From contig LJVB01000006.1 of assembly GCA_001304215.1 (NCBI GenBank), positions 1 to 46,065 on the forward strand: a stretch of 46,065 nt of DNA, in the 5' to 3' direction. Shown piece after piece: positions 1 through 46,065 of the stretch. The notes under the pieces were generated by a model. It ran no database searches, was not told where the DNA came from, and worked only from the letters and a program-made list of their open reading frames with translations. Source of the DNA: Acidithiobacillales bacterium SM1_46. GTDB lineage: Bacteria; Pseudomonadota; Gammaproteobacteria; Acidiferrobacterales; Sulfurifustaceae. Made by a program: the position numbers and the translations under genes. How positions within the stretch are numbered: position 1 is the first letter of the stretch; the number at the start of each line of letters is the position of its first letter.

Positions 1-43
1 CCGGTGCTGCGGCCGTACGGGCCAAGGCAGAGACGCCCGAACA

Positions 44-562
44 TTAGGGCCGCTCGGGTAGAAACGGGCGGTACTGCACCGCGAGGATGTAGAAGGTGGT
101 TTGGCCCTTCGGCAGATCGACTGTCACCTCGTCCCCGGCGGCGTGCTTGAGCAGTGCGCGGGCGAGTGGTGCGTCGATGCTGATGTATTCCGCTGCACTG
201 TCGAACTCGTCCGGGCCGACGATCCGGTAGCGGTGTCGATTGCCGTCATCGTTCTCGAGTTCCACCCAGGCACCAAAAAAGATCCGGCTCGGATCATCCG
301 GCGGTCGATCCACCACCGTCAGATCGCCGAGTCGCTTTTGCAGGTAGCGCACCCGCCGGTCGATTTCACGCAAGCGCTTCTTTCCGTAGATGTACTCGGC
401 ATTCTCGGAGCGATCGCCCATCGCTGCAGCTTCTGACACCGCCTGGGTGACGCGCGGGCGTTCCACTCGCCACAACTGATCGAGCTCGGCACGCAGGCGC
501 TCCCGGCCCTCCGGGGTGATGTAGCGCGAGCTGGGGGGCGCGGGAAGGCGGTTACGGCCCAT
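44..562 (-). CDS. greB: Transcription elongation factor GreB
   Basis: 172 aa; GreA/GreB coiled coil ([18 protein letters not shown]...[30 protein letters not shown]) and C-terminal FKBP-like domain. Confidence 0.93.
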
Positions 563-723
563 GTCTGGTCAGCAATTCGTCCAAGTTAGCCCCCATATGA
601 TGGGGCGGCGGTTGCCGGCGGATCGGTCGGCTGCTATCTACAATTAACCAATACATAAGTGATTCGACTGGCGCACGCAACGTCTGGACGTCGCGTGTCC
701 TCCTATTTATCGACGGGAGTCCC

Positions 724-2958
724 TTGCCGACCCAGCTCTCACCACCGGGCCAGACCAACTCGAATGCCTTGCCGGTCGGTTACCGGCTGGGTGAGTACGA
801 GTTCGAGGGCGTGCTCGGCCACGGCGGTTTTGGCATCACCTATGTTGCGCGCGACGTGCGCCTTGGCGCACGCGTGGCGATCAAGGAATACTTTCCGCAG
901 GCCTACGCCGGCCGCGACGCCGCCGAGCAGAGCATCCATCCTTTCACGCGCACCCCGAACGACGCCGAGAACTATCGCTGGGGCCTGGAGGCGTTCCTGA
1001 CTGAAGCGCAAGCGCTCGCCAGGTTCAAGCATACCCACATCGTGCGCGTGCTGCGTTTTCTTGAGGCCAACGGCACCGCCTACCTCGTCATGGAGTATGA
1101 GGAGGGCGCGAGCCTGCTCACGTCTCTGCGCAAGCACTCGGGCTTTCTAGACGAGTCGACGCTGCTCGGCGTGTTCCTGCCGATCCTGACCGGATTGCAG
1201 GCCGTGCACGATGCAGGGCTCCTGCACCTTGATATCAAACCCGACAATATCTATTTGCGTCGCGACGGCCAACCGATGTTGATCGACTTCGGTTCGGCGC
1301 GCCAGGTGCGCGGCGGTGACAGTGCGCAGAAGGTGGCGCTGTCGCGCGGTTACGCAGCGCCTGAGCAGTATCCGGGGCACGGGGAGCGCGGTCCGTGGAC
1401 CGACGTTTACGGCGTCGGAGCGGCCATCTATCGCTGCATCACCGGTAAAGAGCCTACGGATGCGATGGAGCGCATGATCGGTGTGGCCAAGATAAAGCAC
1501 GATCCGATGGTGGCGGCCACCGCACTCGAGCGCCCGCAGTATTCGAAACACATTCGTGAATGCGTCGATGCGGCGCTGCAACTTGATGCCGGGTCGCGAC
1601 CGTCCAGTGCGCGTGTTCTTCAAAACGGCCTCATGGGAAAGGGGCTGAAGGACGCGGACACCCGGACCTTTGTGCCATTTGGAAAAGGACCGGGATTCAT
1701 CGGCGTGGCTGGCGGGCCGGAGCAAACGCGCCGGCGGCGCAGGTCGCGCAGCACCTTCGAGTGGCTGGTGGCAACCGCGGTGCTGATCACCACGGCCGCA
1801 GTGGTTATACCCAAGATCCTGATGGATACCGGCCGGCTCACGGACACCGAATTGCTCAACCTGATCGACGAGTACAAGACGGTCGCGATCGAGAAGAGCA
1901 CGGAGATCCGTCGCTACATTAACGAAGACATACTCGGAATGCGCCATCGTCCGGAACTCCCGCCGCCAAGACCAGTGTTCACACGTAAGCGCGAGGCGGC
2001 GCACGCGGCCCCGTCAGTGGTGGCATTCAATCCGCAGGCGACAGTCGCGTACACGCTGGCGCTTCCGGGCAACCCGGGGGCATTGGCGTTCGCCAAGGCG
2101 GGGTCACTGCTCGCGGTGGCGCTCGATACGGGCGCGGTGGAGCTTTGGAGCACCACAACGGGCGAGCGCGTGCGCGCGCTCGCGCCGCCGGGTGCCGAGC
2201 CCGCGGTAGTGGCGGCATCGGCCGATGGGCGCTGGCTCGCCTGGTCCGGCAAGGACCGCAGCCTGTGGTTATGGGATGCGCGCGAGGATCGTGCGCCGCT
2301 GGTGTTGCCGGGTCACATTGAGGCGGTGAGTGCGCTGGCGTTTTCGCCGGATGGGCATCTGCTCGCTTCGGCAGGTCGCGAGTCTAGCGTCATCCTTTGG
2401 GAGGTCGAATCGGGCAAGCGCCACCAGGATGCACTGCCCACCCGGGCCTCGATTCGCGCGCTGGCGTTTGCGCCGAACGGGCGGGTTCTCGCTGGCGCCG
2501 ATGCGGACGGCGGCCTGCAGTACTGGGGCATATCGGTCAGAGATAGCACCGACGGCGAGGCGCTGCCGGTCCGAAAATATGGGCCCGCAGCCGAGATGTC
2601 CTACTTGTCTGTTGCGGACAATGCACTTACGAGCGTGGCGTTTTCGCCCGACGGCAAGTGGCTTGCCGTCGGTGGCGATGCGAGCTTTCTCAAGCTGCTC
2701 GAAGTCGGGGTGGGGCGCAATGATCGCACGCTTACGCCCGCCCCCGATACCGTGCTGTCACTGGCCTTTACACCGGATCGCAAGTGGCTACTGGTCACCG
2801 GTTCCGACAGCGCGATTCGCTCATGGCAGTTGGAAAGCACCGCCGCCGGGAAATCGTTGCATGGCCACAATCACGACGTCTATGCGGTGACCGTTTCCTC
2901 TGACGGTCAGCTGATTGCTTCGGGCGGCGATGACCGAACTGTCCGCATCTGGAAATAG
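724..2958 (+). CDS. Membrane-anchored serine/threonine protein kinase with C-terminal WD40 repeats
   Basis: 744 aa, TTG start; kinase motifs GHGGFGITY, VAIKEYFPQ, LHLDIKPDN, LIDFGSA, GYAAPEQY; TM-like segment WLVATAVLITTAAVVIPKIL; C-terminal WD40 repeats (LAFSPDGHLLASAGRESSVILWE, VAFSPDGKWLAVGG, VTVSSDGQLIASGGDDRTVRIWK). Confidence 0.92.
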   Translation: MPTQLSPPGQTNSNALPVGYRLGEYEFEGVLGHGGFGITYVARDVRLGARVAIKEYFPQAYAGRDAAEQSIHPFTRTPNDAENYRWGLEAFLTEAQALARFKHTHIVRVLRFLEANGTAYLVMEYEEGASLLTSLRKHSGFLDESTLLGVFLPILTGLQAVHDAGLLHLDIKPDNIYLRRDGQPMLIDFGSARQVRGGDSAQKVALSRGYAAPEQYPGHGERGPWTDVYGVGAAIYRCITGKEPTDAMERMIGVAKIKHDPMVAATALERPQYSKHIRECVDAALQLDAGSRPSSARVLQNGLMGKGLKDADTRTFVPFGKGPGFIGVAGGPEQTRRRRRSRSTFEWLVATAVLITTAAVVIPKILMDTGRLTDTELLNLIDEYKTVAIEKSTEIRRYINEDILGMRHRPELPPPRPVFTRKREAAHAAPSVVAFNPQATVAYTLALPGNPGALAFAKAGSLLAVALDTGAVELWSTTTGERVRALAPPGAEPAVVAASADGRWLAWSGKDRSLWLWDAREDRAPLVLPGHIEAVSALAFSPDGHLLASAGRESSVILWEVESGKRHQDALPTRASIRALAFAPNGRVLAGADADGGLQYWGISVRDSTDGEALPVRKYGPAAEMSYLSVADNALTSVAFSPDGKWLAVGGDASFLKLLEVGVGRNDRTLTPAPDTVLSLAFTPDRKWLLVTGSDSAIRSWQLESTAAGKSLHGHNHDVYAVTVSSDGQLIASGGDDRTVRIWK

Positions 2959-2964
2959 CAGGGG

Positions 2965-3540
2965 TCACGCTGCGAGACTCGCGTACAGCGCACGGATTTC
3001 CGGTAACGCCTGGGGCAGGTGTTCGAACCGATGGCTTCCGCCCGGGTATACGATGGTGCACCCGCAGCCACGATAGAACTGGCGCACTGCCCGGACGTCA
3101 ATAACCTCGTCGGCCTCATCGATCAAGACCAACGTCGGCGTCTGTCGCCGACATTCCTGCAAGGCGTAGGCACCGAAGGCATCGACGTCCGCGTCGGTGA
3201 GAACGTAGCGTTCGCCGGTGGCCTCGTTCGCTTGCGGTCCGACATGGCCGCGCAAGCCAATATGCGGGTTTACCGCCGGGTTGATGAGCACCATTCCGGC
3301 ATGGAATTCGGGGGCGAGCACCGGTGCGTAGCATCCGCCGAGCGAGCTGCCGACGAGCAGCAGGCGGTCCTGCTGTGAGCGCAGACTCGCAAGGTACGCG
3401 CGTAGTTGGGCCATTGCCTCGTGCGCGCGGTGAGCCGGATAGGTGGGGGAAAGCACCTGAACCGGCGCAAGCTGCTTGCGCAGCCATGTGGCTTTGGCGG
3501 AGCTGCCGGCGCTATTCAGGCCATGCAGGTAGACGATCAT
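2965..3540 (-). CDS. yqiA: YqiA/YcfP family alpha/beta hydrolase (esterase)
   Basis: 191 aa; MIVYLHGLNSAGSSAKA, GSSLGG nucleophile elbow, C-terminal GGSHRFEHL. Confidence 0.85.
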   Translation of the reverse strand: MIVYLHGLNSAGSSAKATWLRKQLAPVQVLSPTYPAHRAHEAMAQLRAYLASLRSQQDRLLLVGSSLGGCYAPVLAPEFHAGMVLINPAVNPHIGLRGHVGPQANEATGERYVLTDADVDAFGAYALQECRRQTPTLVLIDEADEVIDVRAVRQFYRGCGCTIVYPGGSHRFEHLPQALPEIRALYASLAA

Positions 3541-3563
3541 GTGCCGGCGCCTGCGCGTTGCGC

Positions 3564-4406
3564 CTAGCGCGTGGCGCGTTCCTCGTCGGGATTGACACGC
3601 ACCTGCTCGGTGATGGGTTGAGGTGCGGGCTCCGGTGCGATCAGCTTGCCTACGGTCACGAACTCATAGCCCTTGGCGCGCAGCCGCTGCACGATCTCGG
3701 GCAGGGCCTCAGCGGTATGTCGTCCGCGACCGTTCATGTGCATGACCACGATCGAGCCATTGCGCGCGTGCCGCGTGACGTGCTCGATCAGGCGCTTCTT
3801 GCTGGCGCGCCGGTCTGGGTCGCCGGACGCCAGGTCGAACTGCACGGTGGTGAGTCCCATGTCGGCGGCGAGATTCACCACCTGCTCGTCGATCTCACCA
3901 TAGGGCGCGCGAAACAGCGTCGCATAGCGCCCGGTGAGCGTGTACATCACGTTTTGCGTCCACTCGATTTCGTTCCGCAGGCGTTGGGGGGAGACCTCGC
4001 GCGGATGCGGGTGCAGGAAGGTGTGGTTGCCGAGTTCGAACAGCGGATGCCAGGCCAGCAGTCGTGTCTCGTGCGGATGTTCCTCCATCCACTTGCCGCC
4101 GAGAAACAGCGTCGCCGGGACGTTCAGGTCGATGAGCGCGCGGATGATGCGCTCGTCGTACTGGCTGGGTTTGTGCGTCGAGCAGGCATCAAAGGTGAGC
4201 GCGATAAGCTTCTTTGCGCGCGATCCGCTGGAGATTACTTGTGGTGTAACCGATTCCAGCGCCGGCGCATTCATTGGGTTGCCCGCTGGAGGCGAAAAGG
4301 CGAGTTCGCGCTCCTTGTCAGGCGCCGGTTCCAGCATCGCGCAACCGCCGAGCAGCACGGCGCCGGCGAGCAGGCCAAGGCGGGCAGAAGGGAACCAGGA
4401 TGACAT
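3564..4406 (-). CDS. Polysaccharide deacetylase family lipoprotein
   Basis: NodB-type motifs LIALTFDACSTHK, ELGNHTFLHPHPREVS, FRAPYGEID, VVMHMNGRGRHTAEAL; lipobox LLGGC. Start moved from the 4475 ORF start to the ATG preceding the signal peptide. Confidence 0.88.
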   Translation of the reverse strand: MSSWFPSARLGLLAGAVLLGGCAMLEPAPDKERELAFSPPAGNPMNAPALESVTPQVISSGSRAKKLIALTFDACSTHKPSQYDERIIRALIDLNVPATLFLGGKWMEEHPHETRLLAWHPLFELGNHTFLHPHPREVSPQRLRNEIEWTQNVMYTLTGRYATLFRAPYGEIDEQVVNLAADMGLTTVQFDLASGDPDRRASKKRLIEHVTRHARNGSIVVMHMNGRGRHTAEALPEIVQRLRAKGYEFVTVGKLIAPEPAPQPITEQVRVNPDEERATR

Positions 4407-4512
4407 GGGTCTGGTGAATTGGGCGCGAGCGGTTATTGTTAAACTGTAGACTACGCAATGGACAACGGGTTCCACGTCGCAGCTTCATGTTCGTGGCAAC
4501 CGGAGGGAGTAG

Positions 4513-5586
4513 ATGAGTCATCTTTTTGCGCCGCTGAAACTGCGTGATCTGCGGTTTCGCAACCGCATTTTTGTCTCGCCCATGTGCCAGTATTCCGCCG
4601 AGCAGCGCGACGGTATGCCGGACAACTGGCATCTTGTGCATCTCGGCAGCCGGGCGGTTGGCGGTGCGGGACTGGTCATGGTGGAGGCCACAGGCGTGTC
4701 CCCCGCCGGTCGCATTTCGCCGCAGGATCTCGGGCTATGGTCAGACGCGCAGCGCGATGCCTTTCGTCCTATCACCGAATTCATCCGCGCCCAAGGCGCG
4801 GTTGCGGCGATCCAGTTGGCACACGCCGGCCGTAAGGCCTCCACCGATCAGCCGTGGCGCGGCGGCGCGCCGCTCGCGCCGGAAAAGGGCGGTTGGCAGC
4901 CACTTGCACCAAGCGCGCTTCCCTTTGCGCCCGACTCAACCACCCCGCATGCGCTAACAGCAAAAGAGATCGACACAGTCGTTCATGACTTTGCGGACGC
5001 CACAGCCCGGGCACTGTCAGCCGGGTTCGAGGTGATTGAAATTCACATGGCGCATGGCTATCTGTTGCATAACTTCCTCTCGCCACTCTCGAACCAGCGA
5101 ACCGACGCCTACGGCGGCAGCCTCGAGAATCGGGCACGCTTGCCGCTCGCCGTGGCGCGTGCGGTGCGCGCTCTCTGGCCCGAGAACTGGCCCGTGTTCG
5201 TGCGCATCTCGGCGAGCGATTGGATGGAGGGCGGTTGGGATCTCGCGCAGTCCATCCGGCTCTCACGGTGGTTTAAGGAGTCGGGTATTGATCTTGTCGA
5301 CTGCTCGAGCGGCGGGTTAAGCCCCGATGCGAGTATCCCGGCGGCGCCTGGCTACCAGGTTCCGTTCGCCGCGGCGATTCGCCGCGAGGCAGGCATTGCC
5401 ACTGGTGCCGTCGGGCTCATCACTGAACCCGCGCAAGCCGAGCGTATCGTGGCGAGTGGCGAGGCCGATGTGGTGCTGCTCGCGCGCGCCATGCTGCGCG
5501 ATCCCTATTGGCCGTTGCACGCCGCACAGGCACTTGGGACGGACGTGCCGTGGCCACCGCAGTACCTGCGGGCAAAGCCGGGTTGA
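4513..5586 (+). CDS. NADH:flavin oxidoreductase / old yellow enzyme family (YqjM-like)
   Basis: 357 aa; MSHLFAPLKLRDLRFRNRIFVSPMCQYSA, QLAHAGRKAS, IEIHMAHGYLLHNFLSPLSNQRTDAYGGSLENRARLPLAV. Confidence 0.93.
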   Translation: MSHLFAPLKLRDLRFRNRIFVSPMCQYSAEQRDGMPDNWHLVHLGSRAVGGAGLVMVEATGVSPAGRISPQDLGLWSDAQRDAFRPITEFIRAQGAVAAIQLAHAGRKASTDQPWRGGAPLAPEKGGWQPLAPSALPFAPDSTTPHALTAKEIDTVVHDFADATARALSAGFEVIEIHMAHGYLLHNFLSPLSNQRTDAYGGSLENRARLPLAVARAVRALWPENWPVFVRISASDWMEGGWDLAQSIRLSRWFKESGIDLVDCSSGGLSPDASIPAAPGYQVPFAAAIRREAGIATGAVGLITEPAQAERIVASGEADVVLLARAMLRDPYWPLHAAQALGTDVPWPPQYLRAKPG

Positions 5587-5622
5587 ACCAGTTTCATCCG
5601 CGAGGCATCCAACTCCTAGCAT

Positions 5623-6387
5623 ATGCGTAACAGCACCACACGCTTTCTCACGATCGCTGCATTGTTGCTCGTGGCGCTTACAGGTTACTTCGCCTGGGAG
5701 TACCTGCGCATGCGCGAGGCCCTGGAAGAGGCGAGTGGTCGCAATGCGGAGCTGATGTTCGAAGCCAATCGGGCGCGCGACGAGCTCAAGGCCATGAGTC
5801 AGCGGCTGGAGCAGGATCTCGCCAAGGTATCGAAGGAAAAGGAGGCGGAGCTCGAACGGCTCAAGGGCACGCACGATGAGATGGTCAAGGGCCTGCAGAA
5901 GGAGATCGAAGCGGGTGAAGTCACCATTACGCGGCTCGCCGACCGGTTGTCGGTGAAGATGGTCGATCGAATTCTCTTTCCAATTGGCGAGGCGGCAATC
6001 GGGGAGCCCGGTCGCAAGGTGCTCGAGCGCGTGGCCAAGGTTCTGGCGCAGGCCCAGGACAAGACCATCCGCATCGAGGGCCATACCGACAACGTTCCGA
6101 TCGGCAAGCAATTGCGCGATCGTTATCCGACCAACTGGGAGCTCTCTACCGCGCGCGCCACGACGGTCGCGCGCATACTGCAGCAGGCGAGCGGCGTCGA
6201 TCCGGCCGCGTTCGAGGCAGTGGGCCTCGGCGAGTTTCACCCGGTGGCGGACAATCGCACCGAGAAGGGGCGCAGTCTCAATCGCCGCATCGAAATCCAG
6301 CTCTACCCGCGTGTCCGGGCGCTCGCCCAGGAACTGCCTATTTCGTCAGGTGCGCCCACTCCAGGGGACTCCCCTGCCAAGCCCTAG
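5623..6387 (+). CDS. OmpA family protein (membrane-anchored, coiled coil plus peptidoglycan-binding domain)
   Basis: 254 aa; N-terminal TM, coiled coil, then IRIEGHTDNVPIG...NWELSTARATTVARIL...AVGLGEFHPVADN...NRRIEIQL. Confidence 0.88.
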   Translation: MRNSTTRFLTIAALLLVALTGYFAWEYLRMREALEEASGRNAELMFEANRARDELKAMSQRLEQDLAKVSKEKEAELERLKGTHDEMVKGLQKEIEAGEVTITRLADRLSVKMVDRILFPIGEAAIGEPGRKVLERVAKVLAQAQDKTIRIEGHTDNVPIGKQLRDRYPTNWELSTARATTVARILQQASGVDPAAFEAVGLGEFHPVADNRTEKGRSLNRRIEIQLYPRVRALAQELPISSGAPTPGDSPAKP

Positions 6388-6500
6388 GGAACAGCGAGTC
6401 AAGCTGGTAGATTTTCACCGCAGGATCGAAGAAATCGCGGCCCACGGGATACCGACCGGGTGCGCGCGATCGCGACCGCGCTTGGCAACGGACAAGCATC

Positions 6501-7685
6501 ATGAACCTGGATCGTCCACGCAAGTTTTCGTTTCCCTGGCGCGTGGGAAACCGATTCACTTTGCTGGTCGATGGGGAGCGGTTCTTCCCACGCATGCTGT
6601 CAGCCATCGATGCGGCGCGCTCACATGTGCTTCTCGAAATCTATCTGTTCGAATCCGGTGTCGTGGCGGATCGCTTCATTGCCGCGCTCACGCGCGCGGC
6701 CGGTCGGGGTGTGGCCGTGAAGCTACTGCTCGATGCATACGGGGCGCACGGCCTGTACTCGCCAGACCGTGCGCGGCTGGTCGCAGGTGGTGTAGACGTG
6801 CGCTACTACAATCCGCTCCAGATGCGCCAGTGGCTCGGCAACATGTTTCGGGACCATCGCAAACTCCTGGTCGTGGATGGCGAGATCGCCTATACGAGCG
6901 GGGCCGGAATCACGGACCAGTTCCATCCGGCGCATGATGCGGCGCGCGCCTGGCGCGAAACCGCCGTGGAGGCCGGTGGCCCGGTGGTGGCGGACTGGCA
7001 GGCACTCTTCGTGCGAAATTGGGAACAGCACACCGGCGAAGCGCTCGTGCTGCCACCCGCGACGAGCGAGCCCGTTCCGGGCGGTGTGCCGGGGCGGGTT
7101 GTGATCTCGAGTGCATTGGTCAATCAGGACATCAAGCGCTCGCTCTACACGCGGGTGCGCCGTGCACGCCGGCGGGTCTGGATCGAGACCGCCTATTTCG
7201 TCCCCTCACGCAGGGTTCTGCGCGCCTTGCAGCACGCAGCCGCCCGCGGAGTCGATGTGCGGCTACTGTTACCCGGACCCTACACCGACCATCCCGCCGT
7301 GCGCCATGCTGGCCGGCGTTTCTATGGCCGCTTGCTCAAGCGCGGCGTGCGCATATTCGAGTACCAACCGCGTTTCCTGCACGCCAAGACCGTACTGGCC
7401 GATGACTGGGTATCGATCGGATCGAGTAACCTCGACCGCTGGAACTTGCGCTGGAATCTGGAGGCCAACCAGGAGATCCACAGCGAGCCCTTTGCCGCCG
7501 AGGTGGCTGACATGGTCGAGAACGATTTCTCCGAAAGCAAGGAGCTGCATTACCAGCTCTGGCGGCAGCGCCCGCTCCGTGAGCGACTGCGCGAACGCTG
7601 GTGGGGTCGGGTCGATGCGTGGCTCGAGAGCATCGGCCGGCGGCGTGGGGTGCGCCGGCGCATGGCACGTCGGAGCGTGCCGTGA
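6501..7685 (+). CDS. clsB: Cardiolipin synthase ClsB-like (phospholipase D superfamily)
   Basis: 394 aa; two HKD-like motifs (DHRKLLVVDGEIAYTSGAGI and HAKTVLADDWVSIGSSNLDRWNLRWNLEAN). Confidence 0.88.
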   Translation: MNLDRPRKFSFPWRVGNRFTLLVDGERFFPRMLSAIDAARSHVLLEIYLFESGVVADRFIAALTRAAGRGVAVKLLLDAYGAHGLYSPDRARLVAGGVDVRYYNPLQMRQWLGNMFRDHRKLLVVDGEIAYTSGAGITDQFHPAHDAARAWRETAVEAGGPVVADWQALFVRNWEQHTGEALVLPPATSEPVPGGVPGRVVISSALVNQDIKRSLYTRVRRARRRVWIETAYFVPSRRVLRALQHAAARGVDVRLLLPGPYTDHPAVRHAGRRFYGRLLKRGVRIFEYQPRFLHAKTVLADDWVSIGSSNLDRWNLRWNLEANQEIHSEPFAAEVADMVENDFSESKELHYQLWRQRPLRERLRERWWGRVDAWLESIGRRRGVRRRMARRSVP

Positions 7686-8632
7686 GCGAGCGCGTCGTTT
7701 TTCTGGATCGCGCCAGCGTCCGCGCAGACTTTCGCCGCCCGGAATTCGACCATGTGTGGGTCGACTACCCGCAAACCCTGCCGCAGGAGGGGGTCGGTCG
7801 CCTGTCGGGTGCGACGATTTCCATCAGCAACAAGGTGCCGATCATGGGCAACACGATTGCGCAGTTGCCCGCGTTGCGCATGATCGCGGTGTGCGCGACT
7901 GGCACCAACAACGTCGATCTCGATGCCTGCCGCGCGCGCGGTATCGTGGTAAGCAATATCCGCGACTACGCCACCCACACCGTACCGGAGCATGTGTTCA
8001 TGCTGATGCTCGCATTGCGGCGCAACCTGCTCGCCTATCGTGCTGCTGTGCAGGCCGGCGAGTGGCAGCGTGCCGGGCGTTTCTGCCTCATGGACTATCC
8101 CATCGAGGACTTGCACGGCGCGACGCTTGGCATTGTTGGCGGCGGAGCCTTGGGCAGTTCGGTGCATCGCCTCGCCGAGGCGTTCGGCATGCGTGTATTG
8201 CTTGCCGAACGCAAGGGCGCGGGCGCGATCCGCGCTGGATATGCATCGTTCGACACGGTGCTGGCGGATAGCGACGTGATCACGCTGCACCTGCCGCTTA
8301 CGCCGGAGACCCGTCACCTGATCGGCACGCCGGAGCTCGCGCGCATGAGAAAGACAGCGATTCTCATCAATACTGCACGTGGCGGGCTAGTTGACGAGTC
8401 GGCGCTGGCCGCGGCATTGAAGCAGCGGCGCATTGCGGGCGCGGCATTCGATGTCCTGACAGAGGAGCCACCACGAAGCGGCAATCCCTTGCTCGATCTC
8501 GACCTGCCAAACTTCATCCTCACCCCGCACAATGCGTGGGCAAGCCGGACGGCGATGCAAGCCATGGCCGATCAGTTGATCGAGAATCTCGAGGCCTTCG
8601 CGCGCGCTGCACCGCGCAACCGCGTGGTCTAG
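7682..8632 (+). CDS. D-2-hydroxyacid dehydrogenase
   Basis: LGIVGGGALGSSVHRLAEAFGM Rossmann motif, HLPLTPETRHLIG, LINTARGGLVDESAL, LTPHNAWAS. GTG start overlaps the clsB stop (GTGA). Confidence 0.9.
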   Translation: MSERVVFLDRASVRADFRRPEFDHVWVDYPQTLPQEGVGRLSGATISISNKVPIMGNTIAQLPALRMIAVCATGTNNVDLDACRARGIVVSNIRDYATHTVPEHVFMLMLALRRNLLAYRAAVQAGEWQRAGRFCLMDYPIEDLHGATLGIVGGGALGSSVHRLAEAFGMRVLLAERKGAGAIRAGYASFDTVLADSDVITLHLPLTPETRHLIGTPELARMRKTAILINTARGGLVDESALAAALKQRRIAGAAFDVLTEEPPRSGNPLLDLDLPNFILTPHNAWASRTAMQAMADQLIENLEAFARAAPRNRVV

Positions 8633-9036
8633 CCGCCAGTACGCGTCAGCAGCTCGGCGAACAGGCGGCAGGCGTCGGAGATTGTGAAGACGCCAGCCAG
8701 CTTGTCCTCGCGCATCACCAGTGTGACGTCAACGTCGTGTGCCGCCATGTGATGCACCACGTCGACCAGCGGGGTGGCAGGCGCCACAGCGTAGACGGAG
8801 GGGCTACAGATGTCTTGCACGCGCGTGTTGCTGGTCACGGCCAGGTCCCAGCCCGCCGCAGCGGCGCGCGTGAGATCGCGCTCGGAAATCACCGCGACAA
8901 AACGCTCGCCTTGGCGCACCGGCAAGTGCCGGATGTGCAACTGCGTCATCAGGGTGCGCGCGCTCGCAGCGTGCGCATCGGCCTCGATGGAATAGGGGAA
9001 GGGCGTCATGACGGACTCGACGGTCGGGGTTGCCAT
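8629..9036 (-). CDS. CBS domain-containing protein
   Basis: 135 aa; paired CBS repeats (VESVMTPFPYSIEADAHAASARTLM...HIRHLPV; VQDICSPSVYAVAPATPLVDVVHHMAAHDVDVTLVM). Confidence 0.88.
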   Translation of the reverse strand: MATPTVESVMTPFPYSIEADAHAASARTLMTQLHIRHLPVRQGERFVAVISERDLTRAAAAGWDLAVTSNTRVQDICSPSVYAVAPATPLVDVVHHMAAHDVDVTLVMREDKLAGVFTISDACRLFAELLTRTGG

Positions 9037-9153
9037 GGACCGGGCTCCACGTTGTTGGGCCGAAGTTGCCTACGATACCAAGCGGCGGGCCCAAGTCCAC
9101 GGGCGACCGGGATCGAGTACAATGCGGCGCATATTCCCGGCTCTCCTCGATCC

Positions 9154-9684
9154 ATGAAGAAACATCTCGTCATCTCGGCGCTTGGCAAAGATCGCCCGGG
9201 TATCGTCAACGCGCTCTCCAAGACCGTACTCGACAGCGGCTGCAATGTCGAAGACAGCCGCATGACCGTGCTCGGTGGGGAATTCGCCGTCATGCTCCTG
9301 GTGAGCGGTGCCTGGAACGCGATCGCCAAGCTGGAATCGCAAATCAAGACGATCGAGGCTCGACTCGAGCTCACTATCGCTACCCGGGCGACAGAGGCAC
9401 GTACCAACAAGGACAAGATGGTGCCGTATGTCGTCGATGTCGTGGCGATGGATCACCCGGGAATCGTGCACGACGTTGCCGCGTTCTTCTCGACGCGCGA
9501 GATCAATATCGAGGATCTCAGCAGCTGGACCTACGCCGCCGCCCATACCGGTACGCCGATGTTCTCGATGAACATGGTGATCAGTGTGCCGGCCAGCGTG
9601 AACATCGGCCAGTTGCGCGAGGAGTTCACGCGCTTTTGTGATGAGCTCAATCTCGACGCGACGCTCGAGCCTTCGCGTCACTGA
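9154..9684 (+). CDS. gcvR: ACT-domain protein, glycine cleavage system transcriptional repressor GcvR-like
   Basis: MKKHLVISALGKDRPGIVNALSKTVLDSGCNVEDSRMTVLGGEFAVMLLVSG; two ACT domains. ATG at 9154 chosen over the longer ORF. Confidence 0.82.
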   Translation: MKKHLVISALGKDRPGIVNALSKTVLDSGCNVEDSRMTVLGGEFAVMLLVSGAWNAIAKLESQIKTIEARLELTIATRATEARTNKDKMVPYVVDVVAMDHPGIVHDVAAFFSTREINIEDLSSWTYAAAHTGTPMFSMNMVISVPASVNIGQLREEFTRFCDELNLDATLEPSRH

Positions 9685-9690
9685 GCCGGC

Positions 9691-11469
9691 TCACCGGGGT
9701 TTTGGGCGGCGCAGCTCGTAGCCCGAGTAGCGCAGCTGCTCTTCCCCGCCGCGGCGAACCACCCGGACCGTTTCACCCATCAACCAGCCGGTGCCGTGTA
9801 GCACCAGCTCGGTGTCGGAAACCGGCTTGACCGGCACCAGCACTTCCAGACCGAGCCAGCCCGGCAGGGCGTAGTAGAAATACAGCACGCCATCGTCATA
9901 GCGCAGCTCGATGCGCTCAAGTTCGATGAGATCAAGCAGCGCATCCCGCTCTACTGCCTCCCACACCCCAAGGCGTTTCTGCCAGGCCGGCGGTAGCGGT
10001 GCGCGCGGAATCTTCTGCGCGAAGCGCAGTACATGGTCCTTGTAGCGGGCAACCACGAACGACTCGCCGGCAATCGAGGCCGGCCGCATGCTTATTTCGG
10101 AAAGCAGACTGAGCGGAATCGGGATGAGTCCGAGCAGGCGATACTGCACGCCGAAGCTGCCATCTGGCCGCCGCTCGAGCGCGAACGTCTTGCCGAGCGC
10201 AAGGGCGCGGGGCGCGTCGGGTTCGCCGGTAACCGTGATGCGCCCAAGGAAGCTAGCGTAGTGCCCGGCGACATCCGCTGCCGGCGCCGGCGCGGTCGGT
10301 GCTGCGACGGTTGGCGCCGCAATCGGCGGCTCGGCGCGCACGCCGCGTGCCTGCAGCACGGACTCAAGCAGCGCCTCGCTCACTTGCTCCACCGTACGGG
10401 CACCTTTCGACGAATTGGTGAGCAGAATCACAGCGAGCTTGTGTTCCGGGACAAGCAGGATGCGTCCGCGACCGGTAGGGCTCGCGTTATACAACCAGGC
10501 GACCTTGGCGCGCGGCGCGGTGTCGAGCCGCACGCCCGAGAGGCGCCAGCCAAGTCCGACGCGCGCGTCAAGATCGAGTGGTACGTCAGCGTTCTGCACG
10601 CGCAGCATCTCGGCAATACTCGATTCCCTGAGCACGCGCTTCCCGTCGAGCACGCCACCCGCGAACAGCATTTGCACGAAGCGCGCGAGGTCCGTGACGT
10701 TGCTGTACAGGCCCTTGGCCGGCGTGTCGCGCAGCCGCAAGTCGGGCAGTTCCTGGGTTCCGCGCCAGTAGCCCTTGGCGCGAAGCCGCGGTGTGATGCC
10801 GACCGGATTGAAAGTGGACTCGCGCATGCCCAGCGGTGCCAGTACGCTCGTCTGCATGTAGGCGCCGAACTCGCGACCGGTGACGACCTCGATCAGGCGC
10901 CCTGCCACCGCGTACCCCGGGTCTGATGGGCTGTAAACGTGATTGGATGGGTACGCAGTGTACTCGTCGCGCAGTTGCGCAACCGTCGCAGCAAGCGCAA
11001 GCGGCCTGGCGGTCCACATCCCCTTGAAGTGCATCGCCGGCAGCCCGGCGTGATGCGAAAGCAGGCGGCGCATGGTAATTGGCGCGCCGGGCGCAAAGCG
11101 CGTCTTGATGGAGAACTCGGGAAGCTTTTCTGCGATCGGGCCATCCAAGTCGATTGCGCCCTTCTCGGCAAGCTGCAAGACCGCCGTCGCAGTGAGCAGT
11201 TGGGACAGCGTGCCAACCGGATAGACCGTCTCAGCGCGGGCACGCTCGCCACGCGTCTTGTCCGCCAGCCCGAAGCCCTGGGCCCACAGGATGCGCTGGT
11301 CGTCGACGAGTGCGATGCTGGCGCCGGGGATCTCCTCTTCCTTCATACCGGTTTCCAGCAGCTCGACCACGCCCTGGCGGATCGGGGCGAAATCGAATGC
11401 TTGCGCCGCCGGGATGAAGGCGATCGCCAGTGCGAGGGCGGTAACTGCGCGTGCAGCGAGGGGGCACAT
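9691..11469 (-). CDS. Serine hydrolase / class C beta-lactamase family (AmpC-like) exported protein
   Basis: Signal peptide MCPLAARAVTALALAIAFIPAAQA; IPGASIALVDDQRILWAQGFGLAD, YSPSDPGYAVAGRLIEVVTG, C-terminal extension. Start shortened from 11727 because the upstream part overlaps acpH. Confidence 0.82.
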   Translation of the reverse strand: MCPLAARAVTALALAIAFIPAAQAFDFAPIRQGVVELLETGMKEEEIPGASIALVDDQRILWAQGFGLADKTRGERARAETVYPVGTLSQLLTATAVLQLAEKGAIDLDGPIAEKLPEFSIKTRFAPGAPITMRRLLSHHAGLPAMHFKGMWTARPLALAATVAQLRDEYTAYPSNHVYSPSDPGYAVAGRLIEVVTGREFGAYMQTSVLAPLGMRESTFNPVGITPRLRAKGYWRGTQELPDLRLRDTPAKGLYSNVTDLARFVQMLFAGGVLDGKRVLRESSIAEMLRVQNADVPLDLDARVGLGWRLSGVRLDTAPRAKVAWLYNASPTGRGRILLVPEHKLAVILLTNSSKGARTVEQVSEALLESVLQARGVRAEPPIAAPTVAAPTAPAPAADVAGHYASFLGRITVTGEPDAPRALALGKTFALERRPDGSFGVQYRLLGLIPIPLSLLSEISMRPASIAGESFVVARYKDHVLRFAQKIPRAPLPPAWQKRLGVWEAVERDALLDLIELERIELRYDDGVLYFYYALPGWLGLEVLVPVKPVSDTELVLHGTGWLMGETVRVVRRGGEEQLRYSGYELRRPKPR

Positions 11470-11488
11470 CGCGGGCGTGCCGGAAGCC

Positions 11489-12106
11489 TCAGGCGTTGGC
11501 GGCGCGCGCCATGCCGTGCGTAAGACGCGCACGCTCGCTGAAAGCGAGCAGGCGCGGAAAGAACGAGAGAAAGTTGCGCTCGAAGTCCTCGTAACGGCTC
11601 TGGAGCTCCTGCACGCCATCGGCGAGGACTGCCGCGCGCGGGTAGCGGCGCAGGCGTCGTGCCATGCCTTGCAGGGCAGCGTCCACCGCCCACGTCTCGG
11701 CATAGGAGCCGAGCCAGTCTTCCGCACTCATGTGCGGCGCGATGCGCGCGAGGCGCTCGGGGAGCTCAGCGCGGCGCGCGCGCAGTAGCGTGTAGACATG
11801 CGCCGTGAACTGATCGAGCGGCTGGTCGCAGAAGGATTCCCAGTGACGCGCGAGGAAGTGGTCATAAAACACGTCAACAAGTATTCCCGAGAAGCGGCGA
11901 CGCTCCGTGCTCACCAGCGCACGGCTCTCGCGCACGGTTTCGTGGTGATCGGTATAGCGGTCGATGGCGCGGTGCAGTGCGATCGCGTCACGCACGCCCG
12001 GGGAGTACGTTTGCATCGCCTGTCCCTTCACAAAGTCGCCGAGCAGCGCGCCGAGCAGCGCATCGGAGGAATGCGAGGAAAGCAGCAGGTGTGCGAGGTA
12101 ATTCAC
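11489..12106 (-). CDS. acpH: Acyl carrier protein phosphodiesterase
   Basis: 205 aa; MNYLAHLLLSSHSSDALLGALLGDFVKG...IALHRAIDRYTDHH...DVFYDHFLARHW. Confidence 0.9.
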   Translation of the reverse strand: MNYLAHLLLSSHSSDALLGALLGDFVKGQAMQTYSPGVRDAIALHRAIDRYTDHHETVRESRALVSTERRRFSGILVDVFYDHFLARHWESFCDQPLDQFTAHVYTLLRARRAELPERLARIAPHMSAEDWLGSYAETWAVDAALQGMARRLRRYPRAAVLADGVQELQSRYEDFERNFLSFFPRLLAFSERARLTHGMARAANA

Positions 12107-12274
12107 AAAAATTGCAGCAGGACCAGCGGCGGAAGGACCTATTTTCCCACAATTGCGCCGGTTCGACGAGCAACCCCTGAGGCTACACGGGATTTTGTTT
12201 CGCGCGGCACGCCGGCGTAGGATTTGCTGACCCGGTCCGGCCGCGATCGGTCATTTCACACTGAAGGAGAGCAA

Positions 12275-13159
12275 ATGAGTCTGGATCAGGATCTCAAACG
12301 GGACTGGCTGAGTCTTGAGAATCCGCGCGAGGCTTTTACGCGCCGCGATTTCGTGGTGACGATGCTTGGCGTCGGCTTTGCTGCTGCCGTGCAGCCGGTG
12401 GTCGCGCAGACCGCCATCAAGACCGACGCTGCCGGTCTCACCGCCGGAGAGGTAAAGATACCGGTCAAGGACGGGACCATCCCGGCCTATCGGGCCATGC
12501 CCGCGAAGGGCACCAACTTCCCGATCGTGCTGGTGGTACCGGAAATCTTCGGCGTGCACGAGTACATTGCCGATACCTGCCGGCGCCTCGCCAAGGTCGG
12601 TTACCTTGCCATCGCGCCGGAGCCGTTTGTGCGTCTTGGCGATGTGCGCAAGCTCCCCGACGTGAAGACCATTCTCGAAACGGTCATTTCCAAGACGCCG
12701 GATGCACAGGTGTTGTCTGATCTCGATGCCACCGCCAAGTGGGCGGCGGCCAATGGCGGCAATGGCGCCAAGCTCGCCATCACCGGTTTCTGCTGGGGCG
12801 GGCGCATCACCTGGCTTTACAGCGCCCACAACCCGAAAGTGAAGGCAGCCGTCTCGTGGTACGGGCGCGTCACTGGCGACAAGACCGAGCTCACGCCGAA
12901 TCAGCCGATGGATCTCGCCAAGTCTATTAAAGTGCCGGTGCTTGGCCTTTATGGTGGTGCAGACTCCGGGATCCCCGTCGATCTTGTAGAAATAATGCGC
13001 GATGACATGAAAGATGCTGGTCTGCCGTCCGAGTTCGTGATCTACCCCGACGCAGGTCATGCCTTCCACGCCGACTACCGGCCGAGCTATCGCAAGGAAG
13101 CCGCCGAAGACGGTTGGAAGCGCATGCTGGCGTGGTTCAAGAAGTACGGCGTATCGTAA
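12275..13159 (+). CDS. Dienelactone hydrolase family protein with Tat-like signal
   Basis: [25 protein letters not shown]-terminus; [63 protein letters not shown]-like ggagag upstream of ATG 12275. Confidence 0.9.
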
Positions 13160-13169
13160 TCAGCGCGGC

Positions 13170-13209
13170 TCACACCATGGTGCCGCGCTGTTGCGGCGCC
13201 ATGGTGTGA
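13170..13209. terminator. Long hairpin between convergent genes (candidate bidirectional terminator)
   Basis: Inverted repeat tcacaccatggtgccgc-N6-gcggcgccatggtgtga: 17-bp stem with one G:U-type deviation; no T-tract. Confidence 0.55.
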
Positions 13210-13278
13210 CCTCTCCGGCGCCGGCAGCAAATGGTCCGGTTGTTGGTTACGCTCTTTTGGCCGGCGGCGCGAGTCGCG

Positions 13279-13602
13279 CTATAGACCCAGGATCCAGTGG
13301 GCGAGCTTCTTTGCCTCGCCGTCGCTGACCTTCCAAGCCCCCATGCCCGCAGGCGGCATGACGTTCGAACCCCAGTGATCCGCGCAGCCTTTCTTTATCT
13401 TCTCCGCCACAATTTGCTCGGCGTTTGGCACGCGCTTATAGCGCTTCGCGACGGCCGTGAAGGACGGGCCCGTGATCTCCTTGTCCACGTTGTGACATTC
13501 CAGGCAGTTCTTGGACCGGGCGAGATTCGCATCGGCACGCACCGGCGTCGTTGCCATCGCGGCAGTCATTGCCAGTGCAGTGGCGAGCAATAGTGTTTTC
13601 AT
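13279..13602 (-). CDS. Periplasmic class I c-type cytochrome (c551/c552-like)
   Basis: Signal peptide MKTLLLATALAMTAAMATTPVRA; CLECH heme motif; GSNVMPPAGMG distal Met region. Start at the internal Met. Confidence 0.88.
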   Translation of the reverse strand: MKTLLLATALAMTAAMATTPVRADANLARSKNCLECHNVDKEITGPSFTAVAKRYKRVPNAEQIVAEKIKKGCADHWGSNVMPPAGMGAWKVSDGEAKKLAHWILGL

Positions 13603-13760
13603 TCTCCATTCTCCTTGCAGTCTAGCCAGCATTGACGAAGAGGCTGGGCAAGCCCGCTCAATCAAACTCAATTCAACGATTCTCGCCCCCTGTCGATGAG
13701 GGAGTCAAACCAGCGAAGGTCTCACAATGCGCGTCCAGCGGCTCGCGGGCATGCAGAGCA

Positions 13761-14603
13761 TTAGCGAAGCAGTCGCACCAGCCGGTCGACGAGCGTCGGC
13801 TTTCCGAACACCCCGCCGAGCACGCGGCCGACACGCGGAACGTCGACGTCCTGGATCATGACGTACTTGCCGCCCGCTTCCTCGACGAGGATCTGGCTCG
13901 CGGCAAGGTCCCAGATGCGGTTGCCGTAGTCGACCATCGCGTCCGCCGCGCCGGTGATGGCGCAGGTGTGCGCAAAACAGCTGCGATAGATGCGGTGGTT
14001 CGGGTGCTGACGCGTGATGGCATCGAAAAGATTGCCGTGATCGGCGTAACGCGTGAAATTGGCGCGCGCCGAGAGCACCACGCGTTCGTTGCCGTCGATC
14101 AGGGAGGGATCGAGATCGGTGAGGCGCACGCGCTCGCCGTTCTGGAAGGTGCCGAGACCCCACGCTGCGCCGACCCGAAGGTTGAGCGCAGGATGGTCGA
14201 TGACTCCGATAAGCGGGTAGCCCTGGAAGTGCAGCGCAATGATGCTGCCGTAGGTTGGCACGCGCTGAACGAAATCCTCGGTGCCGTCGATCGGATCGAG
14301 AATCCACTGAAACGCCGCCGCCGGATGCACGGGCGCGTATTCCTCGCCCAGGATGCCATGCGTCGGGAGTTGCTGCTGTATGAGGGCGCGGAGTCTTTCC
14401 TCGGTCTTGAGGTCGGCACTGGTGACGAAACTTCCGTCGTTCTTGCGCAGCACTTCGAATCCGGTCGTCCATGCGGCTTGCAGAACCTTGCGCGCTTCGT
14501 CCGCAAACTCCGACGCGCGCTGGTAGAGGCGCTGAATCTCGGCAGGATCGATTTGTGCGCGGGGATCGGCGGTGGCGGGGCGGGTGGACACGGTGCTGGC
14601 CAT
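13761..14603 (-). CDS. Inositol monophosphatase family protein (histidinol-phosphatase-like)
   Basis: 280 aa; SADLKTEERLRALI, ILGEEYAP, WILDPIDGTEDFVQRVPTYGSIIAL, NRIWDLAASQILVEEAGG. Confidence 0.9.
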   Translation of the reverse strand: MASTVSTRPATADPRAQIDPAEIQRLYQRASEFADEARKVLQAAWTTGFEVLRKNDGSFVTSADLKTEERLRALIQQQLPTHGILGEEYAPVHPAAAFQWILDPIDGTEDFVQRVPTYGSIIALHFQGYPLIGVIDHPALNLRVGAAWGLGTFQNGERVRLTDLDPSLIDGNERVVLSARANFTRYADHGNLFDAITRQHPNHRIYRSCFAHTCAITGAADAMVDYGNRIWDLAASQILVEEAGGKYVMIQDVDVPRVGRVLGGVFGKPTLVDRLVRLLR

Positions 14604-14756
14604 TATACGCAGCCTGCTCGTGACACCGTGAGCGTCGGCGCCAATCGTTTCAGCGCCATGGCGGCGCCGAGGACTGTGATCAACGCTCTGATGTCTTCAG
14701 TGGCAAAGCGCACATTCGAATCGAGCGACAGCTCGTGCGCTGCTGCGCGATGCCAG

Positions 14757-15254
14757 TTACAGCAGGATTGGCTTGTCAGGCAGTTCATCGCCGCGACGGT
14801 CTGGTCCAGGGAAGTGGCGCACGAGTTGCTCGCTCACTTGCGTGATGCCATAAAGCACGCCCCGCTCGAATTGTCCGGCGCGGAATTGCTCTTCCATCGC
14901 GCGGCAGATGCGCTCCCAGCCCGCAGTGCCGACGTGCTTGTGAATGCCGCGGTCTGAAACGATCTCAACGTCACGATCCGCGAGCAGCAGATAGATCAGC
15001 ACGCCGTTGTTTTCCTCGGTGTCCCATACGCGCAGATTGGCGAATACCTCGACGGCGCGCGCACGCGCGGACACGCCACGCACGAGCGGCACCAGATCAA
15101 GCGCGGTCTCGACCGCGAAGCGGATTTCACCACGGTGCTTGCGTTCAGCGGCGCGAATCGCCTGCTGGATGCGCGAGAGACTTGCCGCCGGAAACAACTG
15201 GCGCCGGCGCCAGGCCGGTGTGACAAGATGCCGAATGATCCGTGCCAGCTTCAT
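14757..15254 (-). CDS. TPM domain-containing protein
   Basis: 165 aa; IQQAIRAAERKHRGEIRFAVETALDLVPLVRG...VLIYLLLADRDVEIVSDRGIHKHVG. Confidence 0.82.
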   Translation of the reverse strand: MKLARIIRHLVTPAWRRRQLFPAASLSRIQQAIRAAERKHRGEIRFAVETALDLVPLVRGVSARARAVEVFANLRVWDTEENNGVLIYLLLADRDVEIVSDRGIHKHVGTAGWERICRAMEEQFRAGQFERGVLYGITQVSEQLVRHFPGPDRRGDELPDKPILL

Positions 15255-16123
15255 TACCAGCTCCCCGAGGCGCCACCGCCTCCGAAACTACCGCCTCCAC
15301 CGCTGAAGCCGCCACCCCCTGAAGACCAGCTTCCGCCCGAGCTGCCGCTCGACCAGCCTCCGTAGCCGCGCCGTCCAGGCCCACCGGAACCCCCGAACCC
15401 CATCACGAGCGTCAGTACAAACACCAGGATGCCAATGATCAGGGCGCCGGTCAGGGAGCCCAGGAAGATCCAGAACATCAGGCCGCCGAAGCCGCCGGCG
15501 ATAGTCGCGCCGAGCAGCCGGCCCGCCAGCCTTCGCATCATCCCGCCGAAGATGAGGGCAGCGAAGAATGCCGTTCCGATCCAGTCGATCCAGTCGCCAA
15601 TTGCCCGGCCGCGCGCCGGACGCTTCGCAGGAGGCGGTAGCGGTTCACCCTCCACGAGCCGGATCAGCTGGTTCATGCCGGCCTCAATGCCGCCCGCGAA
15701 GTCGCCGGCACGAAAGCGTGGCACGACAATTTCGTCGATTATGCGCTTGGCGATGGCGTCCGGTACCACGCCCTCGAGTCCGTAGCCGACCTCGATGCGC
15801 AGCTTGCGATCGTTCTTGGCGACGATCAGGATCAATCCGTCGTCGATTCCCTTGCGTCCGAGCTTCCAGGCCTCTGCCACGCGGATGCCGAACTGTTCAA
15901 TCGTTTCGGGTTGCGTAGAGGGGACAATGAGCACGGCGAGTTGGGCGCCTTTGCGCTGCTCCAATTCCTTGAGCCGCGTTTCCAGCGCGGCGCGCTGGCT
16001 GGCAGAGAGGGTATCGGTCTGGTCGGTAACGCGCGCCGTAAGCGCCGGGACTGAGAGTTCGGCGTGCGCCGCGCCAACCGCCAGCAGCGCGCCGAACAGG
16101 AGTGTCAGTGCGCGGGCCTTCAC
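15254..16123 (-). CDS. TPM domain protein YgcG-like, Gly/Ser-rich C-terminus
   Basis: 289 aa; signal peptide, TQPETIEQFGIRVAEAWKLGRKGIDDGLILIVAKNDRKLRIEVGYGLEGVVPDAIAKRII, TM segment, Gly/Ser-rich tail. Confidence 0.88.
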   Translation of the reverse strand: MKARALTLLFGALLAVGAAHAELSVPALTARVTDQTDTLSASQRAALETRLKELEQRKGAQLAVLIVPSTQPETIEQFGIRVAEAWKLGRKGIDDGLILIVAKNDRKLRIEVGYGLEGVVPDAIAKRIIDEIVVPRFRAGDFAGGIEAGMNQLIRLVEGEPLPPPAKRPARGRAIGDWIDWIGTAFFAALIFGGMMRRLAGRLLGATIAGGFGGLMFWIFLGSLTGALIIGILVFVLTLVMGFGGSGGPGRRGYGGWSSGSSGGSWSSGGGGFSGGGGSFGGGGASGSW

Positions 16124-16132
16124 GCCGCGGCG

Positions 16133-16741
16133 CTACTTCTTTGGGGCAGAACCGCCGAAGTCGACTTTGGGCGGCTGGGCAATGGCCTTCTCGTTCTCCA
16201 CGGCAAAGGTCGGCTTGACGTCGAACTTGAAGAGCATCGCCGTGAGGTTGGTCGGGAAGCGACGCACGACCACGTTGTAGTCCTGCACCGCCTTGATATA
16301 GCGGTTGCGCGCCACCGTGATGCGGTTCTCGGTGCCTTCCAGCTGCGCCTGCAGCTCGCGGAACGATGCGTCCGCCTTGAGTTGTGGATAGTTCTCGACC
16401 ACAACCATCAAGCGCGAAAGTGCGGAAGACAGTTCTCCCTGTGCCGACTGGAAGCGGGCGAAAGCCTGTGGATCGTTCAGCAGTTGTGGTGTCGCCTGGA
16501 TGGTGCCGACCTTGGCGCGCGCCTCGGTCACCTGGGTGAGCACCTCCTGTTCGTGCTTGGCGTAGCCCTTTACCGTCTCAACCAGGTTCGGGATGAGATC
16601 GGCACGGCGCTGATACTGGTTCAATACCTCCGCCCAGGCCGCCTTGATCTGCTCATCGGTTTCCTGAAGGGTGTTGTAACCACAGCCGCCGAGCGAAAAG
16701 CTCGCGGCCAAGAGGGCCAATATGGCAATCCAGCGACGCAT
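16133..16741 (-). CDS. lemA: LemA family protein
   Basis: 202 aa; GGCGYNTLQETDEQIKAAWAEVLNQYQRRADLIPNLVETVKGYAKHEQEVLTQVTEARAKV. Confidence 0.95.
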   Translation of the reverse strand: MRRWIAILALLAASFSLGGCGYNTLQETDEQIKAAWAEVLNQYQRRADLIPNLVETVKGYAKHEQEVLTQVTEARAKVGTIQATPQLLNDPQAFARFQSAQGELSSALSRLMVVVENYPQLKADASFRELQAQLEGTENRITVARNRYIKAVQDYNVVVRRFPTNLTAMLFKFDVKPTFAVENEKAIAQPPKVDFGGSAPKK

Positions 16742-16792
16742 GTCAGTGCCTCCGTTGAACGTTCGATGCGGTTGCCCAAATGACGATCGTCA

Positions 16793-17971
16793 TCAGGCGA
16801 CGACCAGTCGCGCCTCACCCTGATCGCGCATGGCGGCGAGCGCCACCTCGGCGCGTGCCAGCAAGGATTCGGCATCCTCGCCGGCGGCGTGTACCGCCAG
16901 CGCTCCGGCGAATCCGGGTAGCGGATAGCGCTCATCGTCGATCATGAAATACGATTCGGCAGCGCGTTTCTGCGCCTTCTCCAGCGCGCGCCAGGCGCCG
17001 TCACGCTCAGTGTGAGGGAACAGCAACGCAAAGCCGCGCTCCCCGAACTGACCGACCGCATCATAGGTACGGAAGTTCGCGAAGATCGCGGTTGCGTAGC
17101 GGGCGACTACGGCCTCGACCGCGCCACTGCCGTGATGGCGCTCAACCGCCTCCAGCTCGGGTAGGTCGATCAGCGCCAGCACCAGCGCATGCTTGTGACG
17201 GTGCACGCGCTCCACTTCCGATGCGAGCTGGTGCAGGAAGAAATCGCGACGCACGATCGGCGCGATGCGCCGAACGATCCGCGTGCTGGCGCGTGCTACC
17301 GCGCGCACCAGGCTCTTGCGTTTGGCGCTACTCCGTTCAGGCGTGGCCTGCGCCTTGGCGACGTCACTTTCCAGATCCTTGATGCGGTCGCGCGTGGCGG
17401 TGAGTTCCTGCGCCAGCATGTCGCGCTCGCGGGAGAGATCCTGCACCGTTGCCGCCCATTCCTGCTTGAGCGTCGAGAAATCGCGCATGGTGCCGTAGAT
17501 CGCCTCCCAGGCATCGTCCTCGGAGCGTTTCAATTCCTGGTAGCGCACGCGCCGCTCGGTGAGTGGCTCACGTGGCGGATCCGCAATCACGGTGCGCCGC
17601 AAATCGGGCGCAGCAGCTGTTTCGCGCGGCGCGACGCGCTCGACGACCGCCTCCGGCGCTTGCGCCGAAGTGGGGTGGGCCGGGTCGTTGTCCTGCTCGT
17701 CCAGGTAGGGGACGAGGTGCTGCTGGATGAGGCGAGCCTTGATGCGCGTGCGAGGGAGATTGATGGGGTCGGCGGCGTAACGGGAAAGCTGCTGATGCAA
17801 CCACTGCACGTAATCCCCGTTGATTTCGCCGCGGCGGGAAAACCACTGCAGGCCCTGGGTCAGCAGGGTGTGCAGCGCCATGTCACTGCGGTTGCGTTGC
17901 AGACCTTCGAGCAGTCGGCTGAGGGTGCGCCCGAGGATTGGGTCTGCAAACGGCATTCGGCCGGGATCCAC
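16793..17971 (-). CDS. GGDEF-like domain protein with degenerate signature (GERGF)
   Basis: 392 aa; central coiled coil; C-terminal DFFLHQLASEVERVHRHKHALVLALIDL...VARYATAIFANFRTYDAVGQFGERGFALLFPHT. Confidence 0.72.
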   Translation of the reverse strand: MDPGRMPFADPILGRTLSRLLEGLQRNRSDMALHTLLTQGLQWFSRRGEINGDYVQWLHQQLSRYAADPINLPRTRIKARLIQQHLVPYLDEQDNDPAHPTSAQAPEAVVERVAPRETAAAPDLRRTVIADPPREPLTERRVRYQELKRSEDDAWEAIYGTMRDFSTLKQEWAATVQDLSRERDMLAQELTATRDRIKDLESDVAKAQATPERSSAKRKSLVRAVARASTRIVRRIAPIVRRDFFLHQLASEVERVHRHKHALVLALIDLPELEAVERHHGSGAVEAVVARYATAIFANFRTYDAVGQFGERGFALLFPHTERDGAWRALEKAQKRAAESYFMIDDERYPLPGFAGALAVHAAGEDAESLLARAEVALAAMRDQGEARLVVA

Positions 17972-18078
17972 TGTGTCCTGCTCCTCCCAGAGATGTCGGA
18001 CAGTGGACCGACATTATCCTACAAGATTGTCGCTGCGCCTATGCTTGACGGCGGGTCGCATTGTGTGACGGGCTCATG

Positions 18079-18309
18079 TCAGTCAGCGCGTAGCGGGCGC
18101 CGCTCGCGGCGGACCCAACGGTCGCCGAGCTTGCGGTAGACACGTTTCACCGCGGACCAGGCAACGCGGTGTGCCACCGCCTCGCGGTCGATGCGGCTCG
18201 CATATTCAAGCCAGGCGTTGTTGAACGCCTTGCGATAGATCTCGCAGGCATGCAGCGGCAGGACTCGGCGCACGGCGGCAGGCAGGGCGCGGCGGCTTGC
18301 GTAGGGCAT
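18079..18309 (-). CDS. ChaB family protein
   Basis: 76-aa C-terminal part of the 18079..18747 ORF: MPYASRRALPAAVRRVLPLHACEIYRKAFNNAWLEYA...EAVAHRVAWSAVKRVYRKLGDRW. ATG overlaps the upstream permease stop (TGATG). Confidence 0.75.
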   Translation of the reverse strand: MPYASRRALPAAVRRVLPLHACEIYRKAFNNAWLEYASRIDREAVAHRVAWSAVKRVYRKLGDRWVRRERRPLRAD

Positions 18310-19094
18310 CAGACCAGCAGGCGGCGGCGGGTGAGCAGCACTGCGATCGCGAAACCCGAGAGCGCGTAGGCCGTGAGCACCGCGACGTGCAGCGCCACGT
18401 TGGAAAGCGGTAGCCCGGCCATCAGCGGGCGCACCAGCTCGACGGCATGTGTGAGTGGCAATACCTGCACGATGGTCTGCAGCGGCAATGGCAACGATGT
18501 CACCGGATAGAAGACGCCCGAGAGAATGAACATCGGCGTCAAGACGAGCGTCATGTAGTAATTGAAGAAATCGTAGCCGCGCGCCAGCGCGCTCATGATG
18601 AGCCCAATGCCGGCGAAACTGAGCCCGATCAGGAAGATCACGGGCAGCGTCCAGAGCGCGCGCCAACCATCCACCGCGCCGAGCACTCCGGCCACCGCCA
18701 GAATCCCGGCCGCGCTGATCAGGCTCTTGGTGGCGGACCACAGCCATTCACCTGCCAGCACGTCCTCTATTTCAAGCGGCGTGGCAAGAATCGCATCGTA
18801 GGTCCGTTGCGGCACCATGCGTGTGTATACCGAGTACATCGCCTCGAAACTGGCTGTATTCATGGCGGCGGAAGCGAGGATGCCGGACGCGAGGAAGGTG
18901 AGGTAGGGCATGTTCATCATATTGCCGATGAACATGCCAAGACCGTAGCCGAGACCGAGCAGGTAAATGAACGGCTCGCCGAAGTTGATGAACAGACTCG
19001 GCGTCAGGAACTTGCGAAATACCAGTGCGTTGCGTCGCCAGACGGCGAAGGCGGCGTGGCGCAGGCGCGGCAGCAGGTGGGAAAGTTCGGTCAT
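18309..19094 (-). CDS. ABC-2 type transporter permease, NodJ-like
   Basis: 261 aa; FGEPFIYLLGLGYGLGMFI...MNTASFEAMYSVYTRMVPQRTYDAILATPL, hydrophobic helices. Confidence 0.88.
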   Translation of the reverse strand: MTELSHLLPRLRHAAFAVWRRNALVFRKFLTPSLFINFGEPFIYLLGLGYGLGMFIGNMMNMPYLTFLASGILASAAMNTASFEAMYSVYTRMVPQRTYDAILATPLEIEDVLAGEWLWSATKSLISAAGILAVAGVLGAVDGWRALWTLPVIFLIGLSFAGIGLIMSALARGYDFFNYYMTLVLTPMFILSGVFYPVTSLPLPLQTIVQVLPLTHAVELVRPLMAGLPLSNVALHVAVLTAYALSGFAIAVLLTRRRLLV

Positions 19095-20005
19095 CAGTCG
19101 CGCAGGTCCCGGCCGGTGAGCTTGAGAAAAACGTCTTCGAGATTGGCTGGGCGATGAAGGAAGCTGATCGCTGCCTGGCCCTCGAGCTGTTTGATCGCCG
19201 CGCGGGCGTCGTGCGTGTAGTAGTAATAGGTGTCGGCGACTGCCTCGAAGCGGCCGTTGGGCAGGGGTGCGAGCGTCGCGCGTGCCTTGTCGGCCTCTCC
19301 CTGGAGCTCCAGCACCTCAGGCTCGACGTGTCGGCGTATAAGTGCGGCCGGGGTGCCACGCTCGAGAATGCGCCCGTCATCCATGACCACCAGTTCGTCG
19401 CAGAGTCGCTCGGCCTCCTCCATGTAGTGCGTCGTGAGCAGCAAAGTCTTCCCGGCGGCCCGCAGCGCCCGCAGCCGTCCCCAGATCATGTGCCGGGCCT
19501 GGGGATCAAGCCCGGTTGTAGGTTCGTCGAGCACCACCAGCTCCGGGTCGTTCACCAGCGCGCGGGCGATGATGAGGCGGCGCTTCATGCCGCCGGAGAG
19601 CGTATTGATACCCGCATCGGCGCGATCGGTTAGCCCGGCAAATTCGAGCAAGGCGGGAATGCGCTCCGCAAGGGTCTTGCCCCCGATGCCGAAGTAGCGG
19701 GCGTAGATACGCAGGTTTTCGACTACCGTGAAGTCGGGATCGAGATTGTCGGTTTGCGGCACGACGCCGGTCCGAGCCCGAATATCGCGGCCGTGCGTGC
19801 GGATTGGCAGACCGAAGACATCGAGCGCGCCATCGTCCATCGGCGATTGCCCGAGCAGCATGCGCAGGGTAGTGGTCTTGCCGGCGCCATTTGGCCCCAA
19901 TACGCCGAAACAGCATCGCGCCGGAATCTCGATATCGACGCCACGCACCACGATGCGCTCACCGTAGCGTTTGACCAGTCCGCGCGCCGTGATGATTGCA
20001 GTCAT
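19094..20005 (-). CDS. ABC transporter ATP-binding protein, NodI-like
   Basis: 303 aa; Walker A GPNGAGKTTTLRML, LSGGMKRRLIIARALVNDPELVVLDEPTTGLDPQARH. Confidence 0.92.
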   Translation of the reverse strand: MTAIITARGLVKRYGERIVVRGVDIEIPARCCFGVLGPNGAGKTTTLRMLLGQSPMDDGALDVFGLPIRTHGRDIRARTGVVPQTDNLDPDFTVVENLRIYARYFGIGGKTLAERIPALLEFAGLTDRADAGINTLSGGMKRRLIIARALVNDPELVVLDEPTTGLDPQARHMIWGRLRALRAAGKTLLLTTHYMEEAERLCDELVVMDDGRILERGTPAALIRRHVEPEVLELQGEADKARATLAPLPNGRFEAVADTYYYYTHDARAAIKQLEGQAAISFLHRPANLEDVFLKLTGRDLRD

Positions 20006-20082
20006 GCGCGCATGCTACCGGCTTGGGCCGGCGATAGGAATGCGTGGCGCGCCGGTTTGATGCGGCTACACTGGTTAGGTTC

Positions 20083-20799
20083 ATGCGCGCAATGACAAAT
20101 CCCTCCACCTTCGGCGCCGGCTTGCTATCGGCGATGTTGGTTGTCGCCCTGGCGGGTTGCGCCGCACCGGCCGGCCAGGATGCCGAAATGGTTTCGACCG
20201 TCGGTGGACGTAGCGCCGCGGCGGCACCGGCGCGTCCCGCGCCACCCGATCCGATGGCGCTCGGGAATGCCGACGCTCCGCTCATGATCGTGGAGTTTTC
20301 CGATTACCAGTGTCCCTACTGCCGGCGCTTTCACGCTGAAGTGCTGCCGGAGCTGCGACGCAACTATATCGACACCGGCAAGGTTCGGCTGGTCTTCAAG
20401 GACCTGCCGCTTCCTATGCACCGTGAGGCGCTGCCGGCCGCGGTGGCCGCGCGCTGCGCGGCGGCACAGGGCAAGTACTGGGAAATGAACGAGGCACTGT
20501 TTGCCAACCAGGCGGATCTCTCAGCCGACCTTTATCCACGCATCGCTAAGGCTCTGGGTCTCGATCTGAAAGGCTTCGAGGCCTGTCGCGCCGATCCGGC
20601 TACTGCGCAGACCGTAATGGGCGATGCCCGTGGGGCCCAACAATTCGGCCTCAGCTCGACTCCGAGTTTCCTGATCGGCCGGCGCGAAGGCGAACGCCTG
20701 CGCGTTGAGAGCGTCGGGCGCGGTTTTGCGGCCTACTCGGTATTCGCGCACGAACTGGACAAGCTGCTCGCCGCGACCGCCAAGGATGGCGGGAGTTAG
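20083..20799 (+). CDS. DsbA-family thioredoxin-fold lipoprotein
   Basis: Lipobox LAGC; MIVEFSDYQCPYCRRFHAEVLPELRRNYIDTGKVRLVFKDLPL; CPYC active site. Confidence 0.88.
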   Translation: MRAMTNPSTFGAGLLSAMLVVALAGCAAPAGQDAEMVSTVGGRSAAAAPARPAPPDPMALGNADAPLMIVEFSDYQCPYCRRFHAEVLPELRRNYIDTGKVRLVFKDLPLPMHREALPAAVAARCAAAQGKYWEMNEALFANQADLSADLYPRIAKALGLDLKGFEACRADPATAQTVMGDARGAQQFGLSSTPSFLIGRREGERLRVESVGRGFAAYSVFAHELDKLLAATAKDGGS

Positions 20800-20857
20800 G
20801 GCAACGCCGGCAGCCGTTGCCGCGCCCGATGCATCGGGCGCCAAGTGGTCGGTCACC

Positions 20858-22645
20858 TCAGCGCATCGCGGGATCGACGACGCGCTGGAACCACAATTCC
20901 AGCAACGCCAGGTGACGCAGCGTGCTGCCACCAATCGGTGTGAGCTTCTCGCCCTCCGGATTTGCCAGCAGCCGGTCCACCGTTGCCGGATTGAACAGGC
21001 AGCGCCGCCGGCAGGCATCGCTTGTTAAAAGCTCGCGCATGAAGGAAAGGAACGGTCCGCGGACGTACTTCAGAACGGGCACCGGGAAATAGCCCTTCGG
21101 TCGGTCGATAACGGCATCGGGTATCAGGCCGCGCGCAATGCGCTTCAAGGGGTACTTGCCCTCGTCGCGCAACTTCAATTCCGGCGGCATGGCGGCGGCA
21201 AGTTCAAGCAACTCGTGATCAAGAAACGGCACGCGCGCTTCGAGCCCCCACGCCATGGTCATGTTGTCCACGCGTTTCACCGGGTCATCGACGATCAGCG
21301 TGGTCATGTCGAGCCGCAGCATGCGATCGAGGAAGTTCGCGGCGCCCGGCTCGGCAAGCCGCTGCTCGATCAATCTGCTGGTGTGATCGTCTTCCTGCAA
21401 CGATCGGTCAAGCAGCGTGAGCAGCTCAGCGTGTGTGCGGTCGAAATAGTGGCGACGCAGGCGTTCCATGTCGGAGCCACTGTCGGCGTTCATCCGTGGG
21501 TACCAGTAGTAACCGCCAAACGCCTCATCCGCGCCCTGTCCTGACAGCACGACTTTAACTTCCTTCTTGACGCGCTCGGCGAGCAGGTAGAACGCCACCA
21601 CGTCCTGGCTGAACATCGGCTCGGACATGGCTGCGACGGCATCCGGCAGCGTGGCCAGGATCTCGCGATTGGGAATCGGGTAACGATGATGACGCGTGCC
21701 GAAGCGTGCCGCCACGATGTCAGAGTACTCAAACTCGTTGGCACGCTCCTCGGGCGTGTCTTCAAAGCCGATCGAGAAGGTCGGTACTTCGCGCGCGCCG
21801 ATCTGATCGAGCAGCCCAACCAGCAGACTGGAGTCGAGCCCTCCGGAGAGCAGCACGCCGACCGGCGTATCGGCAGTCTCGTACTGGCGCTGCACGGCGC
21901 GTTCGCAGGCTGCGCGCGTCGCCTCGATCCATTCGGCTTCGGTCGGTGTTGCCTGCAGACGCTCCGCGAGTAGCTGCCAGTAGCGGGTTTCCTGTTGGCT
22001 ACCGTCCGTTGAAATGCGGAGCGTAGTTGCAGGCGCGAGTTTGCGCACGCCACGCAGGATGGTGTGCGGCGCCATGACCACGCCGTGCAGGGTGAACTGC
22101 TGGTGCAGCGCGACCGGGTCAACACTGGTATCGATGTCCCCACCGGCAAGCAACGCCGGCAGCGTGGAGGCAAAACGGAAACGCTTGGCAGTGCGCGCGT
22201 AGTAGAGCGGCTTGACGCCGGTGCGGTCGCGCGCCAGAAACAGCCGACGCGCATTGCGATCCCAGATGGCAAAGGCGAACATGCCATTGAGATGTTCAAC
22301 GCAGCGATCGCCCCACGCGGCATAGGCCTTGAGGATGACCTCGGTGTCGCCGTGCGAGAAGAAGGAGTAGCCATGCCCGGCAAGTTCGGCGCGCAGCACA
22401 CGGTAATTGTAAATGGTGCCGTTGAAGACGATCGCGAGCCCAAGCGCCGCATCGACCATTGGTTGATGGGAGAAGGCGGACAGATCAATGACCGCGAGCC
22501 GGCGGTGTGCAAAGGCAAGCGGTCCGTCGCGGAATTGGCCGGCGTCGTCCGGACCACGGCGCGCCAGTGCAGCGGCCGTACGCGCCAGCGCCTGCTCGTC
22601 CGGGGGCGCATCGTCAAAGCGCAGTTCACCACAAATGCCGCACAT
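20858..22645 (-). CDS. Asparagine synthase family amidotransferase, probable N-acetylglutaminylglutamine amidotransferase type
   Basis: 595 aa; MCGICGELRFDDAPPDEQ (Ntn Cys2), VFNGTIYNYRVLRAELAGHGYSFFSHGDTEVILKAYAAWGDRCVEHLNGMFAFAIWD, GVLLSGGLDSSLLVGLL, DDPVKRVDNMTMAWGLEARVPFLDHELLELA. Confidence 0.85.
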   Translation of the reverse strand: MCGICGELRFDDAPPDEQALARTAAALARRGPDDAGQFRDGPLAFAHRRLAVIDLSAFSHQPMVDAALGLAIVFNGTIYNYRVLRAELAGHGYSFFSHGDTEVILKAYAAWGDRCVEHLNGMFAFAIWDRNARRLFLARDRTGVKPLYYARTAKRFRFASTLPALLAGGDIDTSVDPVALHQQFTLHGVVMAPHTILRGVRKLAPATTLRISTDGSQQETRYWQLLAERLQATPTEAEWIEATRAACERAVQRQYETADTPVGVLLSGGLDSSLLVGLLDQIGAREVPTFSIGFEDTPEERANEFEYSDIVAARFGTRHHRYPIPNREILATLPDAVAAMSEPMFSQDVVAFYLLAERVKKEVKVVLSGQGADEAFGGYYWYPRMNADSGSDMERLRRHYFDRTHAELLTLLDRSLQEDDHTSRLIEQRLAEPGAANFLDRMLRLDMTTLIVDDPVKRVDNMTMAWGLEARVPFLDHELLELAAAMPPELKLRDEGKYPLKRIARGLIPDAVIDRPKGYFPVPVLKYVRGPFLSFMRELLTSDACRRRCLFNPATVDRLLANPEGEKLTPIGGSTLRHLALLELWFQRVVDPAMR

Positions 22646-22728
22646 GCTGGAGGCGAATGGTCGTGCAAGGCGCGTCCACAGGCAAGCGCGGCGGCGCGGT
22701 GCTAAGATCGATCGCCGAGGACAACGCC

Positions 22729-23124
22729 ATGGCTACCGGACCGCGCAAACGCAGCGAGCTTGACGGCAAGAAACTTGATGCGCTCGTTGCCAAGGCCATC
22801 AAGGAGCGCGATACGCGGCTCGCCGGCTATCGCGAGCAGTCTCTGCGGCTGCATCCCTGGATCTGCGCCCGCTGCGGTCGCGAATTCACGCGCGAAAACC
22901 TTCACGAGCTCACCGTCCACCACAAGGATCACGATCACAACAACAACCCGCCGGACGGCAGCAACTGGGAAAATCTTTGCCTCTACTGCCACGACAACGA
23001 GCACCAGCGCTTCGCACACCTGGTGCGGGGTTATGACGTGAATCTCGGTGCGGAAAAGAAGGCCCCCGCGACGCACAGCCCGTTTGCCGGGTTGAAGGAC
23101 CTTATCAAGGACAGGAGCGGCTGA
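22729..23124 (+). CDS. yajD: HNH nuclease family protein YajD-like
   Basis: Start at ATG 22729; WICARCGREFTRENLHELTVHHKDHDHNNNPPDGSNWENLCLYCHDNEHQ. Confidence 0.88.
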   Translation: MATGPRKRSELDGKKLDALVAKAIKERDTRLAGYREQSLRLHPWICARCGREFTRENLHELTVHHKDHDHNNNPPDGSNWENLCLYCHDNEHQRFAHLVRGYDVNLGAEKKAPATHSPFAGLKDLIKDRSG

Positions 23125-23142
23125 CGCCGCCCCCAACCGGTA

Positions 23143-23469
23143 TTACACGCAGCCGGTCGGTTTGGGCAATCCGCCCCACTTGCAGATTAGCTTCATTGGA
23201 CCTTTCTGGAAGATCGCGTACAGATCATTGGTGCTGACGCCCATCGCCTTGGCGAACTTGCGGATCGGCGGCACCACTCCGTCGTTGTCATACATGGCGC
23301 GCGCCTCGTTGATGTAGTGCATGATCTGGTCGGTGATCTCCATCCCATCACGGCGTGCGAGCTCGCGCGCAATCTCCTCGTTCCAGTCGTCACGGTCGAC
23401 CAGAAACCCTTCGCCATCCACCTTTAGTTCCGTCATCGTCGTCATCGTTGCAGTGTCTCCCTTAAACAC
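23143..23469 (-). CDS. dsrC: DsrC/TusE family sulfur carrier protein (two-cysteine DsrC-like C-terminal arm)
   Basis: 108 aa; GFLVDRDDWNEEIARELARRDGMEITDQIMHYINEARAMYDNDGVVPPIRKFAKAMGVSTNDLYAIFQKGPMKLICKWGGLPKPTGCV; both the penultimate Cys and the Cys 11 residues upstream are present. Confidence 0.9.
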   Translation of the reverse strand: MFKGDTATMTTMTELKVDGEGFLVDRDDWNEEIARELARRDGMEITDQIMHYINEARAMYDNDGVVPPIRKFAKAMGVSTNDLYAIFQKGPMKLICKWGGLPKPTGCV

Positions 23470-23618
23470 TCGTCATCAGTTACTTCGCGTTGCGACCGGC
23501 GCACTGAAAAGCGCCAATCGAGAACGAGTCTAACAGCACTTCGCTTCCTGCCCGGATTTCCCCCAACCACACTGCGGGATTGCAAGGCCCCGCGGAACAA
23601 GTGGGTATCACGGTTCGC

Positions 23619-23632
23619 TTGATGGCGGTCAA
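23619..23632 (+). promoter_or_regulatory. Candidate FNR box (TTGAT-GGCG-GTCAA)
   Basis: Matches TTGAT-N4-ATCAA with one mismatch; 58 nt upstream of the cytochrome CDS at 23690. Confidence 0.6.
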
Positions 23633-23689
23633 GGCAGCTCAACGCCTGAAGTACCTAATGTCGCGGTTGTCCGAGACGGAGCGATAGCA

Positions 23690-24166
23690 ATGGGAAGATG
23701 GCATGTGATCTACGCAAGCGTGATTGGGGCGCTGGCGATCGCGTTAGTGGTGATGCTCTGGTTGTTCGTACTGACCGGCAAGACCACAGCGGTTCCGGGC
23801 GACACACGTCAGGCGATCGTGCTCGAGCCCGCGGAGCAGGCACTGATACGCACCGAAATGCGCAGGTTCCTTGCTGCGGTACAGGCGATTATCGCAGCTG
23901 CGCTCCACGATGACCCGGCCGCTATCGCGCAGGCTGCGCGCGCTCAGGGTATGGCGGCGGCGGGACAGGTGCCCGCCAGGCTCGCCGCCAAGCTCCCGAT
24001 CGGTTTCAAGCAGATTGGCCATGGCGTGCATCACGAGTTTGACCGCATTGCCATCGATGCCGAGGCCATAGGGGACGGCAAGCTGGCGCTCTCCCAGCTT
24101 GCCGAGACGCTTAATCGGTGCATTGCCTGCCATAGCGCCTACCAGTTGGCGCCGGCGGGATCCTAA
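23690..24166 (+). CDS. Membrane-anchored c-type cytochrome with C-terminal heme motif (cytochrome c'-like layout)
   Basis: 158 aa; N-terminal TM (VIYASVIGALAIALVVMLWLFVL), mostly helical, single C-terminal CIACH. Confidence 0.7.
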   Translation: MGRWHVIYASVIGALAIALVVMLWLFVLTGKTTAVPGDTRQAIVLEPAEQALIRTEMRRFLAAVQAIIAAALHDDPAAIAQAARAQGMAAAGQVPARLAAKLPIGFKQIGHGVHHEFDRIAIDAEAIGDGKLALSQLAETLNRCIACHSAYQLAPAGS

Positions 24167-24185
24167 GCAAGCGCGTCGGCTGACA

Positions 24186-24199
24186 TTGACGGAGATCAA
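24186..24199 (+). promoter_or_regulatory. Candidate FNR box (TTGAC-GGAG-ATCAA)
   Basis: Matches TTGAT-N4-ATCAA with one mismatch; about 80 nt upstream of the radical SAM CDS. Confidence 0.6.
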
Positions 24200-24280
24200 T
24201 TCGCCCGCCGGGCAAGACTTCTATCGTATCAGCCGGGTCCGCGGGTCGATGTCGAAGGTCGCTGGAGTGAAACTGCAACT

Positions 24281-24910
24281 GTGGCTGCCCAGGAAGCATC
24301 TGCGCTTGGCGAGCGTGTAGTTGGCTACACGCTGCGCGATAGTCGCTATCTGAACGTCACCAGCCGTTGCACGCTGCGCTGCACGTTCTGCCCGAAATTC
24401 AATGGCAGCTGGACGGTGCAAGATTTCGATCTGCGGTTGCGTTCCGACCCGAGCGCCGATGAATTGATCGAAGCCGCGGGTGACGTCCATGCCTGGCGCG
24501 AAATTGTCTTTTGTGGCCTGGGCGAACCGACGCTGCGCCTCTACACCGTGCTAGAGGTAGCGGCGCGGCTTCGCAAGCAGGGCGCGCCGCGGTTGCGACT
24601 CAACACGGACGGGCTTGCGAACCTCGTGTATGGACGGGATGTGACGCCCGATTTCGAGGGGAATATCGACGCCATCTCGGTCTCGCTCAATGCCCAGGAC
24701 GAGGAAACCTACAATCGTCTCTGCCGCCCAAGCCTGCCCGGCAGCTATCAGGCAATGCTCGATTTCATACGCCATGCGCGCGACTACGTGCCAGAGGTAG
24801 TGGTGACTGCGATCGATGGTCTGCCGGGTGTGGATATCGAGGCTTGTCGGGAAATCGCCGAGCGGCTCGGGGTGCGGTTCCGCCGGCGCGTGCTGGGCGT
24901 CGTCGGCTAG
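24281..24910 (+). CDS. Radical SAM protein (resembles the TatD-associated radical SAM family)
   Basis: 209 aa, GTG start; CTLRCTFC (Cx3Cx2C), IVFCGLGEPTLRL, LRLNTDGLANLVYGRDVTPDFEGNIDAISVSLNA. Confidence 0.82.
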   Translation: MAAQEASALGERVVGYTLRDSRYLNVTSRCTLRCTFCPKFNGSWTVQDFDLRLRSDPSADELIEAAGDVHAWREIVFCGLGEPTLRLYTVLEVAARLRKQGAPRLRLNTDGLANLVYGRDVTPDFEGNIDAISVSLNAQDEETYNRLCRPSLPGSYQAMLDFIRHARDYVPEVVVTAIDGLPGVDIEACREIAERLGVRFRRRVLGVVG

Positions 24911-25359
24911 CGCGGATTCGCGACTTGATCGAGGATGGAGCGTACGTCGCGCTCCCAGTGCTGGAACTGGCGCGTGAGCGCCGGGTCGCGGAAAAATGTG
25001 CCGAGCAGCGCCGGACTGTTAGTGAGCGCCAGGGTGGAATCGCCCTCCGCAAAGATCACGATCTTGAGCGGCAGGTACGGCAGCATCTCGGGATGCTGAG
25101 CGGTGAGGGCGCGCTGCTCCTCGATCCGTCCGAAGAACACGACTCGGTACTCCGCGGTCTTGAAGCCGCTCGAGGTGAGACCGATGTCAACGCGCTGCAC
25201 GCGCGCGACCTTGTAGCCGTGGTCCTGAATGGCCTGTTGCAGGTTCGCCATCGCTTCCGGAAAGGTCTGGGTGGTGCGCACCATGATGAGTTCATCGGCC
25301 CGGGCCGTTACGCCCAGTATCAGCAGTACCGCAAGTGAGCAGCTACGCAGTGCGTTCAT
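24907..25359 (-). CDS. DUF302 domain-containing exported protein
   Basis: 150 aa; signal peptide; TFPEAMANLQQAIQDHGYKVARVQRVDIGL...YRVVFFGRIEEQRALTAQHPEMLPYLPLKIVIFAEGDSTLALTNSPALLGTFF. Confidence 0.82.
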   Translation of the reverse strand: MNALRSCSLAVLLILGVTARADELIMVRTTQTFPEAMANLQQAIQDHGYKVARVQRVDIGLTSSGFKTAEYRVVFFGRIEEQRALTAQHPEMLPYLPLKIVIFAEGDSTLALTNSPALLGTFFRDPALTRQFQHWERDVRSILDQVANPR

Positions 25360-26408
25360 AGCGTTGCATCATCCAGCAGGCCGCTGTAGATCTTGAACAT
25401 CTGCTCGCACATCTCATTGAGCTCGGAATTGTTGAAGATCGCCGAGAGCCGCTTGGGATTGATGGACATCACCTGAACCTTGCCACCGTGTTCGCTGACG
25501 ACGATACGGCACGGCAGAAACAACCCTACGCGCGGATCGACCGCCAGTGCGCGATTGAGGAACTTGAAATCACAGGCATCGACGATGTATTGCTTGGGAT
25601 TTTCGCTGCCTTGCTCGACGAGGCCGGCCTCAAGTGGACCGGTACGCACGATACGCATGTTGGCGGCGCTGAAGGCTTGTTTCACGTTTTCCACAGTCTG
25701 TTGCAGGCTGTAGTTTGAGTCGCGCACGATGATCGGGGATTCCGTGACGATCACCGTGGCGCTGGCTGCTGGCGCGTGCTCGAAGCCGCGCACGAACGTG
25801 ACGATGTCGTCGATGTCGCGCTCGTGCAGTCCCTGCTTGAGAAAGGAGCTCATCGGCGTGCCTTCGCGCCCGCGCACCAGCGTTGCCTTGATTACGGCAT
25901 CGGAGGCGGCGGTGAGAAAGCCCGGGTTGTTAAGTGCCGGCGCGAGAATCGCAAGGTCGCGCGGGCGTGAAAAAGTCACACCGGTGCCGTGGCCGCCCTG
26001 ACCTTGGTCACCGTGGCAGGCCGCGCAGCGTTCGGCATAGAGTTTTGCACCGCGCGTCTTGTCGCCTTTGATGTGCCCGGTGGCGGGCGTCGGGGCAGGC
26101 TTTGCGGACCAGCTGCGGATGTGCGCGACGATTGCCTTGACCTCGGCATCCGAGAGTTGCCGGAATGCCGGCATGACGCGTCCCGGCCGGCCGTGGCGAA
26201 TGGTCCCGATGAGGTAGCGGTCATCCACCGTGGCAAGCAGATCCGGCTGTGCGAGCGGTACGCCGACGCCACCGGTTCCGGCACTGCCGTGGCAGGCGGC
26301 GCAGTGCTGGGCGTAGAGCCTCGCGCCATCGTGGGCTGCGTGGGCCAGCGGGGAAGATAGCCCGAGTATCACGACCCACAGCACAATGGGGGAACGAAGC
26401 ATGCGCAT
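25356..26408 (-). CDS. Diheme cytochrome c fused to C-terminal DUF302 domain
   Basis: Two CAACH motifs (QHCAACHGSAGTGG; ERCAACHGDQGQGG) then DUF302-like TVENVKQAFSAANMRIVRTGPLEAGL...YIVDACDFKFLNRALAVDPRVGLFLPCRIVVSEHGGKVQVMSINP. N-terminal start uncertain among several Met codons. Confidence 0.85.
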   Translation of the reverse strand: MRMLRSPIVLWVVILGLSSPLAHAAHDGARLYAQHCAACHGSAGTGGVGVPLAQPDLLATVDDRYLIGTIRHGRPGRVMPAFRQLSDAEVKAIVAHIRSWSAKPAPTPATGHIKGDKTRGAKLYAERCAACHGDQGQGGHGTGVTFSRPRDLAILAPALNNPGFLTAASDAVIKATLVRGREGTPMSSFLKQGLHERDIDDIVTFVRGFEHAPAASATVIVTESPIIVRDSNYSLQQTVENVKQAFSAANMRIVRTGPLEAGLVEQGSENPKQYIVDACDFKFLNRALAVDPRVGLFLPCRIVVSEHGGKVQVMSINPKRLSAIFNNSELNEMCEQMFKIYSGLLDDATL

Positions 26409-26465
26409 CATGATAGAGTGAATTGCCTGGAACCCCAACCATCAACGATGGGGCTGTCGCGCGCA

Positions 26466-26479
26466 TTGACCAGTATCAA
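26466..26479. promoter_or_regulatory. Candidate FNR box (TTGAC-CAGT-ATCAA)
   Basis: Near-perfect FNR palindrome in the divergent intergenic region, about 60 nt from the start codons of both hemN (+) and the cytochrome-DUF302 gene (-). Confidence 0.72.
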
Positions 26480-26539
26480 TTTTATATTTGTCTTGGGCAG
26501 CGAGCGCGTTAGCGCCAACCTGTCTGAATGGCACCTGAC

Positions 26540-27928
26540 ATGAGCCAACTGATCAGTTTTGACCCCGAGCTACTGCGTCGCTATGACAAGGCCGGCCCGC
26601 GCTACACGTCCTACCCAACGGCCGTGCAGTTTCATGACGGCTTCGGGCCGGCGCGCTACCGGGCGCTGGCCGCGGCGACCAATGCCGAGGTCCCACAGCG
26701 CCCGTTGTCGCTCTACTTCCATCTGCCATTTTGCGACACGGTGTGCTTCTACTGCGCCTGCAACAAGGTGGTGACCAAGAACCGCGCACGGGCAGCGCCG
26801 TACCTTGAGCATCTGCACCGCGAAATCAGTTTGCAGGGGGCACTGTTTGATCGTGCGCGCGTGGTAGAGCAGCTGCACTGGGGCGGTGGCACGCCGACAT
26901 TTATCTCGCAGGCCGAGATGCGCGCGCTCATGGCGGAGACGCGCCGGCATTTCCAGCTGCGTGACGACGATCGTGGCGAGTACTCTATCGAGGTCGACCC
27001 GCGCGAGGTTTACGAAGGCACGCTTGCACTGTTACGCGAACTCGGATTCAACCGTTTGTCGATGGGCGTACAGGACTTCGATCCTGCGGTGCAGCGAGCG
27101 GTGAACCGCATTCAGGGCGAGGACGAAACGCTGGCAGTGCTGGCGGACGCACGTCGGCTGGGGTTTCGCTCCATCAATATGGACCTTATCTACGGTTTGC
27201 CGCGACAGACGGATGCGAGTTTCGCCCGCACGCTCGACAAGATCATTGCGGCTGCGCCGGATCGGTTGTCGGTATTCAATTACGCGCACCTGCCGCAGAT
27301 GTTCAAGACCCAGCGCCAGATCAACGAAGCTGAGCTGCCAAGCCCGGAGACCAAGCTCAACATCCTGCAACACACCATCGAGCGGCTCACCGCTGCCGGT
27401 TACGTCTACATCGGCATGGACCATTTTGCGCGCCCGGACGATGAGCTCGCTGTGGCGCAGCGTAGCGGAACGCTGTATCGCAACTTTCAGGGCTATTCCA
27501 CGCGCGCGGGCTGCGATCTGATCGGGATGGGCGTAACGTCGATTTCGCAGGTCGGTGACTCGTACAGCCAGAATCTGCGCACGCTGGAAGAGTACAGCGG
27601 GCGGCTCGACGGCAATGAACTCGCGGTGTTTCGCGGCGTCGAGCTGGATGCCGACGATCGCCTGCGGCGCGCGGTGATCATGCAGCTCATTTGTCACTTG
27701 CACCTAGACATGGCGGCGATCGAACGTGCTCACGGGATCCGCTTTGCAGATTACTTTGCCGTTGAGCTAGGTGATCTCGCGCCAATGCAGGCCGACGGTT
27801 TGGTCGACATCACATCGCAGCGTATCGAGGTACGCCCTCGTGGCACGCTGCTGATTCGCAACATTTGCATGGTGTTCGACAAGTACTTGCGTGCCCAGGC
27901 TGGTCAGCGATTCTCACGGGTCATCTAA
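26540..27928 (+). CDS. hemN: Oxygen-independent coproporphyrinogen III oxidase
   Basis: RYTSYPTAVQFHDGF, YFHLPFCDTVCFYCACNKVVTKN, HWGGGTPTFI, GCDLIGMGVTSISQVGDSYSQN. Confidence 0.95.
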   Translation: MSQLISFDPELLRRYDKAGPRYTSYPTAVQFHDGFGPARYRALAAATNAEVPQRPLSLYFHLPFCDTVCFYCACNKVVTKNRARAAPYLEHLHREISLQGALFDRARVVEQLHWGGGTPTFISQAEMRALMAETRRHFQLRDDDRGEYSIEVDPREVYEGTLALLRELGFNRLSMGVQDFDPAVQRAVNRIQGEDETLAVLADARRLGFRSINMDLIYGLPRQTDASFARTLDKIIAAAPDRLSVFNYAHLPQMFKTQRQINEAELPSPETKLNILQHTIERLTAAGYVYIGMDHFARPDDELAVAQRSGTLYRNFQGYSTRAGCDLIGMGVTSISQVGDSYSQNLRTLEEYSGRLDGNELAVFRGVELDADDRLRRAVIMQLICHLHLDMAAIERAHGIRFADYFAVELGDLAPMQADGLVDITSQRIEVRPRGTLLIRNICMVFDKYLRAQAGQRFSRVI

Positions 27929-27954
27929 TCGCGACACGACTAATCGCGACGCGA
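27925..27954. repeat. Two-copy 15-bp direct tandem repeat at the hemN 3' end
   Basis: ctaatcgcgacacga / ctaatcgcgacgcga, 14 of 15 identical; first copy contains the hemN stop. Confidence 0.8.
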
Positions 27955-27982
27955 CGTTCCCAGCCTGGCGCCGCTGCCGTAC

Positions 27983-28183
27983 GTGCCGTTGTGTCTTTCC
28001 TGCCAGGCAAGAGACGGCAATGGGTTTCCACTTCTTCACTATCTGAAGAGTTTGCCCGTGGACTATCTCACGATCGAGGGTAGCTTCTTGCGCGGCATGC
28101 AGGGCGACCTGATCGATGACCAGTTGGTTTCGGCCGTCAACGAGAACGGGCACGGCAGCGGAATTCATACGGTTGCGGCGTGA
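27983..28183 (+). pseudogene. Remnant of an EAL-domain (c-di-GMP phosphodiesterase) gene
   Basis: 66-aa ORF with HYLKSLPVDYLTIEGSFLRGMQGDLIDDQLVSAVNENGHGSGIHTVAA, resembling the C-terminal EAL segment (YLK-LPVDYLKIDGSFV...A-N--GH--GI-TVAE); no intact EAL domain around it. Confidence 0.72.
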
Positions 28184-28502
28184 GTGAAGAAACAGGTAAC
28201 GCACACCCGCCTGACGGATCTTGGTGTGGAGTATGCGTACGGAATGTTGTTGACTGGCCGCAATCCTTGCTGACAGAGCAAGAGGTAACTGCCAGTTTGT
28301 CATTGCAAGGCGTCGCAGCACACCGGGTTCTTCAAGAGCCAAGCAGAATCTGCTTACATATAGGAGGGCTTTCCAGTAATTGCCCTAAACGTTGCGCGGG
28401 AATTTGTGAGCTGTCGCTTTTCGGTATCGGTATTTGATGGACCCTTAGAATCAATCTTGTTACAAAGGGCGTTCGCCACGGAATCTGGCCAAAGGAAAAG
28501 AG

Positions 28503-29264
28503 ATGCAGAAGAAAGAGGCGGCCACGATCATCAGCATTGCAAATATCAAAGCAGCGTGTCGCGAGTGCACGCTGCGCGAGCTTTGCTTGCCGCTTGGTCT
28601 GGATGGGGCGGACTTGCTGCAACTCGAGCAACTGGTGCGGCGCCGTCGCCCGCTCAAGAAGGGCGAGTATCTTTTTCGTCACGGCGATTCGCTGAAGAGC
28701 CTGTTTGCCGTGCGCCGCGGTACCATCAAGACGACGGGACTGATGGAAGACGGGCGCGTGCAGGTAACGGGTTTTTATCTGGCCGGTGAGCTGCTCGGCA
28801 TCGATGCCATCAGCAACGATCGTCACCCGTGCAGTGCCGAGGCGGTCGAGCCGACCGAGATCTGCGAAATCCCCTATCATGACCTCGAGGCCGTTGCGCA
28901 GCAGGTGCCCGGTCTGCAACACCAGCTCTTCAAGATCATGTCGCGCGAAATCTTGCGCGACGAGCAGATGCTCATGATGCTCGGTCGCATGACGGCTGAG
29001 GAGCGGCTGGCTGCCTGCCTTCTGAGTCTGGCGCAACGTCAGCTTCGGCTTGGTGCCGTTGATGGCGAAATCCGCCTGCCGATGTCCCGCCAGGATCTCG
29101 GCGACTATCTCGGTCTTGCCCTTGAAACCGTCAGCCGTTTGTTCTCACGCTTTCAGGAAGAGGGTCTTATTGAGGTGCATGGCCGACAGGTGCGCATTAC
29201 CAATGTCGATCGGCTCCGCTCCCTTGGGGGGACCAGTGCCGGCCAGCAAAGCCAGTTCGCCTGA
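28503..29264 (+). CDS. fnr: FNR-type Crp/Fnr transcriptional regulator with Fe-S cluster ligands
   Basis: 253 aa; N-terminal CRECTLRELC (Cx2Cx5C), central TEICEIPY Cys, HTH RQDLGDYLGLALETVSRLFSRFQEEGLI. Confidence 0.93.
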   Translation: MQKKEAATIISIANIKAACRECTLRELCLPLGLDGADLLQLEQLVRRRRPLKKGEYLFRHGDSLKSLFAVRRGTIKTTGLMEDGRVQVTGFYLAGELLGIDAISNDRHPCSAEAVEPTEICEIPYHDLEAVAQQVPGLQHQLFKIMSREILRDEQMLMMLGRMTAEERLAACLLSLAQRQLRLGAVDGEIRLPMSRQDLGDYLGLALETVSRLFSRFQEEGLIEVHGRQVRITNVDRLRSLGGTSAGQQSQFA

Positions 29265-29269
29265 TCTCC

Positions 29270-29307
29270 GTCAACCGGTCCGCGCCTGACGCGGTTGACA
29301 AGTTTTC
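29270..29307 (+). terminator. Candidate rho-independent terminator between fnr and bioB
   Basis: gtcaaccg ... cggttgac 8-bp perfect inverted repeat (29270-29277 / 29292-29299) followed by aagtttt. Confidence 0.45.
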
Positions 29308-29351
29308 TGCCTTCCCCTAGCGTGATCGTCCCTTCCGGTCCGGGGTCAGTC

Positions 29352-30323
29352 ATGTCGCACGACCACAACGCCATCGAGGCACTGTTCGCTCTGCCGTTCA
29401 ACGACCTGCTGTTCCGTGCCCACACGGTACATCGTGCGCACTTCGATCCGAACCGCGTGCAACGTTCGACGTTGCTGTCGATCAAGACCGGTGGCTGTTC
29501 CGAGGATTGCGGTTACTGCTCACAGTCGGCACGCTTCGACACTAGCATAGAGCGTCAACCGCTCCTGCCACTTGATGATGTCGTGGCCGCGGCGCAGGCC
29601 GCGAAAGATCGCGGTGCCACGCGGTTCTGCATGGGCGCCGCGTGGCGTGGCCCGAAAGACAAGGATCTCGACTCGGTTATTGAGATGGTGCGCGCCGTCA
29701 AAGCGCTGGACCTTGAAACCTGCGTGACGCTCGGGCAGTTGCGCGAAGGCCAAGCTGAAAAGCTCAAAGCCGCGGGACTCGATTACTACAATCACAATCT
29801 CGATACGTCGCGCGCGCACTACGGCAACATCGTCCATACGCACGAATATGATGATCGCCTGAATACGCTGCGGCGCGTGCGCGACGCCGGCCTGCACGTC
29901 TGCTGCGGCGGCATCATGGGTATGGGCGAATCGCGCCAGGACCGCGCCGCGTTTCTTGCCGAGCTTGCAGGGCTGGATCCGGCGCCGGAAAGCGTGCCGC
30001 TCAACATGCTGGTGAAGATCCCGGGCACACCGCTGTCAGACGTGCCGGTCCTGGAGCCGCTCGAATTCGTGCGCACGATCGCGGTGGCGCGCATCGTGAT
30101 GCCAACTTCCTACGTGCGGCTTTCCGCCGGCCGCCAGCAAATGCCCGATCACCTGCAGGCGCTGTGTTTCTTCGCCGGGGCCAATTCGATCTTCCATGGC
30201 GACCGCCTGCTCACCACCGCGAACCCGGACGCTGATCATGATCAGGCGCTGTTTGCGAATCTCGGGATTCAGCCGATTTCCGGGGATGCGCAGACAGTGC
30301 CAAAGGCTCGAGCGTCGGGTTAG
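29352..30323 (+). CDS. bioB: Biotin synthase
   Basis: [19 protein letters not shown] radical SAM motif, [40 protein letters not shown]. Start at MSHDHN (29352). Confidence 0.96.
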
Positions 30324-30363
30324 GCCGCCATTGGCGTGCCGCATCGCAACGGAGCCGAAGCGC

Positions 30364-31248
30364 ATGAGACAAAGGATGCTGTTTATGCTGCCCGCGCTGG
30401 TACTGGCCGGTGCCGCCGCGGCGGCACCGGAGATCCAAAGCCCGGAACTAGTCGCGATCCGGAATGCCGCGCAGCGTGGCGACGCCGGGGCGGAACTGCT
30501 GCTGGCGCTGACTTATCTGGAGGGCCGCGACAGCGTCGCTCCTGACGTCCGCGCGGGCGTCCACTGGTTGCGCGCGGCGGCCGTCGCCGGCCAGCCGTAC
30601 GCACAATACCGGCTTGGCGACCTCTACCACACGGGTAAAGGCGTCGCCAAGAACGAGCAGCAGGCGGTGTCATGGTGGCGCAAGGCCGCCTCGCAGGGCA
30701 TCGAGTCGGCCGAACTCGAATTGGGTCGCGCGTTACTCGCGGGGCGCGGCGCGCATCAGGACTATCGCGAGGCGGCGCAATGGCTGGGCCGGGCCGCCGA
30801 CCAGGGCAACGCCGAGGCGCAGTATCTGCTCGGCAAGATGTATCGCGAAGGCCACGGCGCGCCGCAGGATCCCGAACGCGGTCGCGACTGGCTTGCGCGG
30901 GCGGCCGCCCAGGGGCATTCCGACGCGCTCAGGCTCCTGCACTTCTTTGTCGACGTTGGCGAGGACACCGCGGTGGTCTACGAGCAGTCGGGCGAAGAGC
31001 TGAAACGCCGCGCCGGGGAAGGGGATGTTGAGGCGCAGTACCAGCTCGCCCTGCGCTATGAGACCGGCGCCTGGGGCGTGCCGCGTAACGACCGTGAGGC
31101 GTTGAAATGGTTTACGCGCGCCGCGGAAGATGGTGACAGGCGTGCCGCGCAGGCGTTGGCCGACATTTACACGCGTGGGCTATTGGGGGTTTTGCCCGAT
31201 GGCGCCCGCGCCGCCGAGTGGCGCACGCGCGCTCAGTCGGGCAAATGA
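30364..31248 (+). CDS. Sel1-like repeat (SLR) protein, exported
   Basis: Signal peptide MRQRMLFMLPALVLAGAAAAA; SLR units (AQYRLGDLYHTGKGVAKNEQQAVSWWRKAASQG, AQYLLGKMYREGHGAPQDPERGRDWLARAAAQG). Confidence 0.9.
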   Translation: MRQRMLFMLPALVLAGAAAAAPEIQSPELVAIRNAAQRGDAGAELLLALTYLEGRDSVAPDVRAGVHWLRAAAVAGQPYAQYRLGDLYHTGKGVAKNEQQAVSWWRKAASQGIESAELELGRALLAGRGAHQDYREAAQWLGRAADQGNAEAQYLLGKMYREGHGAPQDPERGRDWLARAAAQGHSDALRLLHFFVDVGEDTAVVYEQSGEELKRRAGEGDVEAQYQLALRYETGAWGVPRNDREALKWFTRAAEDGDRRAAQALADIYTRGLLGVLPDGARAAEWRTRAQSGK

Positions 31249-31922
31249 TCGAGATGGTTGAGCACCACGAGCAGCACAACGGTCGCGACGAACATCCACG
31301 CCGGCCCGAACAGCCATAGCACCAGCGGCACCGAGAAGTAGTAGGTCCGCATCCCGATCGAGTAGTACTGCGACACGCGATTCAGTACCCGCACCACCTT
31401 CTGTACAGTTACGCCATGGTCATGCGCCCCGGTTGGAACGTTGATCATGTAGCCGACGTGATGGAAGCCTCGCACTGCAAGCGAAAAGCTGAAGAAGGAG
31501 ATGAAGAAGTCCACGATCAGCAGCATCAGCTTGAAGAGCCACACGCCCGGCTCGCGCGAGCCCCATGAATTGACGCCAGCAAGTATATGACTGAGTTTGT
31601 CGGCGTTCGCGAGAAGGTTAAGGATGCCGAAGATCAGCAGCACCGCGGTCGATGCCAGCAGCGTTGCCGCCATGGTCGAATTGCGAAAAGTCTGTACCGC
31701 CAATGTGTGCAGGTCGCGCTCTTCACGCATGATGCGCTCGACCCAGGCCGCACGGGCTTGCACGTTCATTCCCTGGATGGTCAGCGTCGGGTTTTCGCGA
31801 ATACGCCTGACGAGGCGCCGCTGGTAGATCAGCACCATCGCCACGCATAAGAAGAAGGTACCAAAGTCGACCAGGTACGCCCAGTCGGCTGCAAGCTTGG
31901 TGGTGAGGTCATTCATCGTCAT
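31233..31922 (-). CDS. DUF599 domain-containing membrane protein
   Basis: LVDFGTFFLCVAMVLIYQRRLVRRIRENPTLTIQGMNVQARAAWVERIMREERDLHTLAVQTFRNSTMAATLLASTAVLLIFGIL, several TM segments. Start chosen at internal Met. Confidence 0.82.
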   Translation of the reverse strand: MTMNDLTTKLAADWAYLVDFGTFFLCVAMVLIYQRRLVRRIRENPTLTIQGMNVQARAAWVERIMREERDLHTLAVQTFRNSTMAATLLASTAVLLIFGILNLLANADKLSHILAGVNSWGSREPGVWLFKLMLLIVDFFISFFSFSLAVRGFHHVGYMINVPTGAHDHGVTVQKVVRVLNRVSQYYSIGMRTYYFSVPLVLWLFGPAWMFVATVVLLVVLNHLDHLPD

Positions 31923-31938
31923 CTGTATGGTCCCCGGG

Positions 31939-32490
31939 TCAGCCGGCTGCAAACACCTTGCGCGGTTCCTTGAGCTCGCCCTCCGGAACCGGACGGATCT
32001 CAAACGTCATGTGCGCGAGGTCGCCGAGCACATAGGTCGGTGGTGTCCCGATGCCAGCCACGGTGCCTGGATCGACGCGGATCGTATCAGCACCCTTGAT
32101 GTTGCGAATTGGCTCCACCACGGGGCGGTGCTCATGACCGTTGCATACCAGATCGTAATCGCCGGTCAAGGCCATCGCCTTGGCGTAGTGGGGATAGTGC
32201 ACGAGGAAAATGCGGCGGTTGGCCAGTGTGAATACCCCGTCCTGTCCGTAGTAGTGCACATGGTTTTCGGGATGGTTGCCGAGTCGGGCCAGGTGATAGA
32301 GATCGCCCTGATTGTTGCCATGGACGACGTGGATGGGGAGCGCAAGCGGAATAATGGCGTGCAGCGTGGAGGGCGCCACCACATCGCCGCAATGGATAAC
32401 CGCTTCGGCCCCGAGTCGCCTGGCATCCGCCACCGCCGCGGCTAGCAGGCTGCGATGGTCGTGACTGTCGGAGACGATACAGATCTTCAT
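31939..32490 (-). CDS. Metallophosphoesterase (YfcE/MJ0936 family)
   Basis: 183 aa; [46 protein letters not shown]. Confidence 0.9.
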
Positions 32491-32506
32491 GGCGGGTGCA
32501 TTCTAG

Positions 32507-32536
32507 CAAAAACAAAGGGCCGGCTTTCGCCGGCCC
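32507..32536 (-). terminator. Rho-independent terminator of the hppA transcript
   Basis: On the minus strand: gggccggc-gaaa-gccggccc followed by tttgttttt; perfect 8-bp stem with GAAA tetraloop and U-tract. Confidence 0.85.
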
Positions 32537-32569
32537 CCATTTCTTCTTGTTGTTGACTGCCCGTGAGCG

Positions 32570-34624
32570 TTACAGCAGCGGGACGATCAAGAGAGCAACG
32601 ATGTTGATGATCTTGATGAGCGGGTTGATTGCCGGACCCGCGGTGTCCTTGTACGGATCGCCAACGGTGTCGCCGGTCACCGCGGCCTTGTGGGCGTCGC
32701 CCCCCTTGCCGCCATAGTGGCCTTCCTCGATGTATTTCTTGGCGTTATCCCAGGCGCCACCGCCAGTGGTCATGGAGATCGCGACGAAGATGCCGGTCAC
32801 GATCGAACCCATCAGCACGCCACCCAGCGCCTTCACCCCGGCGCCCGGCCCCATCAGGGCGTTGAGCACCAGCACTACCACTACCGGTACCAGCACCGGC
32901 AGTAGCGACGGCACGATCATCTCCTTGATCGCGGCCTTGGTCAGCATGTCGACCGCCTTGGAGTAATCGGGCTTGGACTTGCCGGTCATGATGCCCTTGA
33001 TGCTCTTGAACTGGCGGCGCACTTCCACCACCACCGAGCCGGCCGCACGGCCGACCGCCTCCATGCCCATCGCACCGAACAGATAAGGCACCAGGCCGCC
33101 GACGAACAGGCCGATGATGACGGCCGGGTCGGAGAGCGAGAACTCGACCAGCTTGCCGTAATGCTTGAGTTCGTGGGTGTAATCCGCGAACAGCACCAGC
33201 GCCGCGAGACCGGCGGAGCCGATGGCATAGCCCTTGGTCACGGCCTTGGTGGTGTTGCCGACCGCATCCAGCGGATCCGTGATGTCGCGGATCTTCTTCG
33301 GCAGCTTCGACATTTCGGCGATGCCACCGGCGTTGTCGGTGATCGGACCATAGGCATCGAGCGCCACGATAATGCCGGTCATGCTGAGCATCGAGGTGGC
33401 GGCGATAGCAATGCCATACAGGCCGGCCAGCGAGTACGAACCCCAGATGGCGAGACACACCGCGATGACCGGCGCCGCGGTCGCCTTCATCGACACGCCC
33501 AGGCCCGCGATCACGTTGGTGCCGTGACCGGTGGTCGAGGCCTGCGCGATCTTGCGCACCGGGCTGTACTCGGTAGCGGTGTAGTACTCGGTGATCACCA
33601 CCATGGCGGCGGTGAGCGCGAGTCCGATAAGCGCCGCGTAGTACAGGTTGATGGTCGGAATGGTTTGGTTATCGAGCATGATGCTCGGTCCGAGAAGGCG
33701 GTCGGTGACGTAATAGAACGCGATGGCCGCCAGCACGCCCGCCACGATCAGGCCACGGTACAGCGCGTTCATGATCTTGCCGCCTTTCCTGGCATGCACG
33801 AAGAAGGTGCCAATGACCGAGGCAATGATCGAGACGCCGCCGAGCACCAGCGGATACATCACCGCCTGACCACTGTCGCCGCCAATCAGCAGGCCACCGA
33901 GCAGCATCGTGGCGATGATCGTCACCGCATAGGTCTCAAACAGATCCGCTGCCATGCCAGCGCAGTCGCCGACGTTATCGCCCACGTTGTCGGCGATAAC
34001 CGCCGGGTTGCGCGGATCATCCTCCGGGATGCCGGCCTCGACCTTGCCAACCAGGTCCGCGCCGACGTCCGCACCCTTGGTGAAGATGCCGCCGCCGAGT
34101 CGCGCGAAGATGGAGATCAACGAGCCGCCAAAGCCAAGGCCCACCAGTGGCTTCACTGGATCGGTGCCGGGCGCGACGTTTACAAGAATGGCGTAGTAAC
34201 CCGCCACCCCGAGAAGGCCGAGGCCAACGACCAGCAGGCCGGTGATGGCGCCGCCACGGAATGCGACCTGCAGTGCCGCGTTCAGCCCGTCCTTGGCCGC
34301 CTCGGCGGTGCGCACGTTGGCGCGAACCGAGATGTTCATGCCGATGTAGCCGGCCGCCGCAGACAGCACCGCGCCAATCGCGAATCCGATGGCCGTCAGG
34401 TGACCGAGGAAATAGAAGATCAGCGCGAACAGCACCACGCCGACGATGGCGATGGTGCGGTACTGGCGATTGAGGTAGGCCGAGGCGCCTTCCTGAATGG
34501 CGGCCGAAATCTCCTGCATGCGGGCATTCCCGGCCGGCTTGCCGAGAATCCAGCTGATGGAGACCAGGCCGTACGCGATTGCCGCGACGGCGCAAGCCAG
34601 GGCGAACAGCAAACTTTGTGACAT
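32570..34624 (-). CDS. hppA: Proton-translocating membrane pyrophosphatase (K+-independent type)
   Basis: 684 aa; [77 protein letters not shown] with Lys at the K+-dependence position. Confidence 0.97.
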
Positions 34625-34699
34625 TTTCGGTTACCTCCCGGTGGTTAAATTTCACTCTTTCTGGAAAACAAACGGCATCCTGTCTGCCAGCCTGCGTTC

Positions 34700-34930
34700 T
34701 TAGGGCGTCGCGGGCTTGTCCTTGTTGACGACCAATCCTCCTTCAAACCGGTCACCCGGCCGAAATCCAAAAACCTTGTCGAGCCCGCATTCCCGTATCA
34801 GGCGGTCGACGGCAGCTTGACCATGCTCGCGGTCTACCTCGGAGAGGATGAGCTTCGCCGAGTTGCCGTTGTAGAACCCGCCGAAGCCGGCCTGCACGAG
34901 TAGCAGCTCCTTGGCCTTGTCGAGTGTCAT
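34700..34930 (-). CDS. Uncharacterised small protein between pfp and hppA
   Basis: 76-aa ORF, codirectional, starts 4 nt after the pfp stop; MTLDKAKELLLVQAGFGGFYNGNSAKLILSEVDREHGQAAVDRLIRECGLDKVFGFRPGDRF. Confidence 0.7.
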   Translation of the reverse strand: MTLDKAKELLLVQAGFGGFYNGNSAKLILSEVDREHGQAAVDRLIRECGLDKVFGFRPGDRFEGGLVVNKDKPATP

Positions 34931-34933
34931 CGA

Positions 34934-36202
34934 CTACAGCTTGAAGCCCCCAAGCTTCTTCTTTACTGCCACGTTCTTGAGGCGCACGTACTGCGGCATG
35001 CCGTCCTTGTAGGGCGGGTAATCCTCGCCCTTGATAAGCGGTTCGAGATAGGCGCGGCACTTGGCAGTGATGCCAAAGCCATCCGGCGTGATGAAATCGG
35101 CCGGCATCATCTTCTCGACGTTCGCGACCTTGGCGAGCGGCGCCATGCCGATGGTCCATTTGTAGGGCTTGCTGCTCTTTCGCACGATTGTCGGCATCAC
35201 CGAGTTGTGGCCCTTGATGGCGTATTCGACCGCCGCTTTCCCGGTGGCATAGGCCTGCTCGACGTCCGCCTTGGAGGCAATGTGGCGCGCGGCGCGTTGA
35301 AGGTAATCCGCAACGCCCCAGTGATACTTGAGGCCGAGACCTTCCTTGATGATCGAGGCCACTACTGGTGCGACGCCGCCAAGCTGGGCGTGGCCGAAGG
35401 CATCGCGAAGGCCCTGATCAGCGAGGAACTTGCCATCGGCGCTCTTCGTGCCTTCCGACACCACCACGGTGCAGTAACCGAATTTCTTTACGTGAGCGTC
35501 GACCTTGCCGAGGAACTTGTCCTTGTCGAAGCTCACTTCCGGAAACAGGATTACGATCGGGATCTCGGTGTCCTTGGTAGAGGCAAGGCCGCCAGCCGCC
35601 GCGATCCAGCCAGCGTGCCGGCCCATCACTTCGAGGATGAACACCTTGGTCGAGGTTTTCGCCATCGAGGCGACATCGAAGCTCGCCTCGCGCGTGGATA
35701 CCGCGATGTACTTGGCGACCGAACCAAAGCCCGGGCAGTTGTCGGTGATCGGCAGGTCATTGTCGACCGTCTTCGGCACATGCACGGCCCTGATCGGGTA
35801 GCCCATGGACTCACCGAGCTGCGAGACCTTGAGGCAGGTGTCGGCCGAGTCGCCACCACCGTTATAGAAGAAGTAACCGATGTTGTGGGCCTTGAACACC
35901 TCGATCAGGCGCTCGTACTCGCGGCGGTTGGCCTCGAGGCTCTTCATCTTGTAGCGGCAGGAGCCGAACGCGCCCGAGGGCGTATAGCGCAGGGCCGCGA
36001 TGCTCTTGGCCGACTCCTTGCTGGTGTCAATTAAGTCTTCGGTCAGGGCGCCTATGATGCCGTTGCGGCCGGCGTACACCTTGGCGATCTTGTTCTTGTG
36101 CTTGCGGGCGGTTTCGATGACGCCTGCTGCCGAGGCGTTGATCACGGCGGTTACGCCGCCGGACTGCGCGTAAAAGGCGTTCATGGGTTTTGCTTTGGCC
36201 AT
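34934..36202 (-). CDS. pfp: 6-phosphofructokinase, pyrophosphate-dependent type
   Basis: 422 aa; AQSGGVTAVINASAAG, FFYNGGGDSADTCLKV, VPKTVDNDLPITDNCPGFGSVAKY, EVMGRHAGWIAAAGGLA. Confidence 0.9.
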   Translation of the reverse strand: MAKAKPMNAFYAQSGGVTAVINASAAGVIETARKHKNKIAKVYAGRNGIIGALTEDLIDTSKESAKSIAALRYTPSGAFGSCRYKMKSLEANRREYERLIEVFKAHNIGYFFYNGGGDSADTCLKVSQLGESMGYPIRAVHVPKTVDNDLPITDNCPGFGSVAKYIAVSTREASFDVASMAKTSTKVFILEVMGRHAGWIAAAGGLASTKDTEIPIVILFPEVSFDKDKFLGKVDAHVKKFGYCTVVVSEGTKSADGKFLADQGLRDAFGHAQLGGVAPVVASIIKEGLGLKYHWGVADYLQRAARHIASKADVEQAYATGKAAVEYAIKGHNSVMPTIVRKSSKPYKWTIGMAPLAKVANVEKMMPADFITPDGFGITAKCRAYLEPLIKGEDYPPYKDGMPQYVRLKNVAVKKKLGGFKL

Positions 36203-36263
36203 GGCGTTGCAGTGTCTCCGGTAAAGTGGGGAATCTCGTTAGAATAAATTCAGGGTTGTGCCG

Positions 36264-36641
36264 CTAGTTCTTGGCGCGCGGACCCGGGTCGACAGGTTCG
36301 AGCTGCTCTTTGCGAATGTGGTCGGATTGTACCTGCAGCAATGTGGTGACACAGAGGGCCAGGTCGTCGTATTCCTCGCGCCCGGTACCGTACTGCTGGA
36401 AGCCGCGGTAAAAGAATTGCGCGCGGTAGCGCCCGCGACCGGTCTTGAACACGACGAAATTCGCGCCGCGCTCGGACCAGACAACGGCGGGAACGCTGGT
36501 CAGGGTGCGATCCTCCGGGAAGAGCCGAATCTCCGCATCACCAATCTGGGTCTCAATATCCCGGCCATAGCGTTCGCGCAGCGTCTGGCCGATGGTCCAG
36601 AGCTCGGTGTCGGTGAAATCAGGGATCGTTTCCTGGGTCAT
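36264..36641 (-). CDS. Conserved hypothetical protein
   Basis: 125 aa; MTQETIPDFTDTELWTIGQTLRERYGRDIETQIGDAEIRLFPEDRTLTSVPAVVWSERGANFVVFKTGRGRYRAQFFYRGFQQYGTG; codirectional with the pfp-hppA operon; no domain recognised. Confidence 0.65.
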   Translation of the reverse strand: MTQETIPDFTDTELWTIGQTLRERYGRDIETQIGDAEIRLFPEDRTLTSVPAVVWSERGANFVVFKTGRGRYRAQFFYRGFQQYGTGREEYDDLALCVTTLLQVQSDHIRKEQLEPVDPGPRAKN

Positions 36642-36892
36642 GGGCTGGGATTCTGGTTCCCGTCGGGACAGCGCATCGGCCCCGGCCCCGTGGGGCGGGC
36701 GCTAGATTAACCCAGTTTCCAGCGCGTGATCACGGAAAGATTAAATCGGGCGATAGGGGGGGCTTATTGGCCAAAGGCGGGCGTTGACGGGACCGGGGGC
36801 AGACGGTAGCTTACCCGGCCGATTAAGCTCGTTATAACAGGGCAAAAGCCCCGTCCGAACCACCACTTCGACCACTTCAGGCGAGAAGAACC

Positions 36893-37858
36893 ATGAGAAT
36901 CGTACTACTGGGAGCGCCCGGTTCCGGCAAGGGAACGCAGGCTAAGTTGTTGGTAGAAAAGTACAATATTCCTCAAATTTCCACGGGGGACCTCCTGCGC
37001 GCGGAGGTAGCGGCTGGTACCGATCTTGGCAAGAAGGCCAAGGCCGCCATGGATGCCGGCCAGCTGGTAACGGACGATGTCGTTCTGGGCATGATCCAGT
37101 CTCGCCTGTCCAAGCCGGATGCCCGAAACGGCTTCATTCTGGACGGTTTCCCGCGCAACATCCCTCAAGCTCAGGCGCTCGATGCGATGCTCGCGCGCCT
37201 CAGCCAGCCATTGCAGCTGGCGCTGCTGGTGGATGTGGACAATGAGGTGCTGATGAAGCGCCTCACTGGCCGGCGCAGCTGCGGCAACGCTGCCTGCGGC
37301 GCGATCTACAACATCTATTTCTCACCACCGAAGACCGCCGGCAAGTGCGACAAGTGCGGATCCGCGCTGCAGCATCGCTCCGACGACAATGAGGACACGG
37401 TGCGCAAGCGTCTTACCGTGTACGAGCAGCAGACCGCGCCGCTCATGTCCTACTACAAGGCGCAGGGCAAGTTGCGCACCGTAAAGGGCGTCGGCGGCGT
37501 GAACGACATCTTCCGCAACATCTCCGATATCGTCGAAGCACAGATTCGTCCGCTCGCCGGTGTCATGAGCAAGATCGATCAGGTCGAGGCAGCCAAGAAG
37601 GCTGCCAAGGCTGCGGCCAAGGCCCCTGCCAAGGGAGCGAAGGGCGCCAAGCCGGTGGCGAAAGCAGCAGCCAAGGTAGTGGCAAAGCCAGCAGCCAAAC
37701 CTGCGAAGGCCGCGGCAAAGAAGGCCGTGCCCAAGAAGGGAGCCAAGAAGCCAGCACCCAAGAAGGCGACCAAAAAAGTCGTGAAGAAGGCTGCGCCCAA
37801 GAAAGCGGCCAAGAAGCCCGCGAAGAAGGCGAAGCCCAAGGCCAAGAAGACCAAATAG
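36893..37858 (+). CDS. adk: Adenylate kinase with long Lys/Ala/Pro-rich C-terminal extension
   Basis: 321 aa; MRIVLLGAPGSGKGTQAKLLVEKY, DGFPRN, Cys4 LID region (CGNAACGAIYN...CDKCG), then about 90 aa of AK/KP repeats. Confidence 0.95.
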   Translation: MRIVLLGAPGSGKGTQAKLLVEKYNIPQISTGDLLRAEVAAGTDLGKKAKAAMDAGQLVTDDVVLGMIQSRLSKPDARNGFILDGFPRNIPQAQALDAMLARLSQPLQLALLVDVDNEVLMKRLTGRRSCGNAACGAIYNIYFSPPKTAGKCDKCGSALQHRSDDNEDTVRKRLTVYEQQTAPLMSYYKAQGKLRTVKGVGGVNDIFRNISDIVEAQIRPLAGVMSKIDQVEAAKKAAKAAAKAPAKGAKGAKPVAKAAAKVVAKPAAKPAKAAAKKAVPKKGAKKPAPKKATKKVVKKAAPKKAAKKPAKKAKPKAKKTK

Positions 37859-37885
37859 GCGGGTGCGACATAAGTTAAGTATGGA

Positions 37886-37918
37886 GCGAAGGGGCTCGGG
37901 CGACCGGGCCCTTTTCGC
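37886..37918 (+). terminator. Rho-independent terminator downstream of adk
   Basis: gcgaaggggctcgg-gcga-ccgggcccttttcgc: GC-rich stem with a T-tract. Confidence 0.75.
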
Positions 37919-37958
37919 TTGGAGACTAACCGGCATTCCGATTACGGAGCGAAACTAA

Positions 37959-38978
<1,020 letters not shown>

Positions 38979-39033
38979 TGCCGGCGCTGGCGCACGCGTG
39001 CTGACGCCGCGCGCATCGCGCTAGGGGGTCGCG

Positions 39034-39429
39034 GTGAGCAATGAACCGCTCTTCACACAGTCTCCGCAGCTAGATGAACCCTCCCGCCAGGTAACGCCGC
39101 CGGTTCTGCGCTGGGCGGCAAATCTCGGCATCCTTGTCGCCGCGCTGTTGCTGCTCTACCTGCTTGCCGAGTCGATCTATGGCAAGTACCCGTTTCGAGC
39201 GCTGTTCGGCCTGATTGCGGATATTGCGCTGCTCATCGCGCTCGTGGGGCTTCGTATGATGCGCCGGTGGGCGGCGTACCTGTTCGTGCTGCTCGTGATT
39301 ATCGTATTGCCAATGGTGGTGATTCTTGGTCTGCGTGGCGCTTTCGGCGCTGGCGTCGTTGCTGCGTTTGTTGTCGCGCCGATCTTGATGTTGTTCATCG
39401 TCGCACGCTGCTGGAGTGAGTTGCGATGA
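39034..39429 (+). CDS. Hypothetical multi-TM membrane protein
   Basis: 131 aa, GTG start; hydrophobic segments LGILVAALLLLYLLAES, LFGLIADIALLIALVGL, YLFVLLVIIVLPMVVILGL, AFVVAPILMLFIVA. Confidence 0.65.
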   Translation: MSNEPLFTQSPQLDEPSRQVTPPVLRWAANLGILVAALLLLYLLAESIYGKYPFRALFGLIADIALLIALVGLRMMRRWAAYLFVLLVIIVLPMVVILGLRGAFGAGVVAAFVVAPILMLFIVARCWSELR

Positions 39430-39445
39430 TTCTCCCGCCCCTACA

Positions 39446-40285
39446 ATGAACTACCGCCACATCTTTCACGCCGGCAACTTCGCCGACGTCTTCAAGCATG
39501 TCGTGCTGGTGCGGCTGCTGCAGGCGCTGCACAGGAAGGACACGCCGTTTTGCTATCTCGATACCCACGCCGGGCGCGGTGTCTACGACCTGACCAGCGT
39601 GTCTGCGCAGAGAAGCGGCGAATTTCGCGATGGTATTGGCCGGATGTGGAGCGGGCAGGACTGGACCGGGCACTTCTCGGATTACCTCGATGTGGTGCGC
39701 GCGCTCAATTCGCAGGGCAAGTTGCTGGCATATCCGGGCTCACCGAGCATCGCGCGGCAGTTGCTGCGTGCGCAGGACCGCATGGTGTTGTGCGAACAAC
39801 AACAGGAGGAAGCCGGAGCGCTGAAGGCCGAGTTTCCCGGCGACCGGCAAGTCGCCGTCCATGTGCAGGATGGCTATCAGGCACTCAAAGCCTTTCTGCC
39901 GCCGAAGGAACGGCGCGGCCTGGTGCTGATCGATCCGCCATACGAGTCGCCGGACGAATTCGAGCAGGCCGGGCGTGCTCTGATCGCGGCGTGGCGGCGT
40001 TGGGACACCGGCATCTTCGCGCTCTGGTATCCGATCAAGGATCTGGCCGCGGTAGACCGCCTGCATCGGAGGCTAGTCGCGGCCGGCATGGGCAAACTAC
40101 TGCTGGTGGACTTTGCCGTAGCAGCGCCCACCGGGACGCTCCGGCTGTGTCGCTGCGCACTGGTTCTTGTGAATCCGCCTTGGAAACTGGATATCGGGCT
40201 TACCAGCGATCTGCCCATCCTCGCCAAGGGCTTAGCGCAGGGACCTGAGGCCGGCGCTGAGGTTCGCTGGCTTTCCGCCGAATAA
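39446..40285 (+). CDS. rlmJ: 23S rRNA (adenine(2030)-N(6))-methyltransferase RlmJ
   Basis: MNYRHIFHAGNFADVFKHVVLVRLLQALHRKDTPFCYLDTHAGRGVYDL; LVLIDPPYESPDEF. Start at ATG 39446. Confidence 0.95.
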   Translation: MNYRHIFHAGNFADVFKHVVLVRLLQALHRKDTPFCYLDTHAGRGVYDLTSVSAQRSGEFRDGIGRMWSGQDWTGHFSDYLDVVRALNSQGKLLAYPGSPSIARQLLRAQDRMVLCEQQQEEAGALKAEFPGDRQVAVHVQDGYQALKAFLPPKERRGLVLIDPPYESPDEFEQAGRALIAAWRRWDTGIFALWYPIKDLAAVDRLHRRLVAAGMGKLLLVDFAVAAPTGTLRLCRCALVLVNPPWKLDIGLTSDLPILAKGLAQGPEAGAEVRWLSAE

Positions 40286-40484
40286 TTGGCGCTTGCTGGC
40301 CGCACCAACTGCTAACTTGGCGATACATCCCGACAGACGTCCTCTATCGACAGACAATCGGCCGCCGCGGATAATCCTTTGAAGGCGGCATACCCAGCGC
40401 AAATAAGGGGGGATTTGCAGTCACCCCGCAACTTTTCCAGTTGCGTACAGCGAGCGTGCCAGCTTGGCAGGAGGTTGAATAACA

Positions 40485-40802
40485 ATGAGCAAAGAACGCC
40501 GCGAGAACCAGAGACTGCCCGTCGAATTCGATGCGGTGCTGAATTACCAGCAGCACGCGATCATTTGCACGGTTCGTGACATCAGCCTTAACGGTGCCTT
40601 CGTCGAAACCATGCCGGACTCGCTACCGACCCGCAATACGCATGTGGAGATCGGTTTTTCGGTCCTTACCAACGGTCAGAATCGCTATCTCCGCATTCCG
40701 GGCAGGATTGCCTACATCAAGGACAACGGTGCAGGCGTTCGCTTCAGCGAAGTCGGCATGGATGCCTACATGAATCTGGTGGACATGGTTTACGAAGCCT
40801 GA
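40485..40802 (+). CDS. PilZ domain-containing protein (c-di-GMP receptor type)
   Basis: 105 aa; RRENQRLPVEF and DISLNGAFVET motifs. Confidence 0.9.
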   Translation: MSKERRENQRLPVEFDAVLNYQQHAIICTVRDISLNGAFVETMPDSLPTRNTHVEIGFSVLTNGQNRYLRIPGRIAYIKDNGAGVRFSEVGMDAYMNLVDMVYEA

Positions 40803-40870
40803 CGCCCTGCGCGCGTCAGACGGGCCGGATTGCGTTAGGCTAGGGCGCACGGTCCCTAATTATTCGTGCC

Positions 40871-42127
40871 ATGACAGCCGCCTCCCGCGTCCTGCTGATC
40901 GCTCCCTATTCGAGCTACCGCACCGCACCCTTTATCGCCGCTGCGGAGCGCCTGCGGGTACCGCTGCTTATCGCGTCACAAAGCGACCTGCCGGTCAGCA
41001 CGATCGCAGTGCAGGGCGTGAACGTCTCGTTTGCCAGTCCACAGGAAGCGTTCGAGAAGCTCATGCGGGAAGCCGAGCGCGCTCCTTTCGCGGCAGTTCT
41101 CGGCACGGATGACGCCACCACCGAGCTGGCGGCACGTATCGCCGCCTCGCTCGGGCTCCCGCACAATCCGCCCGAGGCGGTTCGCTACGCGCATCGCAAG
41201 GATCTCGCGCGCGAGCGACTGGCGCGCTCGGGTGTACGCGTGCCGCGTCACTGGCGTGTGGATCTGCGCCAGGCACTGGCAGCGCAGATCGATGCCGTCA
41301 GATATCCATGCGTGGTGAAACCGGTGGCGCTGTCCGCCAGCCGCGGTGTGATCCGCGCCGACTCCCGCGGCGCGCTGCTCGCCGCCGCGGCGCGCGCGGA
41401 GCGAATCATTGCTGGCGAATTGGAGGGCGAGGCGCGCCATCTGTTGTTGATCGAAGAGTACCTGCCCGGCATCGAAGTTGCGGTGGAGGGGATGCTCGAT
41501 TCCGGTGAGCTGCAGGTGCTTGCCGTGTTTGACAAGCCGGATCCGCTGGAAGGGCCCTTCTTCGAGGAGAGCTACTACATCACTCCTTCGCGACTCGACG
41601 CCTCAGTCCAGGCGCAACTACGGATCGCGATCGCCGCCGTGTGCCGCGCCTACGGTCTGCGTGAGGGCCCAATTCATGCCGAGTGCCGCATCAATGACGC
41701 AGGTGTATGGATTCTGGAAGTTGCGGCTCGCACAATCGGTGGCCTGTGCGCAAGGTTGCTGCGTTTTGGCACGGGCTATGGTCTGGAAGAGTTGGTGCTC
41801 GCCCAGGCGCTGGGACAGCCCCTCCCTGAGATGGCCAGCGATGATGAGCGTGCCGCGGGAGGCGTGTTGATGCTTCCGATCGAACAGGGCGGCATCCTGC
41901 GGCGCGTGGAGGGAATCGAGGCGGCACGAAAGGTCCCGCATATCGAAGAGGTTCATATCGACGTGCGTGAAGGCTACGAACTTGTCCCGCTGCCGGAAGG
42001 CGCGAGTTATCTCGGTTTTATCTTTGCCCGCGCGCCGACCCCGCAAGCGGCCGAGTCAGCATTGCGCGCGGCGCACGCCAAGCTGCGGGTTGTCGTTGCG
42101 CCGCTTTTCAAGGCGGCGAGAGCCTAG
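40871..42127 (+). CDS. ATP-grasp domain-containing protein
   Basis: 418 aa; RYAHRKDLARERLARSGVRVPRHWRV, YPCVVKPVALSASRGVIRADS, LLIEEYLPGIEVAVEGML, GPIHAECRINDAGVWILEVAARTIGGLCARLLRFGTG. Confidence 0.85.
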   Translation: MTAASRVLLIAPYSSYRTAPFIAAAERLRVPLLIASQSDLPVSTIAVQGVNVSFASPQEAFEKLMREAERAPFAAVLGTDDATTELAARIAASLGLPHNPPEAVRYAHRKDLARERLARSGVRVPRHWRVDLRQALAAQIDAVRYPCVVKPVALSASRGVIRADSRGALLAAAARAERIIAGELEGEARHLLLIEEYLPGIEVAVEGMLDSGELQVLAVFDKPDPLEGPFFEESYYITPSRLDASVQAQLRIAIAAVCRAYGLREGPIHAECRINDAGVWILEVAARTIGGLCARLLRFGTGYGLEELVLAQALGQPLPEMASDDERAAGGVLMLPIEQGGILRRVEGIEAARKVPHIEEVHIDVREGYELVPLPEGASYLGFIFARAPTPQAAESALRAAHAKLRVVVAPLFKAARA

Positions 42128-42825
42128 CGACCGAGCTGCACTGCGGCGAGCAATGCCACGGCGGCCGCCTCAATGCGCAGTATGGCGGGCCCGAGCGAAA
42201 CGCGCCTCGTCCCGGCCGCTTCGAATGCAAGCAACTCCCGTTCGGTAAAGCCGCCCTCCGGGCCGATCAATGCCGTCACCGGGGTTACCGAATCAGGCAA
42301 CACCGAGCGCAGCGGCGCGCCATCGGGATGAGCCAGCAAAACGGTACCGCGCGGGTTGAGACCCTGCGGCGCCACTTCAGAATGAAGGCGCGGCAGGAAA
42401 AGACGGCGACTCTGCTTGCAGGCACCGAGACAAACGCGGCCCCAACGTTCGGCGCTATGCTCGCCAGCCGTTACCACGCTGCGCTCGCAGCGTAGCGGTG
42501 TGAAATCCGTCATGCCGAGCTGTGTCGCGATGTCGAGCAGCACGCTCTGGCGATCTCCCTTGGGCAGCGCGCAGGCCAGATGCAGCTGGCGAGTGGGTGT
42601 TGGTTCGGTGCGGAGCTCCTCGATCCTCAGTTCAACGGAGCGAGCGCGCTTGTCGGCGGAGAGAAGCGCGGTTCGCGCCAGCGTGCCATACCCATCAAAC
42701 AGCCAAAGCGTGTCACCGCTGCGCACTCGGCGCGCACCCGCAATGTGCTGTGCTTCCTCGCCGGTCAGCACGATGGTCTCCCCGACAGCGGGCAAGGCGG
42801 CGGCGAAGAATAGCGGTTCATTCAT
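42124..42825 (-). CDS. rsmE: 16S rRNA (uracil(1498)-N(3))-methyltransferase
   Basis: 233 aa; LACALPKGDRQSVLLDIATQLGMTDFTPL, ACKQSRRLFLPRLH, LIGPEGGFTERELLAFEAAGTRRVSLGPAILRIEAAAVA. Confidence 0.95.
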   Translation of the reverse strand: MNEPLFFAAALPAVGETIVLTGEEAQHIAGARRVRSGDTLWLFDGYGTLARTALLSADKRARSVELRIEELRTEPTPTRQLHLACALPKGDRQSVLLDIATQLGMTDFTPLRCERSVVTAGEHSAERWGRVCLGACKQSRRLFLPRLHSEVAPQGLNPRGTVLLAHPDGAPLRSVLPDSVTPVTALIGPEGGFTERELLAFEAAGTRRVSLGPAILRIEAAAVALLAAVQLGR

Positions 42826-43622
42826 GTTGAGGGAGCCAGATACACGTCGTAGCGCACCAGTTTGCCAGTAATGCTGTGGTTCGGGGACGGCGCAAGCGGT
42901 GGCGCATCATCGGCGCGCTTCACAACGACACGCTCGCGCGCAACGGCCCGCGCGATCCCGAGTAGCTCGACAGCGTCCCGATCCTCGCCGACCAGATCGC
43001 GCAGCACGCGCATTTCCTTGCGCACCGCCGCCGAACGCTTGCGTCTGGCCGGAAACATCGGGTCGAGAAAGATTGCATCCGGGCGCGCCAGCGCGGGGAG
43101 CAGGGCGCGGGCATCACCAGCGCGCAGCGCGAGGCGCGAGCCGAGCGTGATTCCACGCTCCGACTCAAACCGATGCAAGCCATCGCGCGCCAGCGCCGCC
43201 ACTACCGGCGAGCGCTCAATGGCCGTGACCTGAAAACCCATCAGTGCCAGCCGCAGCGCATCCTGCGCAAGGCCAGTGGTGGCATCCACAATCGTGCGCA
43301 CTTTCTTACCGAAGGCACGCGCCAGTGGCTGGCGGCGCGAGAGACTCGGACCATGCGGACGCAGATCGAACCTGGAGAAATCGACCCAAATCGGACCCAG
43401 TCGGGGATCACGCAGATCACGCAACTCGATGTGATCGGTGGTCTGGAGCAGCAACAGGTCGGTATCAGCCGTGGGTGTCGGCAGAAAGGGAAGTGAGAGT
43501 TCGTCCGCCAGTGCCTGTGCTGCCTTCTGCTGGTCCGGGTCTTCCGACGATGCCGCCACTGCCGTCCGCAAGAGTGCAGTCGTACGAGAGGAGGCAAGCG
43601 GCGCCCGAGCGCGTCCGGTCAT
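42822..43622 (-). CDS. rsmJ: 16S rRNA (guanine(1516)-N(2))-methyltransferase
   Basis: 266 aa; VDFSRFDLRPHGPSLSRRQPLARAFGKKVRTIVDATTGLAQDALRLALMGFQVTAIERSPVVAALARDGL, DAIFLDPMFPARRKRSA. Confidence 0.94.
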   Translation of the reverse strand: MTGRARAPLASSRTTALLRTAVAASSEDPDQQKAAQALADELSLPFLPTPTADTDLLLLQTTDHIELRDLRDPRLGPIWVDFSRFDLRPHGPSLSRRQPLARAFGKKVRTIVDATTGLAQDALRLALMGFQVTAIERSPVVAALARDGLHRFESERGITLGSRLALRAGDARALLPALARPDAIFLDPMFPARRKRSAAVRKEMRVLRDLVGEDRDAVELLGIARAVARERVVVKRADDAPPLAPSPNHSITGKLVRYDVYLAPST

Positions 43623-43706
43623 GAAGCAAGAATATCACCGCCGCGCCAGGCGGCGTCGGCCTGCCGGCGGCGCAAACCGCCCGGCCGTGTTTCGGTCTTG
43701 GGTGGT

Positions 43707-45527
<1,821 letters not shown>

Positions 45528-45655
45528 AACGGATGGACCGAAGGGGCGGGCAAAAGGCCGCGCATTATACACAGGTATTGGGGAAAAGCGCGCTCATTAA
45601 AAAGGCGCTCTGCCCGGAGTTAGCCAGAAATGGCCGGAATTGGACTGATTGATTG

Positions 45656-46065
45656 CTAGTGACGGGTCGGTGACGCGTCGGTCATGAGACTGGCCGCAAA
45701 CAGCTGCTCGGCGTCCACCCGGTCGAATTCATAGTGCGAGCCGCAGAACTCGCAGTCGACCTCGATCTTCCCACGTTCTGCGAGAATCGACGAGATCTCG
45801 TCGCGCCCCAGCATGCGCAGTACCGACTCCACACGTACCCGCGAACAGGAGCAGCGGAAACTGACCGGGTGACCGGAAAACAGCCGGATGTCCTCTTCAT
45901 GGTAGAGGCGGCGCAGGATCTGTGGCACCGGCAGCGTCAGCAGTTCCTCGCGCGTGATCGTCGAACCAAGATGAACCGCGCGGTCCCAGGCATCGACGTC
46001 CACCATTTGCTCTTCGGGCAGTCGCTGCAGCAACATGCCGGCCGCCTGATCAGTGTCGGCAGCGA
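45656..46065 (-). CDS. hslO: Hsp33 redox-regulated chaperone, C-terminal part (runs off the window edge)
   Basis: RCSCSRVRVESVLRMLGRDEISSILAERGKIEVDCEFCGSHYEFDRVDAEQLF, with the CxC...CxxC zinc switch motif. Confidence 0.93.
   Translation of the reverse strand, partial: AADTDQAAGMLLQRLPEEQMVDVDAWDRAVHLGSTITREELLTLPVPQILRRLYHEEDIRLFSGHPVSFRCSCSRVRVESVLRMLGRDEISSILAERGKIEVDCEFCGSHYEFDRVDAEQLFAASLMTDASPTRH

Follow-up and report, generated by a model that had tools for sequence, protein, structure and literature searches.

The window, by which we mean the whole 46,065-nt stretch of DNA analysed (contig LJVB01000006.1 of Acidithiobacillales bacterium SM1_46), contains a reverse-strand gene at 25356-26408 (-) that starts with ATG at 26408, includes its stop codon within this range, and encodes a 350-aa protein in which a signal peptide is followed by two class-I cytochrome c domains and then by DUF302. 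The predicted Sec signal peptide (residues 1-25, 26334-26408 (-), ending ..AHA/A) was assigned by reading the sequence, and the structure model has a helix at residues 6-17. The heme-binding motifs C36AACH40 (26289-26303 (-)) and C128AACH132 (26013-26027 (-)) are invariant in 81 homologues, and Met79 in GRPGRVMPAF (26172-26174 (-)) and Met186 in GTPMSSF (25851-25853 (-)), the putative distal ligands of hemes 1 and 2, are each conserved in 81/81. Such invariance of the CXXCH and Met residues would be expected of two His/Met electron-transfer hemes.

A preliminary description of this DNA had read the gene as two CAACH cytochrome modules followed by a DUF302-like domain, and had named a domain search, a structure prediction and a survey of the fusion architecture as checks; this reading of the gene is confirmed. 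Pfam matches the cytochrome part in two stretches for each of Cytochrome_CBB3 (95.6 bits) and Cytochrom_C (80.2 bits), and assigns residues 261-318 to DUF302 (PF03625; 45.2 bits, cut-off 23). Pfam and Foldseek together place the DUF302 domain (hereafter DUF302a) at residues 225-350 (25359-25736 (-)), the C terminus of the AlphaFold2 model (mean pLDDT 87.3) resembling the DUF302 structures 1Q9U (TMt 0.88) and 1J3M (TMt 0.80). The N terminus of the model resembles diheme respiratory cytochromes, and the best sequence matches of the fusion are CcoP and bc1 cytochromes. The architecture is kept in at least 80 species-level genomes, and is thus not a chance arrangement. A plasmid search returned no fusion (no record covered 80% of the query), and the matches listed were cytochromes and one stand-alone DUF302 protein.

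Directly downstream lies a second gene, overlooked in the preliminary description (24907-25359 (-)), which overlaps the fusion stop codon by 4 nt (ATGA) and encodes a 150-aa exported, cysteine-free protein (DUF302b), assigned from a structure model and homologues. Its Pfam DUF302 score is sub-threshold (17.1 bits, cut-off 23); the model, built from 78 homologues (pLDDT 92.8), matches 1Q9U (TMt 0.85) and 1J3M (TMt 0.75), which identifies DUF302b as a second exported protein of the DUF302 fold. Short opposite-strand ORFs beside the fusion (cluster 2, ∼100-190 aa) are located opposite the DUF302b gene and were set aside as gene-calling artefacts.

The pairing of the two genes is obligate. In a homologue scan with one genome per species, from which the best 80 of 147 relatives were retained, the DUF302b gene lies directly downstream of the fusion in all 79 loci with downstream sequence (the 80th locus stops 85 nt beyond the fusion), with a stop-to-start distance of -4 being the commonest. 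Within the window's order the fusion is present in 18 of 57 genomes, with DUF302b directly downstream in 16/16 homologues with enough flank, and the divergent fusions of loci L143-L146 (DUF302 part ∼32-37% identical) still have this partner. Four genomes (G095, G221, G097 and G021; loci L137-L140) contain in addition a paralogous operon of DUF302a and DUF302b with no cytochrome, whose two periplasmic products differ in that the first has three cysteines and the second lacks the DUF302 Cys motif; the DUF302b-type partner in L137 scores 34.9 on Pfam DUF302 (cut-off 23). These cytochrome-free operons show that the system is built around its two DUF302 proteins, to which the diheme cytochrome has been added as a module.

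DUF302a contains three conserved cysteines. In an alignment with 1J3M/1Q9U, Cys279 (25572-25574 (-), 81/81) falls on the Cys of their ACN/VCN motif and Cys300 (25509-25511 (-), 80/81) on that of their LPC motif; these are the two family cysteines ([A/V]C[N/D]...LPC), and their CX20C arrangement corresponds to the 21-residue spacing also found in cytoplasmic DUF302 proteins. Cys334 (25407-25409 (-), 80/81) is an extra cysteine of the main fusion clade and the cytochrome-free pairs, and is missing from the most divergent fusions (L144-L146). DUF302b has lost both family cysteines, 78/78 sequences being free of Cys beyond residue 30, so that one subunit retains the presumed ligand site while the other has lost it. 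The preliminary description had proposed a redox-active ligand or partner for DUF302 in the periplasm: the partner is strongly supported by the 79/79 loci, while a ligand is suggested by the conserved C279/C300 pair of DUF302a and its loss in DUF302b. Alternatively, C279/C300 could be a mere structural disulfide.

The region between the fusion gene and its divergent neighbour hemN (26528-27928 (+), NCBIfam TIGR00538, 623 bits) contains a predicted FNR-type box, TTGACCAGTATCAA (26466-26479 (.), TTGAT-N4-ATCAA-type), located 57 nt upstream of the fusion start and likewise overlooked earlier. Counting boxes with at least 9/10 consensus bases no more than 200 nt upstream of the fusion, such predicted sites occur in 37/79 loci, whereas for the other genes of these loci only 11/459 upstream regions have one. 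By another comparison, 38/80 were observed against ∼1.2 in Markov sequences, and scrambled palindromes of equal composition gave 0-2/80. The predicted box is enriched upstream of the fusion. About half of all loci lack it, including most of the betaproteobacterial loci beside pyrC, and 0/4 cytochrome-free operons reach a box score of ≥9/10. NO-sensing relatives of FNR use the same box, and the candidate binder may be FNR or one of these relatives. An Fnr-family regulator is encoded at 28503-29264 (+) (NCBIfam PRK11161, 255 bits, cut-off 228). The adjacency of fnr and hemN to the pair is conserved in the window's close relatives and absent from most of the 80 loci; outside the window's family the neighbours of the pair are varied housekeeping genes (pyrC, thyA/folA and others) and not sox or dsr. 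Since the hemN/fnr adjacency is local to the window's family, gene neighbourhood was dropped as a guide to function.

The named carriers of the fusion among the best 80 of 147 relatives include Thiobacillus, Sulfuricella, Thiohalophilus, Thioalkalivibrio, Thiohalobacter and Sulfuriflexus. When 276 genomes were sampled across the class, 48 of them, spanning 30 families, had the fusion, and these carriers are overwhelmingly soxB/dsrA sulfur oxidisers: by raw counts that ignore kinship, soxB is present in 45/48 carriers vs 73/228 non-carriers, dsrA in 38/48 vs 53/228, and one or both in 46/48 vs 81/228. G242 and G328 are carriers with neither gene. The window's genome encodes dsrA, soxB, ccoN and a cd1-type protein. 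Genes for the cbb3 oxidase and cd1 are commoner in carriers than in non-carriers, mostly because both accompany sulfur oxidation. Within dsr/sox genomes ccoN shows no enrichment (41/46 carriers vs 63/81 non-carriers) and nirS is weakly enriched; cbb3 was rejected as a specific partner, the association losing its significance in this subset. Nor is the pair part of a sox cluster: soxB lies on a different contig (C98 vs C150), and in G049, whose genome is a single contig, the coordinates of soxB and the pair are ∼2.7 Mb apart.

Our main reading, to which we give a probability of roughly 40%, is a periplasmic redox complex in which a DUF302 heterodimer, a thiophilic ligand and the two hemes act together under low oxygen. 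DUF302a of the fusion would pair with the separate DUF302b to form the heterodimer in the periplasm, and its Cys pair would provide a site for a soft, thiol-reactive ligand or substrate, most probably sulfane sulfur/persulfide or otherwise Cu(I). The two c-hemes would pass electrons between this site and the respiratory chain, on the side of the cbb3 oxidase or cd1 nitrite reductase, possibly in either direction, and in gammaproteobacterial lineages an FNR-type regulator would turn the operon on at low oxygen. Three observations speak for sulfane sulfur: the lifestyle of the carriers, the occurrence of DUF302 genes in sox clusters (PMC5037610, PMC11034169) and the rhodanese and TauE neighbours of DUF302 genes elsewhere. 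Cu(I) is favoured by a metal cluster in the window's own genome, described below, and by a Bradyrhizobium DUF302 gene beside ccoG that is reported to be microoxically induced (PMC6515984). A wider formulation, in which the pair is a two-protein periplasmic redox system of sulfur-oxidising proteobacteria, with the DUF302 heterodimer at its centre in a catalytic or ligand-binding role and the fused cytochrome linking it to anaerobic or microaerobic respiration, is offered a little more tentatively. Points against the main reading are the housekeeping neighbourhoods of the pair, the sulfur counts that ignore kinship and the two carriers G242 and G328, the absent ccoN and weak nirS enrichment within dsr/sox genomes, the loci that lack the box, and the possible structural disulfide.

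Three other explanations were weighed. DUF302 might instead be a copper or soft-metal module, whose Cys pair binds Cu(I) while the diheme part sets the redox state of the copper so that it can be delivered to cbb3 or nitrous-oxide reductase, or detoxified. In the window's genome a canonical DUF302 gene (L130, contig 49 of G000) is clustered with a heavy-metal P-type ATPase, a cupredoxin, a Metal_resist protein, a cytochrome c gene and a Crp/Fnr regulator, heavy-metal ATPases lie near other canonical DUF302 genes in L032, L151 and L158, and apart from the Bradyrhizobium gene beside ccoG, a DUF302 gene is located at the edge of a copper-resistance cluster (PMC7760498). However, such ATPases are present in only 2/19 phylum-wide DUF302 loci, no copper genes occur near the fusion operon, and the contexts are mixed, with rhodanese and TauE also adjoining DUF302 genes (L147, L164); we consider a dedicated copper module rather unlikely.

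The remaining two explanations give DUF302 a lesser or a different part. As an ordinary electron shuttle, the DUF302 pair would do no chemistry itself and would merely dock or dimerise, placing the diheme cytochrome on a partner such as the cbb3 oxidase or NirS, and this agrees with the resemblance of both hemes to His/Met electron-transfer hemes, with the CcoP and bc1 cytochromes as top matches, and with FNR control, which suits a respiratory carrier. A pure dock would need neither the cytochrome-free DUF302 pairs nor cysteines conserved in 80-81 of 81 homologues, and this makes a simple shuttle unlikely. A role in sensing low oxygen or in signalling, or in maturation through heme or apocytochrome thiol chemistry, might explain why hemN and fnr adjoin the pair in the window's close relatives and why a thiol-bearing domain is exported, but this adjacency is missing from most of the 80 loci and the fusion has no signalling domain, so that we regard such a role as improbable.

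Compared with known systems, the fusion shares its fold and two family cysteines with other members of the DUF302 family (PF03625; 1J3M TT1751, 1Q9U APC35924 and 7TJ1), but these are single-domain proteins, whereas the fusion is exported, carries two cytochromes c and is co-encoded with the cysteine-less DUF302b. The DUF302 protein of Acidithiobacillia sox clusters likewise belongs to sulfur oxidisers, and is assumed to be periplasmic with a possible dimerisation domain; it is reported as one 191-aa protein whose gene lies between soxA and soxB, with no cytochrome mentioned (PMC5037610), whereas the window pair is unlinked to sox. Thiosulfate dehydrogenase TsdA is also a periplasmic diheme protein of sulfur oxidisers with weak fold similarity to the cytochrome part of the fusion, but it lacks DUF302 and its catalytic heme has a conserved Cys ligand (His/Cys); the cytochrome domains of the fusion have no conserved Cys beyond CXXCH and hence no His/Cys-ligated catalytic heme, and identity with TsdA was rejected. 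The diheme cytochrome c subunits of CcoP and bc1 share the tandem class-I cytochrome c domains, and identity with CcoP (TIGR00782) was rejected in turn, the fusion scoring 67 bits against a cut-off of 179.95, being exported and carrying DUF302.

Both components of the fusion, DUF302 and the tandem cytochromes c, belong to families already known. The DUF302 and cytochrome c literature searched, which included few subscription papers, contained no description of the fusion or of the DUF302 pair in the parts available. To our knowledge, DUF302 has no known function, and it is widespread, being present in 122/249 genomes sampled from the window's phylum (about half). The fused hemes provide a built-in spectroscopic reporter that makes the function of DUF302 testable; where and when to study it is indicated by the ever-present partner gene and the predicted FNR-type control. 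If the two-protein redox system is real, it would be the first biochemical function for DUF302, and if its site handles sulfane sulfur or copper, it would fill a gap in the electron transfer of lithotrophic sulfur oxidisers at low oxygen.

Several further observations concern DUF302 genes elsewhere and the surroundings of the pair. A cytochrome c gene adjacent to a DUF302 gene recurs in L021 and L032. A DUF302 gene near soxB in G244 was considered as a fusion system and rejected, since it encodes a canonical cytoplasmic protein. PDB entry 7TJ1 is titled as the fluoride transporter CrcB of Brucella; its chains of ∼131-133 residues match the DUF302 fold, and the title is probably in error. In a Muproteobacteria genome, a locus homologous to the fusion pair lies near a 1087-aa Cas9-like protein (L039, 1567-4830 (-)) adjoining Cas1-like and Cas2-like ORFs, identified by eye. 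Within the window, a DsrC/TusE-like ORF at 23143-23469 (-), ending in CKWGGLPKPTGCV, is located ∼1.4 kb from the pair, and its two C-terminal cysteines presumably correspond to those of DsrC. Two more FNR-type boxes are present, one at 23619-23632 upstream of a cytochrome c'-like gene (23690-24166 (+)) and the other at 24186-24199 upstream of a TatD-linked radical SAM gene (24281-24910 (+)). The resulting three predicted boxes in the window, against 0.1 expected, suggest a local low-oxygen regulon.
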